Assembly: GCA_030834895.1 (NCBI GenBank)
Contig: JAUQXA010000014.1
Location: forward strand, 1 to 64,000
Source of the DNA: Anaerolineales bacterium
Lineage (GTDB): Bacteria > Chloroflexota > Anaerolineae > Anaerolineales > Villigracilaceae
Length of the DNA: 64,000 bases
Direction: 5' to 3'
Made by a program: the position numbers and the translations under genes. Positions 1-64,000 of this stretch are shown here, piece by piece. The stretch's first letter is position 1; each line of letters begins with the position of its first letter. The notes beneath the pieces are model-generated. The model was not told the origin of the DNA. It ran no database searches and saw only the letters and a list, made by a program, of their open reading frames with translations.

Positions 1-407
1 CCCTCTCTGGCGGACAACAGCAGCGCGTCGCCCTGACCTCGATTTTGGTCATGAAGCCCAAACTGCTCATCCTCGATGAGCCGACCTCGCAGATGGACCC
101 CATCGGCACGCGCGAAGTCTTCGGCGTCGTCCGCAGGATGGCGGAAGATGGCATGACCGTGGTGATGGTCGAACACAAGATGGAATGGATCGCCGAATTC
201 GCTGACCGCGTCGTCGCCTTGAAGGATGGACAAATCCTGCTCGAAGGCAGTTCCAGCGAAGTGCTGACTTCCGACCTGCTGGCTGAAAACGGCTTCGGCA
301 TTTCGCGTTACACGTCCACAGCGAGGGAAGCGAAGAAGCGCGGACTGTGGAAGAAGTCAAATCTACCTGTCACGTTGGACGAGGCGGTGGAGGGATTCAA
401 ATTGTAG
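1..407 (+). CDS. ABC transporter ATP-binding protein, C-terminal part (ECF/CbiO-like)
   Basis: The gene is cut by the window start; the open frame runs from base 3. The first visible residues are the ABC signature LSGGQQQR, followed by Walker B (LLILDEPTSQMDP) and the switch-histidine region VVMVEHKMEW. About 135 residues are visible, so the P-loop half is missing. The next gene, 34 bp downstream, encodes a second ATPase of the same type, which is the usual arrangement of the two ATPase subunits of energy-coupling-factor (ECF) importers; that assignment is inference because no T or S component is in view here. The stop codon TAG lies inside a perfect palindrome (404-430), so the repeat fixes the C-terminus. 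Confidence 0.85.
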   Translation, partial: LSGGQQQRVALTSILVMKPKLLILDEPTSQMDPIGTREVFGVVRRMAEDGMTVVMVEHKMEWIAEFADRVVALKDGQILLEGSSSEVLTSDLLAENGFGISRYTSTAREAKKRGLWKKSNLPVTLDEAVEGFKL

Positions 408-430
408 GGGCGGGGTAACCCCGCCCCTAC
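404..430. repeat. GTAGGGGCG-family palindrome (27 bp)
   Basis: Arms of 13 bp (404-416 and 418-430) are perfectly complementary around a single A. The same GTAGGGGCG...CGCCCCTAC ends are found inside lysC (1717-1748) and inside the restriction-modification gene (33225-33298). The first copy supplies the TAG stop of the upstream ABC gene. Confidence 0.85.
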
Positions 431-441
431 GGTAAACTATT

Positions 442-1263
442 ATGAAAATCGAAGTCAAAGACCTCCGTTTTACCTACCCCACCGGACTGGAAGCCTTGCG
501 CGGCATTTCGCTTGTCATCGAGGCGGGCGAACAGGTTGCCATCGTCGGGCAGAACGGCGCGGGCAAGACCACCCTCGTGCGTCACTTCAACGGGCTGTTG
601 CAACCAACCATCGGGTCGGTGATGATCGGCGATTGGGACACGAAAGAACATTCGGTGGCAAAACTCGCTTCGCGGGTCGGCTACGTCTTCCAAAATCCCG
701 ATGAGCAATTGTTTTCAAGAGACGTGGAAACCGAGGTCAGGTTTGGTCCACACAACCTGGGATATCCAAAAGAAAAAATAGACGAACTGGTCAGGCGCGC
801 GCTGGCTCTCACCGAGTTGAGCAACCAGACCGAGACCAATCCCTACGACCTTTCGCCCACCTGGCGCAAGATGGTCGCGCTGGCGTCGGTTATCGCGATG
901 GATACGCCCATCGTTATTTTTGACGAACCCACCACGGGACAGGATGCGGTCAATGTGGCGCGCATCGCGCATGTTATCGCGGAGTTGCGACAGGAAGGTA
1001 AGACCGTTATCACCATCACACATGATATTGATTTCTGTGCGGAGAACTTCGAGCGCGTGATCGCCCTTTCCAACGGGCAGGTTTTACTCGACGGTGCGGC
1101 AGCGGATGTGCTGGATCAGGCGGAAATTCTCGCGCAGACCTACGTTGATCCGCCGCAACTGACAAGGCTGGGCAAAAGGTTGGGGTTCAAGGAAACAGTC
1201 TGTAATCAGGATGAGTTTCTAAATTCATTGAAAAAATCCATTGACGCATCCACATCCAAGTGA
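442..1263 (+). CDS. ABC transporter ATPase with degenerate signature motif (ECF A-type)
   Basis: A 273-residue ABC ATPase. Walker A is GQNGAGKTT (about residues 37-45), the Q-loop lies in VFQNPDEQLFSRDV, Walker B is IVIFDEPTTGQD and the H-loop is ITITHDIDF. The PDEQLF stretch after the Q-loop is typical of ECF/CbiO ATPases. The signature that should read LSGGQ is LSPTWRKM, clear in the DNA at about 853-873, so this subunit probably contributes a defective signature to one of the two ATP sites of a heterodimer with the preceding gene product. It follows that gene after a palindrome. Its 3' end contains the promoter of the lysC leader. The substrate is unknown. Confidence 0.88.
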   Translation: MKIEVKDLRFTYPTGLEALRGISLVIEAGEQVAIVGQNGAGKTTLVRHFNGLLQPTIGSVMIGDWDTKEHSVAKLASRVGYVFQNPDEQLFSRDVETEVRFGPHNLGYPKEKIDELVRRALALTELSNQTETNPYDLSPTWRKMVALASVIAMDTPIVIFDEPTTGQDAVNVARIAHVIAELRQEGKTVITITHDIDFCAENFERVIALSNGQVLLDGAAADVLDQAEILAQTYVDPPQLTRLGKRLGFKETVCNQDEFLNSLKKSIDASTSK

Positions 1264-1269
1264 TATAAC
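1241..1269 (+). promoter_or_regulatory. Sigma-70-like promoter of the lysC leader
   Basis: TTGACG at 1241-1246 and TATAAC at 1264-1269 are separated by 17 bp, with TG at 1261-1262 giving an extended -10 element. It overlaps the last codons of the ABC gene. The expected transcript start (about 1276-1280) is essentially at the first ATG of the leader peptide. Confidence 0.65.
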
Positions 1270-1279
1270 TGCGCCCAAT

Positions 1280-1360
1280 ATGAAATCGGCTTGCTTCTCC
1301 ATGACCATGACCACTACCACCTCAGGTTCACACCGTGAGGAATTTGTGCTTGGTCGATAG
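1280..1360 (+). CDS. Threonine-rich leader peptide (attenuator)
   Basis: A 26-codon reading frame from ATG 1280 to TAG 1358-1360, or 19 codons if the ATG at 1301 is used. Codons 9 and 11-14 (1304-1321) are Thr, giving Thr-Met-Thr-Thr-Thr-Thr, followed by Ser-Gly-Ser. It lies between a good promoter and an intrinsic terminator in front of aspartate kinase, as thrL does in enterobacteria. Ribosome stalling on the Thr codons would report low threonyl-tRNA. No Shine-Dalgarno site is visible, so translation would be leaderless or nearly so. The role is inferred from the architecture. Confidence 0.7.
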   Translation: MKSACFSMTMTTTTSGSHREEFVLGR

Positions 1361-1420
1361 CAGCCGAAGAGAACGGCGCACAAACACAGGACGCCTCACG
1401 GAAACGTGGGGCGTTTTTGT
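1320..1420 (+). promoter_or_regulatory. Transcription attenuator: pause, antiterminator and terminator hairpins
   Basis: Three mutually exclusive hairpins can be drawn. Strand 1 (1320-1327) pairs with strand 2 (1332-1340, one bulged G). Strand 2 (CCGTGAGG, 1333-1340) pairs perfectly over 8 bp with strand 3 (CCTCACGG, 1394-1401), forming the antiterminator. Strand 3 (1391-1400) pairs with strand 4 (1405-1414) as a 10-bp stem with one G-U pair, a GAAA loop and a T-rich tail (1414-1422), an intrinsic terminator. A ribosome stalled on the Thr codons would cover strand 1 and free strand 2, favouring the antiterminator and so lysC expression. Confidence 0.75.
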
Positions 1421-1436
1421 TTACCTAAAAGAATTT

Positions 1437-1505
1437 ACCACAGAGAGCACAGAGCACACGGAGACTCTTAAAAAAATCTTTGTAAACTCCGTGTCTTCTG
1501 TGATG
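1437..1505. repeat. Imperfect inverted repeat of the 'CACAGAG...CTCCGTG' type
   Basis: A purine-rich left half (1437-1463, CACAGAG units ending CACGGAG) faces CTCCGTGTCTTCTGTG (1487-1502), with the innermost 7 bp perfectly complementary. It fills the space between the attenuator terminator and the lysC ribosome site. No function can be read from it. Confidence 0.5.
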
Positions 1506-1532
1506 AGAACCGTAACCAAAGGAGAAGATATT

Positions 1533-2981
1533 ATGAAAAACAAAACGCTCGTGATGAAATTTGGAGGAACATCCGTCGGGTCAGTGGATGCGTTGAAAAG
1601 CGCGACACAGATCATTCGGGGTGCGAAAAGGGATTGGGATAGAGTCGTCGTGGTGACATCCGCCATGTCGGGTGTGACCAACCTGCTGTTGGATTCTGCT
1701 TCACTCGCCGTCAAATCTGTAGGGGCGACTCGCGAGTCGCCCCTACAGGAACATTTACAGAAAGCCGAATCCACGCTGAAAGAGAAACACTTCGCCGCCA
1801 CTGATGAGTTGATTCAAAACGTGGAACTTCGCGAAAGAACCAAGCAGGAAATTAGCGATCTCATTTTTATTCTGGTCGATTTGTGCAAGGCGATTGCTGT
1901 TCTCGGCGAAGCCAGTCCGCGGGCGATGGATACGGTGGCGTCTCTGGGAGAACGCATGAGCGTACGCTTGCTGGCAGCGGTAGTGGACGATGCAGGAATC
2001 AAAGCCAAAGCCGTGCTGTCCACCGAGTTTGTCGTCACCAACAACCATTTCCAAAACGCACACCCCGATTTCAAAGCCACAACCGAAAAGACCCGCACCC
2101 TGCTCAATCCTTTGATGGACGAAGGTATTATCCCGATTACCACTGGATTTATCGGCGCGACGCCCGAAGGAACGATCACCACATTGGGACGCGGCGGCAG
2201 TGACTACTCCGCTGCCATCATCGGCGCTGTCCTCCCCGCAGACGATGTCTGGATCTGGACGGATGTGGATGGAGTGATGACCACCGATCCGCGCATTGTG
2301 CCAGCAGCACGGACTCTGCCTGAAATCAATTACAGTGAAATTGCCGAACTTGCCTATTACGGCGCAAAAGTATTGCACCCGAAGACCATCCGTCCCGTGC
2401 TGGATGCGGGCATCGGCTTGCGGATTTGCAACACGTTCAATCCAAGTCACCCAGGCACCAGATTGATTGCCAACGGCAAGAGCAACGGCAAGATGAACGG
2501 AAAAGTCATCAAAGCCGTGACCGCCATCCGCAAACAGAGATTGGTTACCATCGAAGGGCGCGGTATGCTGGGAGTCCCTGGTGTAGCGGCGCGCGCGTTT
2601 GCGGCGGTGGCCTCCACAGGCACGAGCGTACCGTTGATCACACAGGCCTCTTCGGAGCAATCCATTTGTTTTGCCGTGCCGTCTGAGCACGCTGCCTCGA
2701 TTGTCGCAGCGCTCGAAAAGACCTTCGCCAGCGAAATTGCAGATGACGACATCGACCGCGTCTGGTCGACGGATGATATTTCCATCATCACCGTTGTCGG
2801 CGCGGGAATGCGTCACACGCTGGGTGTTTCGGGCAGGATATTCAGTCAACTTGGAAATAACGGCGTCAACGTCCTTGCCATCGCGCAGGGTTCTTCGGAA
2901 GTATCCATCAGTCTCGTGGTCGAAGCGGCGGACACGGAGAACGGCGTGAAGGCGTTGCATGAGTTAATAGTAGACAAGTAA
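1533..2981 (+). CDS. lysC: Aspartate kinase with tandem ACT domains
   Basis: A 482-residue monofunctional aspartokinase: phosphorylates L-aspartate, the first step towards Lys, Thr and Met. KFGGTS (residues 9-14) is the family start signature; the kinase core reaches about residue 320 and includes GRGGSDYSAA; two ACT domains follow (from about 335 and 415) and would bind the feedback amino acid. The start at 1533 has AAAGGAG 9-13 bases upstream; an upstream in-frame start at 1335 would run through the attenuator and is rejected. Residues 62-72 are encoded by a perfect 32-bp palindrome inserted in frame. It is followed 36 bp later by asd. The upstream attenuator suggests regulation by threonine supply. 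Confidence 0.95.
   Translation: MKNKTLVMKFGGTSVGSVDALKSATQIIRGAKRDWDRVVVVTSAMSGVTNLLLDSASLAVKSVGATRESPLQEHLQKAESTLKEKHFAATDELIQNVELRERTKQEISDLIFILVDLCKAIAVLGEASPRAMDTVASLGERMSVRLLAAVVDDAGIKAKAVLSTEFVVTNNHFQNAHPDFKATTEKTRTLLNPLMDEGIIPITTGFIGATPEGTITTLGRGGSDYSAAIIGAVLPADDVWIWTDVDGVMTTDPRIVPAARTLPEINYSEIAELAYYGAKVLHPKTIRPVLDAGIGLRICNTFNPSHPGTRLIANGKSNGKMNGKVIKAVTAIRKQRLVTIEGRGMLGVPGVAARAFAAVASTGTSVPLITQASSEQSICFAVPSEHAASIVAALEKTFASEIADDDIDRVWSTDDISIITVVGAGMRHTLGVSGRIFSQLGNNGVNVLAIAQGSSEVSISLVVEAADTENGVKALHELIVDK
1717..1748. repeat. Perfect 32-bp palindrome in frame inside lysC
   Basis: The two 16-bp halves are exactly complementary, with GTAGGGGCG and CGCCCCTAC at the ends as in the copies at 404-430 and 33225-33298. 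Its length keeps the lysC frame open and encodes roughly Ser-Val-Gly-Ala-Thr-Arg-Glu-Ser-Pro-Leu-Gln in a variable region of aspartokinases. Confidence 0.9.
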
Positions 2982-3017
2982 ACAAGGTATACATCATTCA
3001 TTTCTAAAGGAGCTTTT

Positions 3018-4073
3018 ATGAATCAAATTCCCGTAGCTATTCTCGGCGCGACAGGTTCCGTCGGTCAGCGATTTATCTCGTTGCTGGATAATCATCCATG
3101 GTTCAAGGTGGTGGCGCTTGCCGCATCAGACCGTTCCGTCGGACAGCCCTACTCCAAAGCCGCACGCTGGGTGTTGGATGATCCCATGCCCGCTTATGCC
3201 CGCGATATGGTTGTTGTCCCCGCCAACACCGATGCGGTGCAGGCGAAGATCGTCTTTTCGGCGCTGCACACGGAAATTGCCAATGAACTCGAACCCGCGT
3301 TTGCAAAGGCGGGCGCGGCAGTCTGCTCGAATGCGTCATCGTATCGGCGTGGTGAAGATGTGCCATTGCTGCTGCCCGAAATCAACGCAGAGCATATTCA
3401 ACTGGTCAAACATCAACGCAAGAACAAAGGTTGGAGCGGATGTATCGTCACGAATCCCAACTGCACAAGCACGGGACTCACGATTGCCCTCAAAGCATTG
3501 GACGAAACCTTCGGTGTGAAGAAAGTCTTCATGGTCTCACTTCAGGCGCTTTCGGGCGCGGGCTATCCTGGAGTCCCTTCGCTGGACATCATGGACAATA
3601 TCATCCCCAACGTCGGCAATGGCGGCGAAGAAGAGAAGGTGGAATGGGAACCGCGCAAAATGCTTGGCAGGTTCAATGACGGCAAAATTGATATGGCAGA
3701 CATCAAATTCAGCGCCCACACGAATCGCGTGGCGGTGATCGACGGTCATACCGTGTGCGCAAGCGTGGCATTGGACAAACCCGTCGAACCCGAAGTTGCG
3801 ATTCAAGCGTTGCGTGACTACGCGGCAAAGCCGTCCGCGAGAAACCTGCCATCGACGCCGCAACCAGTCATTGAGGTCAAAGATGAGGCGGATCGCCCAC
3901 AGCCCAGACTTGACCGCAATACAGGCAAAGGTATGACGACGGTAGTCGGTCGCGTGAGGAAAGATCCAATCCTCGATTTGAAATTCGTTGTGCTTTCCCA
4001 TAACACGATTCGCGGCGCGGCAGGCGCATCCATTTACAATGCGGAACTGCTGGTGAACGAAAATCTTTTGTAG
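3018..4073 (+). CDS. asd: Aspartate-semialdehyde dehydrogenase
   Basis: A 351-residue NADP-dependent enzyme converting aspartyl phosphate to aspartate semialdehyde, directly after the kinase reaction of the preceding gene. The Rossmann motif GATGSVGQ is at residues 10-17, SNASS at 104-108, and the catalytic cysteine is C149 in NPNCTST. The SNASS/NPNC pattern and the length match the archaeal/fungal-type Asd branch rather than the enterobacterial one. The start is supported by AAAGGAG 7 bases before ATG. It lies 36 bp after lysC with no terminator between, so the two are probably co-transcribed. Confidence 0.95.
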   Translation: MNQIPVAILGATGSVGQRFISLLDNHPWFKVVALAASDRSVGQPYSKAARWVLDDPMPAYARDMVVVPANTDAVQAKIVFSALHTEIANELEPAFAKAGAAVCSNASSYRRGEDVPLLLPEINAEHIQLVKHQRKNKGWSGCIVTNPNCTSTGLTIALKALDETFGVKKVFMVSLQALSGAGYPGVPSLDIMDNIIPNVGNGGEEEKVEWEPRKMLGRFNDGKIDMADIKFSAHTNRVAVIDGHTVCASVALDKPVEPEVAIQALRDYAAKPSARNLPSTPQPVIEVKDEADRPQPRLDRNTGKGMTTVVGRVRKDPILDLKFVVLSHNTIRGAAGASIYNAELLVNENLL

Positions 4074-4102
4074 ATGAATTCAGACCAAAACTATCCGAAC
4101 CC

Positions 4103-4132
4103 TTGACACATCACAAGAAGCCATGATATAAA
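4103..4132 (+). promoter_or_regulatory. Promoter of the metY-metA unit
   Basis: TTGACA (4103-4108) and TATAAA (4127-4132) are 18 bp apart, and the -10 is preceded by TGA, an extended -10. The start of transcription would fall near 4139, just before the SAM aptamer. Confidence 0.65.
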
Positions 4133-4151
4133 CCGCGAAATTAAATATTCG

Positions 4152-4328
4152 CTCTTATCCAGAGAAGCTGAGGGACCGACCCTTTGAAGCTTCGGCAACC
4201 AAACCATTACATGAGTTCAGGTGCCAAATTCGGCAAATAGGAATGACATTCGTCATTCGTATCTGGAAGATGAGAGGACGGTATAGACGTATACCTCTTC
4301 TTGTACTTTCAGAAGAGGTTACTTTTTT
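4152..4328 (+). promoter_or_regulatory. SAM-I (S-box) riboswitch with intrinsic terminator
   Basis: The S-box core is plain: CTTATCCAGAGAAGC, GAGGGACCGACCC, GAAGCTTCGGCAACC and AGGTGCCAAATTC. P1 is CTCTTATC (4152-4159) with GATGAGAG (4269-4276, one G-U pair); a GAATGAC/GTCATTC hairpin follows the core. The expression platform is a 9-bp terminator stem (4293-4301 with 4311-4319) and a T run (4322-4327). GAGAGG near 4272-4277 can instead pair with CCTCTT at 4294-4299, an antiterminator that SAM-stabilised P1 would prevent. SAM is therefore expected to switch the methionine genes off. This fills most of the 334-bp gap before metY. Confidence 0.93.
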
Positions 4329-4407
4329 AAGCGCTTTACGTAGGCGCAAAAATAACTCTTCTGAAGGGCGGGTACCCATAAACATTATTCAAGAGGAGCT
4401 AAATAAA

Positions 4408-5697
4408 ATGTCCACAATCAAAGATCGCAAGTTAGGTTTCGCCACCCGCCAGCTTCATGCGGGTTATTCCCCCGACCCCACCACAGGGAGCCGCGCCGTG
4501 CCGTTGTATCAGACAACGAGCTATCAGTTCAAGAACACCGAACACGCCGCGAATTTGTTCGCGCTCAAAGAGTTGGGAAATATCTACACCCGTTTGATGA
4601 ACCCGACCACCGACGTGCTCGAACAGCGCATTGCCTCGCTTGAAGGCGGGGTGGCGGCGCTGGCATCAAGTTCGGGTCACGCCGCGCAGGCGCAGGCAAT
4701 TTTCACCCTCTGCAATGCGGGCGACCATATCGTGACCTCGTCGCGTTTGTACGGCGGAACGTACAGCCAGTTCAAGTACACCCTGCCCAAATTGGGAATT
4801 CAGGTCACGTTCGTTGACCCAACCGATCCGAAAAATTTCGAGGCGGCGATCCAACCCAACACCAAGATCATCTACGGCGAGACATTGGGCAACCCCGATA
4901 TTTCCGTCTTCCCGTTCGAGGAAGTTGCGGCGATTGCAAAGAGGCACAACCTGGTTCTGCTCATCGACAACACCTTTGCCACGCCATATCTCTTCCGCCC
5001 GTTCGAATGGGGCGCGCACGTCATCACCCACTCGACCACCAAGTTCATTACCGGCAACGGAACGTCCATCGGCGGCGTCATCGTGGATGGTGGCAACTAC
5101 GACTGGACAACTGATAAGTTCGAGAACTTCAATACGCCCGATCCCTCGTACCACGGCTTGGTGTATTCATCGCTTGTGGGCGCGGGGCTTCCCCCGTTTG
5201 CGATCAAGGCGCGTGTGCATGTACTGCGCGACATCGGCGCGTGCCAATCGCCTTTCAACTCGTGGCAGACCCTGCTCGGCATCGAAACCCTCAACCTTCG
5301 CATGGATCGTCACACGCAGAATACCCAAGCCGTGGCGGAATTTTTGGAGAAGCACCCGAAGGTTAGCTGGGTCAAGTATCCGGGACTCAAGAGTCACCCG
5401 GATTATGCGCGCGCAAAGAAGTACCTGCCGAAGGGTGCGGGCGCGATCCTCGGCTTCGGAGTCAAGGGCGGATTGGCGGCTGGGAAGAAATTCATCGAAA
5501 GCCTGCAACTCTTCAGCCACCTCGCGAACGTCGGTGACGCCCGCAGCCTCGCCATCCACCCAGGCTCCACCACCCACAGCCAGTTGACAGAAGAACAGCA
5601 GGTCACCGCAGGCGTCAGTCCCGATTTTGTCCGCTTGAGCATTGGTCTCGAAGATATCGACGATATTCTTTGGGATTTAAATCAAGCACTTCAATAA
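4408..5697 (+). CDS. metY: O-acetylhomoserine aminocarboxypropyltransferase (sulfhydrylase)
   Basis: A 429-residue PLP enzyme of the Cys/Met metabolism family. It makes homocysteine from O-acetylhomoserine and sulfide. The N-terminal ATRQLHAG, the SSGHAAQ segment, and HSTTKF with the PLP lysine K212, followed by GNGTSIGG, are typical of MetY rather than MetB. The start is set by AAGAGGAGCT ahead of ATG 4408; longer in-frame starts would lie in the riboswitch. Control is by the upstream SAM-I riboswitch. metA follows after 84 bp, supplying the acetylated substrate. Confidence 0.94.
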   Translation: MSTIKDRKLGFATRQLHAGYSPDPTTGSRAVPLYQTTSYQFKNTEHAANLFALKELGNIYTRLMNPTTDVLEQRIASLEGGVAALASSSGHAAQAQAIFTLCNAGDHIVTSSRLYGGTYSQFKYTLPKLGIQVTFVDPTDPKNFEAAIQPNTKIIYGETLGNPDISVFPFEEVAAIAKRHNLVLLIDNTFATPYLFRPFEWGAHVITHSTTKFITGNGTSIGGVIVDGGNYDWTTDKFENFNTPDPSYHGLVYSSLVGAGLPPFAIKARVHVLRDIGACQSPFNSWQTLLGIETLNLRMDRHTQNTQAVAEFLEKHPKVSWVKYPGLKSHPDYARAKKYLPKGAGAILGFGVKGGLAAGKKFIESLQLFSHLANVGDARSLAIHPGSTTHSQLTEEQQVTAGVSPDFVRLSIGLEDIDDILWDLNQALQ

Positions 5698-5698
5698 G

Positions 5699-5772
5699 AA
5701 AGGATGAAGGATGAATTATGAAGGATGAAAGTAGTAAAAAATTTCATCCTTCATCCTTCTGCATTCATCCTT
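5699..5772. repeat. GGATGAA tandem/inverted repeat between metY and metA
   Basis: Repeated GGATGAA units (from 5702) face repeated TTCATCC units (5743-5769), able to fold into a hairpin with an A-rich loop. It begins at the metY stop and ends just before metA. It may modulate read-through into metA; this is speculative. Confidence 0.55.
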
Positions 5773-5781
5773 GCTCTTCCC

Positions 5782-6699
5782 ATGCCCGTAAAAATTCCCA
5801 CCACCCTCCCTGCCCGCGCCGTCCTCGAAAACGAAAATGTCTTCGTGATGGACGAAGACCGTGCCATTCACCAGGACATCCGCCCTCTGCGTGTCGCGAT
5901 CCTAAACCTGATGCCGACCAAAATTGCAACCGAAACGCAAATTTTGCGCCTGCTTTCCAACTCCGCCCTGCAGGTGGAGATCACGCTCATGCACACGGCA
6001 ACCCACGAAGCCAAAAACGTGGATGTCGATCACCTGCTCGAACATTATGTCACCTTCGAGGATGTGAAAAACGAAAAATTCGACGGTCTCATCATCACAG
6101 GCGCGCCTGTCGAGCAGATGCTCTTTGAAGAAGTAGACTATTGGGGCGAGCTTGTCCAGATCATGGATTGGGGGGAAACGAACGTCGAGTCCATCTTCCA
6201 CATTTGCTGGGGCGCGCAAGCGGGACTGTACCACCGCTACGGCATCCCGAAATATGACCTGCCGCGCAAGATGTTCGGCGTCTTCGAGCATCGCGTCCTC
6301 GCGCGAACCGAGAAGCTGATGCGCGGCTTCGACGATGTTTTCTTCGCCCCGCATTCGCGCCACACCGAAATCCGCCGCGAAGATATCGACAAGGTCCCCG
6401 ACTTGATTCTGCTTGCGGAATCTGACGAAGCGGGTGTGTACATCGTCGGCTCGAAGGACGGTCGTCACCTCTTCATCACGGGACACTCCGAATACGACCC
6501 CTTTACGCTCAAAGGCGAGTACGACCGCGACGTCAACAAGGGACTGCCGATCCATGTCCCCAACAACTATTACCCAAAGGATGACCCCAAGCAGCCTCCC
6601 GTCGTCCGCTGGCGCAGTCACGCAAATTTGTTGTATGCAAACTGGTTGAACTATTACGTATATCAGGTTACGCCGTACGATGTAAATCAGATACCCTAA
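5782..6699 (+). CDS. metA: Homoserine O-acetyltransferase (MetA family)
   Basis: A 305-residue MetA-type acyltransferase activating homoserine. The nucleophile C142 lies in ICWGAQ and HSEYD holds the catalytic His/Glu region, matching the E. coli MetA numbering. Residue 111 is Glu (in TGAPVEQM); in this family Glu there is reported to favour acetyl-CoA and Gly succinyl-CoA, so the product should be O-acetylhomoserine, the substrate of the neighbouring metY. The start [11 protein letters not shown] aligns with the E. coli N-terminus; an in-frame ATG at 5725 would add residues encoded by a repeat and is rejected. Presumably under the same SAM riboswitch. Confidence 0.93.
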
Positions 6700-6700
6700 T

Positions 6701-7570
6701 CTACCGCCATTGCGAAACCCGTTCGGGAATTCGCTCATCACCCAACTCGCGGCACAACTTCCTCAACCGCGGATAAGCGCCGTTCCATCTCAGGTCGTTG
6801 AGGTTCTCTTTTAGTGGAACGTCCTTACGAAGCGTGGACAACTCCCTGAACAGCAGTGCGTTTTCATAATTTTGTTGAAGGTTCTCAATAAGCGTTGCTG
6901 CACGTCCAAGACCCAATCCCAGTTTGGTTGGGTCTTGGGGGATGGACTCGATATGCTTGAAGCGCGAAAGCACGGCAGAAGTAGAAGCGGCGCCCCAACC
7001 TTTGATACCCGGGTAACCGTCCGCGGAATCGCCAACGAGCGCGAGATAATCCGGAATTGATTCAGGGCTGACGCCAAACTTTTTGGTCACGCCTTTTTCA
7101 TCCAAAAGGATTTCCCTGCGGCGATCCCAACAGATGACTCGGTCCCCGTCCACCATTTGAGTCAAGTCTTTATCCACCGAACAGATGATAATCTGTTCAA
7201 CAGATTTGACCTTCTTGAATCGCGTTGTGGCAGTGGCGATGGCGTCATCCGCTTCAAATTTGACCATGGGCCAGACGACCAACCCTAAAGCGGCGATTGC
7301 CTTCTCCGCCAGCGGGAATTGGGCCATCAGCACAGGGTCCACGCCTGCGCCGGTTTTGTAGCCTGAATACAATTTGTTGCGAAATGATTCGATCACATGG
7401 TCGAAGGCCACGGCAACATGCGTGACTTCGGGATCGGAGAGAAGCAAGAGCATACTGCGCAAGAGCCCGAGCGTGGCACCGATTTCCATTCCATCTGGCG
7501 CTTTCTTGGGGGGCGCGCCAAAGTGCGCGCGGAATAGTTCGTATGTGCCATCTACGAGGTGGATTTTCAT
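6701..7570 (-). CDS. 5'-3' exonuclease (DNA polymerase I exonuclease domain-like)
   Basis: A 289-residue stand-alone protein resembling the N-terminal 5'-nuclease domain of DNA polymerase I. Visible landmarks: MKIHLVDGTYELFRA at the N-terminus, FEADDAIAT (metal-binding acids), CSVDKDLTQMV, and the helix-hairpin-helix stretch GDSADGYPGIKGWG. No polymerase domain follows. The start at 7570 is preceded by GAGGAGTGC; the longer frame to 7660 would translate a repeat element. It converges with metA, the two stops almost touching. Probable role in primer or flap removal; exact role unknown. Confidence 0.85.
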   Translation of the reverse strand: MKIHLVDGTYELFRAHFGAPPKKAPDGMEIGATLGLLRSMLLLLSDPEVTHVAVAFDHVIESFRNKLYSGYKTGAGVDPVLMAQFPLAEKAIAALGLVVWPMVKFEADDAIATATTRFKKVKSVEQIIICSVDKDLTQMVDGDRVICWDRRREILLDEKGVTKKFGVSPESIPDYLALVGDSADGYPGIKGWGAASTSAVLSRFKHIESIPQDPTKLGLGLGRAATLIENLQQNYENALLFRELSTLRKDVPLKENLNDLRWNGAYPRLRKLCRELGDERIPERVSQWR

Positions 7571-7582
7571 TTGCACTCCTCT

Positions 7583-7707
7583 TTCGTCATTGCAAGCCGT
7601 CCCGAGCGGAGCCGCCGTTTGTTGGCGGCGTAGTCGAAGGAGCCCGAAGCAATCTCCCATCCATCAGAAGGGGATTGCTTCGGGCTGACGCCTTCGCAAT
7701 TACGGGA
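7583..7707. repeat. REP-like palindromic element (ATTGC...GCAATCTCC / GGGGATTGC...GCAAT)
   Basis: A roughly 125-bp element with the same plan as the copies at 32810-32939 and 36051-36196: outer GTCATTGC and GCAATTAC ends and an inner CCCGAAGCAATCTCC / GGGGATTGCTTCGGG inverted repeat of about 12 bp. It fills the gap between the exonuclease start and the protease stop. Confidence 0.75.
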
Positions 7708-7712
7708 CGCAA

Positions 7713-8810
7713 TCAGACCGAAACCATCATCCGCGATGCCTTCAACGCGGAGCGGATCATCAGGTATTCGGTGATGTTCTCGGCGGTGACAATGCCAACC
7801 AATTGTCCGCTATGGGTGACGGGCAGGGCGGGGATACCCGATTCCTGAATCCGCATCAGGGCGTTCTCGACCATCTCGTACGAGTCCACCGCAGGCGGAT
7901 TGCTGCGCATGACCGCCGAGATGGCGATGTTCTGTCCATGCTGGGTGAGGGCGGCGAGGAAATCGTCGCGGGTGACAACTCCCACTACACGGTCATTGTC
8001 GAGGACGGGGAAGTCGTGCTGTGAACCAGCCAGAATCAACTGCGACATCTGCGAAAGCGGGTCACGCGGCGAGAGACTCTTGTAGTCGGTGAGCATGGCG
8101 CGCCCGACGGGGATGCCGCTGAGGGCGTTCTTCACCTGCACCATGCTGGCTTCCTGCGACGCGCCAATCCAGACGAAGAAGGCGATGAAGAGCAGGAAGG
8201 GATTCGAGAATAAGCCGACGAACCCAAACAACAACGCCATCCCCTGACCAACTGCCGCGGCAATCTGCGTCGCCTTGACGTAGTCCATGCGCATGGCGAG
8301 CAGGGCGCGGAGGACACGTCCGCCGTCCATGGGGAAGGCGGGGATGAGGTTGAACAGCACCAGCGAGAGGTTGACAGTCATCAGCCTTTCGAGAAAACTG
8401 CCCGAAGCGATGGTCAGCTCTGTCAGCGGGACCAGGCTCGAGGTCAGGAAGAGGTAGGCGAACAAGGCCCCGGCGATGACTACGTTCACGGCGGGTCCCA
8501 TCAGCGCGACCCACAATTCCTCGATGGGCTTGTCGGGCATGCGCTCGAGCCGCGCCACCCCGCCAATCGGGTAGATGGTGATGTCGCGGGTTTTGACCCC
8601 GTACTTGCGGGCGGTCAACGCGTGACCGTATTCGTGCAAAATCACCGAACCGAACAGGGCGAGGATGAAGCCAATGCCCTTGAATACTTCGAGCCAATTT
8701 TCATGCTCGATCCAGTGACTAAATCCCACCCATCCGATGAGAAGCAGGAAGGTGGCGTGAATATAAACGTCGATCCCTGCAAATTTTCCAAGTTTCCATT
8801 GCCATTTCAT
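7713..8810 (-). CDS. Site-2-protease family metallopeptidase (M50) with two CBS domains
   Basis: A 365-residue integral membrane protease. HEYGH (residues 59-63) is the zinc site, and NLIPAFPMDGG (about 154-164) supplies the third ligand. Several hydrophobic segments cover residues 15-225. The C-terminal 235-355 holds two CBS domains, which often bind adenosine nucleotides and could gate activity. M50 proteases cut membrane-embedded regulators such as anti-sigma factors; the substrate here is unknown. The order TM protease then CBS pair is a common bacterial and archaeal architecture. The window holds a second, unrelated-branch M50 gene at 23276-24457. Confidence 0.9.
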   Translation of the reverse strand: MKWQWKLGKFAGIDVYIHATFLLLIGWVGFSHWIEHENWLEVFKGIGFILALFGSVILHEYGHALTARKYGVKTRDITIYPIGGVARLERMPDKPIEELWVALMGPAVNVVIAGALFAYLFLTSSLVPLTELTIASGSFLERLMTVNLSLVLFNLIPAFPMDGGRVLRALLAMRMDYVKATQIAAAVGQGMALLFGFVGLFSNPFLLFIAFFVWIGASQEASMVQVKNALSGIPVGRAMLTDYKSLSPRDPLSQMSQLILAGSQHDFPVLDNDRVVGVVTRDDFLAALTQHGQNIAISAVMRSNPPAVDSYEMVENALMRIQESGIPALPVTHSGQLVGIVTAENITEYLMIRSALKASRMMVSV

Positions 8811-8898
8811 AGTCTAAACTCCTTGTACCATTGACGACATTGTACAGGGAATTTATAAGAAAAATGTTATAAAAATTCTATCAGAAACTATCAGATTC

Positions 8899-8936
8899 AA
8901 AAAAGACCCCCGAATTCTCAAAGAATTTGAGGGTCT
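8899..8936 (-). terminator. Intrinsic terminator of the PLP enzyme gene
   Basis: On the minus strand a stem from AGACCC/GGGTCT and ATTCT/AGAAT is followed by TTTTTTG. It lies 45 bp after the stop of the gene at 8982-10193. Confidence 0.75.
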
Positions 8937-8981
8937 GGTGTTAATCATGCGCGCTTCGACTGCGCCCAGCGCGGAGTTTGG

Positions 8982-10193
8982 TTACTTGACCAACCCCAGT
9001 TTCCTGCCCGCTTCGCAGATGACATCCATTGCGCGTTCGATTTCGTCTGGTTCGTGCGCGGCGGTGACGGTGGCTCGCAAGCGGGCGAGTCCCTCCTGCA
9101 CGGCGGGCGAGACCACCGGCAGGACAAAGACATCCTTATGTTGGGCTTCGCGGGTCATGGCGAATGCCATGTCATCTTCGCCGCACAAGACAGGCACGAT
9201 GGCGGTCTCGGTCAGCAGGGTGTCGAAGCCCCTGCCTTTCAACCCGCCGATGAATTGTTTGGTGTTTTCATTCAGCCGTTGGATGCGCCAGGGCTCATCC
9301 AGAATGACCTTGAAGGCTTCATTGGCGGCGGCGGCCTGGGCAGGGGGCAGGGCCGCGGAGAAAATGTAGGCGCGGCTGGCATGACGCAGGTAGGTGATGA
9401 TTTCCTGTTTCGCGGCGACGTATCCGCCAACCGAGGGAATGGTCTTGCTCAAGGTTCCCATCTTGATGTCGATGGCGCCGTACATGTTGAAGTGTTCCTC
9501 GATGCCTGTGCCTTTTTCACCGAGCACACCGACGGAGTGGGCTTCGTCAATCATCAGCCAGGCGTTGTATTTTTTGCACAGTTCAACAACCTTTGGCAGG
9601 TCGATGATGTCGCCGTCCATGCTGAAGACCGAATCCGCAACGACGAGTTTTGCCACGTCGGCGGGCGCGTTCTTGAGCAGACCTTCGAGGTGCGCCATGT
9701 CGTTGTGGCGGAAGCGGCGGAACTCCGCGCCGGACATGAGACAGCCGTCCACGATGGATGCATGGTTGATCTTGTCCGAGAAGACGTAATCGCCGCGTCC
9801 CATCATGGTGGAGATGACCGTGAGGTTGGTGGCGTATCCCGACGTGTAGGTGATGGCGGCTTCGGCATGCTTGAAGTTGGCAATGGTTTCTTCGAGTTCG
9901 GTGTGAATGGTCAACGTGCCAGCCAGTGTGCGGACGCCGTTGGTCCCCGTGCCGAATTTATCCACTGCCTTCTTCGCGGCTTCGTTGATGCGCGGATGTC
10001 CCACCAAACCAAGGTAACTATAGGAAGCGTACATGCCCATCTCGCGCCCATTGACAAGCACCTTATTGCCGGGCAATATTTCCTGTATAGGCTGGTTGTA
10101 AAAATAAAGGTCGTTCGTCTTGAGAAGATGAATGCGATCCGTCATTGCCTTGATGCGGCGGATGACAGCGTCGTTGGTGTTGTGGAAATCCAT
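8982..10193 (-). CDS. Alpha-oxoamine synthase family PLP enzyme (KBL/AONS/SPT-like)
   Basis: A 403-residue fold-type I PLP enzyme that would condense an amino acid with an acyl-CoA. Recognised features: SYSYLGLVGHP near residue 60, GTNGVRTLAG (84-93), DEAHSVG (216-222), and the PLP lysine K250 in GTLSKTIPSVGG. Family members are glycine C-acetyltransferase, 8-amino-7-oxononanoate synthase and serine palmitoyltransferase; the sequence alone does not separate them. No biotin or threonine-degradation genes are adjacent. The N-terminal extension of about 40 residues before the core is longer than in BioF, so BioF is less likely. A terminator follows. Confidence 0.82.
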   Translation of the reverse strand: MDFHNTNDAVIRRIKAMTDRIHLLKTNDLYFYNQPIQEILPGNKVLVNGREMGMYASYSYLGLVGHPRINEAAKKAVDKFGTGTNGVRTLAGTLTIHTELEETIANFKHAEAAITYTSGYATNLTVISTMMGRGDYVFSDKINHASIVDGCLMSGAEFRRFRHNDMAHLEGLLKNAPADVAKLVVADSVFSMDGDIIDLPKVVELCKKYNAWLMIDEAHSVGVLGEKGTGIEEHFNMYGAIDIKMGTLSKTIPSVGGYVAAKQEIITYLRHASRAYIFSAALPPAQAAAANEAFKVILDEPWRIQRLNENTKQFIGGLKGRGFDTLLTETAIVPVLCGEDDMAFAMTREAQHKDVFVLPVVSPAVQEGLARLRATVTAAHEPDEIERAMDVICEAGRKLGLVK

Positions 10194-10255
10194 ATAATGC
10201 CTCCGGGATCAGAATGGCGCAAGTTTAGCCGAGGGGATGGGTTCTGTCTAGTTTT

Positions 10256-12683
<2,428 letters not shown>

Positions 12684-12687
<4 letters not shown>

Positions 12688-14237
12688 GTCGTGTTCCTTT
12701 TCTGCGGTTCTAATTCGTAAAGCCGCATTGGCGCGTTTTTCCCTTTGAGCGAAACTTCGCCAAGCGACTTGCATTCGTATTTTGTCTCGATCACCTTTTG
12801 GATACGCTCCGAGATTACGATCTGGTTCTTTTGCGCGGAACTCATCAGGCGCGCCGTGGTATTGACCGTGTCGCCAAGCACATTGTACTCCCGACGCCCA
12901 TGCGGGTCGCCGATTTCCGCCACGAAGGTTGATCCCGAATGGATGCCAATCAGGCAATAGACTTCGGGTTTGATGCCCCCAATGACAGGCGCGTCGAAAT
13001 CCATAATCAAATCACGGATGGCAATTGCGGCGGATGCGGCGCGCAATTCATCGTTGGTATGAGCTGTGGGCACGCCGAAGTAGATCACGATATCCGAGCC
13101 TGAGAGATGATAGGTGACCTTCTTCAGCACCCCACCGCGCGATTCCACCGCCGCATTGATCAACGAAAACACACGCGAAAATCCCATCGCAAGTTTTGTC
13201 TCTTCCCCCGGCTGTGCCCGGTCTGCGGACTCGGGCAATCCGATGAAATTGACGAACACGACGGTGGGATGAGGGAAATCGGCGGGTATCTTTCTGTCGG
13301 CTGCGCTTTCCACCAACAGGGAAAGAACAGGCGCGGGGATGTAACTTGCCATCGGTTCGATGGAATTGAGCAGGTCGGTAATCTGCGAGACGACTTCGTC
13401 CCTGTCACGGGTGAGAAAAACACTCCTTGCCATGCGCCGTCCCATGGGAGTGATTTCGTATTCCCCAAGTTCATTTTCCGTCAGGTCATCCTTTACCAGG
13501 TAGTAGCCGGGCTTGCCTTCTTCACAATGAAATTGATCTGCAATCTGCCCATAAGCCTGTTGTGATAAATTCACCCGCTCGTTGACGCCGTTGCTTTCGG
13601 TTAACTTTGCCTGGTGTACGTCGCTGCCGAGCAGCACGTGTTCCATGCGGCGCGGCGTGCCGATGTCGGCAGTCAGGAACTTTCCTGTGTGAATCCCAAT
13701 CCGCATTTTTAAGGTGACACGCTCCGCGCCTGACGGCGTTTCGATTTCCGCAAATTCCTTCATCGCCCTCTGCATTCGCAGCCCGGCACGGACGGCCCGC
13801 AGGGTGTTGTCATTCTTGTCGTTTTTGGGGAAAACCACCAGCAGGGCGTCACCGGTAAACTCAATCAAGTCCCCGCCGGATTTACTGATGATGGCGATCA
13901 TCGAGGAAAAGTATTTGGTCAGTTGCTTGAGCAGGTCCGCCGCGCCCTCCCGACCCTTGGCTGAGTTGGCTTCCATGAGTTTGGTGAAACCTGCCAGGTC
14001 GGTAAACATCATCGAGCCATGCTGCCATTCGGTTTTCACGTCGCCGGGTTTGGGCCTGTTAATGGAAATTTGCGGAGAAGTATAGTCCTGCAAGACGTGA
14101 TGCAAAGTCCGCAGGTGCTTGTGGACAGCCACCATCATGTCCACCGACGGGTTGACCCACATCGCCGCATACAATTCAGCGGGGAGCAAATATCGCAGGC
14201 GGCTTTCGATTGCGCTAAGCGGAGTTTCAGTCAGCAT
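12684..14237 (-). CDS. Adenylate/guanylate cyclase with two class III catalytic domains
   Basis: A 517-residue cytosolic protein with two cyclase homology domains in tandem. Domain 1 (about residues 70-240) has FTDLAGFTKLM and FTGDALLVVFP, including both metal-binding Asp residues. Domain 2 (about 320-500) has FVNFIGLPESA, where the first metal Asp is replaced by Asn, then SGSDIVIYFG and NVLGDTVNTTARL. A canonical plus a degenerate domain is the arrangement of soluble class IIIb-type enzymes such as sAC. No membrane segment or receiver domain is visible. It is coupled to the small gene downstream and lies two genes upstream of ligA. Confidence 0.87.
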
Positions 14238-14296
14238 TTGACAGGTAATTTATAAGGGGGATGAACAATGGGTAAAGTATACCATCTGACCTAAAC

Positions 14297-14324
14297 AAAA
14301 AAATCCCCCCAAAGACGGGGGGAT
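14297..14324 (-). terminator. Intrinsic terminator after the small membrane protein gene
   Basis: An 8-bp stem (14303-14310 with 14317-14324, G/C rich) is followed on the minus strand by a run of seven T. It is 16 bp after the stop of the gene at 14341-14631. Confidence 0.85.
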
Positions 14325-14340
14325 GAATTGTGAAAATTGC

Positions 14341-14631
14341 CTATTGGGTTGGGGGTGTTTTCAGGTACTTGATCAATGCGGCAATGGCCAGACCGATCAA
14401 GACGAGCAGTCCAAGCGGAATCAGCCACATGAAGAACATGCCGAAACCCATTCCGCCGAAAACCGGGGAAAAGCCATAACCCGTTCCTCCACGCATGTGC
14501 ATTCCTCCCCACATCCCATAACCGTAACCAGTCACGGGGTACAGAGCATGCCAAATAAGCGGCAGGAAGAACAACACGATCAAACCAACCGCGATTCCAA
14601 TGCCGATAAGCCATTTATTTTTTGCAGACAT
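14341..14631 (-). CDS. Small two-TM protein with Gly/Met/Tyr-rich loop
   Basis: A 96-residue protein: TM helix at about 7-30, a central loop (33-64) rich in Gly, Met, Tyr and Phe (TGYGYGMWGGMHMRGG), then a second TM helix at about 66-88. ATG at 14631 is preceded on the minus strand by AAGGAG. It has its own terminator. Met/His-rich loops between helices can bind copper or other soft metals, but that is only a possibility here. No family recognised. Confidence 0.72.
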   Translation of the reverse strand: MSAKNKWLIGIGIAVGLIVLFFLPLIWHALYPVTGYGYGMWGGMHMRGGTGYGFSPVFGGMGFGMFFMWLIPLGLLVLIGLAIAALIKYLKTPPTQ

Positions 14632-14729
14632 GGGTATCTCCTTTTTATATTCCCATCATATCCGCCGAATATAAAGAACGTGTAAAGAATGAAAAAATAT
14701 TCGATAAAACTTTGCGATATACTATCTCC

Positions 14730-15341
14730 ATGCCACGTATCAAAATCGGACTTTTTGGCGGGACATTCGATCCGCCGCACATCGGACATCTGATCCTTGC
14801 CAGCGAAGCTGTCCACCAGTTGGGGCTTTCACGCCTGCTGTGGATGCTTGCCCCCGATCCGCCGCACAAGCTGGAACAACCCATCACGCCGCTCCCGCAT
14901 CGCCTGGAAATGCTGCAGCGGGCAATTGCGGACAACGAATCCTTTGAGATTTCACATCTTGAGATCGAACGTCCCGGTCCGCACTACACGATAGACACCG
15001 TGCGGCAGTTATCCCAACTGGAGCCGAATGCAGACATCGTCCTTTTGTTGGGCGGGGACTCCCTGCGTGATTTGCCCACCTGGCGTCTCTATACTGACCT
15101 TGTGTCCGAGGTATATCAAATCGGGGTGATGCGTCGTCCCGGGGATCCCTTCGACATGCCCGCCTTGGAAACGAAAATCCCCGGCTTGACGGAAAAGGTT
15201 GTTTTCATTGACGCTCCCCTCCAGGATTTAGCATCGCGTGAACTTCGCCGCCGCGTGGCAAGCGGGGAAGTGTATCGCTGTTATGTGCTTCCCTCTGTCA
15301 GCAAGTATATCGAGTCAAATCGTTTGTATCGCGGGGAATAA
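14730..15341 (+). CDS. nadD: Nicotinate-nucleotide adenylyltransferase
   Basis: A 203-residue nucleotidyltransferase that adenylates nicotinate mononucleotide in NAD synthesis. GGTFDPPHIGHL (residues 10-21) contains the T/HxGH-type catalytic motif, LLLGGDSLRDLPTW is the NaMN-binding region, and DLASRELRRRV stands where family members have SSTxIR. The start at 14730 is preceded by TATACT at 14718-14723, only 6 bases upstream, so the mRNA may be leaderless; no Shine-Dalgarno site is present. The gene is divergent from the small membrane protein and ends in a bidirectional terminator. Confidence 0.92.
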   Translation: MPRIKIGLFGGTFDPPHIGHLILASEAVHQLGLSRLLWMLAPDPPHKLEQPITPLPHRLEMLQRAIADNESFEISHLEIERPGPHYTIDTVRQLSQLEPNADIVLLLGGDSLRDLPTWRLYTDLVSEVYQIGVMRRPGDPFDMPALETKIPGLTEKVVFIDAPLQDLASRELRRRVASGEVYRCYVLPSVSKYIESNRLYRGE

Positions 15342-15385
15342 ACAAAGACCCCGGAAGTTTTCGAAACCTCCGTGGTCTTTGTTTT
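15341..15385. terminator. Bidirectional terminator between nadD and the C45-type gene
   Basis: AACAAAGACC (15341-15350) pairs with GGTCTTTGTT (15374-15383); the inner CGGA/TCCG extends the stem. A/T runs on both sides serve the two converging genes. Confidence 0.85.
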
Positions 15386-16494
15386 CAATCATCAAGGTGA
15401 TACGTACAGTACGTGTTCTGACAAGGATTCCCCCAGGCGATGTGCATCTCGCGCATGTTCAGGTCGATGACCAGCGCGTTGATAGTCTTTTCCCGGTCGA
15501 GGGGGTCGCTCCCCGCAATGTTGTGGTTGCAGATCGAATTCGGGATGTTGACATGGTCCTGCTGGACGGCTTGCAGGCTCTTGATGGTGTGCTTGTCACT
15601 TTGCCGTAACAGGCGTGAAGCGCGGAAATATCGCACACGCGAAGAGATCAACTCCTCGGGATCCTTTTCTACTGGTCTCATGTGCGGGTCGAGATAATGA
15701 TTGGTATGCACCATGTAGCCATCATGTGAATACAGGATTTCGAATTTTCGCGCCGAGACTTCGATGGAATAAATTTCGCCGCTCTCGTGGACGAGCAAGT
15801 GGTTGTAGCCCGCGGCGCGGTGCGACACGACAGCACGTCCGATTGCGCCCGAAATGCGTCGAGACGAAAGCACCGCGCGAGACACCACAAGGCGCGGGAT
15901 GCCCACGCGTGAATCACTGGGATAGACCGAGTCGATGAGTTGGGCAATGCCGTAGGCATTGAAACCCACATTCGGCAGGAGTCCACCGTAGCTCATTGCA
16001 AGGAAGGGAGGTTCCTTGTCGGGCTTGGCTGAGACGACGAGCACGTCGCTTTCATCCTCGGGAATCCAATCCTCGTTGTGCGCCGCCAGTACGTGACCGT
16101 CAGCTGTACGTTGTTCGTTGACAGCCATGCTGGTACAGCGGGTGAGATGCAGGGCGTCGCTCGTCACGGCTTCCATTGCATTCAACACAACAATGTCATC
16201 GAACTCCACATTTGCACCTTCGGCGATGCCACGCATTTCATCCACATATTGAGGGTAAATCTCTTCAGCAAAAGGCAGGTACTTGCGCGATTGGATTTGC
16301 GCGCCCTGCCAGGTCAGTTCAAGGGTGTTGTAGGCGGCGTCGATCAGAATATGGGCATTGGCCACACTGTGCTGGACCTGCTCGCGGGCGGCTTCGCCAA
16401 CCTGACGTCCCATCTCGCGGTGTGAACCTTTGACCTCGATCAGGGGCGGGGGAGTGCTATGAATTGGGGTGTCGGGTATTTCGTGCTTGAACAT
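15385..16494 (-). CDS. C45-family hydrolase (acyl-CoA:6-APA acyltransferase-like)
   Basis: A 369-residue Ntn-hydrolase-like protein. RCTSMAV holds the presumed nucleophilic cysteine (C120 from this start) and AAHNEDW follows, as in the peptidase C45 / isopenicillin N acyltransferase-like family. Such enzymes are often autoprocessed N-terminal to the Cys and act on amide bonds of small molecules; the substrate here is unknown. The start at 16494 has GGAGG 6 bases upstream; an ATG 12 bases further out would put that site inside the gene. No signal peptide is visible. A hairpin terminator lies just upstream of its start region. Confidence 0.82.
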   Translation of the reverse strand: MFKHEIPDTPIHSTPPPLIEVKGSHREMGRQVGEAAREQVQHSVANAHILIDAAYNTLELTWQGAQIQSRKYLPFAEEIYPQYVDEMRGIAEGANVEFDDIVVLNAMEAVTSDALHLTRCTSMAVNEQRTADGHVLAAHNEDWIPEDESDVLVVSAKPDKEPPFLAMSYGGLLPNVGFNAYGIAQLIDSVYPSDSRVGIPRLVVSRAVLSSRRISGAIGRAVVSHRAAGYNHLLVHESGEIYSIEVSARKFEILYSHDGYMVHTNHYLDPHMRPVEKDPEELISSRVRYFRASRLLRQSDKHTIKSLQAVQQDHVNIPNSICNHNIAGSDPLDREKTINALVIDLNMREMHIAWGNPCQNTYCTYHLDD

Positions 16495-16507
16495 GTCGTC
16501 CTCCATG

Positions 16508-16547
16508 AAAACAAAACCGCTTTGGAAATGAACCCAAAGCGGTTTTT
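16508..16547. terminator. Terminator between the glycosyltransferase and C45-type genes
   Basis: Perfect 13-bp stem (16513-16525 with 16534-16546). The T run on the minus strand serves the gene ending at 16598; the plus strand also has TTTTT. Confidence 0.85.
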
Positions 16548-16597
16548 ATTATATCACGCGGGTCTTTACCTGAAATTTACCGCGGCAAGGGCCTGTT

Positions 16598-18067
16598 TTA
16601 AATGGACTGGCGCCGCGGTATGTTTTCCGACAAGATCTGTTTTTGGGAAGAAAAATCCGTGTACATACCCCATGCGCCTAAAATTTGAAACGCCAAAACG
16701 GAACAGTATTTATTTTGAAAATATAGAATCGTGGAATCAAATACAGACCGGTGAATAAAAATGGCAGTGACCATGAAGAGGATGATAATTATCGCGGCGA
16801 GCGCGGATCCCGTTCGAGCATAGGTTTCTGCCATACGAAAAAGCGCCAGCACCAAGGGAGCGCTCAGAATGACTAGTTTGTAGTCATGGCTGACTGCGGG
16901 CAGGGCGAACATGGGACCAAAGGAAACGACAAAATACCACAGTACGCCCAGATTATCAAATCCTTTTCTGTAGATAAAAAAGGCCGAGCCGAGCCAGATC
17001 AAAACCGGGATAGCAATAAATATTCCGGTCAGTAAACTTTTATCCAGCGAAACTCCGTTGAGGATCAGATGTTCGGCAAAAGAAATTGCTGAAGAATTTT
17101 TGACCGTAATAAAAGGATTGGAGACATACGGTCCCAACTGGGCAAAAAATTCCACCATGCGGTCAAAGCCTAGGGAGAGGAATAATCCGATGTTAATTAT
17201 GAATAGTGGGACGATACTCTTCAGTCCATACCGCCAAATTAATAAAAGGAATAAGATGCCAGGGTACACTTTCAAATGCGTCGCAAGAGACAGGAATAAC
17301 GTTGACAGCCAGATTTTTTCTGGAAAGCGCACCAGAAAAAAGATACCGAGCACGGCAAAAAAGGAGGGAAAGACATCATAGTTGCCATTCTTAAGACCAA
17401 AAAACAGCCCATAGCTTGTGAGCGTGTACATGGTGACCATGCCCGCAATTTCCCATGAAAGACCCTGTCCTTTCTCCGATATTTCCCCTGCCAGCAGGTT
17501 TGCCACCACAACGGCGGCAATGTTCGTAATGTAAAGCAGGGTCAAAAATATGATGTAGGCCCTCCACAAGGTAAAGTAGGTCAATGGCATTGCCAGCAGG
17601 GTAACGACGGGGGGGTAGTTCGTGAAGTGACTTCCCTCTCCTTCCAAAATTGCCTTTGCCGGGTTATATAACCCGCTCTCAAAGTCCATACCCGCCATTG
17701 CTTCATTGGGGATAACCTGTGCCGCCTGCCATTCCATCTTCCTCCAGTTTATGCGGGGAAGAACGCCATTAAAAAAGTAAATAATGGCTGTCCACACCAA
17801 AATGGTGACCAGAATATTCTGCCTTCTGGAGTCAGCGGAGGAATTTCCTGTGCAGAACAACAGGATGATGTTGACAAAAAACGCCGACAGTGAAATAAGC
17901 AGGATGGGAATCTCGATTAATACGTTTTTCGGCGGCGTATATCGAAGATAAAAGACTATCCCGATCAATGCAAAGGCAGCAGCTGAAACTCCCAGAACAA
18001 AAAAAACAATGGAGAGGTATTTGGGCTGCCCCGCATATTCGCGAAAATTAAAAAAACGGTTTTGCAC
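16598..18067 (-). CDS. GT87/DUF2029-like multi-TM glycosyltransferase
   Basis: A 489-residue membrane protein with about ten hydrophobic helices. FTNYPPVVTLLAMPL, LKNGNYDVFPSFFAVLGIF and LATHLKVYPGILFLL are typical of the GT-C fold family GT87, which moves mannose or similar sugars from polyprenyl phosphate outside the membrane; the acceptor is unknown. I choose GTG at 18067 because GAAGGA lies 7 bases upstream and a TATAAT (18125-18130, minus strand) follows the previous gene's terminator. The frame stays open to 18151, but that ATG is inside the terminator hairpin. Its sequence is noticeably more AT rich than neighbouring genes, hinting at transfer. Confidence 0.78.
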   Translation of the reverse strand: MQNRFFNFREYAGQPKYLSIVFFVLGVSAAAFALIGIVFYLRYTPPKNVLIEIPILLISLSAFFVNIILLFCTGNSSADSRRQNILVTILVWTAIIYFFNGVLPRINWRKMEWQAAQVIPNEAMAGMDFESGLYNPAKAILEGEGSHFTNYPPVVTLLAMPLTYFTLWRAYIIFLTLLYITNIAAVVVANLLAGEISEKGQGLSWEIAGMVTMYTLTSYGLFFGLKNGNYDVFPSFFAVLGIFFLVRFPEKIWLSTLFLSLATHLKVYPGILFLLLIWRYGLKSIVPLFIINIGLFLSLGFDRMVEFFAQLGPYVSNPFITVKNSSAISFAEHLILNGVSLDKSLLTGIFIAIPVLIWLGSAFFIYRKGFDNLGVLWYFVVSFGPMFALPAVSHDYKLVILSAPLVLALFRMAETYARTGSALAAIIIILFMVTAIFIHRSVFDSTILYFQNKYCSVLAFQILGAWGMYTDFSSQKQILSENIPRRQSI

Positions 18068-18132
18068 GGATATTCCTTCGTTTAAAATGGAATTGTTTTC
18101 ACAAGGGAGTGAAACCTGGAAATAATTATACA

Positions 18133-18175
18133 TAAAAATACCGCTGAGCATGGGCTTGATTCCATGTCTCAGCGG
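18133..18175 (-). terminator. Intrinsic terminator of the sigma/anti-sigma/membrane protein operon
   Basis: CCGCTGAGCATGG (18141-18153) pairs with CCATGTCTCAGCGG (18162-18175) with one bulged base; on the minus strand TATTTTTA follows. Confidence 0.8.
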
Positions 18176-18244
18176 CCAAAAATCAATTTTTTTAAATTGG
18201 TTTTCTTGTTTTCACCAAAGATGGGAAGGCAGGGAAAGTGACAC

Positions 18245-19327
18245 TTACGACGTGGGCGGAATCTCCACCGGCACCGCTGATGGCTCGCGAAGCGTGCTGA
18301 TTCTGCCGGGTGGGTTGCGAGTCCCAAACCAGGTCATGGTCACGCCGCCGAGGGCGAACAGCGTCACGAAGAACGAAATCAACCAGCCGATGCAGGGAAT
18401 CAACCCGATGAAGCCAACCACTAACACAAGGAGGAAAGTTCCAAACCCAGTGGAGAGGACGGGTGACCAAATCTGGTTGATGGCTTTTGTGAATCGTTCG
18501 CCCACTTCCTGCCCCAGTGCCACCATGCCGAACAACCACGCCGCCGGAAGCACCACGAAGAACAGGATGGCCGCGACTGGAATAAGCAAAATTGTGACGA
18601 CCATGACGAGAGTGGCCACCGGAACTACGATCAAGGCCAGCATACCAAAACTACCAGCGAGGACAGGTTGTCGTATGACTGCATCTGCCACGCGCTCCAA
18701 TTGAGGTTGGAGGAAAAGCGTCAGCAACATGCCAATACCAGCGACTGCCAAGGCAGTCCCGAACACTTTAAATATCGCCCAAAGTGTGGAGAAAGCTCCA
18801 TCGAAAACAGGTTTTACCGACACCTCTGGTGGATTGGGCGCATCGGGAACGGTAGGTACACCCGGCACATCGGGCACATCCACGGGGGGGGCATTATTGG
18901 TAATGGTACCGGTAATCTCAGCTCCGGGCTCCTTCTCCAATTGTCCGCCAATGGTCGAGACATTTCCGTCCACGACTGCGGTTTCAGTCAGCACGGCCTG
19001 CCCGCCGACGATCACAATATCGCCGTCAACTTCTGCCGAGATGGTCAGGTTGCCGCCAATAATGGCGGCGTCGCCGTTCACATCTCCGTTTATTTTCAGG
19101 TTTCCGCCGACCACGACCACATCGCCGTTGACGGTTGCGCCTTCCTCAATCATGACATTACCCCCAACGACAGCCAGGCTGCCATCGAGCGTTTCGCCGC
19201 TGGCGAGGGTGTAGTTTTGTCCCAACAGGAATACATCACCGCCGTTGGGACTCTGCGCGTGCGCGCTGGCGGTTGGCACAAATAAAAGCGCCAGTAAGAG
19301 AATTAAGGTTGTCAGTTTATTTTTCAT
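18245..19327 (-). CDS. Secreted/membrane protein with bactofilin-like repeat stalk
   Basis: A 360-residue protein with a signal peptide (residues 1-25, ending SAHA). Residues 30-150 are a run of short units with the rhythm GDVVVVGGN / GDAAIIGGN / GDIVIVGGQ, the look of a polymer-forming (bactofilin-type) beta-solenoid, here outside the membrane. A Pro-rich spacer (160-190) follows, then four or so TM helices (about 200-345). The start overlaps the anti-sigma stop (ATGA), so it is the third gene of a sigma/anti-sigma operon and probably its main output. It may stabilise the envelope under stress; this is inference. Confidence 0.8.
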   Translation of the reverse strand: MKNKLTTLILLLALLFVPTASAHAQSPNGGDVFLLGQNYTLASGETLDGSLAVVGGNVMIEEGATVNGDVVVVGGNLKINGDVNGDAAIIGGNLTISAEVDGDIVIVGGQAVLTETAVVDGNVSTIGGQLEKEPGAEITGTITNNAPPVDVPDVPGVPTVPDAPNPPEVSVKPVFDGAFSTLWAIFKVFGTALAVAGIGMLLTLFLQPQLERVADAVIRQPVLAGSFGMLALIVVPVATLVMVVTILLIPVAAILFFVVLPAAWLFGMVALGQEVGERFTKAINQIWSPVLSTGFGTFLLVLVVGFIGLIPCIGWLISFFVTLFALGGVTMTWFGTRNPPGRISTLREPSAVPVEIPPTS

Positions 19328-19854
19328 GCAGTAACTCCTTGCGGGGTGCGGCTGAATTGCCAGATTGAAACCGTCCACAAAAGACCAAGCCCGGCCAGGG
19401 CGGAGGCAATCACCATCCAGACGTAGGGCGGGATAAAGTCCGTCGCCATGCGCACCAGTACGGCAACCACTTCAGTCAGGGCTTGCAGGGAGGTGAGGAC
19501 GAATAGAAAATAGCCGATCCCCGCGGTAACCCATTCCACAGGCGCGGCGAGAAAGGCGAACAGAAACGGGGCGAGAAGCCAACCGAGCAGCCCCACCCCG
19601 CCTGCCACTAAAATGATCGTGCCCCATAATCTGCGCCGACGCTCGGCCACCTTCTGGGCGGCAAGCCGTTGCTGGAAACGCAGCGTGAACCCGGCCGCGG
19701 GCGCGGTGACGGGGGCGGAGCGCAGTTCCAGTTCAACTTCGGCGAGCGACGTACAACGTGAACAGGTCCGCAGGTGCAGATCAAGTTCACGCTTCTCGGC
19801 GGGATTCAGATGCTTGTCGTCCAAAAGCCATTCTTCAAAAGGCTGGTGATTCAT
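19324..19854 (-). CDS. Zinc-finger anti-sigma factor (membrane-anchored)
   Basis: A 176-residue protein. The N-terminal HLRTCSRC (His-x3-Cys-x2-Cys) is the ZAS zinc motif of anti-sigma factors; TM helices are at about 84-110, 115-135 and 145-165. It would hold the preceding sigma factor at the membrane. Start at 19854 has GGAGAACCT upstream; it overlaps the sigma gene by 20 bp and its stop overlaps the next start. Having several TM helices rather than one is less usual for this family. Confidence 0.85.
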   Translation of the reverse strand: MNHQPFEEWLLDDKHLNPAEKRELDLHLRTCSRCTSLAEVELELRSAPVTAPAAGFTLRFQQRLAAQKVAERRRRLWGTIILVAGGVGLLGWLLAPFLFAFLAAPVEWVTAGIGYFLFVLTSLQALTEVVAVLVRMATDFIPPYVWMVIASALAGLGLLWTVSIWQFSRTPQGVTA

Positions 19855-20437
19855 AGGTTCTCCTTTTGGCGTGGACACGGGTTTCCTCTTCCTGCCACAT
19901 GCCAGCCAATTCCTTACGGGCGCGGTGCAGGCGGCTTTTGACCGCGCTGACCGTCAGACGCAGGGACTCGGCTATCTCAATCTCTGAATAGTCATACCAA
20001 TATCTCATAATGATCGCCGCGCGGTCGGTCGCATCCAGGTCTTTGAGCATGGCTTGGACCCGTGCGCGCGTCTGTCCTTTCATTGATTCCATTTCGGGAT
20101 TGGGGGAGTCAGGGTCGGCGATCTCGAAGGTGTTGCCTTCCTCATCCTCCTCATCCATCGAGAAAATCGAAAACTTCCTGCGGCGAAGCTTGTCTATGCA
20201 ATAATGAGCCGCAATGGAAAGCAGCCAGGTCGCAAAAGGGCGTTTCTGGTCGTAGCGGTGCAGGTGCTGGTAGGCGCGCAGGAATGTCTCCTGTGCGGCA
20301 TCCTCCGCCAGATCAGGTTCGCCCAACATGCGGTAACACAGGTTATACACAGGGGTTTGATAGGTTTCGACGAGTTTGGTAAACGCTTCGTCACTGCCTC
20401 GCTGGGCTTCCAGCACCCAGGCTTGTTCTTCGTTCAC
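19835..20437 (-). CDS. ECF sigma factor (RpoE-like)
   Basis: A 200-residue group 4 sigma factor. Region 2 (about 22-95) contains DLAEDAAQETFLRAY and WLLSIAAHYCIDKLRRR; region 4 (about 135-185) contains IIMRYWYDYSEIEIAESL with the HTH TVSAVKSRLHRARKEL. There is no extra C-terminal domain. First gene of an operon with its cognate anti-sigma and a membrane stalk protein. The signal it answers to cannot be told. Confidence 0.92.
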   Translation of the reverse strand: MNEEQAWVLEAQRGSDEAFTKLVETYQTPVYNLCYRMLGEPDLAEDAAQETFLRAYQHLHRYDQKRPFATWLLSIAAHYCIDKLRRRKFSIFSMDEEDEEGNTFEIADPDSPNPEMESMKGQTRARVQAMLKDLDATDRAAIIMRYWYDYSEIEIAESLRLTVSAVKSRLHRARKELAGMWQEEETRVHAKRRTYESPAF

Positions 20438-20493
20438 GAGCGCTCCTTTTGATTTACTGCACTTTTCTTACGCAGGAACAATGAAAAGGTTGC

Positions 20494-20550
20494 AACCCCA
20501 CCTCGGACCTCCCCAAATTCTGAAAATTTGGGGAGGTCCGAGGTGGGGTT
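20494..20550. repeat. Perfect 26-bp-stem hairpin between yibE/F-like gene and sigma operon
   Basis: Arms 20494-20519 and 20525-20550 are exactly complementary around a 5-base loop. The outer end overlaps the TAA of the YibE/F gene. It can act as a terminator although the T tract is weak, or be a mobile palindrome like others in the window. Confidence 0.85.
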
Positions 20551-21721
20551 AGTGATGGTGTCCCTCCCCTTCGGGACCGAGGACCTGCTCCCACCGCCCA
20601 AGTGACTCTGACCTTTGGGCAAAGAAAATGGCAACGGTAGTGGTGATCGGCACGGCGGCAATCAAACCAAGCGAGCCGACCAGCGTCCGCACGATTTCCT
20701 CGGCGATGAAGGCGTAATTGACGAGGAAGCCATAGTTGCCACGAGCCAGGGAGAACAACAACAACATCGGTAGGGACGCGCCAGCGTACGCCAGCACGAG
20801 GGTGTTGACCGTTGCCGCCACGTGATCCTGCCCGATGCGCATGGCGGAGTTATACAAGGCGCGGAAACCGAAATTCGGGTTGGCGTGATGCAACTCGAAG
20901 ACGGCTGAAGCCTGCGTAGTGACGAGGTCATCCAGCACGCCCAATGCGCCGATAATCATGCCGCCGAGCAGCAGCCCGCGCAGGTTGATCGGCGTTTCCA
21001 TCATTTGCATCAGGAACATAGCGTTTTCGTCGCCCATGCCGCTCAATTTAGAGAATACAACGAAAATGGCGGAAAGTAAGCCTGTGAGGAGCAGGACCAC
21101 GACCATGCTCAGGACTGCCGCATGAGTTTTGAGTGTCCAGCCGTAGGTGAGGTAGAGAGTCACGCCAAGCAGAATGATTGAGCCGATAATGCTCACACGC
21201 AGCGGGTCTTCACCAACAAGGATGCGCGGGATGATGTAGCCGATGATGATGTACAAACTAAATAACATACTAAGGAGCGCGCCCACACCCTTCCAACGAC
21301 TGATAAAGATGATTGCGAGTGCAAAAACAATCGTCAGCCAGACCATCGGCGTCGTGCGGACAAAGTCCACAAAATAGGCGTTGACCACGTTATCTTGTGT
21401 CTTGCTGATGGAGACCATCACCTTGTCGCCCACGGTTAGGTCATATTCGTCCGAGCGCACCTGACGTTTGCCGTAGTCGATTTCCATCGGGACGCCTTCG
21501 TACTTGCCTTCCAGAATGTTCACGCGCACCACCTGGTATTTTTGCGTATGTCCGCCCATGTCGATCTCGCCTTCGTCGAGAATCTGAACCACTTCCGCCC
21601 GCACCGTGTCCGAGCCGATGGTGGAAAATCCATTGCCGGGCAACTCAACTTTGGAGAAGACCGAATATAAAACTGCCGCCACCAACAACAGCAAAGGAAA
21701 GAGCCATGATCTATTTTTCAT
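20549..21721 (-). CDS. YibE/F family membrane protein
   Basis: A 390-residue protein with an N-terminal TM helix (about 5-22), a soluble domain (30-110, an OB-like beta region that includes GDKVMVSISKTQDN) and seven or so TM helices, with the family's conserved GALGVLDDLVTTQ and the C-terminal AIPITTTV-type segment. The family is widespread in Firmicutes and Chloroflexota and of unknown function, possibly transport. The ATG at 21721 follows TATAAT by 7 bases on the minus strand, so a leaderless transcript is plausible; the in-frame ATG 18 bases upstream cannot be excluded. A 15-bp inverted repeat lies in the promoter region. Confidence 0.82.
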   Translation of the reverse strand: MKNRSWLFPLLLLVAAVLYSVFSKVELPGNGFSTIGSDTVRAEVVQILDEGEIDMGGHTQKYQVVRVNILEGKYEGVPMEIDYGKRQVRSDEYDLTVGDKVMVSISKTQDNVVNAYFVDFVRTTPMVWLTIVFALAIIFISRWKGVGALLSMLFSLYIIIGYIIPRILVGEDPLRVSIIGSIILLGVTLYLTYGWTLKTHAAVLSMVVVLLLTGLLSAIFVVFSKLSGMGDENAMFLMQMMETPINLRGLLLGGMIIGALGVLDDLVTTQASAVFELHHANPNFGFRALYNSAMRIGQDHVAATVNTLVLAYAGASLPMLLLFSLARGNYGFLVNYAFIAEEIVRTLVGSLGLIAAVPITTTVAIFFAQRSESLGRWEQVLGPEGEGHHH

Positions 21722-21741
21722 GGCTCGGATTATACCCATCA

Positions 21742-21791
21742 CGGTCACAAATTGCGCCTTTTTACTTTGCAGGAAACGCAATTTGTGACCG
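21742..21791. promoter_or_regulatory. 15-bp inverted repeat upstream of the YibE/F gene
   Basis: CGGTCACAAATTGCG (21742-21756) and CGCAATTTGTGACCG (21777-21791) are perfectly complementary around a 20-base spacer. It sits just upstream of a TATAAT (minus strand, near 21729-21734). It could be an operator, or a hairpin terminating the binding-protein operon that ends at 21878. Confidence 0.55.
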
Positions 21792-21828
21792 AGGGTATCA
21801 TATAACGCGTGGATAGACTATGGCCGAT

Positions 21829-21857
21829 AGACCGTGGACGATGGACCATCGTCCATC
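21829..21857. repeat. GTGGACGATGG palindrome (intergenic)
   Basis: GGACGATGG and CCATCGTCC meet around a single base. Same family as 24487-24515 and the in-frame copy in ligA (11820-11858). Confidence 0.65.
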
Positions 21858-21877
21858 AACTATTCACTATTCTCTGC

Positions 21878-23266
21878 TTATTGCTCCAAACTCGTTGCAA
21901 TTGACTCCATCTGTGCCAAAATCGCGGGGACTTGTCCACTGGGGACGTTGACGCGATACATGTGCGTGAAGCCGTCGCCGATGACGGTTTTGACCTGACG
22001 CCACGACGCCAGTTGCGGTTGAATCTCTCCCTGCGGCAAAAGCTTGATGGCCTGTGCCCACTGCGGATGTGTCTTTTCGTAATCGCCGAGCAGGTCAACG
22101 CTCGAGGTGCGGATCGGGAAAAGGTGAGTCGCCTCCACCATCCGCGCGTCCTGTTCGTTTTCCAACATCCACTTGATGAACAGCCAGGCGGCTAATTGTT
22201 CCCGCGGGGTGGATTTCAAAATCACGTAGGACGATCCATAAACCACAAGCGCATCTTCATTTGCGCCGGGGAAGGAGATCACTTTCCATTCGTCCCTGTT
22301 TTTAGCGGCAGCAAAGGCGCGTGCCACTTCGGGCAGGTCTTCGAGGCTGGCGGTGACGAACATGGCTTCACGGTCCGCAAAGGATTTGAAGGAGTCCGTA
22401 TCCGCGACCTGCCAGGAGCAAAGAGATTCGGAAAGTTCGCGTAAAAACCGGAACGCTTCGATATTATTCGGCGTCAGAAAACGATAACTGCTGCCATCCA
22501 ACACGCCGCCCTCGAAGGCCAACAGCCAGGCATAGGCGGTCATCGGTTCGGTGTCCACATACCAGCCGCCCATGAAGTCATTTTGTGGGACAGAATCCTT
22601 CAGCATGGCCTGCTGGGCGCGGCAGGATTGTTGCTCGAAATCGGCTGGCGCATCGGGCGGGGAATCAAAACCAATCTCGCCAGCCCAGGTCTCGTTCCAC
22701 AGCAAAAAGCGCGCCGTACGCTGGGCGGGAATCGCAAACCGTTTTCCGCCATAACTATCCTGATTCCAAAACACGTTGGGAATATCGCTTGAGTCGATTC
22801 CGTATGCCGGATCTTGCACATATGGAGTCAGGTCCACAACCACACCGTTTGCATCCCACTCCAGTGCGTGCTCGGGCAGGGCGATCACCATGTCAGGCTT
22901 GTCGGTAGTTGGCAGGGCGGCGGTTGTGTTTTCATACAGGTTGGTGAAGTTGACCTGACTCTCCGCGATGACTTTGATACCCCATTCATTTTTTTCGTTG
23001 AATTCTGTAACGAGGGTGCCGAACAGGCCGGATTCGACCCCATACCACGGATACCAGACCCTGATCTCCACGCCTTTCACCTCTTCATTTCCAACCCCGA
23101 GGCTGGACGCTGGACCCTTGGTTGATACAGGCTTTGGGGTTTTTGTCACTACCTGCGTTGCAGATATGGGCGATGACTCCGGCTCGCTCGTGAGCGTTGT
23201 GTCAGTTGTGCCGCAAGCCGACAAAAGAATCGATGCGATGAAGAGCAGGGAGAGAATTTTTTTCAT
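21878..23266 (-). CDS. Extracellular solute-binding lipoprotein (sugar ABC type)
   Basis: A 462-residue family 1 solute-binding protein. Signal peptide with lipobox LLSAC (Cys 18), a Ser/Thr/Pro linker to about residue 65, then IRVWYPWYGVESGLFGTLVTEF, the usual first strand of maltose-type binding proteins, and later ASLEDLPEVARAF and VYGSSYVILK. No permease or ATPase gene is adjacent, so it must share a transporter encoded elsewhere or serve as a sensor. It follows the M50 gene by 9 bp and is probably in its operon, an unusual pairing. Confidence 0.87.
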   Translation of the reverse strand: MKKILSLLFIASILLSACGTTDTTLTSEPESSPISATQVVTKTPKPVSTKGPASSLGVGNEEVKGVEIRVWYPWYGVESGLFGTLVTEFNEKNEWGIKVIAESQVNFTNLYENTTAALPTTDKPDMVIALPEHALEWDANGVVVDLTPYVQDPAYGIDSSDIPNVFWNQDSYGGKRFAIPAQRTARFLLWNETWAGEIGFDSPPDAPADFEQQSCRAQQAMLKDSVPQNDFMGGWYVDTEPMTAYAWLLAFEGGVLDGSSYRFLTPNNIEAFRFLRELSESLCSWQVADTDSFKSFADREAMFVTASLEDLPEVARAFAAAKNRDEWKVISFPGANEDALVVYGSSYVILKSTPREQLAAWLFIKWMLENEQDARMVEATHLFPIRTSSVDLLGDYEKTHPQWAQAIKLLPQGEIQPQLASWRQVKTVIGDGFTHMYRVNVPSGQVPAILAQMESIATSLEQ

Positions 23267-23275
23267 AGTGTAATT

Positions 23276-24457
23276 TTATGGCATGATCGCCGTGAACGGG
23301 ACGGGCATGAAAACCAAAAGGAAAACGATGATCACCGCGAGGGCAACCAGCCGTCGGGTGGCGTCGAGCGCCGTAATCTGGTCTAAAGGCGCATCGTTGA
23401 CTCGTCCCAGCCAGAAAAGCAGTGCAGCCCAAATCCACCATCCATTCCAAAACAATCCCAGTACAACCAGCAACCCAATGATAAAGGGAAACGCTTTTTT
23501 CGCCTTGTCGCCAAACAGGGCATAGACCACATGTCCACCGTCGAGCGTGCCAGCGGGGATCAGGTTCAAGGCTGTGACCAGAATCCCGACCCAGCCCGCA
23601 AAGGCGACTGGATGAATGAACACATCCAAGCCGCCAACAGGAATGGGCTGTCCGGTAAGGAAATATTTCAGCCAATACAGAATCCCCTGCGGCTCCGCAG
23701 GCGCGGGCAGCAGTTGACCGAAGGTGACATACTTTGCGAAGAGATAAAGAAGCGAGTTGCCTTCGAGCGAAATGCCGCAGGATGAAAGGACAATCGGTTT
23801 TACGGTCGAAAAGGAAAGCCCCAAAAATAGCACGGGGATTGCCACGATCAACCCGGCAAGCGGACCCGCCACGCCGATGTCAAAAAGAACGCGTTTGTTC
23901 TTTGGCACGCCGCGCATGAGGATCGCCGCGCCCAGCGTCCCCAGCGGACTGAACGGGAAGGGGATGAAATAGGGCAGGGTGGCGGGCGTCTTGTGGTGGC
24001 GGCTCATGAAATAATGACCCAGTTCGTGAGTGAGCAAAATTCCCAACATGCTGAGCGCGAAGGGCCAGCCTGTCAGGATGTTTTTTAACATGTAGAGTAT
24101 CGCCTGAGTGGCGTCGTTGCACAGTTCAGTTGGGACTTCCACACCCGCCAGCATGACGCTGAAGACAGTGAGCACGAAGAGAACGAAATTGATGGAGACC
24201 TTTGCATTCTTCAGCTCCGCAGGTTTGGCTTCAATATAAATTACGTGACGCCCGTCCTCGGCCCGGAATAGAGGAACGAGATTATGCGGAGCGAGGGAAT
24301 CCGCCAGACGGTCGTAGAGTTCGGTGGAATCGCCTTCCACAAGTTGACCGCGATAGCGCGCGAAGAATCCCCTTTGGGGGTCGCCGCTGGTCACATCTTC
24401 GATGCGGAATACGCGCGAGACAAGATTGGTAAGAACTTCGATTTCTGGAATTGACAT
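23276..24457 (-). CDS. Site-2-protease family metallopeptidase (M50, EGY-like)
   Basis: A 393-residue membrane protease. About 100 soluble residues precede the first TM helix; the zinc motif is HELGH in LLTHELGHYFMSRH, and the partner motif is LIPAGTLDGGHVVYALFG. This soluble-domain-then-protease layout and the wording of both motifs recall plant EGY and cyanobacterial/Chloroflexota homologues. The start MSIPEIEVL at 24457 is preferred: the longer frame would translate the palindrome and the tRNA gene upstream. A binding-lipoprotein gene follows in the same direction. Confidence 0.88.
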   Translation of the reverse strand: MSIPEIEVLTNLVSRVFRIEDVTSGDPQRGFFARYRGQLVEGDSTELYDRLADSLAPHNLVPLFRAEDGRHVIYIEAKPAELKNAKVSINFVLFVLTVFSVMLAGVEVPTELCNDATQAILYMLKNILTGWPFALSMLGILLTHELGHYFMSRHHKTPATLPYFIPFPFSPLGTLGAAILMRGVPKNKRVLFDIGVAGPLAGLIVAIPVLFLGLSFSTVKPIVLSSCGISLEGNSLLYLFAKYVTFGQLLPAPAEPQGILYWLKYFLTGQPIPVGGLDVFIHPVAFAGWVGILVTALNLIPAGTLDGGHVVYALFGDKAKKAFPFIIGLLVVLGLFWNGWWIWAALLFWLGRVNDAPLDQITALDATRRLVALAVIIVFLLVFMPVPFTAIMP

Positions 24458-24486
24458 TGAAATACCTTGTTTGTTGATAACAAAAA

Positions 24487-24515
24487 ACGGTGGACAATGG
24501 TCCATTGTCCACCGT
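24487..24515. repeat. 29-bp palindrome next to the selenocysteine tRNA gene
   Basis: Arms of 14 bp (24487-24500, 24502-24515) are perfectly complementary around one T. It starts 8 bp after the tRNA 3' end on the minus strand and could end its transcript; no T run follows. Core shared with 21829-21857 and 11820-11858. Confidence 0.75.
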
Positions 24516-24523
24516 CCAACAGG

Positions 24524-24617
24524 CGGGAGTGGATGGGAGACGAACCCACCGCGGCTCGCAACGCGACCCGCCACTGGTGTTGAAGACCAGGAAGCCCACC
24601 GGGACCTAACCACTCCC
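24524..24617 (-). tRNA. selC: Selenocysteine tRNA, anticodon UCA
   Basis: The minus strand folds as an unusually long tRNA (94 nt): 8-bp acceptor stem (GGGAGTGG with CCACTCCC), anticodon stem CTGGT/ACCAG with loop CTTCAAC so that positions 34-36 are TCA, a 9-bp extended variable arm (GCGGGTCGC with GCGAGCCGC, one mismatch) and a T arm with loop TTCGTCT. The 8-bp acceptor, giant variable arm and UGA-reading anticodon are the marks of tRNA-Sec. CCA is not encoded. A candidate promoter is TTGCAA-17-TATCCT (24648-24653 and 24625-24630, minus strand), with the -10 about 7 bases before the 5' end. It implies SelA, SelB and SelD elsewhere in the genome. Confidence 0.9.
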
Positions 24618-24660
24618 ACGTACAAGGATAACCGAGAGGGGATGGTTTTGCAAGTTGGAT

Positions 24661-24963
24661 TTATTTCCTCATCAGCGCAATCTTGTATGGATACAATTCC
24701 GCTTTCATCACCCCTTCACGGATGGCTGGATCAGATTCCATGATCGCGCGCGCCGTTGAATCATCCTCCGCTTCGAAGATGGCAATCCCAAATGTTGACT
24801 CGTCACTGTTCTGTGTACGCCCCACCAGGATCATCACGCCTTTCTCGGTCAGCGCTTCGAGATGGGCAAAGTGACGTGAGACGATCTCCGCTTCTACTGG
24901 AGTCGGTCCCTCAACCACCATGCCAAGGCGGGTGGGTTTGAGGAAATACAGATACTGGTTCAT
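24661..24963 (-). CDS. YciI-like protein
   Basis: A 100-residue protein of the YciI/dimeric alpha-beta barrel type. RHFAHLEALTEKG contains the conserved His and FEAEDDSTARAIMESDPAI the conserved Asp-Pro region. Family members are small dimeric enzymes or ligand-binding proteins of mostly unknown reaction. It lies 10 bp after the gene at 24974-25474 and in the same direction, and just upstream of the tRNA-Sec promoter. Confidence 0.85.
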   Translation of the reverse strand: MNQYLYFLKPTRLGMVVEGPTPVEAEIVSRHFAHLEALTEKGVMILVGRTQNSDESTFGIAIFEAEDDSTARAIMESDPAIREGVMKAELYPYKIALMRK

Positions 24964-24973
24964 CTTGACTTAC

Positions 24974-25474
24974 TTACCGCATCAAGAAAAAGAATCCCGC
25001 AGCGGCAACCGCAGCGCACAATACCAAAATGCCGAGGACTGCAAGCAGGATGAAAGCAGTGCGTGAACCAGTATCTTCTGAAATAGCAGATGGTGTGGAT
25101 TGGATAATCGAAGGTGACTTTGCAAATGCAGGTTCACTGGCCGAGATTTGCGGCGCAGACTGGAACGAGGTCCCCTGCGTGCCTGAGGGAAGGATTCCAA
25201 GCCGATCCAAAATTTGCATGGCTTTGTCAAACTTTTCACGTGTTTCGGGCGGCAGTGCTTCAAGCCCCCGCATCTCCTGCCCGTTGACCACGATGCGGGT
25301 GTTCGCCGCCAAACCAATCATCTTCTGTATCACATCACCCTCGAACAGATCGGGGACGCCGTTGTTGTTCTCGTCCTTCATGAAAGCCATGACCTGCTCG
25401 TATGCGGCGCGCTGGTCGGCTGGCATTTCTTCGAGACTGTTGTAGGTTTTGCCGTTAAAAGAGAGAATGGACAT
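24974..25474 (-). CDS. Uncharacterised protein with EF-hand-like loop and C-terminal TM anchor
   Basis: A 166-residue protein. DENNNGVPDLFE (about residues 33-44) has the spacing of a calcium-binding EF-hand/dockerin loop. Residues 60-90 are amphipathic; 95-135 are a Ser/Pro/Ala-rich linker; one TM helix ends the protein at about 138-164. The start MSILSFNGK at 25474 is preceded by GGAGCATGCC on the minus strand. With no signal peptide, the loop should face the cytoplasm if the tail is inserted C-terminally. I recognise no named family. Confidence 0.72.
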   Translation of the reverse strand: MSILSFNGKTYNSLEEMPADQRAAYEQVMAFMKDENNNGVPDLFEGDVIQKMIGLAANTRIVVNGQEMRGLEALPPETREKFDKAMQILDRLGILPSGTQGTSFQSAPQISASEPAFAKSPSIIQSTPSAISEDTGSRTAFILLAVLGILVLCAAVAAAGFFFLMR

Positions 25475-25637
25475 GGCATGCTCCTTATATTTCATCGTAA
25501 AAGGGATTCTTCGGTCGCTAGCTCCCTCAGAATGACACGCTGAAAATATGCGCTATTTTATGTGGCTTTGTCCACCGGCTGGTATGGGATATGGGTACCG
25601 TGTGGATGCTCAAATTTAGCACAACCGCGTGGGGTGA

Positions 25638-28600
25638 CTAAAACAGGTCTGGTGACTCTTCCATCAGACTCAGAAACGCCTCCACCACTTGCGGGTCGAA
25701 ATGTCGACCGGACTGTTCGATGACGAGTTCACGCACCTTGTCGGCCGGCCAACTCGTCCGATAAGGACGATCCGAACGCATGGCATCCCACACATCCACA
25801 ACGGCAAAAATGCGCGCCGCCAATGGAATTTCCTCACCCTTCAACTGGCGCGGGTAACCGCTGCCATCCCATTTTTCATGATGGCAGCAGGGAATATCCA
25901 GCGAAGGACGCAGGTAATGGATGGACATCAGCATATCGAAGGCATGGTTGGGATGCTGGCGCATGATTGCCCATTCAGCCTCGTCGAGTTTGTCGGGTTT
26001 GTTCAGAATGTGATCGGGGACCCCCAACTTGCCGATATCGTGCAGCAGGGCGCCGCGCCGCATGTGGACAATCTCCTGCCGGCTGATACTCATTCTCTTC
26101 GCCAGTTCTTCGGTCCATTTGGTGACGCGCTGGGTGTGACCTTCCGTTTCCTTATCGCGCAAATCCATTGCGTGAGACCAGCCTTCGATGGTGGCATCGT
26201 AGGCCGCAATCAGTTCCATGTTCGACCTTTCCATTCTCTCGAAGAGTTGGGCATTGTCAATGGCGATTGCCGCCTGCCCGCCAAGAGTCTCCAGGTAGTT
26301 CATCCACTCCAGATCTGGATCGAGATGGCTGCGATGGAAGATTTCCAGCACACCCTTGAGCATCCCCTTCGCGATCAGCGGAACCCCGAAGTATTCGACA
26401 AACTCCTCGCCCTTTAACAATTCCCCGCGTAAAAATTGCGATCCCGCAGAGTTGAGGTCCGCGACATGAATCAGCCTGCGTTCCAACCCCGCCTGTCCTG
26501 CAAATTCCTGCCCCAGAAGCACCCGCGACCTGCGAATTGATGTCAGGCGAAAACCTTTTCCAATCGCGTACTCAAGCGCCTGGCTGGACGAATCCAAAAG
26601 CAGGACGCAAGCCGCATCCACTCCCAATTGGGAAAGCGCCTGATCCAGCAGGATGTCAAGTGAGAGGCGCATGTCGAGTCCGGAACTAATGGCGCGGTCG
26701 ATTTCGTTCAGGGCCCTCATCCGCTGCAATTGAACCTGGACCTGCTCTTCCACCTGTTTACGTCCGGTAATATCCCGTATAAGTATGGAAGCGGTACGGC
26801 GGGAGCCATCGGGCGCAAGGATGGGGCTGACACGAGCCATGAACCAGCGCTGACCACCAACAACATCCAACGGATATTCGACAGTCTCGGGCACGCCCGC
26901 CGCCAATACCCGTTTGATGGCCTCATAAAACGAGGCGCCCTGCTCCCTCCCCATGACTTCAAAAACCTGCTTCCCCAGCATTTGTGACTTGGGCCGGGCC
27001 AGCAGGTTTTCGTCCGCCGTCCAAATATTGAGGTAGGTCCCATCTTCGTCGAATTCGAAGACAATGTCATCCAGGGAGGTTACCAGCGCTTTCATTTGCC
27101 GCTCGCTTTGGTGGATGATTTCCTCTGCCTGTTTGCGCTCGGTGATATCTCGGGTGATGCTCAATATGTGCGGCACACCGCCCAATTCAATCACTGACGC
27201 AGACATTAACCCGTATCTTGTGACCCCATCCTTCCTGCGAAAACGAGCTTCGAGGTTACTGACGAATCCATCCTTCCTTAGTCCTTCCACCAACCGGGCA
27301 CGTTCCTCCGGATTCTCCCAGATAGATAGCTCAAGCGATGTTTTGCCAATCACATCCGCTTCGGTATAACCCATGATCTGTGTAAAGCCCGGATTGATCG
27401 AGATATACATTCCATCCTGAAGCCGGTTAATGTTGACGGAATCCGGGCTGGTCATAAATGCTTTACGGAATTTGTCTTCGCTCTCGCGCAGAACCCTCTC
27501 CGCCTGTTTGCGCTCGGTGATATCCAGGGCGGTGAAGGTCACCCCTTTGGAAAGGTCAGCAAGGTCGATTGGCGTGGACGCGAGCAGGACATCAATGATG
27601 GAGCCATCTATTTTTCGCCAGCACGTTTCCACCTGCCCGGTGCCTCCCTGGGCAATTTGCCGGTATTTTTCCTGCCCGACAAAGTCGAAATCCTCCTGTG
27701 TGGGATACAGGATCCTGGCGCTTTGCCCAACCAATTCCTCCTTTGCATATCCGGTCATTTCGCAGATACGCGAGTTGACATCCACCAACACCCTATCTCT
27801 GACAACGCCAATGCCGGTTGGGGCAACGCGAAAGATGCTGCGCATTTTCTCTTCGCTCTCGCGCAGTGCCTCCTCCCACAGGCGTTTGACCTTTTCGTTT
27901 TCGAGTGCGTCGAGCGCGAAGGAAACATCCCGTCCCATCTCATCGAGCAGGTGAATTTCCTCCTCGTCTTTGAACCAGCCCACCTCCGCAGATAACAAGT
28001 TCAGGACACCGATGGTTTTCCCATGTGACTGGAACGGGATGGACGCCAGGGAATGGAACTCGAATTTTCCAAAATGTTTATGAAGGCCCTTTGTTCTTTC
28101 GTCGATTTGTATATCTTCGCTGGTCGCGACCCTGGAAGTGCGAAGCGCTTCGAGGATCACTTCGTTTTGACGGAATTCTCCATTTATATTGACGAGTGGC
28201 AGCGGCCACTTTTTCACGTCAAGCCCGGCAGCCGAGACAGGGCGCAGTTCTCCCAGGGTTTCATCCAAAAGCTCGATCCAGGCGGCGGCAAGTTCGCCAT
28301 ACTTCACAATCACGTCGCAAATGGACTGATACAACTCCCCCAAATCCTTTACCCGAATGATGACCTGATTGACCTCGCTGAGAACGGCATACAGACGTTT
28401 CATCTGAAAGAGTTGGTTTCTCACCCGCACCCATTCGGTGACTTCCTGCACATATCCTGTCATGGAGATCGGATGTCCCGCCTCATCGCGCACCAGCTTC
28501 CCATGCGTCCGGAGCGTGCGCTCGGTACCGTTGGGCAGCACGATGCGGTAGGTCAGAGAGGCTATGGAACTGATCCCGGTCAATATGCTGCGGTTGAATT

Positions 28601-29621
28601 CAAGCACCGCCTGCGCATCATCAGGATGAACCCGCTCGGCGATCACGCGGTTCATATCCCCGTCGAAATCTTCGCGCTTCACTTCGAACAGGCGAAACAT
28701 TTGATCGGACCAGACGGCCTTTTTAGTCCGCAGGTCCCACCGCCAGCTGCCTGTCTGCGCCACCTCTTCAGACATGGTGAGGATGGACTCGTTTTCACGC
28801 AGCGCCTGTTCCATCTGTCTGCGCTGTGTTATGTCGCGGTTGCTTGCCCGCCTCCCCATTGGACGTCCATCCATATCATGCACGCGTTGACAGGCGTGGT
28901 TGATCCAACGCACTTCGCCGCCGGCGGTGACAATACGAAAGTCCAACGAGGCCGGTTCCGTCTTCTGGAATTCCTCCCGCATGTGACGGACATACAGAGG
29001 GCGGTCGTCGTGATGGATGATCTTTTCGAGGAGAGAGGAATCCCGTTCAAACTTCGCGGCGTTGTAGCCGGTGATGCGCTCACAGGATGGCGAGGTATAT
29101 AGTATCCGGCGGTTATTGTCCAGCCAGTATTCCCAGTCATAGGTAAAGTTTGCCACTGTACGAAAGTATTCCATGCTTTCGCGCAGTTTCGTCTCGGTTT
29201 CCTTGCGTTCGGTAATCTCATGGAATATCGCCGCAAAGAATTCCTCCTCCGGGCTGAACACGGAGACGGAAAACCACTTTTGCATGGCTTCCACGAACAT
29301 TTCGAGTTTTTCAGGCTGACCGGTCAGGGCGACTCGCGAGCAGGTTTCGAACAACGCAGGCTGGGTCTCACGGATATCCGGCATGACTTCAGTCGCCCGT
29401 TTTCCAACAACTCCCTTCCACCCGGTCAGTTTTTCGAATGAATCGTTTACTGAAATATACGCCCAATCCTGTGCCCGCCCTTTTTCATGGATGATCCGGC
29501 AATAGGCATATCCTTCCGCCATGCGATCGAACAACCCACGATATCGTTCCTCATCTTCTCTTTTGGCATCTTTCGCGCCCCGTAAAAGGCCATCCTTCTC
29601 TTTTTCAGGTTTCTTGTTCAT
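25638..29621 (-). CDS. Multi-PAS/GAF sensor with HD-GYP cyclic-di-GMP phosphodiesterase domain
   Basis: A 1327-residue cytosolic protein with no TM segment. By eye the order is PAS (30-130), PAS (145-270), PAS (280-400), GAF (405-575), PAS (590-710), PAS (715-835), PAS (840-960), GAF (970-1120), HD-GYP (1140-1325). Most PAS domains end in the linker DITERKQAE. The HD-GYP part keeps the catalytic HDIGKLG, HHEKWDGSGYP and the following Asp in VVDVWDAM, so it should hydrolyse c-di-GMP. No receiver domain is present; input presumably comes through the PAS and GAF modules. It stands alone between a repeat-bearing gap and an FmdB-like gene. Confidence 0.92.
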   Translation of the reverse strand: MNKKPEKEKDGLLRGAKDAKREDEERYRGLFDRMAEGYAYCRIIHEKGRAQDWAYISVNDSFEKLTGWKGVVGKRATEVMPDIRETQPALFETCSRVALTGQPEKLEMFVEAMQKWFSVSVFSPEEEFFAAIFHEITERKETETKLRESMEYFRTVANFTYDWEYWLDNNRRILYTSPSCERITGYNAAKFERDSSLLEKIIHHDDRPLYVRHMREEFQKTEPASLDFRIVTAGGEVRWINHACQRVHDMDGRPMGRRASNRDITQRRQMEQALRENESILTMSEEVAQTGSWRWDLRTKKAVWSDQMFRLFEVKREDFDGDMNRVIAERVHPDDAQAVLEFNRSILTGISSIASLTYRIVLPNGTERTLRTHGKLVRDEAGHPISMTGYVQEVTEWVRVRNQLFQMKRLYAVLSEVNQVIIRVKDLGELYQSICDVIVKYGELAAAWIELLDETLGELRPVSAAGLDVKKWPLPLVNINGEFRQNEVILEALRTSRVATSEDIQIDERTKGLHKHFGKFEFHSLASIPFQSHGKTIGVLNLLSAEVGWFKDEEEIHLLDEMGRDVSFALDALENEKVKRLWEEALRESEEKMRSIFRVAPTGIGVVRDRVLVDVNSRICEMTGYAKEELVGQSARILYPTQEDFDFVGQEKYRQIAQGGTGQVETCWRKIDGSIIDVLLASTPIDLADLSKGVTFTALDITERKQAERVLRESEDKFRKAFMTSPDSVNINRLQDGMYISINPGFTQIMGYTEADVIGKTSLELSIWENPEERARLVEGLRKDGFVSNLEARFRRKDGVTRYGLMSASVIELGGVPHILSITRDITERKQAEEIIHQSERQMKALVTSLDDIVFEFDEDGTYLNIWTADENLLARPKSQMLGKQVFEVMGREQGASFYEAIKRVLAAGVPETVEYPLDVVGGQRWFMARVSPILAPDGSRRTASILIRDITGRKQVEEQVQVQLQRMRALNEIDRAISSGLDMRLSLDILLDQALSQLGVDAACVLLLDSSSQALEYAIGKGFRLTSIRRSRVLLGQEFAGQAGLERRLIHVADLNSAGSQFLRGELLKGEEFVEYFGVPLIAKGMLKGVLEIFHRSHLDPDLEWMNYLETLGGQAAIAIDNAQLFERMERSNMELIAAYDATIEGWSHAMDLRDKETEGHTQRVTKWTEELAKRMSISRQEIVHMRRGALLHDIGKLGVPDHILNKPDKLDEAEWAIMRQHPNHAFDMLMSIHYLRPSLDIPCCHHEKWDGSGYPRQLKGEEIPLAARIFAVVDVWDAMRSDRPYRTSWPADKVRELVIEQSGRHFDPQVVEAFLSLMEESPDLF

Positions 29622-29781
29622 TTTTCACCTTAACCGCTTCAATGGAGAGGGACCAAAACAACACATGGATAATATTAGTAATAGCATGAACGGGGGATAA
29701 TTTCAACCCCAAAGAGCGGGGAAAACGGCATGGTTTTTGGGTGTAGAATCGCCTCAAATTCCCGTTACAAGGTGCAAGCCC

Positions 29782-30012
29782 ATGCCCATTTATGAATACG
29801 TTTGTAAATCCTGCAGGAAGGAATTCGAAGCCATCCGCCCCATGAGCCAGAAGGATGAGCCGATTGAATGTGAGAAGTGCGGCAGTAAAAAGGTCAGGCG
29901 GAAGCAGTCGGTCTTCAGCGCCCGCAATGAGTCGGGGAGTGTCGCCGGGACTTCGAGCGGCTGTGACTGTGGTTCCTGCTCCGGCGGGAGTTGCAGCTCC
30001 TGCGGGCATTGA
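29782..30012 (+). CDS. FmdB-type zinc-ribbon protein with Cys-rich tail
   Basis: A 76-residue protein. MPIYEYVCKSC and CEKCGSKKVRR give the two CxxC knuckles of the FmdB/CxxC_CxxC_SSSS family (putative regulators first linked to formamidase/formylmethanofuran genes). The last 20 residues, Gly-Cys-Asp-Cys-Gly-Ser-Cys..., add five more cysteines in GxC steps, ending CGH. The ATG at 29782 matches the strict family N-terminus. It lies between two converging or diverging signalling genes and appears to be a single-gene unit. Confidence 0.85.
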   Translation: MPIYEYVCKSCRKEFEAIRPMSQKDEPIECEKCGSKKVRRKQSVFSARNESGSVAGTSSGCDCGSCSGGSCSSCGH

Positions 30013-30039
30013 TCCCAAAGATGAAGCGGGGATTCGCTC

Positions 30040-32283
30040 TTAGTTTTTCAATTCATAAGCTTGTCCCGGCACAGATTGCTCATTTGGAAGCGTAAAGCGG
30101 AAGGTGGATCCTTTTCCCGGTCCATCCGATTCGACCCAGATCCTGCCGCCATACGTTTCGATGATGCGCTTGACGATTGCGAGCCCGACACCCGAACCTT
30201 CGCTGTCCGCACTGAGTTTTTCGAATAATCCGAATATTTTGGCACGGAACCGCGGCTCGATGCCAATGCCATTATCCCTTACATAGATGATGGTTTCAGT
30301 TTCGCTTTCCTCTTTGCCAATTTCGATGAGCGGATTGGGCTGGTCGCCCATGTATTTGGCGGCGTTGTCTATCAGGTTTTCCAACACTTCGCGCATGCGG
30401 TTGCGATCCGTGTAAACAGTGGGGATATGCGGCGAAACCGTCACTGTAATGTTGCGCGCACGGATGCGTCCATCCAGGGTTTCAAGGGCTTCTCGAGTCA
30501 ATTGACCGAGGTCAACCTCCTCGGGCGGGTTGGTAATGCGCCCAATCCTTGAAAGCTCGAGCAGTTCCGAGAGCAGGATTCCCATTTTGTCGGCCGCTTC
30601 TGCAATGCGATCCATATCCTTTTGCACTTTATCCTGTCTGTCCTGCTCCATATCCTTCTTCAACATTCCGAGAAACCCTTTGATCGTGACGAGGGGACTT
30701 TTCAAGTCGTGTGAAACGGTGTAGGTGAAGCGTTCCAGTTCGGCATTCTTCTGCTCGAGTTCGCCGATCAATTTCTCGCGTACCGCCTCGGTGCGGATGC
30801 GCTCCCGCAATTCGTGTTGCAGGGATTCGAAAAGCCGTGCGTTCTCGATGGCAATCGCCACCTGGATTGCCACAGCCTCCACCAGTTCGAGATGTTCACG
30901 GGTGTAGGAATTCCGCTCGTGTCGCTGCACCGAGAGGGCGCCGATGGTTTTGCCGTGTTTTTTCAGCGGCACAAAAATAAGGGACGCGGTAATGTGGGAG
31001 CGGTCACCGATTTGGGGGTATGGACCACGTTTGTATGATTCCAGCTCTTCATCGGTCAGCAAATGCAGAATGGACTCGCCCGTTTCAAACACTTTGCAGG
31101 CATGCGTCCCCGGTATGAGCGGCGTATCGGCTTCATCCCAATATCTCCCGCTTTCGTAGACAGCCAGGTGGGTAACAGTACGCTCCCTTTCGTTGAAAAC
31201 ACGGACGGAATAAGCGTCGAACTCCACCAGTTTTTCCAATTGCCGGCGGATGATTTCAAGGACAGTCTTTAGATCGGTAAGCTCGGCAACGGCGCGGGCA
31301 ATCTCATTGAGTATGACCAGTTTTTCGGCGGACCGCCTGACTTGTAATACCGCCTCTTTTTGCCGGTGAACGTTGGTGATGACCGCCGCCAGGCTGGTGA
31401 CTTTACCGCCAGCCAGCACGGGTCCGACCCGGATGGAATTCCATTGAAACGAACCATCATATGCCTGGGCTTGTAATTCCAATGTGGTATTTTTTCCCGT
31501 CTCAAAAGCCCGCGCGATGGTTTCTTCGACCAGTTTGTAATCTTCGGGCGGAACCAACTGATACGCCTGTTTTCCTTCGTAAATCTCCGCATGGCGATTG
31601 GCGAGAAGAATCGTACCGGTACGGTCGATCTCCAGGATAAGATCAGGCGAGTTCTCAAAGATGCCGCGCAGGCGCGCATCGGCATGCTGGCGCTCGGATA
31701 ATTCGCGGTTGAGGCGTTGCAGCGCATTTTGGACGATGTTCATCGTCAAAAGCAACAGCCCGGAAATGATGAAAAAATATAAAAGGCTATCCAGCCAGAG
31801 CGCGAAAGGCGTCATGGGCACTCGCGAAGGCGGCAAAATGCCTCTTGTTTCCGCATAAACCAGGTAATACCCCGCTCCCGCGCATAAAAGCGCCACCAGC
31901 AGGGTATTCAGCCGTTTCGTGGAGACCACCCCGGCGATGACCAATACCACAAGATAGCCAATATATCCGGAGCTTCTCACTCCCCCGCCGGTATAGGCAG
32001 AGGCCGTGAAAACCAGCCAGATCACCAGGATTTCGAGGGTGGCAACCGGGCGGATATATCCCTTATGCATGTAAACCAGTCCCAGGAGCATACACAGGAA
32101 CAAAAAGCCGCCCTGCCCAACGTAACGCCCCCAATTTTGGAAATCTGTAATGGTGCTCAAAATGGAATACGCCAGGCTGATAAAACCAAAGAAAATCAAA
32201 ATCACCTGAAGCACTTGCGTGGTTTGACGCTCGATCTCATTTTCCATTGGCGGAAGGGCAAGGATGTTCCTGATCGCTTTCAT
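30040..32283 (-). CDS. Membrane PAS-GAF sensor histidine kinase
   Basis: A 747-residue kinase: about six TM helices (20-185), PAS (about 205-320), GAF (about 335-485), a coiled-coil, HisKA with the phospho-acceptor in YTVSHDLKSPLVT, and HATPase with NLIDNAAKY (N box), DNGIGIEP (G1) and GSGVGLAIVKR (G2). The HisKA wording is that of phytochrome-like/light-and-redox sensor kinases. Start at 32283 has GGAGG seven bases upstream. No response regulator gene is next to it, so it is an orphan kinase. The signal is unknown. Confidence 0.9.
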   Translation of the reverse strand: MKAIRNILALPPMENEIERQTTQVLQVILIFFGFISLAYSILSTITDFQNWGRYVGQGGFLFLCMLLGLVYMHKGYIRPVATLEILVIWLVFTASAYTGGGVRSSGYIGYLVVLVIAGVVSTKRLNTLLVALLCAGAGYYLVYAETRGILPPSRVPMTPFALWLDSLLYFFIISGLLLLTMNIVQNALQRLNRELSERQHADARLRGIFENSPDLILEIDRTGTILLANRHAEIYEGKQAYQLVPPEDYKLVEETIARAFETGKNTTLELQAQAYDGSFQWNSIRVGPVLAGGKVTSLAAVITNVHRQKEAVLQVRRSAEKLVILNEIARAVAELTDLKTVLEIIRRQLEKLVEFDAYSVRVFNERERTVTHLAVYESGRYWDEADTPLIPGTHACKVFETGESILHLLTDEELESYKRGPYPQIGDRSHITASLIFVPLKKHGKTIGALSVQRHERNSYTREHLELVEAVAIQVAIAIENARLFESLQHELRERIRTEAVREKLIGELEQKNAELERFTYTVSHDLKSPLVTIKGFLGMLKKDMEQDRQDKVQKDMDRIAEAADKMGILLSELLELSRIGRITNPPEEVDLGQLTREALETLDGRIRARNITVTVSPHIPTVYTDRNRMREVLENLIDNAAKYMGDQPNPLIEIGKEESETETIIYVRDNGIGIEPRFRAKIFGLFEKLSADSEGSGVGLAIVKRIIETYGGRIWVESDGPGKGSTFRFTLPNEQSVPGQAYELKN

Positions 32284-32438
32284 TGCGCCTCCAAATTCGG
32301 CATACCGCTGACACTTCATCCGCACGCTCTATAACTATTATAGCGATTTACAGGGCAAATAAAAACAGACCTCAAGTCCTGATATGGCATTGGGACGGCC
32401 CATCGTCGCTCCCCCACTTGACATCAAGTCCTTATCAG

Positions 32439-32801
32439 TCAATCAGGCTGATGGATGAAACCCAGATCGGCGGCAAGGCTGAAATACCTTTGCGCTTCCA
32501 GTTGGTTGCCAAGCGCCTCATGGGATTTCCCCAAATTCAAATACAGGGATGGATAAAAATCTCTGACCCTGTCATCGTTGACCGCTTCCGCATGTTTCAG
32601 GGCGATTTGATTCCAGCGCAGGGTTTCTTCGGGACTCTCCTGAAAGCGGGCGACATAATGCGCGGCGATGCAGGCTTCGTAATCATCGGTGCGAGCCTCC
32701 CATGCTTGTTGATACAGCGCGCGGGCTTCTTCGGGGTGATGTTCGAATTCAGCGCGACTTCCCTGAATGCAGAGTTGGATGACGGGGTTGTTAGTGTCCA
32801 A
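32439..32801 (-). CDS. Tetratricopeptide-like protein
   Basis: A 120-residue, wholly helical protein. At least two TPR-like units are visible: PEEARALYQQAWEAR around 23-40 and YLNLGKSHEALGNQLEAQRYFSLA around 86-110. Likely a small protein-protein interaction module. Its start lies 9 bp from the repeat element that bounds the restriction-modification gene; it is transcribed away from it. Confidence 0.75.
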   Translation of the reverse strand: MDTNNPVIQLCIQGSRAEFEHHPEEARALYQQAWEARTDDYEACIAAHYVARFQESPEETLRWNQIALKHAEAVNDDRVRDFYPSLYLNLGKSHEALGNQLEAQRYFSLAADLGFIHQPD

Positions 32802-32809
32802 AATTTCTT

Positions 32810-32939
32810 ATGTCATTGCGAGGGCGACAGCCCGACACTTGCGCCGTACGCCAGTGCGGTGAGCAATCTCCTCTCGACATGATGTGCCTCATATAACAGG
32901 AGATTGCTTCGTCGCAACAATCGCTCCTCGCAACGACAT
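32810..32939. repeat. REP-like element A, 3' border of the restriction-modification gene
   Basis: Begins ATGTCATTGCGAGG and ends CCTCGCAACGACAT, with inner AGCAATCTCCT and AGGAGATTGCT. Its first 63 bp (32810-32872) match the reverse complement of 36135-36196 with one substitution and one indel. It ends on the last base of the gene's stop codon. Confidence 0.88.
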
Positions 32940-35900
32940 CATTCAGGCATTTCCTTGATGATCTTCATCGTCTCAACTGACACCGTGCACACGCGGCACA
33001 ATAACTCGATCACCTGTTCCTTGTACTCCGCAAACCGATACGTGTTGAACTTTTCCGCAATCGTCGGGTCTTTGGGCTTCTTCTCTTTGTAGCGTTCCAA
33101 AATCCATTCCAGCGCGGAATAGGTCCCCAGCCGATATTCCCACGCCTCCGCAGGGACGCCGCGCAATGTGGTCTGTGTGTCGATCTCGATTTCGCCTTTG
33201 TCTTTGCGGGCAATTAATCGGCATGTAGGGGCGGGGTCTCCCCGCCCTGTTATTTGCGCCACGCCGTCATCGGGCGCGGGGACCGCGCCCCTACGCTCAA
33301 CCCGTTCCAACGCATACGCCTCCACCGCCTCATACCCCAAATGCAACTCCATCAACCTCTTCCCCCAATCCGCCCACTTCCAGAACCCGTCATAAAACGG
33401 AATCCTCGGAAACTCGCGCTTCAAATTGATCTCATACTTCGCCCGATACGCAGGGTGATGCAGGACGGCGTACACGTAATGGAAAATATCCAACTTCGTC
33501 AATTCAGAATTATGAACGCTTCGCGTGAATTCTGAATTTTTGGTTTTGGCTTTCTTTTCTGAATTCTGAATTCTGCCTTCATACTTTCTTTTGAATTGTC
33601 CCAACGCCCAATCGGTGACATTCTCCACGCGCTCGCCCGACTCGCTGTAACGGTAAAGCGGGAAACATTGAGCGCCACCATAAAGCGCATTCAAATCAAC
33701 AATTTTATTTGATACAAAAGTTGTCCATTGAGAACCATTTCGTCCATTTACAGCAATTACAACATTTTCAGCATTCCCATCTGCGAAAATCGGAATATTT
33801 TGGTAAGTTCTACCGTTCAAACGTTTGTCGAAATAGAGATATGTTTTCACAAATGGACGATAAAAACTTTCAACAATCCTGTTCTCGTCAAAAGATATAT
33901 CAAGTTTTCTCTTTCGGTAATTCTCTAAATCAGCATCCCATTTGATTTTCAACTTGCCATTAAAATTTTCATCCTGCAAGGTTTTTTGATAAATATCAAC
34001 AAAAAAACGTATTCTTTCAGCGAGTGCAGATTTTGAAAAGTCATAAGCCCATTCATCGCGTTGAGTTTTTACACCATTTGAATACAAATCAAAAATGGCT
34101 TTCTGCTCTCCGCCCATTGACATCAATTCATCCCAATCGTTACTCGTTGTATTCAGCCAATTACTTTTAGAATCAGGGTGAAGAGTAGCAAAGTTTAATT
34201 CGCTCAAACGGCTTTCACGTAAAAATGCCCGCTTGTTTTGGGAAGTAGTGTAATCTTCAATTTCGTTGTAAAAGATTCGACAACCCTTCTGTCCTTCTTT
34301 TCGCACCAAGAAGTAAATTGCCACGCCCACTTTTATCTCATCGTCGAAAACATTCCCGCTTTCTTGCCTGCGTCTTTCTCCGCTAGTACGAGCATTACCT
34401 TTCAAGTTGACGATATAGATTTCATTGAATTCTTTGGCTACTACTTTGCGAAAGCCATCATAAGCACGCGAATCAAGAAATGAATTATTGGAAACAAAAG
34501 CGATAATGCCGTTTTTATCTACGCGGTCACTTGCCCAACGTAGAAACCGAGTGTACATATCATAAAGAGCAATCTGACTCTGCGCTGTACCTTGTTTGAT
34601 ATAAGTCTCTTTAATTCGCTTATCAATTTCAGGGTATTGGCGATTTGCATTTTGATTGTTGAAGTTTTCCTGCCATGCGCTATAAGGCGGATTACCAATT
34701 ACCAACATAATCGGCTTACTATTTTGCTTCGCAATACGTTCTGAGTTCGCATCCGTCAAACCAAAGAAATTCAACTGCTTGCCCGTATGTTCAAAGCCCA
34801 TATTATCGAGCGTATCCACAAAGCAGATATTCTCGAACTCATTGAACTTGCCCGTCTTTTGCTTGTACGTATATTCGATGTTCAAATTGGCGATGTAATA
34901 CGGCAGGATCGAAACTTCATTGCAGTGCAATTCATGGTCGTACTTGTATTCCAACTGCGCGGGCGGCAGGTACTCGATCAATTCGGTGATGAACGTCCCC
35001 GTGCCAGTTGCGGGGTCCAAAATCTCCACGCCCTTATCGCCCAGCGTCCTGCCGAAATGCTTGAACGTCAAATGGTCGGCGCTCTCGATCATAAAGCGCA
35101 CGATCTCATCGGGCGTGTACACGATTCCGAGTCTGTCCGCCGCCTTCGGGTTATACGCCTTGTAAAAACTTTCGTACAACGCCTTCAGAAATTTCTGCTT
35201 CTCGTGATGGTCGCTGATCTGCGAAGCCCGCGCATTGATCGTCTCGTAATACGGCGCGATCTTCGCATGGATGTTGCGCTTGGTCTCGCCCTTGTAAAAC
35301 GTCCCCGCCACCTCCGCCAGCTTGTGTGCGATCACATTCTCGCGATGGAACTCCGCCTCATCGAACACGCGCATAAAAATATCTTCCGTCAGCACATGCT
35401 GGATGATCATCTCGCGCACGTCCGCCATCTCGATCTTCGGATTGATCGCCTTCTTCGCCAACTCCAAAAATTCGGATAACGCCCCGCTGAACTCACTGTT
35501 CACTGATAACTGCTCACTGATGACTGCTCTCAGGACTTCCGCCAACCCTCCGACTTCCGCGCTGAACAATTCGATTGCCTTGTGGAACTCGCTGACTTCC
35601 TTCGGCTCATACCCGACCCACAGGCTGATTAGCGCGTCCAGGGCTTTGGCGTCGCTGAAAGCGGATTCCATCACCCGCTCCCCAGCCTGATACAAAATCG
35701 CCGTGTGCGTATCCTCGAACAAAATGTTGAACGACGGATACCCTTTATTGAACTTGGCTTTTATCTCGTCTTCGATCTTATCTTTCTCGTCTTTTGATTC
35801 CCAAAATCCCCAATCCTGCCGCAGCGCATCCTTCAAAACGCCGTCGGGGCGGATGCGCGTCCCACGCTTCGACTCCAGCTCCACTTCGGCGACCAGCGCC

Positions 35901-36034
35901 AAATTCTTCACCCGCGCATACCCTTCCAGCAAATCCTGAAACGGCTTCCGCAGCGACGACTCATTGCGCGACCCGCCGTAACGAATGATCTTGTCAACTT
36001 CCGCGTAATACTTTTGAATGAGTTGAATGGACAT
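32939..36034 (-). CDS. Single-chain restriction-modification enzyme (type IIG-like N6-adenine methyltransferase with N-terminal nuclease)
   Basis: A 1031-residue protein. Near residue 60-80, RPDGVL...WGFWESKD fits a PD-(D/E)xK nuclease core. The methyltransferase has motif I ILDPATGTGTF at about 338 and motif IV NPPY at about 445; the C-terminal half would recognise the target. There is no helicase part, unlike the longer type ISP enzymes, so type IIG-like is my reading. Three different repeats lie in frame (about residues 168-182, 815-846, 911-936). It is bracketed by inverted REP-like elements and stands alone, as expected for a mobile one-gene system. TIR protein gene adjacent. Confidence 0.82.
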   Translation of the reverse strand: MSIQLIQKYYAEVDKIIRYGGSRNESSLRKPFQDLLEGYARVKNLALVAEVELESKRGTRIRPDGVLKDALRQDWGFWESKDEKDKIEDEIKAKFNKGYPSFNILFEDTHTAILYQAGERVMESAFSDAKALDALISLWVGYEPKEVSEFHKAIELFSAEVGGLAEVLRAVISEQLSVNSEFSGALSEFLELAKKAINPKIEMADVREMIIQHVLTEDIFMRVFDEAEFHRENVIAHKLAEVAGTFYKGETKRNIHAKIAPYYETINARASQISDHHEKQKFLKALYESFYKAYNPKAADRLGIVYTPDEIVRFMIESADHLTFKHFGRTLGDKGVEILDPATGTGTFITELIEYLPPAQLEYKYDHELHCNEVSILPYYIANLNIEYTYKQKTGKFNEFENICFVDTLDNMGFEHTGKQLNFFGLTDANSERIAKQNSKPIMLVIGNPPYSAWQENFNNQNANRQYPEIDKRIKETYIKQGTAQSQIALYDMYTRFLRWASDRVDKNGIIAFVSNNSFLDSRAYDGFRKVVAKEFNEIYIVNLKGNARTSGERRRQESGNVFDDEIKVGVAIYFLVRKEGQKGCRIFYNEIEDYTTSQNKRAFLRESRLSELNFATLHPDSKSNWLNTTSNDWDELMSMGGEQKAIFDLYSNGVKTQRDEWAYDFSKSALAERIRFFVDIYQKTLQDENFNGKLKIKWDADLENYRKRKLDISFDENRIVESFYRPFVKTYLYFDKRLNGRTYQNIPIFADGNAENVVIAVNGRNGSQWTTFVSNKIVDLNALYGGAQCFPLYRYSESGERVENVTDWALGQFKRKYEGRIQNSEKKAKTKNSEFTRSVHNSELTKLDIFHYVYAVLHHPAYRAKYEINLKREFPRIPFYDGFWKWADWGKRLMELHLGYEAVEAYALERVERRGAVPAPDDGVAQITGRGDPAPTCRLIARKDKGEIEIDTQTTLRGVPAEAWEYRLGTYSALEWILERYKEKKPKDPTIAEKFNTYRFAEYKEQVIELLCRVCTVSVETMKIIKEMPE
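33225..33298. repeat. Two GTAGGGGCG-type palindromes in frame inside the RM gene
   Basis: GTAGGGGCGGGG...CCCCGCCC (33226-33248) and GGGCGCGGGG..CCGCGCCCCTAC (33273-33296) form a facing pair. Reading stays open through both, giving a Gly/Arg/Ala/Pro-rich insert near residues 911-936. Confidence 0.75.
33500..33575. repeat. AATTCTGAATT-type repeat in frame inside the RM gene
   Basis: AATTCAGAATTATG (33500-33513) faces GAATTCTGAATT units at 33527-33537 and 33560-33572. It encodes an insert with two Asn-Ser-Glu segments near residues 815-846. Confidence 0.6.
35489..35531. repeat. ACTGTTCACTGATAACTG-type tandem repeat in frame inside the RM gene
   Basis: CACTG units recur every 6-13 bases (CACTGTTCACTGATAACTGC then TCACTGATGACTGC). 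It encodes Ile-Ser-Glu-Gln-Leu-Ser-Val-Asn-Ser-Glu near residues 168-182. Confidence 0.55.
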
Positions 36035-36050
36035 AATTCCCTTTCATGTC

Positions 36051-36196
36051 ATGTCGCTGCGAGGCGCTCTTGTTCTTGCCGAAGCAGTCTCCTAATTACA
36101 AGAGAATACTCTCCTTGAATTTTACCCGTTAAACAGGAGATTGCTCACCGCACTGGCGTACGGCGCAGTGTCGGGCTGTCGCCCTCGCAACGACAT
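36051..36196. repeat. REP-like element B, 5' border of the restriction-modification gene
   Basis: Inverted relative to element A. 36135-36196 matches the complement of 32810-32872 almost exactly; the other half (36051-36093) resembles the complement of 32897-32939. A further partial end (ATGTCGCTGCGAGGCGC) follows at 36205-36221. It starts 16 bp upstream of the gene's ATG. Confidence 0.88.
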
Positions 36197-36226
36197 ACCC
36201 ATCCCATGTCGCTGCGAGGCGCCCGC

Positions 36227-37804
36227 TTACTTTTTCCCCTTCGCCGGGAACCAAAGCCGAACATCGCGGAAGCGGATCAACGTGATAAATGCCAGAATCA
36301 GTCCGCCCAACACAAAAATTACAAAAGTAATAAAAGCAAGAGTGCTCGAAGTTTCAGTGGACGCTTCCCTGGTGAACTCCCAAAGCAGCCAATAGAGCAG
36401 GACACTGAGCAAGAGGCTGACCCCGATAAACCTGCCCACCGTTGCCAGCCATCCGCGGCGCGTGAGCAGGGTCTTCACCATCCAATATATCAGCCCGCCT
36501 GAAAGACAAAGAAACAGGAATATCTCGAAGATCGGCACTTCCATATCCTCCTGGGAGACGTTGTGAATGGTGTCGATCACCGTCGATCCAATCGCGACCA
36601 CCATCGTCGTGATCAAAAAATAGACGATGGAATTAATGATCGGCGGCAGGACCAGTTGTTTCCCCGCGGGTCGGACTCCCAGCGCCGCCAGCAGCCTGGC
36701 CGGTTCGGGCATTAACTGCGCGATGGCATCCAGGTGACGAATGCCATTGCGGAAATCGACCCACTGCACTTTGGAAAGTTTCGGCGACGGCTGCGCGGTC
36801 TGCACCAAAACGGGGAAGACCGCCTGTTTTTCAGGGTCCGCTTCGCTGTCGGTTTTATAGGCGGAGATCAGCACAAAGACCGCCCGGGCGGAATTTATAT
36901 CCGCGGACTGGGGATGTTTGTATTTCGCCAACGTGTTCGCCAGTTCGCCGGCAATCCGCCGGTCTTGGGCCGCGTGATCGATAAAGAAAGACACGGGTTT
37001 TGGGTTCGGGTTGTTGGGACGATATGGATTGGCGAATTTCGACCGGATCGCTTCGGGTTTGCCCCAACGCTGCATCCCCGCGGAACGCAAAAGAAATAAA
37101 AGAAGTCCGGAAGACAAAAAACTGAAAACCATTAAAAGGAAATATTGAAGCCCATCCGAGTCCGCATTCATTTGTCCGGTGATGGCCCTGTTTACGCCTT
37201 CGAAAAAGATCCCGACCGGCATTAACCACAGCGCGGCCTGTACCTGCACATAATTGAAATTGCGTTTGAAAATGCGGAGGGGAAGCGGCACAAGAAGCAG
37301 GGGAATAAGAATCGTCCACCAGGTGTAGAGGGAGAGAATGCCAGCCGCCAGGCTGACGGCGGCGCTCCACCAGACGATGGACGGAACCTTGAAGCCCGTC
37401 TCCGGCGCGCGGTGCTCCTCCTTGACCGGCGCTGGAAGCTGCCGCAGCAATTCGTCGATACCCCCCTGATAACTGCCGCGAAAATCCACCCACTCGAACT
37501 GCTCCAGTTCCTGCGGAAGGTCCACCGCTTCGAAGATAACCAGGATGACGCGCTTATTTTCTTTTAGCACGCGGCGCCATTCCAACTCGACATATTGCGA
37601 AGCCATGGAGGCCTTCGAAACCACCAGTAAAATAACTTCCGATTCTTCCAGTCCCTGTTCGATTTGTCCCGCCCAGGGTGTGCCCGGCACCAGGCTGCGA
37701 TAATCCAGCCAGACTTTGAAACCCTGATTTTCGAGCCTTTGAGTTAAGTCATCCACAAATCCCACTTCGCGCCGCGAATAGCTCATAAAGATATTTGGTT
37801 TCAT
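36227..37804 (-). CDS. Membrane TIR-domain protein with a second, degenerate TIR domain
   Basis: A 525-residue protein. An N-terminal TIR domain (about 3-125) has IFMSYSRREVGFVDDL, KVWLDYRSL and YVELEW, where E73 or E75 would be the NADase glutamate. TM helices follow at about 143-175 and 195-240. Residues 270-365 resemble the first domain again (VSFFIDHAAQD, VFVLISA, and KVQWVDFRNG matching FEWVDFRGS at 105-111) but lack the catalytic Glu motif. Four more TM helices end the protein. Start at 37804 chosen for MKPNIFMSYS. TIR proteins act in NAD-depleting defence; placement beside a restriction system supports that, as inference. Confidence 0.83.
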   Translation of the reverse strand: MKPNIFMSYSRREVGFVDDLTQRLENQGFKVWLDYRSLVPGTPWAGQIEQGLEESEVILLVVSKASMASQYVELEWRRVLKENKRVILVIFEAVDLPQELEQFEWVDFRGSYQGGIDELLRQLPAPVKEEHRAPETGFKVPSIVWWSAAVSLAAGILSLYTWWTILIPLLLVPLPLRIFKRNFNYVQVQAALWLMPVGIFFEGVNRAITGQMNADSDGLQYFLLMVFSFLSSGLLLFLLRSAGMQRWGKPEAIRSKFANPYRPNNPNPKPVSFFIDHAAQDRRIAGELANTLAKYKHPQSADINSARAVFVLISAYKTDSEADPEKQAVFPVLVQTAQPSPKLSKVQWVDFRNGIRHLDAIAQLMPEPARLLAALGVRPAGKQLVLPPIINSIVYFLITTMVVAIGSTVIDTIHNVSQEDMEVPIFEIFLFLCLSGGLIYWMVKTLLTRRGWLATVGRFIGVSLLLSVLLYWLLWEFTREASTETSSTLAFITFVIFVLGGLILAFITLIRFRDVRLWFPAKGKK

Positions 37805-37895
37805 CGAAATCCCTTTCGCCAAAGGCTGATGTAATTCCTGTTATTATACGGCAAACCACCATGTCAAATGTCGCCAATCTCCGCGAATGTCCCAG

Positions 37896-37966
37896 CCAAC
37901 TCATTGCCCCGCCGACTCGTTGAATCGCTGACTCGCTGATTCGTTGACTCACTGAATCGCCGAATC
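37896..37966. repeat. GACTCGCTGA-type tandem repeat
   Basis: About seven degenerate 8-9-base units of the kind GACTCGctg/GAATCGctg run from the TIR gene upstream region to just before the -35 of the regulator at 38039. Together with the promoter this accounts for the 37823-38038 gap. Confidence 0.6.
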
Positions 37967-37972
37967 CCTTGC

Positions 37973-38001
37973 TTGACACATCCCCCCTTATCCTATAGAC
38001 T
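37973..38001 (+). promoter_or_regulatory. Promoter of the Mo/W regulator gene
   Basis: TTGACA (37973-37978) and TAGACT (37996-38001) with a 17-bp spacer. The presumed operator begins five bases after the -10. Confidence 0.55.
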
Positions 38002-38005
38002 CGCC

Positions 38006-38023
38006 ATTAAGTTTTTCGTTATC
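38006..38023 (+). promoter_or_regulatory. Putative operator, site 1 (TAAG-TTTTT-CGTTATC)
   Basis: TAAGTTTTTCGTTATC (38008-38023) agrees at 14 of 16 positions with the perfect inverted repeat at 39914-39931. Position just downstream of the -10 suggests autorepression. Confidence 0.5.
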
Positions 38024-38038
38024 TGAGAAGAAAACCCC

Positions 38039-39019
38039 ATGAAAACCGTCGAGCCTGTCCGCACCTTCGAGCAGATCAAACTACTGGCTGATTCGCGCCG
38101 CATGGAGATTCTGCGCCTGTTGATGGCTTCTCCTGCCACGCTCACGGGACTGGCTCAGGTCTTGAAACAGTCCCCTGCCTGGGTGCGGCATCACATCCTC
38201 GCGCTCGAAGCGGGAGGGCTGATTGAGGTCTGTGAAATCCGCCGCACGGGAAAGGTCACCGAGAAGTTCTATCGCGCCAAAAGCGGCGCTTTCCTCTTGC
38301 AGGAGATTGTTTTGCCGAAAGGGGAAAAACCCGCCATCGTCTTTTCGGGGAGTCACGATTTGGCGCTGGAAGAAATCGCCGAACACCTCAACAAGCACGT
38401 GACCCTGCTCAGCCTGCCTGTCGGCTCCCTCGATGGGCTGGTCAACCTGCGGCAGGGGCTGTGTCAGATTTCAGGCGCGCACATCCTGGATGAGACGGGC
38501 GAGTACAACACGCCCACGGTGCGTCACCTCTTCCCGGACCGAAACGTGGAATTGGTCACGCTTGCCTATCGCACGCAGGGGCTCATCCTCTCGGCGGGCA
38601 ACCCCAAAGGCATCAAGAAAATTGCAGACATTGCGCGGCACGGTGCGCGAATGCGATTCGTCAACCGCAACCCTGGCTCTGGCACGCGACTCTGGCTCGA
38701 TATGGAACTCAAAAAGCAAGGCATCGACACATCACAGATCAACGGCTACGAAGTCGAGGTCAAGACCCACAGCGAAGCCGCCGCGCTGGTCGCCCAAAAC
38801 AAGGCAGATGCAACCATCGGCTTGCAAGCCGCCGCCCACCAGCACGGACTGGACTTCATCCCGCTCTTCGAGGAACGCTACGACCTGATCCTGCCGCGCG
38901 AAAACGAAAAGGCGCTTGCGCCGCTGCTGGATTATTTGCAAACCGCCGCCTTCCGCACCGAACTCAACTCGCTGACGGGTTACAACGCCTCGCACAGCGG
39001 CGAGCAGGTTTTAGTTTAA
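38039..39019 (+). CDS. HTH regulator with periplasmic-binding-protein-like ligand domain (molybdate/tungstate type)
   Basis: A 326-residue cytoplasmic protein. An ArsR-like winged helix (about 8-85; LADSRRMEILRLL, SPAWVRHHILALEAGGLIE) is fused to a PBP-like domain (about 110-320) with RFVNRNPGSGTRLWLDMEL and VAQNKADATIGLQAAA, the wording of PF12727-type domains found with ModE-like regulators and MoeA-type proteins. It probably senses molybdate or tungstate and represses transport genes. It opens the Mo/W island and has a TAAG-T5-CTTA-like site in its own promoter. Confidence 0.82.
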   Translation: MKTVEPVRTFEQIKLLADSRRMEILRLLMASPATLTGLAQVLKQSPAWVRHHILALEAGGLIEVCEIRRTGKVTEKFYRAKSGAFLLQEIVLPKGEKPAIVFSGSHDLALEEIAEHLNKHVTLLSLPVGSLDGLVNLRQGLCQISGAHILDETGEYNTPTVRHLFPDRNVELVTLAYRTQGLILSAGNPKGIKKIADIARHGARMRFVNRNPGSGTRLWLDMELKKQGIDTSQINGYEVEVKTHSEAAALVAQNKADATIGLQAAAHQHGLDFIPLFEERYDLILPRENEKALAPLLDYLQTAAFRTELNSLTGYNASHSGEQVLV

Positions 39020-39041
39020 TTTACTACGTTGCACACTTAAC

Positions 39042-39113
39042 CGTGATTCCCTGAGCGAAGCGAAGGGTCTCCACCTAAATTTTCGAGGTTCTTCGCTATA
39101 CTCAGAACGACAC
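39042..39113. repeat. REP-like 'CCTGAGCGAAGCGAAGGG' element
   Basis: GTGATTCCCTGAGCGAAGCG and CTTCGCTATACTCAGAACGACAC form an imperfect inverted repeat filling the gap before the TiaS-like gene. A related fragment is at 44389-44412. Confidence 0.55.
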
Positions 39114-39153
39114 TACGCAAAATCACTTAATTTGTTTATTGACCGAGGAATGA

Positions 39154-39876
39154 ATGCGCTATCTACTTGGAATTGACGACACCGACAATTTAGAATCACG
39201 CGGCACGGGACATCGCGTCCGCCAGTTGGCGGGTTGGCTTGCCGAAAACAAACTGGCTGAGCCGCTGGGCATCACCCGCCATCAACTGCTGGTCAATCCG
39301 CAAATCCCCTACACTTCACACAACAGTTCGGCCTGTCTCTCCGTCGAAAGCGAAAACGTGGACGACTTGTGGGAAGCCTCACGTGAGTTCCTGCTGCGTG
39401 AAAGCGCACTGGGTTCGGATGCGGGCTTGACCCTTGCCAAATGGGATTCGATCAACGAGAGCGCGGTCTCCTTCGGGAAGCGGGCAAAGATCGTCGTGCT
39501 GACCATGCCCGAGGCGGAGCAAACAGCCGCCGGGTCGGGAATCCGCTGCGAGGGGTTGACCGGTACCCACGGCGGAATCATCGGAGCCTTGTCGGCAATC
39601 GGCTTGCATCGCGCTGGTAACGATGGACGTTTTTTATGGCTGCCCGGCTTGCGCGAATTGCAGGGAAAATATCAGGCGGATGAACTTCGCAAGCTGGGAC
39701 ACGTGGACCGAATCTGCTCACTGAACAACTGGGAGGTTCAATCGAAAGCCATTGTCAACGTCGGCGAGTGGATGCGCCCCATCCTGCGCGGCGGAAAATC
39801 GACCTTGTACGTGGAGAAGAAAAACGATGAGTGGCAGATCATCTCCAAGGAGTACATCAAAAAGCTTTCCGACTGA
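39154..39876 (+). CDS. TiaS-like 'IDDTDN' domain protein
   Basis: A 240-residue protein. The N-terminal LLGIDDTDNLESRGTGHR closely resembles the start of archaeal TiaS (tRNA-Ile2 agmatinylcytidine synthetase; GIDDTDS...GM.TT), and IRCEGLTGTHGGIIGALSAIGLHRAG looks like a second nucleotide- or substrate-binding segment. It lacks TiaS's OB-fold and zinc-ribbon tail, being about half its length. No agmatine-linked gene is near. It lies between the Mo/W regulator and the lipoprotein gene, all in one direction. I infer an ATP-dependent enzyme of unknown substrate. Confidence 0.68.
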   Translation: MRYLLGIDDTDNLESRGTGHRVRQLAGWLAENKLAEPLGITRHQLLVNPQIPYTSHNSSACLSVESENVDDLWEASREFLLRESALGSDAGLTLAKWDSINESAVSFGKRAKIVVLTMPEAEQTAAGSGIRCEGLTGTHGGIIGALSAIGLHRAGNDGRFLWLPGLRELQGKYQADELRKLGHVDRICSLNNWEVQSKAIVNVGEWMRPILRGGKSTLYVEKKNDEWQIISKEYIKKLSD

Positions 39877-39913
39877 GCAACCACATGAGAGGGGATTTCT
39901 TTTTGGCTTTTCG

Positions 39914-39931
39914 GATAAGTTTTTTCTTATC
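39914..39931 (+). promoter_or_regulatory. Putative operator, site 2 (perfect GATAAG-T6-CTTATC)
   Basis: GATAAG (39914-39919) and CTTATC (39926-39931) form a perfect inverted repeat around six T, 51 bp upstream of the lipoprotein ATG. Related sites lie at 38008-38023 and 45400-45415. A GGGCA/TGCCC hairpin follows at 39942-39959. Confidence 0.6.
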
Positions 39932-39981
39932 AGAAAATCACGGGCACGTTCATGCCCGATAAAAACAAGGAGAATGATTGT

Positions 39982-41466
39982 ATGAAACTGTCTGTACGTC
40001 TGATTTTGAGCGGCACATTGCTACTTGCCCTGGCATTGACCTTTGCCGCCTGCTCGGGGGGAACCCAGCCCGAAGCGACTCCCGTCGCTGAAGTAACCGA
40101 AGCCCCAGTCGTCGAGGCGACTGAAGCCCCTGCCGAACCTGCTGTCCCCGTTTTGGAAATCGTCAGCGAGACCGAGAGCAAGTCTCTCACGATGGAAGAA
40201 TTGAAAGCCCTGCCCGTCACCGAAGGCTACGCGGGGATCAAGAGCAGCACGGGCAAGATCACGCCGCCCGTGATGATGAAGGGCGTGGCGTTGAAAGACA
40301 TCGCCGAACTCATCGGCGGCATGGACGAGACCAAAGGTTTCAACGTGGTCGCCGAGGATGGCTACAGCATCACCTATTCGTATGACCAACTTCAAAACGG
40401 CGCATTCATTTCCTACGACACTGCCACAGGCGAGGAACTCAAGAACCCCGTCGAGTTGACCGCCATCATCGCCTACGAAGCGGATGGTAAACCCTTCGAT
40501 GCCAGACAGGATGGAACCCTGCGGCTGGCAATCGTCAGCAAGGAAATGAAGCAGGTGACAGATGGTCACTGGGCTGTGAAGTGGGTCAACAAACTTGAAG
40601 TCAAGAATCTCGGAGCCGATTGGGTCGTGCTCGTGGAAGGCGCGTTGTCCAAGCCCACTGACCGGGCCAGTGTCGAATCCTGCGGCGCTCCACAATGTCA
40701 TGGCACTTCGTGGTTCGACGATAAAAACCAGCAGTGGGCGGGCGTGCCTTTGTATTATTTCGTCGGCTCGGTGGATGACGAAATCTCGCACGAAGGTCCC
40801 GCCTTCAACCGTGACCTGGTCAAGGTTGGTTACACCATCGATGTGATTTCCGCCGACGGCTACACCGTCACCTTCGACGCGGAACGCGTCCAATACAACA
40901 AGAACATCATGGTCGCTTACAAGGTCAACGACAACGCCCTGCCCGTGGAATACTTCCCCCTGCGTTTGGTCGGTGACGATTTGGAGAAGAAGGAAATGGT
41001 CGGCATGATCGAGCAGATTAAGGTTGGGCTTGAACCTTTGCCTGCGACTGCCGAAGCTGCCGCCACTGAAGCTCCTGCTGCAACCGAAGCGCCCGCCGCC
41101 GAACCTGTCACTGGAAGCTTTTTCATCACAGGCTTGGTCGACCAGCAAATGGGCTTCATGGAAGCCGACCTGCGTGCACTCGAAGTGTTGAAGATCAACG
41201 CCGAACATCCCAAGAATGGTCCACAGGATTTTGAAGGCGTCTCGCTGAATGCCCTGCTCGACATGGCTGGTGTGAAGGACGGCGCGAAGACCCTGTTCGT
41301 CACCTCCGCCGACGGTTACACCACCGAGGTGGCTTTGAGCGACGTCCGCGCCTGCGCCGATTGTCTGTTGGGATTCACCAACACCGCCGAACAGTTCAAA
41401 CTGGTCATGCCCAAACTGCCCAGCAATACCTGGGCAAAAGATGTTGTCAGCATTGAAGTGAAGTAA
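39982..41466 (+). CDS. Lipoprotein with three sulfite-oxidase-fold-like domains
   Basis: A 494-residue lipoprotein (lipobox FAAC, Cys 24; Thr/Pro/Glu-rich linker to 45). Three domains follow: about 48-210, 215-355 and 385-494. All share the rhythm SLTMEELKAL...GVALKDIAEL...VVAEDGYSITYS / VSLNALLDMAGVKD...FVTSADGYTTEVALSDV seen in molybdopterin-oxidoreductase (SUOX-type) folds, but no Moco-ligating Cys is evident. Domain 2 has CGAPQCHG; domain 3 has ACADC, also present in the TupA fusion at 45506. A second Ala/Glu/Pro linker separates domains 2 and 3. I infer an extracytoplasmic oxyanion, cofactor or metal binder for the island. Start has AAGGAG upstream. Confidence 0.78.
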   Translation: MKLSVRLILSGTLLLALALTFAACSGGTQPEATPVAEVTEAPVVEATEAPAEPAVPVLEIVSETESKSLTMEELKALPVTEGYAGIKSSTGKITPPVMMKGVALKDIAELIGGMDETKGFNVVAEDGYSITYSYDQLQNGAFISYDTATGEELKNPVELTAIIAYEADGKPFDARQDGTLRLAIVSKEMKQVTDGHWAVKWVNKLEVKNLGADWVVLVEGALSKPTDRASVESCGAPQCHGTSWFDDKNQQWAGVPLYYFVGSVDDEISHEGPAFNRDLVKVGYTIDVISADGYTVTFDAERVQYNKNIMVAYKVNDNALPVEYFPLRLVGDDLEKKEMVGMIEQIKVGLEPLPATAEAAATEAPAATEAPAAEPVTGSFFITGLVDQQMGFMEADLRALEVLKINAEHPKNGPQDFEGVSLNALLDMAGVKDGAKTLFVTSADGYTTEVALSDVRACADCLLGFTNTAEQFKLVMPKLPSNTWAKDVVSIEVK

Positions 41467-41477
41467 ATTTGCTCATG

Positions 41478-41508
41478 GCTCTGTCGGGGGCTTAGCCCCC
41501 GACAGAGC
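41478..41508 (+). repeat. 14-bp hairpin between the lipoprotein and wtpA-like genes
   Basis: GCTCTGTCGGGGGC (41478-41491) and GCCCCCGACAGAGC (41495-41508) are perfectly complementary around a 3-base loop. No T run follows, so it is more likely an RNA-stabilising hairpin or mobile palindrome than a terminator. Confidence 0.75.
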
Positions 41509-41519
41509 AGAAACGCCCC

Positions 41520-42590
41520 ATGCGAAAACCTTTTGCAATCATCCTGCTTTTATCGCTCCTCCTTGGCTCCTGTACCGCACAGCAGCCACCAGTTGAAAAG
41601 ACTCCATTGGTCGTGTTTGCGGCGGGGAGCCTCATCATCCCCTTCGACCATCTCGAAAAAGCCTTTGAGGCGAAATATCCAAATATTGACATACTCGCCG
41701 AGTATCACGGCAGTATTCAGGTGATGCGTCACGCCACAGAGTTGCACGAGCCAATCGACGTGGTCGCAACTGCGGACACGGCGTTAATTCCCATGCTGAT
41801 GTACGCGACCAATGTGCCTGAGACTGGCAAACCCTATGCCAATTGGTACGTCAAGTTCGCGAGCAATCGCCTCTCGCTGGCACATCGCGCGGACAGCAAA
41901 TACGCCGACGAAATCAACGCCGACAACTGGACGGAGGTCATCAGCCGTCCCGATGTGAAGACGGGCATCGCCGACCCGCGCTTCGACGCTTCGGGCTATC
42001 GCGCTTTGATGGCGTTCGCGCTGGCTGAGATCGCGGAGCAGGATTACGGGCTGTTCGACCCGATGTTCAAAGACCAGTTCACCTTCCCCGTGACCATCTT
42101 CCGTGGCGACGAAATGACGACCATCACCGTGCCTGAGATTTTGGAGACCAAGCCCGAGTCGCACGTCGTCCTGCGCGGCGCAAGCATCGAGTTGATCGCG
42201 CGCCTCGAAGCGGGCGACCTGGATTACGCCTTCGAATATGAAAGCGTCATCAAACAGCACGGCTTAAAAATGGTCAGCCTGCCCGCCGAAGTCAATTTGG
42301 GCGAGCAAGCGAAGGAAGAATTCTACAAACAAGTTCAAGTCAACCTGGACTTTCAGCGCTTCGCCACGGTCAAGCCGCAATTTCGCGGCGAACGCATCGG
42401 CTACGGCGTGACCATCCCTGCCAGCGCGGAACATCCCGAAGAAGCGGCGCAGTTCATCGCCTTTTTGCTCAGCGACGAAGGTCGCGCCATCATGGAAGCC
42501 GACCATCATCCAATGTTCGAGAAGTTCATCGCCAACGGCTATGAAAATCAACCGTCTGTTTTGCAGCCGCTCACAGTCCCGATGGAATAA
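41520..42590 (+). CDS. wtpA: Molybdate/tungstate-binding lipoprotein (WtpA/ModA-like)
   Basis: A 356-residue lipoprotein (lipobox LLGSC, Cys 18). LVVFAAGSLIIPFDHLEKAFEAKYP is the start of the WtpA/ModA fold, followed by GSIQVMRHATELHEPIDVVATAD, FASNRLSLAHR and LDYAFEYESVIKQHGL, which fit the WtpA branch that binds both oxyanions with octahedral geometry. It delivers ligand to the permease encoded 143 bp downstream. No dedicated ATPase gene follows; TupC or another ATPase may be shared. Close after a hairpin. Confidence 0.88.
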   Translation: MRKPFAIILLLSLLLGSCTAQQPPVEKTPLVVFAAGSLIIPFDHLEKAFEAKYPNIDILAEYHGSIQVMRHATELHEPIDVVATADTALIPMLMYATNVPETGKPYANWYVKFASNRLSLAHRADSKYADEINADNWTEVISRPDVKTGIADPRFDASGYRALMAFALAEIAEQDYGLFDPMFKDQFTFPVTIFRGDEMTTITVPEILETKPESHVVLRGASIELIARLEAGDLDYAFEYESVIKQHGLKMVSLPAEVNLGEQAKEEFYKQVQVNLDFQRFATVKPQFRGERIGYGVTIPASAEHPEEAAQFIAFLLSDEGRAIMEADHHPMFEKFIANGYENQPSVLQPLTVPME

Positions 42591-42618
42591 GATTGGATAA
42601 AAGCAAATACTTTATTTT

Positions 42619-42717
42619 GGACGCTGATGAACGCTGATTTCGCTGATAAGGAAAAACAAATCCGCGTTTTCACTTGCCCTTGCGGGCGGTGCAATGGTCT
42701 GCGTTTATCTGCGTCTC
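42619..42717. repeat. CGCTGAT / TCTGCGTTTATCTGCGTC repeat element
   Basis: ACGCTGATGAACGCTGATTT and CGCTGAT on the left face GTCTGCGTTTATCTGCGTC on the right, with a G/C-rich centre. It fills the gap between wtpA-like and permease genes and may alter their relative expression. Confidence 0.55.
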
Positions 42718-42733
42718 TTCAGGTGAATAGACA

Positions 42734-43516
42734 TTGAAAAAAAACAACCTGCTCTTCGACCTTGTTTTCTCCGCGCTGGGTGGGTTGCTTCTGTTGTTCA
42801 TCATCCTGCCGCTGGTCAGCATTTTGCTCGGCACCACGCCGCAAAATTTATGGCTCGCGCTGACCGACCCCGAAGTGTTACGCTCCATTAGCCTGACCTT
42901 TGGCGCGGCAGCGGTTGCCACTTCGCTGGCAATCGTCACGGGCGTGCCACTGGCATTTTTGCTGGCGCGGAGAAAATTTCGCGGCAAGCGACTGCTGGAA
43001 GCGCTGGTCAACCTGCCGATTGTGATTCCACATACGGCGGCGGGCGTCGCCCTGCTTCTGGTCTTTGGTCGGCGCGGACTGCTGGGTCAATGGCTGACGC
43101 CAATGGGCATTGCCTTCACCGACAACTTTGCGGGGATCGTGGTCGGCATGTTGTTCGTCAGCCTGCCGTTCCTGGTCAACATGAGCCGCGAAGCCTTTTC
43201 CCTGCTGGACGATGAACTCGAACTCGTGGCGTTGATCGACGGCGCGTCGCCGTGGCAGGCGTTCTGGCATGTGTCGTTTCCGCAGGCGTGGCACGGCGTT
43301 CTGGCTGGCGCATTGATGATGTGGGCGCGCGGCATCAGCGAGTTCGGCGCGGTCGTCATCCTCGCCTACCATCCGAAGATCGTCCCCGTGCTGGTCTTTG
43401 AACGCTTCAACGGATTTGGTCTCGTCGCCGCCCAGCCTGTCGCCGCCTTGCTTGTGCTGGTAGCTTTGATGTCGTTTACCTTTCTCAGGTTGCTGCTGCT
43501 CAAGAGGGAAAGGTAA
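42734..43516 (+). CDS. wtpB: Molybdate/tungstate ABC permease (WtpB/ModB-like)
   Basis: A 260-residue permease with six predicted TM helices. EELVALIDGASPWQAFWHVSFPQAWHG (shortened: DGASPWQAF) is the EAA loop contacting the ATPase, and MMWARGISEFGAVVILAYHP is characteristic of ModB/WtpB. The only plausible start is TTG at 42734. A terminator follows at 43532-43562, so the wtpA-wtpB unit lacks its own ATPase. Confidence 0.87.
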   Translation: MKKNNLLFDLVFSALGGLLLLFIILPLVSILLGTTPQNLWLALTDPEVLRSISLTFGAAAVATSLAIVTGVPLAFLLARRKFRGKRLLEALVNLPIVIPHTAAGVALLLVFGRRGLLGQWLTPMGIAFTDNFAGIVVGMLFVSLPFLVNMSREAFSLLDDELELVALIDGASPWQAFWHVSFPQAWHGVLAGALMMWARGISEFGAVVILAYHPKIVPVLVFERFNGFGLVAAQPVAALLVLVALMSFTFLRLLLLKRER

Positions 43517-43531
43517 TTTGCAAATCGTGGT

Positions 43532-43562
43532 AGGTCACGCTTGAAGCGTGACCTGCTTTTTC
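43532..43562 (+). terminator. Intrinsic terminator after the permease gene
   Basis: AGGTCACGC (43532-43540) pairs with GCGTGACCT (43546-43554), followed by GCTTTTTC. Confidence 0.85.
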
Positions 43563-43565
43563 TGG

Positions 43566-43623
43566 TTGACATCCACATCGCTTTTGCTGTAAAATAATTA
43601 TGAACATATGCCCATAATTATTT
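43566..43623 (+). promoter_or_regulatory. Promoter overlapped by a 32-bp near-perfect palindrome
   Basis: TTGACA (43566-43571) and TAAAAT (43590-43595) are 18 bp apart. From 43592 to 43623 the DNA reads AAATAATTATG-aa-CATATG-cc-CATAATTATTT: 11-bp perfect outer arms and a central CATATG, with only one mismatched dinucleotide pair. It overlaps the -10 and start region, ideal for a dimeric repressor, plausibly the DUF134 protein encoded downstream. Confidence 0.75.
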
Positions 43624-43639
43624 GTAAAAGGAGTTTACC

Positions 43640-43900
43640 ATGACGAAGATATTTGTCCGTGAACGGGGGCAGGTTGGGAAGGGCGAAGGGTTGCCGCGCT
43701 TCGCCGTTGTCGCAGTGGAAGGAAGTGGTCTCAAGTTTTTTCAACAACACCTGCGCAAGTCGGAGATTGACGAGATTGCAAAAAGTGTCAACGCGGAGGT
43801 CGTGATTCTGCCACGCGGCACCGGCGTGGATGCCGGGGAAGGCTCCGGCGGCGGAAAGCGCAAGAAGCGGGTTGTCCGCCCGAAGCGCGCGACCAAGTAA
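43640..43900 (+). CDS. Small basic protein of unknown function, paired with a DUF134 regulator
   Basis: An 86-residue protein. Residues 1-60 look folded (FAVVAVEGSGLKFFQQHLRKSEIDEIAKS), and the tail is Gly-rich then strongly basic (GKRKKRVVRPKRATK). RBS AAAAGGAG is present. The DUF134 gene begins 1 bp after its stop, so they are co-translated under the palindromic operator. It might be a partner or antagonist of that regulator. No family recognised. Confidence 0.72.
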   Translation: MTKIFVRERGQVGKGEGLPRFAVVAVEGSGLKFFQQHLRKSEIDEIAKSVNAEVVILPRGTGVDAGEGSGGGKRKKRVVRPKRATK

Positions 43901-43901
43901 C

Positions 43902-44351
43902 ATGTCGCGCCCGCGCAAACGCCGTCGGGTTTGGCGCGAACCGCTGCCCGTCATCTTCAAACCGGTTGGACTTCCGCTGGAAGGTTTGGAAACGATCACA
44001 TTGCTGTATGAAGAACTGGAGGCAATGCGCCTGATCGACCTCGACGGGCATTACCAGGAGGATGCCGCCGAGCAAATGGGCGTCTCCCGCTCGACCATTC
44101 AGCGCATCGTGACTGAGGCGCGTCGCAAAGTGACTCAGGCACTCGTCATTGGGACAGCCCTGCACATCGAAGGCGGGACCTTCCGCGTGCCAGCTGTCCA
44201 TTGGCAGTGCAATGATTGCGCCCATCTGTGGGAGGTCCAACATGGCAGCGGCGAGGGGACACCAGCCCAATGTCCCTTGTGTGGGAGTTCCTCCATCCGC
44301 TTGCGGCGCAGGCGGGGACACCGGAAGCCCGAAAAAACAACCACCGATTAA
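43902..44351 (+). CDS. DUF134 family DNA-binding protein with zinc ribbon
   Basis: A 149-residue protein. RPRKRRRVWREPLPVIFKPVGLP and the sigma-region-4-like HTH (EEDAAEQMGVSRSTIQRIV, about 48-66) mark the DUF134 (PF02001) family; CNDCAHLWEV and CPLCGSSSI near the end form a zinc ribbon not present in the shortest members. The family often sits with iron-molybdenum-cofactor or metal-carrier genes; here it is inside the Mo/W island. Start at 43902 chosen for MSRPRKRR and for coupling to the previous stop. Likely autoregulated through the palindrome upstream. Confidence 0.85.
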   Translation: MSRPRKRRRVWREPLPVIFKPVGLPLEGLETITLLYEELEAMRLIDLDGHYQEDAAEQMGVSRSTIQRIVTEARRKVTQALVIGTALHIEGGTFRVPAVHWQCNDCAHLWEVQHGSGEGTPAQCPLCGSSSIRLRRRRGHRKPEKTTTD

Positions 44352-44354
44352 ACA

Positions 44355-44390
44355 AACAGGTCGCCTCTTTTAGAGGCGACCTGTTCTTCG
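44355..44390 (+). terminator. Terminator after the DUF134 gene
   Basis: A perfect 13-bp stem (44355-44367 with 44373-44385), loop TTTTA, then TTCTTCG. A REP-like fragment (CCTGAGCGTAGTCGAAGGA) follows at 44391-44409. Confidence 0.75.
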
Positions 44391-44452
44391 TCCTGAGCGT
44401 AGTCGAAGGACTTTGCTTTAATCGTGCTTCGACTTCACTCTGCAAGAAAGTA

Positions 44453-45280
44453 TCACTTGACGTAAATTCTCGTCCCAACGTTCCTGCCGTTCAGAACCTG
44501 TGTAATGCTCCCCGGCACCAGTCCGTTGACGATGAAAACTTCGCGCACGCTGCGCGCTGTTTGCAGGCTCTCCAACATGCTGCGTTCAACTGCCAGGTCG
44601 TTCAAATCCATGGCAAGTAATTCGCTGAGGTCGATCTCTTCGATGAACCTCGCCGACGGGTCCTTCTTCGGGTCGGCAGTGTAAAGTCCCTTCTCGTCTT
44701 TGATGAGGACACAGCGTTCCGCACCCATCACCTCGGCAAGCAAAAACGCGCCCACGTCGGTTCGGTGCGGCGGGATGCGCCCCACAAGCGGGGGACTTTC
44801 GAACAACCCGTAGGGCGGCATGGCGTGGGTCACCGGCAGAATTCCGGGCATGAAATAATTCGGCAGCTTGGACAAGTCATCGTGACCGATTTTGATTCCA
44901 CCCTTTTGGCTGAGAAGGATGGCGATCATCAGGGCGTTCTGCTCGCTGATGCTCGACCCAAGCTTGGCAAGCACCCCGGTCGGCATCCCCAAATCGGTGG
45001 CGATGGCGTAGGCGTGACGGGCGCGGGTCCCTCCGCCGGTGGCGATCAGAATCTTGTGCGACTTCCGCGCCTCGACCAGTTCATCCAGAATGGGCAGGAG
45101 CGCTGTACGTCCGCGGTCGATGATGCTCTGTCCGCCAACTTTCACAACAACAAGGTCAGGCATCAGACGGTGAATGGGGCTGGTATCGGTGCTGGCAAGG
45201 AGGGCTTTGTCCATGAGTGATTCGCCCATCAATGGTGATTCGATTTGCAAACGTCCACTGGCATCGCGTTGAATTGACAT
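44453..45280 (-). CDS. Molybdenum storage protein (MoSto)-like amino-acid-kinase-fold protein
   Basis: A 275-residue protein. VVVKVGGQSIIDRG and IATGGGTRARH give the amino acid kinase fold; TDVGAFLLAEVMGAERCVLIKDEKGLYTADP and VFIVNGLVPGSITQVLNGRNVGT closely parallel the A. vinelandii MoSto subunits, relatives of UMP kinase that store polyoxo-molybdate or tungstate with ATP. It is clearly not UMP kinase in context. Only one subunit gene is visible, whereas the known protein has alpha and beta. Start at 45280 has GGAG upstream; the longer frame enters the divergent promoter. Divergent from tupA. Confidence 0.8.
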   Translation of the reverse strand: MSIQRDASGRLQIESPLMGESLMDKALLASTDTSPIHRLMPDLVVVKVGGQSIIDRGRTALLPILDELVEARKSHKILIATGGGTRARHAYAIATDLGMPTGVLAKLGSSISEQNALMIAILLSQKGGIKIGHDDLSKLPNYFMPGILPVTHAMPPYGLFESPPLVGRIPPHRTDVGAFLLAEVMGAERCVLIKDEKGLYTADPKKDPSARFIEEIDLSELLAMDLNDLAVERSMLESLQTARSVREVFIVNGLVPGSITQVLNGRNVGTRIYVK

Positions 45281-45379
45281 GATTTTTCTCCAAGGGTGGC
45301 GTGAAATAAAACTGCGCCGGCAGTATAGCATAATTTGGGTCGTAATTACCGTACTTTTCAAACAAAGGATAAATGAATT

Positions 45380-45415
45380 ATAATCCGCATGCCTTCTAAT
45401 AAGTTTTTCCTTAAT
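45380..45415 (+). promoter_or_regulatory. tupA promoter -10 and putative operator, site 3
   Basis: TATAAT is at 45380-45385, and TAAGTTTTTCCTTAAT (45400-45415) lies 14 bp after it, matching the sites before the regulator and the three-domain lipoprotein. It lies in the divergent region between the MoSto-like gene and tupA. Confidence 0.55.
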
Positions 45416-45505
45416 TGAAAAGGGAAATCAAAAATGCGGCAAAACATTTCTCGCGCACGGAAGTACAGTCGGAAGGCAATACTATTTCATGAAGGAGAAG
45501 AAAGA

Positions 45506-46813
45506 ATGTCCCGTACCATCAAGTTTGTTTTACTCATGGGGTTGGTTCTCTCGCTGGCGCTGTCCGCCTGCGGAACCCCCGCCCCCACAGCGGCTCCAGC
45601 CACTGAAGCTCCAGTAGTCAAAGCCCCCGCAACGACTGAAGCGCCTGTTGCAACCGAAGCGCCTGTCAAAGAAATCGCACTGAAAGTCACCGGTGCCGTT
45701 GCCAGCGAACAAGGTTGGGCTGAAGACGAAGTCAAAGCCATGACCACCCTTGACGTTGAAGCCACCAACAGCAAGGGCGAAAAAGCCACCTACACTGGCG
45801 TTTTGATCTCCGATCTTCTCGCTTTGGCTCAACCCAACGCCGATGCCAACACCGTGGTCTTCGTAGCGGATGATGGTTTCACTGCCGAGGCGAGTCTTGA
45901 AGAAGTGACTGCCTGCACAGACTGCATTGTATCCTTCCGTGACAAGGGTGGATTTAGCACCGTTCTTCCAAATTTCCCCAAAAACTTACAGGTCAAGGGC
46001 GTGATCGAAATTCAGGTGGCAGTTGGTGTAGCCGCTGCTCCCGCCAACCCGAATCTGATTCTCGCCACTACCACTTCCACACAGGATTCCGGTTTGCTCG
46101 ATGTCCTCGTCCCCATGTTCCAGGAACAAACCGGCTACACTGTACAGACGGTTGCAGTCGGCTCGGGTGAAGCCATGAAGATGGGCGAAGAAGGCAACGC
46201 CGATGTGCTGCTCGTCCACGCCCCCGCCTCCGAAGTAAAATTCATGGATGATGGATTTGGCAAGGATCGCTTCCTTGTCATGCACAATGACTTTATCCTC
46301 GTTGGCCCTGCGGATGACCCCGCCAAGGTCAAGGGACTTGCGATCAAGGACGCTTTCAAGGCGATCTTTGGCGCGGGCGCGCCATTCATTACGCGTGGAG
46401 ATGATTCCGGCACGCACAAGAAGGAACTCGCCCTGTGGAAATCCGCGGAACTCGATCCCGCCGGCAAGGAATGGTACATCGAGACCGGTCAGGGCATGGG
46501 CGCTTCGATGACCGTCGCTTCGGAAAAGGCTGCCTACATCCTCACCGACCGCGCCACCTACCTGGCGAACAAGGATAACTATCAACTGGAAATCCTCGTC
46601 GAGGGCGATAACAGCCTGCTGAACGTATATCACGTCATCACCGTCAACCCCGAAAAGTGGACTGCGGTCAATTATGACGGCGCGATTGCCTTCTCCAAAT
46701 TCATGACCGACCCCGAAACCCAAAAGGTCATCGGCGAATTTGGCATGGAGAAATTCGGTCAGCCGCTCTTCTATCCCGATGCCGATAAGACGGATGCAGA
46801 TTTAGGTCTATAG
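45506..46813 (+). CDS. tupA: Tungstate-binding lipoprotein TupA with extra N-terminal domain
   Basis: A 435-residue lipoprotein (lipobox LSAC, Cys 22). After an Ala/Pro/Thr linker, residues about 55-175 form a domain like domain 3 of the 39982 lipoprotein, including GVLISDLLALAQPNAD, FVADDGFTAEASLEEV and ACTDC. From about 185 the TupA fold follows: ATTTSTQDSGLLDVLVPMF, VGSGEAMKMGEEGNADVLLVHA, and TRGDDSGTHKKE. Ordinary TupA proteins are about 270 residues, so this is a fusion. GAAGGAG supports the start at 45506. First gene of tupABC. Confidence 0.9.
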   Translation: MSRTIKFVLLMGLVLSLALSACGTPAPTAAPATEAPVVKAPATTEAPVATEAPVKEIALKVTGAVASEQGWAEDEVKAMTTLDVEATNSKGEKATYTGVLISDLLALAQPNADANTVVFVADDGFTAEASLEEVTACTDCIVSFRDKGGFSTVLPNFPKNLQVKGVIEIQVAVGVAAAPANPNLILATTTSTQDSGLLDVLVPMFQEQTGYTVQTVAVGSGEAMKMGEEGNADVLLVHAPASEVKFMDDGFGKDRFLVMHNDFILVGPADDPAKVKGLAIKDAFKAIFGAGAPFITRGDDSGTHKKELALWKSAELDPAGKEWYIETGQGMGASMTVASEKAAYILTDRATYLANKDNYQLEILVEGDNSLLNVYHVITVNPEKWTAVNYDGAIAFSKFMTDPETQKVIGEFGMEKFGQPLFYPDADKTDADLGL

Positions 46814-46833
46814 TAAAATCTGAGCGGAAATTG

Positions 46834-46878
46834 GAGATTGGTAATTGGTGATTGAAAAGATTATCAATTACCAATCTC
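46834..46878 (+). repeat. 14-bp inverted repeat between tupA and tupB
   Basis: GAGATTGGTAATTG (46834-46847) and CAATTACCAATCTC (46865-46878) are perfectly complementary around 17 bases. Such a hairpin could stabilise tupA mRNA or limit read-through, giving more binding protein than permease; it is also repeat-like in composition. Confidence 0.65.
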
Positions 46879-46891
46879 ATTCTTTATCTGC

Positions 46892-47536
46892 ATGACAGAC
46901 ATCCTTGAAATCACTCTCCTCTCCCTGCAAGTCTCGACGATTGCCACCCTCATCAGCCTGCTGATCGGTCTGCCGTTTGGGACATGGCTCGCACTCGGCG
47001 ACTTTCGCGGGCGTTCGTTCATCCTGAGCGTGGTCAACACGGGGATGGCGCTTCCGCCTGTGGTGGTCGGCTTGGTGGTGGCGATGACTCTCTGGCGCAG
47101 CGGTCCGCTTGGCGACTTGAAGTTGATCTACACCCCCTGGGCGATCATCATCGCGCAGACGGTCATCTCCGCTCCGGTGGTAACAGGTCTCACGGCGGCG
47201 GCATTGGCGGCACTCGACCCGCGTTTGCAGCAACAACTTCTTGGGCTGGGCGCATCCCGTCCGCAGATGATCTGGATGCTGTGGCGTGAAGCCCGCCTGC
47301 CGCTCCTCGCTGCGCTGATGGCTGGATTCGGCTCCGTCATCTCGGAGGTCGGCGCTTCGATGATGGTCGGCGGCAACATTCGCGGACAAACCCGCGTGCT
47401 GACCACCGCCATTGTGCTGGAAACCTCGAAAGGCGAGTTCGAGCGCGCGCTGGCGCTTTCCGCGTTGCTACTGGTCATCACCTACCTTATCAACCTCGCA
47501 CTGACCTGGATTCAGCAAAAGGGGCACAAACGATGA
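46892..47536 (+). CDS. tupB: Tungstate ABC permease
   Basis: A 214-residue permease with five to six TM helices. GLGASRPQMIWMLWREARLPLLAA is the ATPase-contacting EAA loop, and GSVISEVGASMMVGGNIRGQTRVLTTAI is the highly conserved TupB C-terminal segment. Length fits TupB. Its stop overlaps the tupC start by four bases (ATGA). Confidence 0.92.
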   Translation: MTDILEITLLSLQVSTIATLISLLIGLPFGTWLALGDFRGRSFILSVVNTGMALPPVVVGLVVAMTLWRSGPLGDLKLIYTPWAIIIAQTVISAPVVTGLTAAALAALDPRLQQQLLGLGASRPQMIWMLWREARLPLLAALMAGFGSVISEVGASMMVGGNIRGQTRVLTTAIVLETSKGEFERALALSALLLVITYLINLALTWIQQKGHKR

Positions 47537-48252
47537 ACAAGTTGATTACCATCCGCGACCTGTTGATCAGACGCAACCATCGCAACGCCCTACGTGTGGA
47601 CTCGCTGGACATCCCACGCGGCGAAACACTGGCGGTGGTCGGTCCCAACGGGGCGGGGAAGAGCACGCTTTTATTGTCGCTGGCGCATTTACTCAAGCCC
47701 GCAAAGGGCGAGGTTAAATATGACGGGAAACATCTGCGCGAGTGGAATGAACTCGAATACCGCAGAAAGATCGCCTTCGTTTTTCAAGACCCGCTGTTGA
47801 TGGACATGACGGTCGAAGAAAATGTCGCTCTCGGATTGAAATTCCGGGGAGTGGACAAAGCAGAATCACATCCCCGCGCCGAAAAATGGATGACAGCCAT
47901 GGGCGTGGATTCGCTTGCCAAACGGAGGGCTGGTCAACTTTCAGGAGGCGAAGCCCAACGGGTGAGTCTGGCTCGGGCCTTCGTCCTCGATCCCGAACTG
48001 CTTCTGATGGACGAACCCTTCTCGGCTGTCGATCCGCAGACACGCGTACAGTTGATGAAGGACTTGTCGGAACTGCTGGCACACGAACACCGCACGACGA
48101 TCTTCGTCACCCACAACCTGAGGGAAGCCGCGCAAATGGGCGACCGCGTGGCAGTGGTCATCGGCGGGGAATTGAAGCAGGTTGGCACGCCGAGCCAAAT
48201 CAAAGAATATCCCGTCGATGACTTGGTGAAGTCCTTTTTACAGGATTTCTAA
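47533..48252 (+). CDS. tupC: Tungstate ABC transporter ATPase
   Basis: A 239-residue ATPase: Walker A GPNGAGKST, Q-loop FVFQDPLLMD, signature LSGGEAQRVSLARAF, Walker B LLLMDEPFSAVD and H-loop FVTHNLREA. Completes TupABC. It might also energise the WtpAB-like pair, which has no ATPase. The ECF-type gene starts only 6 bp downstream, so the two transporters are likely in one transcript. Confidence 0.92.
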   Translation: MNKLITIRDLLIRRNHRNALRVDSLDIPRGETLAVVGPNGAGKSTLLLSLAHLLKPAKGEVKYDGKHLREWNELEYRRKIAFVFQDPLLMDMTVEENVALGLKFRGVDKAESHPRAEKWMTAMGVDSLAKRRAGQLSGGEAQRVSLARAFVLDPELLLMDEPFSAVDPQTRVQLMKDLSELLAHEHRTTIFVTHNLREAAQMGDRVAVVIGGELKQVGTPSQIKEYPVDDLVKSFLQDF

Positions 48253-48258
48253 AGCAAC

Positions 48259-49680
48259 ATGTTACGCGCCCGGCAAGTTTCTTTTCGATACCCACAGGAA
48301 GATCAAGGCTTGCCGCCGGTTTCGCTCGAAGTCGCGCCCGGTGAGATAACGCTTGTCACAGGTCCCTCGGGCTGCGGCAAGAGTACGCTGGCGCGCTGCC
48401 TGATGGGGCTGATCCCGCATCTTTATCACGGCGAGCTTTCGGGCGAAGTCTGGGTCAATGGGTATCGGACTTCCGAAGCTCCCATGTGGCAATTGGCGGA
48501 AAAGGCGGGTATGGTCTTTCAAAATCCCGCTGCCCAAATGCTGGCTCCGACTGTAGAAGATGAGATTATTTTTGGGTTGGAAAATCTCGGCTTGGAGCGC
48601 GACGAGATCAAGTCACGTCTTGAAAACACCATGCGCGAATTCAACCTGACCCACATGCGGGATCGCAATCCGCAGACCCTCTCCGGCGGCGAACAGCAAC
48701 GCCTCGCCCTGGCTGCCATCATCGCCCGTCAACCCAAAGCCCTGATTTTGGACGAGCCGCTCTCGATGCTCGACACCACCGCCGCAATGGATTTAATCGC
48801 CTGTCTCGAACGGTTGGTCGCAGGCGGGAAGTCGCTGGTGATGTTCGAACATCGAAAGGAATATCTCGACGGCGTGTCCAGATTACGGCATCTGGAGTTG
48901 GTGGGGAAATCCAAAGCCGATGATTTTGGACGAGGCGGAATGTCCCTGCCATCGCGGACGGATTTCACAGTCGAGATGGATGGGCTGAATGTGCAGTTGG
49001 GTGGTCGGACGATCTTCAAAGATTTCAATCTGTCGCTGACAAGCGGACAAATTGTCGCCGTGGTGGGGCGCAACGGCGTTGGCAAAACCACCTTGCTGCG
49101 CTCCATGTGCGGCTTACAAAAGCACGGCGGCAGTGTGAAGGCAATCTCCCACGAAGGAAATCAGCAACCAGATTTCGGGATGGTCTTTCAAAATCCCGAC
49201 CTGCAATTGTTCAACGCCAGCGTGCGGGACGAACTTCTCTATCGCCTGCCCAATCCGGACATGGCATATTATCGCTGGTTGATTTCGGCGCTGGGGCTGG
49301 AGGCTTACGAAAACACGCCGCCCTTGCTCCTCAGCGAAGGCGAGAAAAAACGCGTGGCGCTGGGGTTGGTGTTGATGCGCCGTCCCGCACATGGCTTGTT
49401 ATTGGATGAGCCTTCCCTCGGGCAGGATAATGTCCACAAGACCATCTTGATTCGTTTGTTGCGGACTCTGGCGGACGCGGGTTATCTGGTTGTCATGACC
49501 ACCCACGACCTGACTCTGGCTTCACATGCTGACCGTCTGGTCTTGCTGGGGCAAGGGGGTGAGGTCACTGCGGATGGTGCAACTGAGGCGGTCTTGCAGG
49601 ATCATTCCGCCTGGCAGCGAACCAACATCGCTTTGCCCGCCTGGTTCCAGTACAGCCATGAATTGGGGAGCGCCAAATGA
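48259..49680 (+). CDS. ECF transporter ATPase, two ABC domains fused
   Basis: A 473-residue protein holding two ABC domains in one chain. Domain 1: GPSGCGKST, FQNPAAQML, LSGGEQQRLAL, LILDEPLSMLD. Domain 2 (from about 235): GRNGVGKTT, FQNPDLQLF, LSEGEKKRVAL, LLLDEPSLGQD. Separate EcfA1 and EcfA2 are more usual; fused forms occur in Chloroflexota and Actinobacteria. It powers the T and S components encoded just downstream. The T-component gene overlaps its stop (ATGA). Confidence 0.92.
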   Translation: MLRARQVSFRYPQEDQGLPPVSLEVAPGEITLVTGPSGCGKSTLARCLMGLIPHLYHGELSGEVWVNGYRTSEAPMWQLAEKAGMVFQNPAAQMLAPTVEDEIIFGLENLGLERDEIKSRLENTMREFNLTHMRDRNPQTLSGGEQQRLALAAIIARQPKALILDEPLSMLDTTAAMDLIACLERLVAGGKSLVMFEHRKEYLDGVSRLRHLELVGKSKADDFGRGGMSLPSRTDFTVEMDGLNVQLGGRTIFKDFNLSLTSGQIVAVVGRNGVGKTTLLRSMCGLQKHGGSVKAISHEGNQQPDFGMVFQNPDLQLFNASVRDELLYRLPNPDMAYYRWLISALGLEAYENTPPLLLSEGEKKRVALGLVLMRRPAHGLLLDEPSLGQDNVHKTILIRLLRTLADAGYLVVMTTHDLTLASHADRLVLLGQGGEVTADGATEAVLQDHSAWQRTNIALPAWFQYSHELGSAK

Positions 49681-50402
49681 GGGTCAGTCAGGCGGGGCGC
49701 GCACGTCAACTGGCATTGGTGGAAGAATCTCCACTCTGCAAAGCCGACCCGCGCACCAAATTGTTCATCAGCGTGGCGATCTCGCTCGTGGTAATGATGC
49801 CCATCGAGCGTCTATTGATCTTTCTCGGACTCTATGCGCTGTTCCTGCTTTGGGCGCATTTGCTGATTCCAACCGCTCAGCATGTCTGGCGTCTCAAGTG
49901 GATTTTGCTGTTCCTATTCGCCTTCGACTGGTGGTTGATCAACCTCGATCACGCCGTTGTCATTTGCATCCGTTTGATTTTGCTCACCGGGGTCTTCGCC
50001 TTGTTTTTCTCGACCACCACCACCCGTCAACTGGGGCTGGCGTTGGAAAAACTGCGGGTTCCGTACCGTTACGCATTTAGTCTGAGCCTTGCCTTCCAAA
50101 GTCTTGGACTGCTGGACGACGAGTGGCGCGCCATCCGCGAAGCGCAATCTTCGAGGGGCACTGTGCTGGACACTTCGTCCTTTCGGCGGTTTGTATCCCA
50201 GGTAAGCGATCTGATCTCCCTGACGGTGCCGGCAATCGTGTTGACCACAAAGCGCGCCTGGGCAATCACCGAGGCATCCTATGCCCGCGGGTTTGATTCG
50301 CCCCATCGTCGCTCGTACCACACGCTGGCTTTTTCCCGCCTGGATTTTGTCCTGATGGCTGGGACGACGGCAATAATCATTCTGTTATATTGGAGATGGT
50401 AA
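49677..50402 (+). CDS. ECF transporter T component (EcfT)
   Basis: A 241-residue membrane protein with about five TM helices. DPRTKLFISVAISL at the N-terminus and the Ala-Arg-Gly motif in EASYARGFDSP near the C-terminus are the EcfT coupling features. It bridges the ATPase and the S component. Its TAA overlaps the next ATG (TAATG). Confidence 0.88.
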   Translation: MRVSQAGRARQLALVEESPLCKADPRTKLFISVAISLVVMMPIERLLIFLGLYALFLLWAHLLIPTAQHVWRLKWILLFLFAFDWWLINLDHAVVICIRLILLTGVFALFFSTTTTRQLGLALEKLRVPYRYAFSLSLAFQSLGLLDDEWRAIREAQSSRGTVLDTSSFRRFVSQVSDLISLTVPAIVLTTKRAWAITEASYARGFDSPHRRSYHTLAFSRLDFVLMAGTTAIIILLYWRW

Positions 50403-50899
50403 TGGACCAGAAAAAACGCATCCTCATCGCAGTTGCTATCCTACTGGTAGTCCTCGGCGTGATATTTGGCGTCGATTACTGGCAACGTCAAAACGTGGCA
50501 TCCACAGCGCCTGCCGACGTGCCCCCCGGTTCGATACCAATTTTTATTGATGGTAGCTTTGTCGCCAGTTTTGTACCCGAAGATCTAAGTCAACTAAAAA
50601 GTGTGAGCTTTGTTGATGCAGAGGAAGGCAAAACACAGGATGGCTGGCTGCTTCGAGATGTGCTTTTGCTTTATCTGGGTGAAGACAATTTGCAGGACAA
50701 AACTCAGGTCACAGTATCCAGCTCCAGCCGCGAGAAGGCAAAAACTCTGGCATGGTCCGAGGTCGAGAATCAGGGAAACATGGTGATGTTCGACCTTTCA
50801 GGACGCGGCACACTCAAATTGGTATCCAAAATCCCTGGATTTGACATTCGAGATTCCTGGATCCAGGATGTCGATAAAATCGAGATAACAACCCCATAG
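50402..50899 (+). CDS. Membrane-anchored protein with a single SUOX-like domain, in the ECF module
   Basis: A 165-residue protein: an N-terminal signal anchor (about 7-26), a short Pro-rich linker, and one domain (about 45-165) with FIDGSFVASFVPEDLSQL, GWLLRDVLLLYLGEDNLQD and the C-terminal IQDVDKIEI, the same layout as the domains of the 39982 lipoprotein and the TupA fusion but without their Cys pair. Placed between EcfT and the S component and translationally coupled to EcfT, so it probably presents substrate to this ECF importer; that is inference. Confidence 0.72.
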   Translation: MDQKKRILIAVAILLVVLGVIFGVDYWQRQNVASTAPADVPPGSIPIFIDGSFVASFVPEDLSQLKSVSFVDAEEGKTQDGWLLRDVLLLYLGEDNLQDKTQVTVSSSSREKAKTLAWSEVENQGNMVMFDLSGRGTLKLVSKIPGFDIRDSWIQDVDKIEITTP

Positions 50900-50912
50900 G
50901 ATTATTATTCAT

Positions 50913-51461
50913 ATGAAGCAACGTTACTTCTCCACTTTTCAATTGATTCTATTGGCATTATTTTCCGCCCTGGTCATTGTCGCCAAGATCGCCCTACGCA
51001 CGCCACTGCAACTGTCGGGACATTCGGGAATTTTCTGGATGGCAATCATTATCGTGGGCGCCAGGGTGGTCCCGAAGGCAGGATCGGCTTCGATCATCGG
51101 GATTACTTCCGGAATACTGGCAGCCTTTCTGGGATTGGGCGATTTCGGCGCGTTGAATACTTTCCTCTCCTACGCCATTGTGGGAGTGGCTTCCGATGGA
51201 ATCTTATTGTTCCTTCGAGGCGATACCGAGAATCTGATCGTGGCGATTATCGTCGGGATTTTTGGACACATGGGCAAGTTTCTGGTCAAGTGGCTGTTTG
51301 GGATTGTCACAGGCGCGCCGATAGGATTCGTGGCGTTGGGACTACTCCGCGCCGTTCTTGGCTACATTATCTTTGGCGCCATCGGGGGAGTGCTGGGTTG
51401 GGCGACGCTAAAAGCGCTTAGGCGGGCTGGCTTCTTTGCCTATATGGCAGAGAAACGATGA
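50913..51461 (+). CDS. ECF transporter S component (substrate unknown)
   Basis: A 182-residue protein with five to six TM helices. N-terminal FQLILLALFSALVIVAKIALR has the form of the helix 1 AxxxA contact of S components. The sequence does not match BioY, RibU, ThiT or CbiM by eye. Last gene of the TupABC-ECF run. Context suggests a ligand tied to Mo/W metabolism, for instance a pterin, tetrapyrrole or metal complex, but this is not shown. Confidence 0.75.
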   Translation: MKQRYFSTFQLILLALFSALVIVAKIALRTPLQLSGHSGIFWMAIIIVGARVVPKAGSASIIGITSGILAAFLGLGDFGALNTFLSYAIVGVASDGILLFLRGDTENLIVAIIVGIFGHMGKFLVKWLFGIVTGAPIGFVALGLLRAVLGYIIFGAIGGVLGWATLKALRRAGFFAYMAEKR

Positions 51462-51497
51462 TTTGCACGTTAAGCGCGACACACTGAACTATTCCCT

Positions 51498-51525
51498 TTA
51501 ACGGCATACGCCGCGTTCTCACGCG
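51498..51525. other. CGCCGCGT/ACGCGGCG hairpin after the S component gene
   Basis: CGCCGCGT (51508-51515) and ACGCGGCG (51520-51527) pair around TCTC. No T run, so termination is uncertain. The remaining 51528-51589 shows only a short GAGTAAC/GTTACTC hairpin (51568-51587), which may serve the minus-strand gene as terminator. Confidence 0.4.
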
Positions 51526-51589
51526 GCGCAGCCAAAAGACCAACTCAGAGGGAGGAGAGAGTTTGGAAGAGTAACTTTTGGTTACTCAA

Positions 51590-51808
51590 TTACACTGGGT
51601 CAAGGTCAGGGTTCGTGCCACACAGGGAGCAGGTTGCCTTGTCCACCAAATTACATTCGATGGCATTGGAACAACGGCGGGCTAACACTCTCGGCGGCTG
51701 GTCTGGCAGGACTTCGGCGGGGTACACGACCTGGTCTTCGATCTGGACTTCGTGACCAACGTGCTCACAATACTTGCTTTTTTCAACCTTCCAAATTTTT
51801 TCTGCCAT
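51590..51808 (-). CDS. Small cysteine-rich (zinc-ribbon-like) protein
   Basis: A 72-residue protein. CEHVGHEV near the N-terminus and RRCSNAIECNLVDKATCSLCG near the C-terminus supply five cysteines and a histidine, probably one or two zinc sites. The pattern CSxxxxC..C.LxxxxxC resembles small metal-binding proteins found in anaerobes. The start has AGGAG upstream. It stands alone. Confidence 0.72.
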   Translation of the reverse strand: MAEKIWKVEKSKYCEHVGHEVQIEDQVVYPAEVLPDQPPRVLARRCSNAIECNLVDKATCSLCGTNPDLDPV

Positions 51809-51960
51809 ATCTAAACTCCTAACAATAATGAACCAAGTGTAAAAGAAAAGGATTTTTCGGGCTAGTGACAGGCGTCATAAACTGCCATGACGAAGCGCCT
51901 ATTTTGGACATGATGTGTCTTTATTTATCCTGAGCGTTCTTCCTGCCGCTTTAATTACGT

Positions 51961-53193
51961 TTAGCGCAAAGGAGTAAGGCGGTAAACACCGCCGTTGTCG
52001 CTGGCAAAGTAGATTTCACCCGATTCATCCTGTCCAAACGTGGTAATGGTCACGCCTGTCTCGAACATGAGCCGGGACTGCCACAACCCGTCCACCAGAA
52101 TCAACCCCCAAACCTTGCCTGAGCAATAATCGCCGTATAGATAGATTCCGTTCCATTCGGGCATCGCGCCGCGATAAACATATCCACCTGTAATGGAGCA
52201 CCCACCTTCCTGATGGCTGTACTCCGCCGCCGGAAGCATCATCCCCGACTGCGGCTCGCTGTCGTAGGCATGACTTCCTTCCATGACGGACCAGCCAAAG
52301 TTGGCGCCACTTCCCCAACTCCTGGGGAGATAGTCCACCTCCTCCCACTGATTCTGACCGACATCGCCAATCCACAGGTCGCCTGTGGCGCGGTCGAATG
52401 AAATACGCCAGGGATTGCGCAGCCCGTAGGCCCAGACTTCATTGCCAAAGGGATTATCGGCAGGGGTGGAATAGGGGTCGCCGTTGGTCACATCCAGCCG
52501 CAGGATCTTACCAAGCAGGGTGGAGGTATTTTGCCCGTTCTTGAACGGGTCGCCCGCCTTTCCGCCATCACCGAGGGCGGCGTAGAGATGTCCATCAGGT
52601 CCAAAGGCAAGCGCGCCGCCATTATGATTTTGGAAGGGTTGTTCGATGAGCAACAAAATCGTTTCGCTGTTTTTATCGGCGGAATTGCCACTGGACTGGA
52701 AACGCGAGATGCGCGTGTGTCCGCCCGCGCCGGTGTAATTGACGTAGAAGAATCCGTTTTTCTCATAATCGGGATGGAATGCCAGACCAAGCAAGCCCAT
52801 CTCGTTGCCGCCTTCGTTCACGCGGTCAGTGATGTCAAGGAACGGTGTTTCGAGCAGTTGCCCGTTTTCATAGACACGGATTCGTCCATTCTTTTCGATG
52901 ATGAACAACCTGCCGGAGCCGTCATTCGCAGGTTGAATATCTACCGGGCGGTGTAGTCCGCTGAGGATGGACTGCCATTCGTAGTTTGCCGCGTTGGGGA
53001 ATGACGTTGCATACGTTGGGGGCGGCAGGGTTGGCGCGACAATGGATTCAAGCGAGGGCTGGGACTCGACTTGGGGAGCGGGAGCAACTGTCAGCGTGGC
53101 AAGAGGGATGGGGGTAACTGTCGGGGAGGCGGGCTTTGTCAATCCTCCACAGGCGAGGATCGGCAGAATCAACAAAATTAACAGGCGTTTCAT
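51961..53193 (-). CDS. PQQ-dependent sugar dehydrogenase, lipoprotein
   Basis: A 410-residue member of the soluble aldose sugar dehydrogenase (GSDH/HIPL) family: a six-bladed propeller oxidising sugars outside the membrane. Lipobox ILACG (Cys 15), a Pro/Thr linker, then GLHRPVDIQPANDGSGRLFIIEKNGRIRV, FHPDYEKNGFFYVNYT, FQNHNGGALAFGPDGHLYAALGDGG with the catalytic His, and GLRNPWRISFD. Its ATG overlaps the stop of the DUF1232 gene. PQQ-synthesis genes are not in the window. Confidence 0.9.
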   Translation of the reverse strand: MKRLLILLILPILACGGLTKPASPTVTPIPLATLTVAPAPQVESQPSLESIVAPTLPPPTYATSFPNAANYEWQSILSGLHRPVDIQPANDGSGRLFIIEKNGRIRVYENGQLLETPFLDITDRVNEGGNEMGLLGLAFHPDYEKNGFFYVNYTGAGGHTRISRFQSSGNSADKNSETILLLIEQPFQNHNGGALAFGPDGHLYAALGDGGKAGDPFKNGQNTSTLLGKILRLDVTNGDPYSTPADNPFGNEVWAYGLRNPWRISFDRATGDLWIGDVGQNQWEEVDYLPRSWGSGANFGWSVMEGSHAYDSEPQSGMMLPAAEYSHQEGGCSITGGYVYRGAMPEWNGIYLYGDYCSGKVWGLILVDGLWQSRLMFETGVTITTFGQDESGEIYFASDNGGVYRLTPLR

Positions 53194-53558
53194 CAGGACT
53201 GTTTATCGCTGACGTCGGTGGTTTCCGCATCCACAATTTCATCGCGCGGATTGACGTTCATGTTGCCGGCAAGTTCCTTCATATGTTCCGCCACCACTTC
53301 GGGCGGGCAAAGTTCGGTGAAAACGTAGGAGCCAAGCCATAATATCGCGGCATCATCCAGCGCGCCGATGACAGGAATGGAGATCGCGTCTATTGGTGAG
53401 ATGAGATAAACAAGTGCGCCAACAGGTATCAGCTTTGCAAACACACTCACGCGACTGTCGCCCATGAGGCGAAAGATGAGTTTGAGTTGATTGATAGCGC
53501 TGCGAACCACGCCTCCTTGTTGCGATATCGTAAGATTGGAAGGTTTCTTTTCGTCCAT
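53193..53558 (-). CDS. DUF1232/YkvA-like protein
   Basis: A 121-residue protein. LIPVGALVYLISPIDAISIPVIGALDDAAILWLG is the DUF1232 core, a short hydrophobic hairpin with the SPIDxIP motif. The tail is acidic. Two-gene operon with the sugar dehydrogenase (TGATG overlap). Function unknown. Confidence 0.87.
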   Translation of the reverse strand: MDEKKPSNLTISQQGGVVRSAINQLKLIFRLMGDSRVSVFAKLIPVGALVYLISPIDAISIPVIGALDDAAILWLGSYVFTELCPPEVVAEHMKELAGNMNVNPRDEIVDAETTDVSDKQS

Positions 53559-53659
53559 TTAAATCTCCTTTTGAATGAATACATTATATTCGATTTACTC
53601 ATATCTACGAATTGGGGAGCGGTTGGGTGCGGTTCGAATCAGAGACCAATCGAATCCTG

Positions 53660-53673
53660 ATATAATTTTCTCC
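53660..53673 (+). promoter_or_regulatory. Extended -10 placing the start at the LysM gene ATG
   Basis: TGATATAAT (53657-53665) ends 8 bases before ATG 53674, with no Shine-Dalgarno site between, so the transcript should start at or next to the start codon. Confidence 0.55.
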
Positions 53674-54516
53674 ATGAATCCAAAGCGCTTTTTCATCCTG
53701 TTCATGCTCGTCAGTTTGCTGTTGTTTGGATTATGGCTTCCCGCAAATGCCGCATCCAACATGCAACAGACGTTTCCCACGGCCACCCCCGGCGTGGACG
53801 GACGCATTCTCTATGTGGTGCAGGCGGGGGATAGTTGTTTCCGTGTGGCAGCCCTACATGGGATTACAGTGGATCAGCTCCGCCAGTTGAATTCAAAGCT
53901 GGATGAGGATTGCGGTCTGATCGAGGGACAGGAACTGTTAATCGGCATCGTTTCAATGGCGGGAACCCCGACTGCCGGTCCATCCCCCACGCCCGCTCCG
54001 CCCACTGCTTCCCCCACACCGTTCACAGGCACAACTGAAATCTGCGTTTTGCTCTTCGATGACCTGAACGGGAACGCACTGCGCGAGGAAACAGAGCCAG
54101 CCGTCGCTGGTGGCGCGGTAAGTGTGACCGAAAATAACGGCGAGTATTCCGCCGCTCAAGATACAGTTATTCCAGCAGACCCGGAGGCATACCAGGGAAT
54201 CTGTTTTTCGAACGTCCCGGAGGGAAGCTACAACATCACAGTGGGTATACCGGAAAATTACAACCCGACGATGAGCCTGAACTATGCGCTGGATGTCAAC
54301 GCCGGTGACCGCGTCTTTGTGGATTTTGGCATTCAATCGAAGGAAGTGGTGGTGGGTACCGGCACAACTCCCCCGGAAGAACCCAAGACCTCTCCCATTT
54401 TCGGCATTATCGGAGGTTTGCTCCTTCTGGGCGGAGCCGGGCTGGGGTATTATGCGTGGAGGTCAGGCAAGCCTGAAAGCAAGCTATCAGGCGGAAGCGG
54501 GGTTTTGAAGAAGTAA
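53674..54516 (+). CDS. LysM and SdrD-B-like surface protein with C-terminal TM
   Basis: A 280-residue exported protein: signal peptide (1-27), LysM domain (about 47-92, YVVQAGDSCFRVAALHGITVDQLRQLN), a Thr/Pro linker, a Cna-B/SdrD-like beta domain (about 125-225, LLFDDLNGNALREETEPAVAGGAVSV), and a C-terminal TM helix (about 240-262) with a short basic tail. LysM would bind peptidoglycan. The TM after a glycine-rich LLLLGGAGLGYYAW segment resembles an anchoring tail but no LPXTG is present. Followed by a bidirectional terminator. Confidence 0.83.
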   Translation: MNPKRFFILFMLVSLLLFGLWLPANAASNMQQTFPTATPGVDGRILYVVQAGDSCFRVAALHGITVDQLRQLNSKLDEDCGLIEGQELLIGIVSMAGTPTAGPSPTPAPPTASPTPFTGTTEICVLLFDDLNGNALREETEPAVAGGAVSVTENNGEYSAAQDTVIPADPEAYQGICFSNVPEGSYNITVGIPENYNPTMSLNYALDVNAGDRVFVDFGIQSKEVVVGTGTTPPEEPKTSPIFGIIGGLLLLGGAGLGYYAWRSGKPESKLSGGSGVLKK

Positions 54517-54536
54517 GGAACTGATTTTGTAAACAA

Positions 54537-54576
54537 AAGTCCCCAAAGGTTTTGGAAACCTTTGGGGACTTGATTT
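54537..54576. terminator. Bidirectional terminator between the LysM gene and ftsZ
   Basis: A perfect 16-bp stem (54537-54552 with 54556-54571) with a 3-base loop; TTGATTTTTA on the plus side and ACAAAATC on the minus side. It ends both the LysM gene and the division cluster. Confidence 0.9.
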
Positions 54577-54611
54577 TTATCATCCTCGTGCGCGGCAGAC
54601 ACAGATATTTT

Positions 54612-55790
54612 TTATCGTCGATTCCGCAGGAAGGTTGGGATGTCGAGGTCGTCGCTGTGAGTGAGGGGCTGCGAAGCAGGTTTTGATTCGGGCTGGGTCT
54701 TGCGCTCTGCTCCCACGCTGACTGACTCAACCGGGCGGGTGAATGGCGCGCCTACCGGCATGGCTCCAATTCGGGAGGAATGGGAATCAGTAGTGCGCAA
54801 GGAACGTTCCAAGGTGCGACGCGGAACGCCGGTGCGCTCGAAGCCGGTTGCAATGACCGTACAGCGGATCTCATCACCCATTTCGGGATCGATGACTGCG
54901 CCGAAGATCAAGTTGACATCGGGATGGGCTGTCTCGCGGATGATCGCCGCCGCCTGGTTGACCTCGAAGAGGGTCATGTTCGGACCGCCGGTCACATTGA
55001 AGAGAACGCCGCGCGCGCCGTCAATTGTGATGTCAAGCAATTGGCTGGAGATGGCCTGTTCTGCCGCAGTCTTGGCGCGGTCATCGCCGGAACCACGTCC
55101 AACGGCCATAAGCGCCGCGCCGCCTTCGGACATGATGGCTTTCACGTCCGCAAAGTCAAGGTTGATCAAGCCAGGAGTGGTGATGAGTTCAGAGATGCCT
55201 TGAATGCCTTGATGCAGCACCTCATCCGCCATACGGAAGGCATCCTGCAAAGAGGATTTTTTATCCGCAAGTTGCAGCAGGCGGTCATTGGGAATCGAAA
55301 TCAAAGTGTGCGCATGTTCCTTCATCTTGGTCACACCCGCTTCGGCAGACTGCGTGCGCTTTCCACCTTCAAAGGTGAAGGGACGGGTGACCACGCCAAT
55401 GGTCAGCGCGCCGCATTCCTTGGCGACCTGTGACACGATGGGAGCCGCGCCCGTGCCCGTGCCGCCGCCCATGCCCGCAGTGACGAAGACCATATCTGCG
55501 CCTTTGAGCACATTGTAAAGTTCGTCGGATGATTCTTCCGCCGCTTTGCGACCAACCTCAGGGTCACCACCAGCGCCAAGCCCGCGCGTGAGTTTATCCC
55601 CCAGGCGCACGCGGACGGGGGCGCGTGAGAGCGTCAACGCCTGTGCATCGGTGTTTGCAGCAATAAATTCGACGCCCTGGATGCCTTCCTCCATCATACG
55701 GTTGACGGCATTTTGTCCGCCGCCACCTACGCCGATTACTTTGATTCGGGCGAAGGTTTCGGCATTTGGAAATCTTTTGTTCGAGTCCAT
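54612..55790 (-). CDS. ftsZ: Cell division protein FtsZ
   Basis: A 392-residue tubulin-like GTPase forming the division ring. [12 protein letters not shown] at 21-32, the tubulin signature [10 protein letters not shown] at 108-117, and the T7-loop region [13 protein letters not shown] variable linker (about 320-378) leads to a C-terminal [14 protein letters not shown] that binds FtsA. The start MDSNKRF has GGAGGAACAA ahead. Last gene of the cluster. Confidence 0.97.
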
Positions 55791-55871
55791 TTGTTCCTCC
55801 TGGCAGGAATATGCCAAATCTTAAACGAGAATGACGATTTTTAAAAGGGTTGAACCTAGTTCTTTGGTTCT

Positions 55872-55904
55872 AGACTTTGGAAGTCTCCAAGACTTCCGAA
55901 GTCT
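55872..55904. repeat. Hairpin between ftsA and ftsZ
   Basis: AGACTTTGGAAGTC (55872-55885) and GACTTCCGAAGTCT (55891-55904) pair at 13 of 14 positions. It may tune ftsZ relative to ftsA, or be one of the repeat families of this genome. Confidence 0.6.
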
Positions 55905-55914
55905 GAGTAAACAA

Positions 55915-57165
55915 TTACGGCAGCAAACGTTTCATCCAATTCTTGATTGCATCAAAATCCATATTTTTTTCTCCTCTCGACCTCCGGCGATTTCTGATCT
56001 CACTTGAAACGACAACGTCGTGTTGACTCATCGTGGCAGCCCAACGCAACAGTCCAACGCTGGTGGAATAAGCAGGCGAACCCAGCTTGTCCACCAACCC
56101 CGTCAGATTCTCCGGCTGGGCGGTCCGCACGGGAATTTTCAACACTTGACTGGCAATACGTTTGATGCCGGGCAATGCCGAAGTGCCGCCCGTCAACACC
56201 ATGCCTGCGGGGAGCAGACCATCATAACCGGAGCGTTTGATCTCCTGCATGATCAAATCAAAAATTTCCTCGATGCGGGCTTCGATGATGTGGGCCAAAT
56301 CCTGGCGGTTGATGTGGACATCGCGGTCTTCCCCAAACGGGCGGATGGAGAAATACTCCTCGCTGCCGACTTCAGACCGCAGGGCATGACCTTGCTGCTT
56401 CTTTACTTCCTCCGCCTGATTCAAGGGCAGGCGCAGGCCGTGGGCAATATCCTGTGTAAGGTGATTGCCGCCGACGGCAAGCACCATTGTGTGCCAGACA
56501 TCACCATCGACGTAGATCGCCAAATCAGTCGTTCCGCCGCCGATGTCGCAGACGGCAACACCCATCTGACGTTCCTGCTCGGTCAGCACCACTTCCGCCG
56601 AGGCAAGCGGATTCAAAACAAATTGCTGAATCTCAACCCCGGCCGCGCCAACGCACTGACGGAGGTTATCCACGGTTGCCCCGGCCGCCGTGATGATGTG
56701 TGTCTCGACCTCGACTTTGTAACCATGCATCCCAACTGGCGTACGGACGCCTTCCTGCCCGTCCACAGTCATGCCGCGTTGGATAACGTGCACGATCTCG
56801 CGGTCATAGGGGATGGCAACCGCCTGGGACTGCTCGAGGGCGCGGGCGATGTCGTTTGCAGTGATGATTCCGCCGGGCACACCGGTCGCACCGCGACTAT
56901 TGACCGACGAAACATGAGCGCCCGCCAGGCTGACCAGTGCGGTGGTGATTTCCAAACCGGAAGTACCTTCGGCTTTTTCCACTGAACGCTTGATGGCTTT
57001 CGACGCGGCCGCCAAATCCACAATGATGCCTTTGCGGATTCCGTCCGAAGGTTCGATGCCCACGCCAAGGACACGGATGGAGGCGGCGCGTGCGTCCTCC
57101 ACACGTCCAACCAGGGTGCAAATCTTCGTCGTGCCTACGTCGATACCAACAACAATCTCGTCCAT
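55915..57165 (-). CDS. ftsA: Cell division protein FtsA
   Basis: A 416-residue actin-fold protein tethering FtsZ to the membrane. MDEIVVGIDVGTTKICTLVG is the phosphate-1 motif, CDIGGGTTDLAIY phosphate-2, and VLTGGTSALPGI the adenosine motif; the C-terminal FDAIKNWMKRLLP is the amphipathic membrane helix. A longer frame to 57231 would overlap ftsQ. Four bases separate ftsQ and this start. Confidence 0.96.
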   Translation of the reverse strand: MDEIVVGIDVGTTKICTLVGRVEDARAASIRVLGVGIEPSDGIRKGIIVDLAAASKAIKRSVEKAEGTSGLEITTALVSLAGAHVSSVNSRGATGVPGGIITANDIARALEQSQAVAIPYDREIVHVIQRGMTVDGQEGVRTPVGMHGYKVEVETHIITAAGATVDNLRQCVGAAGVEIQQFVLNPLASAEVVLTEQERQMGVAVCDIGGGTTDLAIYVDGDVWHTMVLAVGGNHLTQDIAHGLRLPLNQAEEVKKQQGHALRSEVGSEEYFSIRPFGEDRDVHINRQDLAHIIEARIEEIFDLIMQEIKRSGYDGLLPAGMVLTGGTSALPGIKRIASQVLKIPVRTAQPENLTGLVDKLGSPAYSTSVGLLRWAATMSQHDVVVSSEIRNRRRSRGEKNMDFDAIKNWMKRLLP

Positions 57166-57169
57166 CGAA

Positions 57170-58159
57170 TTAATATCCGCTATCCAGCGTAAACTCTTGT
57201 TCAACTTTCGCCGCGCGATAAAACGGCGCATCGGGATACATGACGTTGATCATCGTCGGGGATACGCCGCGACTGACCAGCGAATCCACCAGGGATTGAT
57301 ACACGCGCACCTTCAAAGGCATGTCGTCGGCGCTTGTTCCAAAGAACGCCTTCCAACCGCGAGAGTCCGTCCAGCCAAGCCCGAAGGAGCGGTCAAAGAC
57401 CATGATTGAATCAGCTGGCACATGCGGAGCGAGAACCAGAATTGCATCCACAAGTTCCTTTTGCATGTACGGCTGCGGACTGAGCGGATCATCCAGCGGA
57501 GCCTGACCCGGAGGCGGAACAACCAGACCTTTGACGGGGATCAACCCCGTAACCAGCCCACGTGGACGAAACGCCACCCCGGTTGAGTCAATCCATGTAT
57601 AGCCTTCGTCCTGCTCCCAGAAGATGACAGGTTCACGTTCGGTCATCGTGACGTAAACATGGTTCGGCAAATAAACATCCACCTGCACGGAAAGCAATTC
57701 GGGATAAGTCATCCGCAGACGGGCTTCCACTTCGTCAGGCTGAACCATAAAAATGGATTGTCCGAGCGCAGCCGAAGCGGATTCGATCTCCTCGCGGGTC
57801 AGCCGGTTGTTGCCAAGTACTGTCACGCTGGGAACATGAAAATAAGGCAGGGAAAGTGAAAGGTAAATTGCCACACCGAGCAAAATGACAATGAACACAG
57901 ACCCGAGCCGCCAACTGGCATGCAGGCGGGGAGTGGAAGGTTCATGTAAATGAATGTCGGGCATACCCAGCGCAATGTTGAATCGGCGGGGTCTGGCAAC
58001 CTGTCTGCGTGCCGCAACATCGGGCGCAGCCACACGCGAAGAAACCGGCACAGCGGGTTTCAAAGCGCGTTTGCTGGTCTGTGTCAACTCTTTCGCGACG
58101 CGTTGAGAACGGCGCTGGCGGGCGATTTCGGCGCGGGTTAGTTCCTTCCTCTCGCTCAC
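57170..58159 (-). CDS. ftsQ: Cell division protein FtsQ/DivIB
   Basis: A 329-residue protein: about 90 basic cytoplasmic residues, one TM helix (about 85-108), then a POTRA domain (FHVPSVTVLGNNRLTREEIESAS) and the FtsQ beta domain with VTMTEREPVIFWEQD. The long basic tail is more like DivIB than E. coli FtsQ. ATG overlaps the ddl stop. Confidence 0.93.
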   Translation of the reverse strand: MSERKELTRAEIARQRRSQRVAKELTQTSKRALKPAVPVSSRVAAPDVAARRQVARPRRFNIALGMPDIHLHEPSTPRLHASWRLGSVFIVILLGVAIYLSLSLPYFHVPSVTVLGNNRLTREEIESASAALGQSIFMVQPDEVEARLRMTYPELLSVQVDVYLPNHVYVTMTEREPVIFWEQDEGYTWIDSTGVAFRPRGLVTGLIPVKGLVVPPPGQAPLDDPLSPQPYMQKELVDAILVLAPHVPADSIMVFDRSFGLGWTDSRGWKAFFGTSADDMPLKVRVYQSLVDSLVSRGVSPTMINVMYPDAPFYRAAKVEQEFTLDSGY

Positions 58160-59268
58160 GTCGTCCTCCTGTGCTCAGTATGATCGCGCTGCGCTTTGCG
58201 TTCGAGGGCAAGTTCGATCAGACGGTCAACAAGCTGCGGGTAGGTCAAGCCGCTTGCCTGCCATAACTTCGGGTACATGCTGATGGACGTAAAGCCCGGT
58301 AATGTGTTTAACTCGTTCAAATAGATTCGATTTGTCCTGCCGTCAATAAAGAAATCAGCGCGCGCCATGCCGGCGCAGTCAATGGCTTTGTAGGCGCGGA
58401 CTGCGTACTCGCGGATTTGGTCGCTGACTTCGGCGGGCAACTGGGCCGGGATAAGCAAACCGGAAGTGCCATCAATATATTTCGATTCGTAGGAATAGAA
58501 CTCGCGACTCGGCAGAACTTCTCCACAGACGGAGGCTTGCGGTTCTTCATTACCCAGCACACTGACTTCGACCTCACGCGCATTACGCACGCCTTGTTCG
58601 ACAAGAAGGCGGCGGTCAAAGCGGGCAGCTTCCATCAAGCCTTCGCCGAGGTCGGAACGCGAATTGCATTTGCTGATACCCACCGAAGAGCCGAGGTTGG
58701 CGGGCTTGGCAAAGAAGGGGTATTCGCCCATCTGCTCGATTTTTTCGATGACCGCGTTCATATCTTTCTCGACATCAGTCCGCAGGATCAACATGGACTC
58801 GACAATCGGAATATTGTTTGCGCGCATCACATCTTTGAAAACGGCCTTGTCCATGCCGACGGCGGAACCCACCACACCGGCGCCGACGTAAGCCACGTCA
58901 GCCAGTTCAAGCAAACCCTGGAGTGTGCCATCCTCACCGAAGGGTCCATGCAAGATGGGGAAGAAAACATCAACGTCCGAAAGTTTTTCGAGTGCTTCGC
59001 CATGATTCGTGTTGCGTAAAATGTAAAGCGCGGAGTGTGAAGGCTCCTGCGGCAGAACAACGCGGTTTAGTCCCTGCATATTACCCTGCGTGAAGGAGTC
59101 CAACGTGTTCCCGCCGTTGTACCACTCGCCATCCAATGTAATACCGACCTGGGTCACTTCGTATTTTTCGGGGTCGAGCGCGCCAAGCACGGAGCGCGCG
59201 GACATAAGTGACACATCATGTTCACCTGAACGACCGCCGAACAAGACTGCAACGCGAAGCTTCTTCAA
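58156..59268 (-). CDS. ddl: D-alanine--D-alanine ligase
   Basis: A 370-residue ATP-grasp ligase. LFGGRSGEHDVSLMSARSV (N-terminal), KPANLGSSVGISKC (ATP-binding loop), ARADFFID and YLNELNTLPGFTSISMYPKL (metal/product loop). It makes the dipeptide for peptidoglycan precursors. The gene lies 1 bp from murB and overlaps ftsQ. Confidence 0.96.
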   Translation of the reverse strand: MKKLRVAVLFGGRSGEHDVSLMSARSVLGALDPEKYEVTQVGITLDGEWYNGGNTLDSFTQGNMQGLNRVVLPQEPSHSALYILRNTNHGEALEKLSDVDVFFPILHGPFGEDGTLQGLLELADVAYVGAGVVGSAVGMDKAVFKDVMRANNIPIVESMLILRTDVEKDMNAVIEKIEQMGEYPFFAKPANLGSSVGISKCNSRSDLGEGLMEAARFDRRLLVEQGVRNAREVEVSVLGNEEPQASVCGEVLPSREFYSYESKYIDGTSGLLIPAQLPAEVSDQIREYAVRAYKAIDCAGMARADFFIDGRTNRIYLNELNTLPGFTSISMYPKLWQASGLTYPQLVDRLIELALERKAQRDHTEHRRTT

Positions 59269-59269
59269 A

Positions 59270-60187
59270 CTACCATTCTCCTACAAGCTCAATTTCCAAC
59301 TCAAGCTCAACACCAAATTTTTGTTTCACTGTATTGCGGGTTAAATCTATCAACTCGCGGACATCACTTGCGCGGGTTTCACCGTGGTTGATAAAAAAGT
59401 TACCGTGTTTCGTGCTAATCTCAGCGTTGCCAACGCGAGTCCCTTTGAGACCCGCGGCTTCGATCAAACGTCCCGCATGGTCGCCCGCAGGGTTTTTGAA
59501 CATGGAACCCATGCTCGCACCGGGCGGCTGCGTGGACTTTCGGCGTTCGCTGAATTCAGCGATTTTAACAGACACTTCTTCGCTGCTTGCATTTTTTAAC
59601 CTCAACATAGCCGAAAGTACTATTGCCTTCCTTTCGCCGCGTTTCAATATGCTGGTACGATAACCATATTCCATTTGCTCAACCGATAATTTCTCACGTC
59701 CGGCAAGAGTCAATACTTCGGTCCAGATCAAACTTTCAGACATGTCACTGCCGAATGCGCCTGCATTTCCGTACACTGCGCCGCCCACCGTGCCGGGGAC
59801 TGTCGCCGCCCACTCCAGTCCGGAGAATCCTTTTGGCGCACAGCGATTCGCCAAATTGCTGAGGATGACTCCCGCTTCGCTCCACACTGTGGGCTGGTCG
59901 CCGCTTTCAAAGTGCACATCCTTCGCTCGATCCAAAATTACCACGCCGCGCATGCCTTTATCACTAATGAGGATGTTCGAGCCGCTGCCCAAAATGTAGT
60001 AAGGCATCCCGTAATCCCAGATGATTTTTATTGCATCCGCCAATTCGTTGGCAGATTTGACCGTGACCAAAATGTCGACAGGGCCGCCAACTCGCGCGGA
60101 TGTAAACTGGGCAAGAGGTACATTCTCCTGCACTGCCGAGTGAAACTTGACGCGCAAGACATCAATAAAGCGGGCAGGTGTCGTCAT
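59270..60187 (-). CDS. murB: UDP-N-acetylenolpyruvoylglucosamine reductase
   Basis: A 305-residue FAD enzyme reducing the enolpyruvyl group to UDP-MurNAc. TSARVGGPVDILV, ILGSGSNILISDKGMRGVVI, AATVPGTVGGAVYGNAGAFG and the catalytic SMFKNPAGDHAGRLIEAAG are present. The last two indicate type II MurB. Tight spacing to murC (2 bp). Confidence 0.96.
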   Translation of the reverse strand: MTTPARFIDVLRVKFHSAVQENVPLAQFTSARVGGPVDILVTVKSANELADAIKIIWDYGMPYYILGSGSNILISDKGMRGVVILDRAKDVHFESGDQPTVWSEAGVILSNLANRCAPKGFSGLEWAATVPGTVGGAVYGNAGAFGSDMSESLIWTEVLTLAGREKLSVEQMEYGYRTSILKRGERKAIVLSAMLRLKNASSEEVSVKIAEFSERRKSTQPPGASMGSMFKNPAGDHAGRLIEAAGLKGTRVGNAEISTKHGNFFINHGETRASDVRELIDLTRNTVKQKFGVELELEIELVGEW

Positions 60188-60189
60188 GG

Positions 60190-61572
60190 CTAAAACCTCC
60201 TCAAGACTTCGGCACTGATCTGGTCTGCATCACCAGCAGAGAGGACGATCAAAACATCGCCCGAGCGAAGATTCTTCAACAAATATTCCGTCGTATCTTG
60301 AATCGATCCACTGTAACGGGCGGAGGGATGCGGCATGGCGCTCACCACTTCAGCAGACGAGAAATCCTGTTTGGCTTCACGTGAGGCATAAACCTCGGTG
60401 ACAAGGACTTCGTCCGCATCTTCAAAGGCACGTGAGAATTCAAAGAATAAGGCCTGTGTGCGTGAATAGGTGTGAGGCTGCCAGACCGCCCAGATGCGGC
60501 GGCCCGGGTAACGGGCTTTCGCGCCCGCCAGCGTGGCGCGGATTTCAGTTGGGTGATGGGCATAATCGTCGATCACGGTCACGCCTTTGACTTCGCCGCG
60601 TATTTCGAAGCGGCGTCCCGTACCGGTGAACTCTCCCAGCGCATCCGCCGCCTCCTGTAACGGAAGTCCCAGCGTGGCTATCACAGAGAGTGTCGCCATC
60701 GCATTGCGGACGTTATGTTCGCCCGGCACTTGAAGCGAAACTTTGACGCTGTTCACCGAGTCACCAACATTGGTCATTGCGGAAAAGTCATAGCCGCCGC
60801 GCAGGTTGGGGACGGGCTTGCGAGCCTGCATCCATTGCGGGCTGTTGATGGTCATCTCCGCCTGCATGCTGTAGGAGACTACATTCAACCCCTTGTGGCG
60901 CGCATAAGACAACAGGGAGACAGCACCATCGTCCTCCGCGGAGACGATCAACGAGCCATCTGCGGGGAGCAAGTCAACGAAGGATTGAAAGGCTGAAAAC
61001 ATATCTTCAAAGGTCGGATAACAGTCCGGGTGGTCATGCTCCAGATTGGTGACCACCGCAATCTGTGGTTTGAGTCCCAAAAACATGCGGTCGTATTCGT
61101 CCGCTTCGATGATGAAATGATTACCCTTCCCAGCGCGCGCGTTGACACCCATATTGCTGAGTGTGCCGCCTACAATGAAGGATGGGTCACGATTCATCGC
61201 ATACAGGGTCCACGCAATCATGGCTGTGGTGGTGGTCTTGCCGTGCGTGCCGGCTACTGCAATACCAGTCTGGTCTGCCATCAGACGACCGAGGAAATCC
61301 GCGCGCTTGTAAACGGGGATTCCCTTCTGGGTGGCAGCAATCACTTCGGGGTTGTCATCCGGGATGGCAGAGGAGCGGATGACGATATCAGCGCCCGACA
61401 CATTACGCGGATGATGTCCAACGTAAACGTTCACGCCTTCGCTCTGCAAATCAAGCGCAAACGAGGAAAGCGCGCGGTCAGAGCCGGTCACCACGTAGCC
61501 GCTCTCCTTGAGCAGGCGCGCGATGGCGGAAAGCCCTGAACCTCCGATGCCGATGAAGTGAACGCGAGTCAT
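60190..61572 (-). CDS. murC: UDP-N-acetylmuramate--L-alanine ligase
   Basis: A 460-residue Mur ligase. Start MTRVHFIGIGGSGLSAIARLL, P-loop GTHGKTTTTAMI, EADEYDRMFL, and DDYAHHPTEIRATL. Adds the first amino acid to UDP-MurNAc. Between the CvpA-like gene and murB. Confidence 0.97.
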   Translation of the reverse strand: MTRVHFIGIGGSGLSAIARLLKESGYVVTGSDRALSSFALDLQSEGVNVYVGHHPRNVSGADIVIRSSAIPDDNPEVIAATQKGIPVYKRADFLGRLMADQTGIAVAGTHGKTTTTAMIAWTLYAMNRDPSFIVGGTLSNMGVNARAGKGNHFIIEADEYDRMFLGLKPQIAVVTNLEHDHPDCYPTFEDMFSAFQSFVDLLPADGSLIVSAEDDGAVSLLSYARHKGLNVVSYSMQAEMTINSPQWMQARKPVPNLRGGYDFSAMTNVGDSVNSVKVSLQVPGEHNVRNAMATLSVIATLGLPLQEAADALGEFTGTGRRFEIRGEVKGVTVIDDYAHHPTEIRATLAGAKARYPGRRIWAVWQPHTYSRTQALFFEFSRAFEDADEVLVTEVYASREAKQDFSSAEVVSAMPHPSARYSGSIQDTTEYLLKNLRSGDVLIVLSAGDADQISAEVLRRF

Positions 61573-61604
61573 AATTAGTCTGATAGTCGTTGGTCTGATA
61601 GTCG

Positions 61605-62132
61605 CTAGATGTAGACGACGATGATAAAGATGAGGATGATGATGACGGCAAAATAGATGCCGGGTTCGCCGAGGAAGCGCGGCGGCATATACTTCATCAT
61701 CGTGTCAATTGCCGTGGCAATGGCCGGGTCAGCAGCGCGGCTGATGATGTCGGGATAGGGATAGTTTGCCATATAAATGTAGAAAAGAATCGAACCTGCA
61801 ATCAAATAGCCATTAAAGCCGCCCAACACCGCGCCAAACAATGAGTCTTGCAAACGTTCGCGCACAGCTTTGGATGCGAACCTTGAAATGGAGACAGTTT
61901 GGTAACCGAAATAGACCAAGGCGATCAAAATCAGGGTGCGGATCCAAAAAACGGAAGTGCTTGCCTTATCGAGGTCACGGACGAGGGGGATGTATTTCTC
62001 CAGCAGCAAATTAACTGCCAGCGAAGTGACCACGCTGAATATAACCATCAATTCCTTGGCCCATCCGCGCATTGCGCCGATCACGGCAAAGAGCAGGACA
62101 TACATCCAAAAGAGGTAAATGATACTCATCAT
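61605..62132 (-). CDS. CvpA-family membrane protein
   Basis: A 175-residue protein with four TM helices, including MRGWAKELMVIFSVVTSLAVNL and the conserved DSLFGAVLGGFNGYLIAGSILFY. CvpA-like proteins affect envelope stability; insertion between murG and murC is common in this lineage as far as I recall. Its ATG overlaps the murG stop. Confidence 0.83.
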   Translation of the reverse strand: MMSIIYLFWMYVLLFAVIGAMRGWAKELMVIFSVVTSLAVNLLLEKYIPLVRDLDKASTSVFWIRTLILIALVYFGYQTVSISRFASKAVRERLQDSLFGAVLGGFNGYLIAGSILFYIYMANYPYPDIISRAADPAIATAIDTMMKYMPPRFLGEPGIYFAVIIILIFIIVVYI

Positions 62133-63226
62133 AGGGTCTGCCCTCCCGCCAGTTCAAGTAGTTGACTGGCGATCATGGCCGCGGCGTCGGGATGCGATAA
62201 TTTCCTCGCGGCGACGCGCATGGTTTCGAGTTTATTTTTGTTCGACAAAAGATCCTTCAATACGCTTAATAATTTTTCGTTCAAAAATTCATCTTGCAAA
62301 ATGACTGCCGCGTTTTGTCCGGCGAGGTAATCGGCGTTGACCTTCTGATAGCGCCAGGCATAAGGATACGGGACCAGCACGGCAGGCAGACCAAAGAACG
62401 GGTACTCGCCCAAAGTGGATGCGCCCGCCCGTGAGAGGACCAAATCAGCGGCGGCGAGAGCGGCTCCCATTTCATGCAGGTACGGCATGATGTGGTAGCG
62501 GGACTTCAATTGTTCGGGAAGCGCCTGTGCAGATTTCTCAACCGCATCCCAATCGAGTGAGCCGGTGATATGAATGACTTGTGCAACACCCAACAGTTCG
62601 TTGAGGTGCTTGATCACTGCCATGTTGATCGAGCGCGCGCCTTTGCTGCCACCGGTGGCGAGCAGGGTGGGGATAGTTGCGTCCAGCCCGAAGTGGGAAA
62701 AGGCTTTTTCGCGAGACCAGTTCGAGAGGTCGGCGCGAAGCGGGTAGCCTGTGAGAACGATTCGCTTCGAGCGCGGAAAAAACTTCCTCGAGTCGTCCGC
62801 AGTCACGGCGATCAAATCCGCAAAACGTGACAAAAATTTTAGAGCCAGTCCCGGTTCGATATCGGGCACATACAACGCGGTTGGAATAATCATGCCAGCC
62901 AGAGCCATGGGCGCAGCGACAAAGCCGCCGGTGAAGAAAAGAACATCGGGCTTGAACTCTCGCACGATGCGGCGCGAAGCCAGCACGCCGCGAGTCAGTT
63001 TCGCCACGTTGCCGGGCAGCGCGCGCAGACCGACGCCATGCACGCCCGCGGCAGGGATGGAACGATACGGGATACCCGCGCGTTTCACGAGTTCCTCTTC
63101 CATACCGCCTTCACCGCCAACCCAAAGGACTTCACTTTTGGGTTGTTGACTGGTTAGCGCGCTGTGCACGGCGAGCGCGGGATAGACCCCGCCGCCCGTC
63201 CCACCGGCGCAAATTAGCAACCGCAC
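62129..63226 (-). CDS. murG: UDP-GlcNAc:lipid I N-acetylglucosaminyltransferase
   Basis: A 365-residue GT28 enzyme that makes lipid II. LLICAGGTGGGVYPALAV is the N-terminal loop (His of GGTGGH replaced by Gly), GGFVAAPMALA, ATGGSKGARSIN and SRAGASTLGEYPFFGLPAVLVPYPYA follow. I choose GTG 63226; ATG 63247 is also possible. Either start lies inside ftsW: the two genes overlap by 95-116 bp in different frames. Confidence 0.92.
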   Translation of the reverse strand: MRLLICAGGTGGGVYPALAVHSALTSQQPKSEVLWVGGEGGMEEELVKRAGIPYRSIPAAGVHGVGLRALPGNVAKLTRGVLASRRIVREFKPDVLFFTGGFVAAPMALAGMIIPTALYVPDIEPGLALKFLSRFADLIAVTADDSRKFFPRSKRIVLTGYPLRADLSNWSREKAFSHFGLDATIPTLLATGGSKGARSINMAVIKHLNELLGVAQVIHITGSLDWDAVEKSAQALPEQLKSRYHIMPYLHEMGAALAAADLVLSRAGASTLGEYPFFGLPAVLVPYPYAWRYQKVNADYLAGQNAAVILQDEFLNEKLLSVLKDLLSNKNKLETMRVAARKLSHPDAAAMIASQLLELAGGQTL

Positions 63227-64000
63227 TGTAAGACCTCCATTCTTCATCTGACATCGTACCTTCGCCTTTTTGGCGTGAGATATTAAAGAGAATTCCAATC
63301 GCGGCACAGGTGGCGACCAGGTTGGAGCCACCCGCGCTGATAAACGGCAATGCGTTGCCCGCAAACGGCAGGAGACCAACCATCACCGCCATGTTGAGCA
63401 ATGCTTCGAATGCAATCCAGATTGCAAGACCCGAAGCAAGGAGCGTGCCAAGCATGTCAGGCGCGCGGCGGGCAATGATCAGTCCGCGCCAGACGAGAAA
63501 GCCATATAACGAAATCAAGCCAGTCGCGCCGAACCAGCCAAGTTCCTCGACCACAACCGCAAAGACACTGTCAGTTGGCGGCACGGGCAGACCAGTCAGT
63601 TTGGACTGGGATTGTCCCAGTCCAACACCGAACCATCCGCCGTTGACGATGGCTTCAAACGAACGGCGCACGTGATACGAAGCCTGCAACGGGTCGCGAA
63701 TGCCTGCCAGAAAATCCGCCACACGCTGCTGACCCGTCAGACTGATGGACGAGACAAACCATGCGGCAATCACGGCGATCACCAGCAAACCGCCGATCTG
63801 TTTCAAGTCGCCACCGGCAAGGAAGAAAAGCAGACCTCCAAGGATCAACACGGTCCCAGCGGCGCTCAAATCGGGTTGCTGGTAGATCAAGCCGCCGACC
63901 ACACCGAGGATCACACCCAGTGGAATCAAGCCGAGGGAAATATCGTGCAAGTGTTCGCGCTTGGCATATAACCAGACACTGAGATACAAAATCGAAACGA
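63132..64000 (-). CDS. ftsW: Lipid II polymerase/flippase-type protein FtsW, C-terminal part
   Basis: The N-terminal part is outside the window; about 289 residues are visible. SEDS-family features: ADFLAGIRDPLQASYHVRRSFEAIVNGGWFGVGLGQSQSK, TDSVFAVVVEELGWFGATGLI and PFISAGGSNLVATCAAIGILFNISRQ, which mark FtsW/RodA/SpoVE; position before murG argues for FtsW. The last 49 residues are a basic tail (RRWDGRRGLSRARRAQRA) encoded over the start of murG. Confidence 0.92.
   Translation of the reverse strand, partial: VSILYLSVWLYAKREHLHDISLGLIPLGVILGVVGGLIYQQPDLSAAGTVLILGGLLFFLAGGDLKQIGGLLVIAVIAAWFVSSISLTGQQRVADFLAGIRDPLQASYHVRRSFEAIVNGGWFGVGLGQSQSKLTGLPVPPTDSVFAVVVEELGWFGATGLISLYGFLVWRGLIIARRAPDMLGTLLASGLAIWIAFEALLNMAVMVGLLPFAGNALPFISAGGSNLVATCAAIGILFNISRQKGEGTMSDEEWRSYSAVANLRRWDGRRGLSRARRAQRANQSTTQK

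Follow-up and report, generated by a model that had tools for sequence, protein, structure and literature searches.

A probable threonine-codon transcription attenuator upstream of lysC-asd in Anaerolineales

Analysis of the window, a 64,000-nucleotide stretch of DNA from an Anaerolineales bacterium (phylum Chloroflexota), identified a leader upstream of the aspartate kinase gene lysC that is very probably a ribosome-mediated transcription attenuator of the trp/thr type, by which the lysC-asd operon would respond to the charging of tRNA-Thr. This assignment is made because a promoter, a short ORF with a tract of Thr codons, mutually exclusive helices and an intrinsic terminator, together with their conservation and covariation, were recognised in the sequence. 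The promoter, Thr-codon ORF, nested strands (1:2, 2:3 and 3:4) and terminator of the original prediction were all found again, and the existence of the device was confirmed, its parts being present in the window and conserved in relatives; the interpretation as an attenuator is likewise supported. The original prediction's placement of the genome in Chloroflexota is in line with the named relatives. The products of lysC and asd feed threonine synthesis, which fits the operon as a target. Among the literature matches listed, no such lysC attenuator was found for this phylum. If the assignment is correct, classical attenuation of the aspartate pathway would extend to a phylum for which those matches describe no case, acting at a different gene (lysC-asd) and through a seemingly leaderless leader ORF. 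The results suggest that uncultured Chloroflexota and relatives may sense shortage of threonine, and perhaps of methionine, by means of a stalled ribosome, comparable to control of the threonine operon in Escherichia coli but acting at another gene.

Leader anatomy and predicted folding

Table 1. Features of the lysC-asd leader region and its surroundings (window coordinates)
Feature	Position	Strand	Description or basis
Promoter TTGACG-17-TATAAC	1241..1269	+	-35 TTGACG 1241-1246, 17-nt spacer, -10 TATAAC 1264-1269
Leader peptide ORF	1280..1360	+	26 codons, MKSACFSMTMTTTTSGSHREEFVLGR; ATG 1280, stop TAG 1358-1360
Regulatory codon tract Met-Thr-Met-Thr-Thr-Thr-Thr	1301..1321	+	sequence, codon-wise conservation, Met enrichment
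1:2 (protector) hairpin	1320..1340	+	CCTCAGGT with ACC-G-TGAGG; fold and alignment pair counts
Strand 1	1320-1327	+	sequence
Strand 2	1332-1340	+	sequence
Strand 3	1391-1401	+	sequence
Strand 4	1405-1414	+	sequence
2:3 antiterminator	1333..1401	+	1333-1340 with 1394-1401; sequence, alignment, folds
3:4 intrinsic terminator	1391..1422	+	ACGCCTCACG-GAAA-CGTGGGGCGT then TTTTTGTTT; sequence, fold, alignment
T tract of terminator	1414-1422	+	sequence
Dispersed inverted repeat	1434..1509	+	separates terminator from gene; does not belong to the device
lysC Shine-Dalgarno sequence	1520-1524	+	AGGAG; sequence
lysC, aspartate kinase	1533..2981	+	AA_kinase and ACT, without homoserine dehydrogenase domain
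asd, aspartate-semialdehyde dehydrogenase	3018..4073	+	TIGR00978; 36 nt downstream of lysC
SAM riboswitch	4152-4276		after asd

Features of the region are given in Table 1. Re-reading of the window placed the leader ATG 10 nt downstream of the -10 box, a spacing compatible with a 5' UTR of 0-4 nt. Similar promoters were found to precede 70 distinct leaders of relatives, with the ATG 5-13 nt downstream, the only spacings allowed by the search pattern. The start codon would lie at, or a few nucleotides from, the expected 5' end, and translation of the ORF is probably leaderless or nearly so. Five of the six codons across 1304-1321 encode Thr. The complementarity underlying the antiterminator is exact, and in this genome it may be extended by 1343-1349, complementary to 1378-1384, and by an inner hairpin (1363-1366/1374-1377). 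The terminator stands ahead of the first gene, lysC. A mechanical scan listed no promoter here, as its rule requires the -10 box to end in T and this one ends in C, and no + strand terminator, possibly due to the stem running on into the T tract.

The lysC product was confirmed to be monofunctional, as had been predicted. Its gene is followed by asd within 300 nt in 45 of 69 named loci (those of 80 with at least 1.3 kb downstream). The hom and thrC genes are located on contigs other than that of lysC-asd. Partial copies of the inverted repeat were found in five other contigs, and in several relatives only 77-110 nt separate the leader stop codon from the gene.

With ample threonine, the ribosome would reach the stop codon and cover the end of strand 2 plus its extension, upon which the 3:4 helix would form and transcription would halt ahead of lysC. 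With scarce threonine, it would stall at the Thr codons (1310-1321) with its leading edge over strand 1; strand 1 being masked, strand 2 would pair with strand 3, no terminator would form and lysC-asd would be transcribed. In the event of no translation, 1:2 and 3:4 would both form and transcription would again halt.

Fold predictions are consistent with this scheme. The free leader (1280-1428) was predicted to fold at -55.6 kcal/mol (z -4.48, with none of 200 shuffles as low) into a structure containing 1:2 and 3:4. Folding from behind the last Thr codon to the terminator loop resulted in 2:3 instead, at -26.1 (mean of the shuffles, -16.6; none of 200 as low); the number of paired 2:3 arm bases (9 of 13) is not unusual, being attained by 29.5% of shuffles. 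The alternative fold, Thr tract and terminator were kept in 22 of 25 hand-picked leaders whose RNA sequence differs across families, these 22 being the ones with a standard terminator (three from the window's family) and L064, L066 and L068 having been left out of the fold test for want of one. When the antiterminators of the 22 leaders were compared with shuffles, energy fell at or below the 5% level in nine (L009, L014, L017, L059, L067, L100, L110, L112 and L128) and not in 13, and the count of paired arm bases did so in only four; outside the window's family these tests apply mostly to the pooled leaders. In the full leader of L017, energy favours 2:3 over 3:4.

Conservation and covariation among relatives

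An ORF with a Thr tract followed by a terminator was detected in 42 of 45 lysC upstream regions of the window's family. Among the misses, the peptide and terminator of L048 are visible by eye, and L152 shares its peptide with L086, a leader with an aligned terminator. Elsewhere in the order, 12 of 21 regions from other families contained a Thr tract, mostly with different RNA sequences. RNA architectures that have diverged in this way, with codon tract and logic unchanged, would provide a natural series for the study of attenuator evolution. In other orders of the class (11 regions, threshold of four codons) the signal did not rise above noise (Thr 1, Gly 2), many families of the class were found to lack the device, and among 33 lysC regions from other classes there was a single weak match.

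Among 198 lysC upstream regions, some genomes being included twice, a short ORF with four or more of seven codons for one amino acid and a terminator behind it was identified for Thr in 85; the next most frequent were Ala (9) and His (7), then Leu, Gln and Gly with 4 each. At three of seven codons other amino acids also match (His in 16 of the 45 same-family regions), and the threshold of four codons plus the alignment was therefore relied upon. Searches of 49 genomes of the genus with covariance model R1, built partly from the same loci, gave 42 matches with E < 1e-10. Comparison of positions by eye placed 40 of these just upstream of a lysC match, one at a contig end and one elsewhere. A stronger R1 match, G035:C202 (L229), has the appearance of a decayed or displaced copy.

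Alignment A1 comprised 49 of 53 distinct leaders of the window's type, L106, L108, L109 and L112 having been dropped as poorly alignable, and its rows were picked by a GGGGCGTT-like terminator end plus a Thr tract. The complementarity of 1333-1340 to 1394-1401 was found to be kept in relatives and to covary, in agreement with the original prediction. One base co-varies in strands 2, 3 and 4 (columns 24/108/127), reading T/A/T in 31 rows, C/G/C in 10 and neither in the remaining 8, and these columns change 7, 6 and 7 times along the LysC tree. In columns 10/26/106, T/A/T is found in 41 rows and C/G/C in 4. Pairing was observed in 88.6% of alignment cells for 1:2, in 99.6% for 3:4 (partly owing to the choice of rows) and in only 65% for the inner hairpin. 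Covariation scores and double-change cells exceeded all 500 shuffles; the number of 1:2 pairs with change on both sides did not (247 of 500 attain it), nor did pair-type counts for any of the three helices (46, 156 and 500 of 500). Pairs varying on both sides are few (two in 1:2 and two in 3:4), and sign tests on independent branches, with at most three pairs on supported branches, are too weak to decide. For the window's type, the 1:2, 2:3 and 3:4 helices are mutually exclusive and show covariation.

Conservation of the Thr codons, set beforehand as a test of the prediction, was borne out. At tract codons -3 to -1, heterozygosity is 0.05-0.10 at position 1 and 0.41-0.70 at position 3; with the former near-invariant and the latter variable, the reading frame is kept. 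The putative peptide combines repeated codons for the regulated amino acid with a conserved frame.

Alternative explanations and known systems

It is very improbable that the terminator merely ends an upstream transporter operon and that the ORF is a chance frame. An ECF ATPase ORF does end at 1263, about 130 nt ahead of the terminator, but a separate promoter lies in between, the frame of the Thr tract is kept and the strands covary. Furthermore, the leader stays linked to lysC despite different upstream genes: an ECF ATPase homologue was found in only 4 of 38 hand-picked loci, on which ground assignment of the terminator to the upstream gene was rejected and the device regarded as independent of it. 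In many bacteria, amino acid genes are commonly regulated by riboswitches and T-boxes, and the lysine riboswitch and T-box control lysC or thr genes by premature termination, the same outcome before the same genes as envisaged here. An element of this kind with an incidental ORF is nevertheless highly unlikely, as the conserved part is a codon tract with drifting third positions and no Rfam family reached its cut-off in 1241-1533. Permissive scans likewise assigned no family to this leader, and neither the window nor the 20 loci searched contained a lysine riboswitch or T-box match. Control of lysC translation or mRNA stability through reinitiation, rather than of termination, is also very unlikely: PMC4833913 proposes leader peptides to act in reinitiation, but for short distances, and here the stop codon lies 172 nt from lysC, with a terminator in between.

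The transcription attenuator reading is closest to thrL (Thr_leader, RF00506) of the gammaproteobacterial thrABC operon, with which the device shares a Thr-rich peptide, alternative hairpins, an intrinsic terminator and an aspartate-family gene downstream. Whereas thrL carries Thr and Ile codons and RF00506 lies before thrA of the thr operon, the device described here precedes lysC-asd, has Met but hardly any Ile in its tract and has its start codon at the promoter; RF00506 scored 16.1 bits (E 1.4) against a gathering threshold of 55 bits. Attenuator-like leader peptides outside Proteobacteria are also represented by the trp, ilvB, leuS, leuA and cys leaders of Actinobacteria (PMC1262725). That paper reports no conserved RNA structures before threonine, lysine or methionine operons in Actinobacteria and cites attenuators at threonine genes of other species.

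Amino acids read by the leader and other loci

The prediction that only Thr codons are used is incomplete, conserved Met codons being present inside the tract. In 70 distinct leaders Met accounts for 118 of 209 non-Thr residues inside the tract against 21 of 1273 outside. Most of these leaders, however, belong to a single family, and the count is biased towards Met because the tract was cut to include the residue preceding the first Thr. In 24 representative leaders, which are not fully independent and include L300 scored on the wrong ORF, the values are 21 of 47 and 46 of 698, with at least one Met in 13 and none in the tract as cut in 11. Codon -3 is Met as often as Thr (19 of 40 each), and mixed tracts occur in distant families (TGTMMTTT, TMTGMMTT and TTFTMTMTTGMGMMT). 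Ile is nearly absent from the tract (2 of 209 and 4 of 47, respectively).

Due to this enrichment, both end products of the homoserine branch may be sensed by the same attenuator rather than threonine alone, a reading that we consider plausible but somewhat doubtful. The SAM riboswitch after asd makes methionine control of this neighbourhood plausible. Against this, in the window's family the last Thr codon comes 3-6 codons after the Met codons, and a ribosome stalled at the latter would leave strand 1 mostly free; any added methionine response would probably be weaker because these codons are upstream of the position that best masks strand 1. Moreover, methionine shortage would also depress initiation, and slippage could generate tandem ATGACC repeats.

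Ahead of an aminotransferase-like gene, 19 of 25 loci carry a second type of leader, which contains Asn and Thr codons. It was reached via weak R1 matches (L233, L234 and L236), and the weak matches G004:C35 and G023:C9 also lie just before the aminotransferase-like gene. Among the ten weaker-match loci examined, three represent this Asn/Thr leader and the other seven resemble unrelated terminators. Tentatively, Anaerolineae may possess a set of leaderless attenuators that together form an aspartate-family regulon, the codons of each leader peptide specifying the end products below the controlled step: Thr and Met in the case of lysC-asd, and Asn and Thr (plus Asp) in that of the aminotransferase-like gene, a possible source of aspartate. 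With Thr/Met and Asn/Thr tracts, multi-amino-acid sensing by codon mixture would become directly testable. Directly before hom, no such leader was found among the ORFs of 11 loci or among the ORFs and terminators of two longer stretches, nor did a leader scan of 10 loci reveal one directly before thrC. At L246, an ORF with three Thr codons was observed near a terminator, well upstream of thrC.

The leader upstream of lysC-asd

The window begins contig C57 and covers its first 64 kb, in a genome of 5.65 Mb and 73 contigs, and the candidate leader was located on it upstream of lysC-asd (Table). In its parts the leader matches classical ribosome-mediated attenuation, the predicted mode of regulation, and the features of this mechanism that can be tested from sequence are present. 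When folded free, the leader of the window was found to form the protector hairpin (1:2) together with the terminator (3:4), with a z of -4.48 against shuffles. Folding showed strand 3 to pair with strand 2, forming the antiterminator (2:3), once the stretch expected to be masked by a ribosome positioned at the last Thr codon was omitted and the RNA was ended before strand 4. At loci L009, L014 and L017 the 2:3 folding energy was reached by 0 of 200 shuffles each, and in the full leader of L017 2:3 was favoured over 3:4 by energy. Across the 22 leaders tested, energy surpassed that of the leader's own shuffles at the 5% level in nine, with arm pairing exceeding that of shuffles when all were pooled (Wilcoxon p 2.4e-6).

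Table. Features of the lysC-asd locus in the window
Feature	Position	Strand	Basis or detail
Promoter	TTGACG 1241-1246, 17 nt, TATAAC 1264-1269	+	sequence reading
Leader ORF	ATG at 1280, stop 1358-1360	+	peptide MKSACFSMTMTTTTSGSHREEFVLGR
Strand 1	1320-1327	+	sequence reading
Strand 2	1332-1340	+	sequence reading
Strand 3	1391-1401	+	sequence reading
Strand 4	1405-1414	+	sequence reading; T tract then to 1422
lysC	from 1533	+	SD AGGAG at 1520
asd	from 3018	+	sequence reading
SAM riboswitch	4152-4276		RF00162, 78.6 bits

The LysC of the window contains AA_kinase and ACT domains only, and scored above the TIGR00657 cut-off and below that of TIGR00656 (385 vs 402 bits). Its nearest named records, in a list from which records very near its own genome may be absent, were Chloroflexi and Anaerolineales metagenome assemblies (best LaPlata_bin-4228, 88%). 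The SAM riboswitch is followed by genes for an O-acetylhomoserine sulfhydrylase and for a homoserine acetyltransferase of the MetA type; as these Met genes adjoin lysC-asd, two different RNA controls stand side by side.

Other elements were also observed in the window. Between terminator and lysC (1434-1509) lies a dispersed inverted repeat, CCACAGAG...ACACGGAG / CTCCGTGTCTTCTGTG, with partial copies on five other contigs. A perfect 32-nt palindrome (1717-1748) is situated in frame within lysC and accompanies approximately eight extra residues; among 13 LysC compared, this insert was present only in that of the window and L010, and copies resembling the palindrome were identified on contig C15. 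A selenocysteine tRNA (RF01852, 67.1 bits) is encoded on the minus strand at 24525-24617.

Conservation and covariation

LysC matches at E <= 0.001, some of them weak, were obtained in 66 of 81 related genomes, and the stretches upstream of 62 lysC loci were inspected. Regions counted as positive if a terminator was present along with a short ORF in which three or more of seven codons were Thr, which applied to 42 of the 45 regions from the window's family (those with at least 150 nt upstream, two shorter ones being excluded). At a stricter threshold of at least four per seven codons, Thr was found in 37 of the 45, the next amino acid being His with 6. Within the genus, a covariance model of the leader (R1), built from 49 leaders, had matches at E <= 0.001 in 43 of 49 genomes. 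Below 1e-10 there were 42 matches, of which comparison by eye placed 40 directly 5' of the lysC match, another at a contig end and the last elsewhere; as many of the matched loci had also supplied leaders for the model, these show the location of copies rather than independent discovery. What looks like a solitary copy of the lysC leader with its terminator, decayed in part, was also observed (L229, G035:C202:7476-7582; R1 E 5e-11), with lysC absent downstream in the stretch inspected.

Covariation was examined in an alignment of 49 of the 53 distinct leaders of the window's type. These had been selected for a terminator end resembling GGGGCGTT and for a Thr-rich codon run (the tract), a choice that in part accounts for the constancy of strand 4. 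The share of cells with standard pairs was 88.6% in 1:2, 93.6% in the main 2:3 helix, 99.6% in 3:4 and 65.4% in the inner hairpin of 2:3, and slid versions of 1:2, 2:3 and 3:4 paired less than the true registers. For all three, the covariation score and double-change cells exceeded 500 of 500 column shuffles, which leave the relatedness of rows in place. The count of pairs changed on both sides was reached by 247, 18 and 18 of 500 shuffles (1:2, 2:3 and 3:4, respectively), and that of further pair types by 46, 156 and 500. The base common to strands 2, 3 and 4 (columns 24/108/127) read T/A/T in 31 rows, C/G/C in 10, T/G/C in four and otherwise in four, while that common to strands 1, 2 and 3 (columns 10/26/106) read T/A/T in 41 and C/G/C in four. 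On the LysC tree, columns 24/108/127 needed 7, 6 and 7 changes, indicating that the switch between T/A/T and C/G/C recurred; supported branches were too few for a formal sign test.

Codons of the tract and start of translation

Thr occupied the position of the last Thr codon in 38 of 40 distinct tracts, the position before it in 34 and the next one upstream in 33. Position 1 of the tract codons was nearly constant and position 3 variable, with the last tract codon, which also lies within strand 1, nearly fixed. In 70 distinct leaders the Thr codons of the tract were ACC (190), ACT (110), ACA (17) and ACG (15). A TTGACN promoter was located in these 70, with an ATG 5-13 nt past the -10 box (the range searched); distances were mostly 8, 10 or 11, a scored 8 at TATAAC-like boxes being equal to 10, as the pattern there took a hexamer two bases downstream. 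Given a transcript start at the usual promoter distance, the 5' UTR would be approximately 0-4 nt. Leaderless genes have been predicted in 4 of 12 Chloroflexi genomes (mean 4.7%), according to PMC3160421.

It is possible that the lysC-asd leader senses Met as well as Thr. Met accounted for 118 of 209 non-Thr residues within the tract vs 21 of 1273 outside, with Ile at 2 of 209 within, in a count over leaders mostly of one family and with the tract begun one residue before the first Thr. When the tract was taken from first to last Thr in 24 representatives (partly interdependent, and with L300 scored on the wrong ORF), Met made up 21 of 47 such residues inside vs 46 of 698 outside and Ile 4 of 47, with 13 of the 24 tracts holding a Met. 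A mixed tract would be sensible for lysC-asd, as homoserine is the source of both amino acids. However, with the geometry found in the window's family, Met stalls would act weakly, and we regard sensing of Met as tentative and slightly on the doubtful side.

Distribution and a companion leader

Beyond the family, 12 of 21 lysC regions from other families of the order were positive, as were 3 of 11 from other orders of the class at three Thr per seven codons; at four of seven codons the latter gave Thr in 1 of 11 and Gly in 2, which by count is within noise. Among 33 regions picked from other classes, one had Thr at three of seven codons and none at four of seven. In 60 further loci of the class picked from a listing, four of seven codons was reached by Thr in six and Arg in three. 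All three loci of family f103 were positive, and Thr/Met tracts are present in loci of families f24 and f127. By these counts, the device is the rule in the window's family, occurs here and there in the class and is almost absent from the regions sampled beyond it. Terminator and antiterminator sequences outside the window's type differ from those within it. In a genome of another class (G311), a weak ORF with Thr, Met and Ile and a terminator was observed before a distant lysC (L196, MNATCAATTRIGSTGIMTTIMITKRVPVGARVSA).

The leader is not a member of the Rfam Thr_leader family. Neither a Thr leader at lysC nor an attenuator study in Chloroflexota was found in the open literature searched, as judged by titles and abstract openings among the matches listed; PMC9413887 mentions Chloroflexi a single time.

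Three weak R1 matches revealed a candidate second leader, with a promoter just 5' of an ATG and a terminator 3'. The gene downstream is class I/II aminotransferase-like (PF00155), its best NCBIfam matches being far below cut-offs. In 19 of the 25 loci of this gene (L323-L347), a pattern search identified a leader whose core resembles DTNNTNRTTRT and is continued by GRWYLS. When a terminator was required as well, Thr reached at least four of eight codons in 15 of the 25 and Asn in eight. The copy in the window's own genome (L338, G000:C38:36808-38109) reads MFSPIIVDNNTNRTTRTHSVTGRWYLPDEQQQTQSS from an inner ATG.
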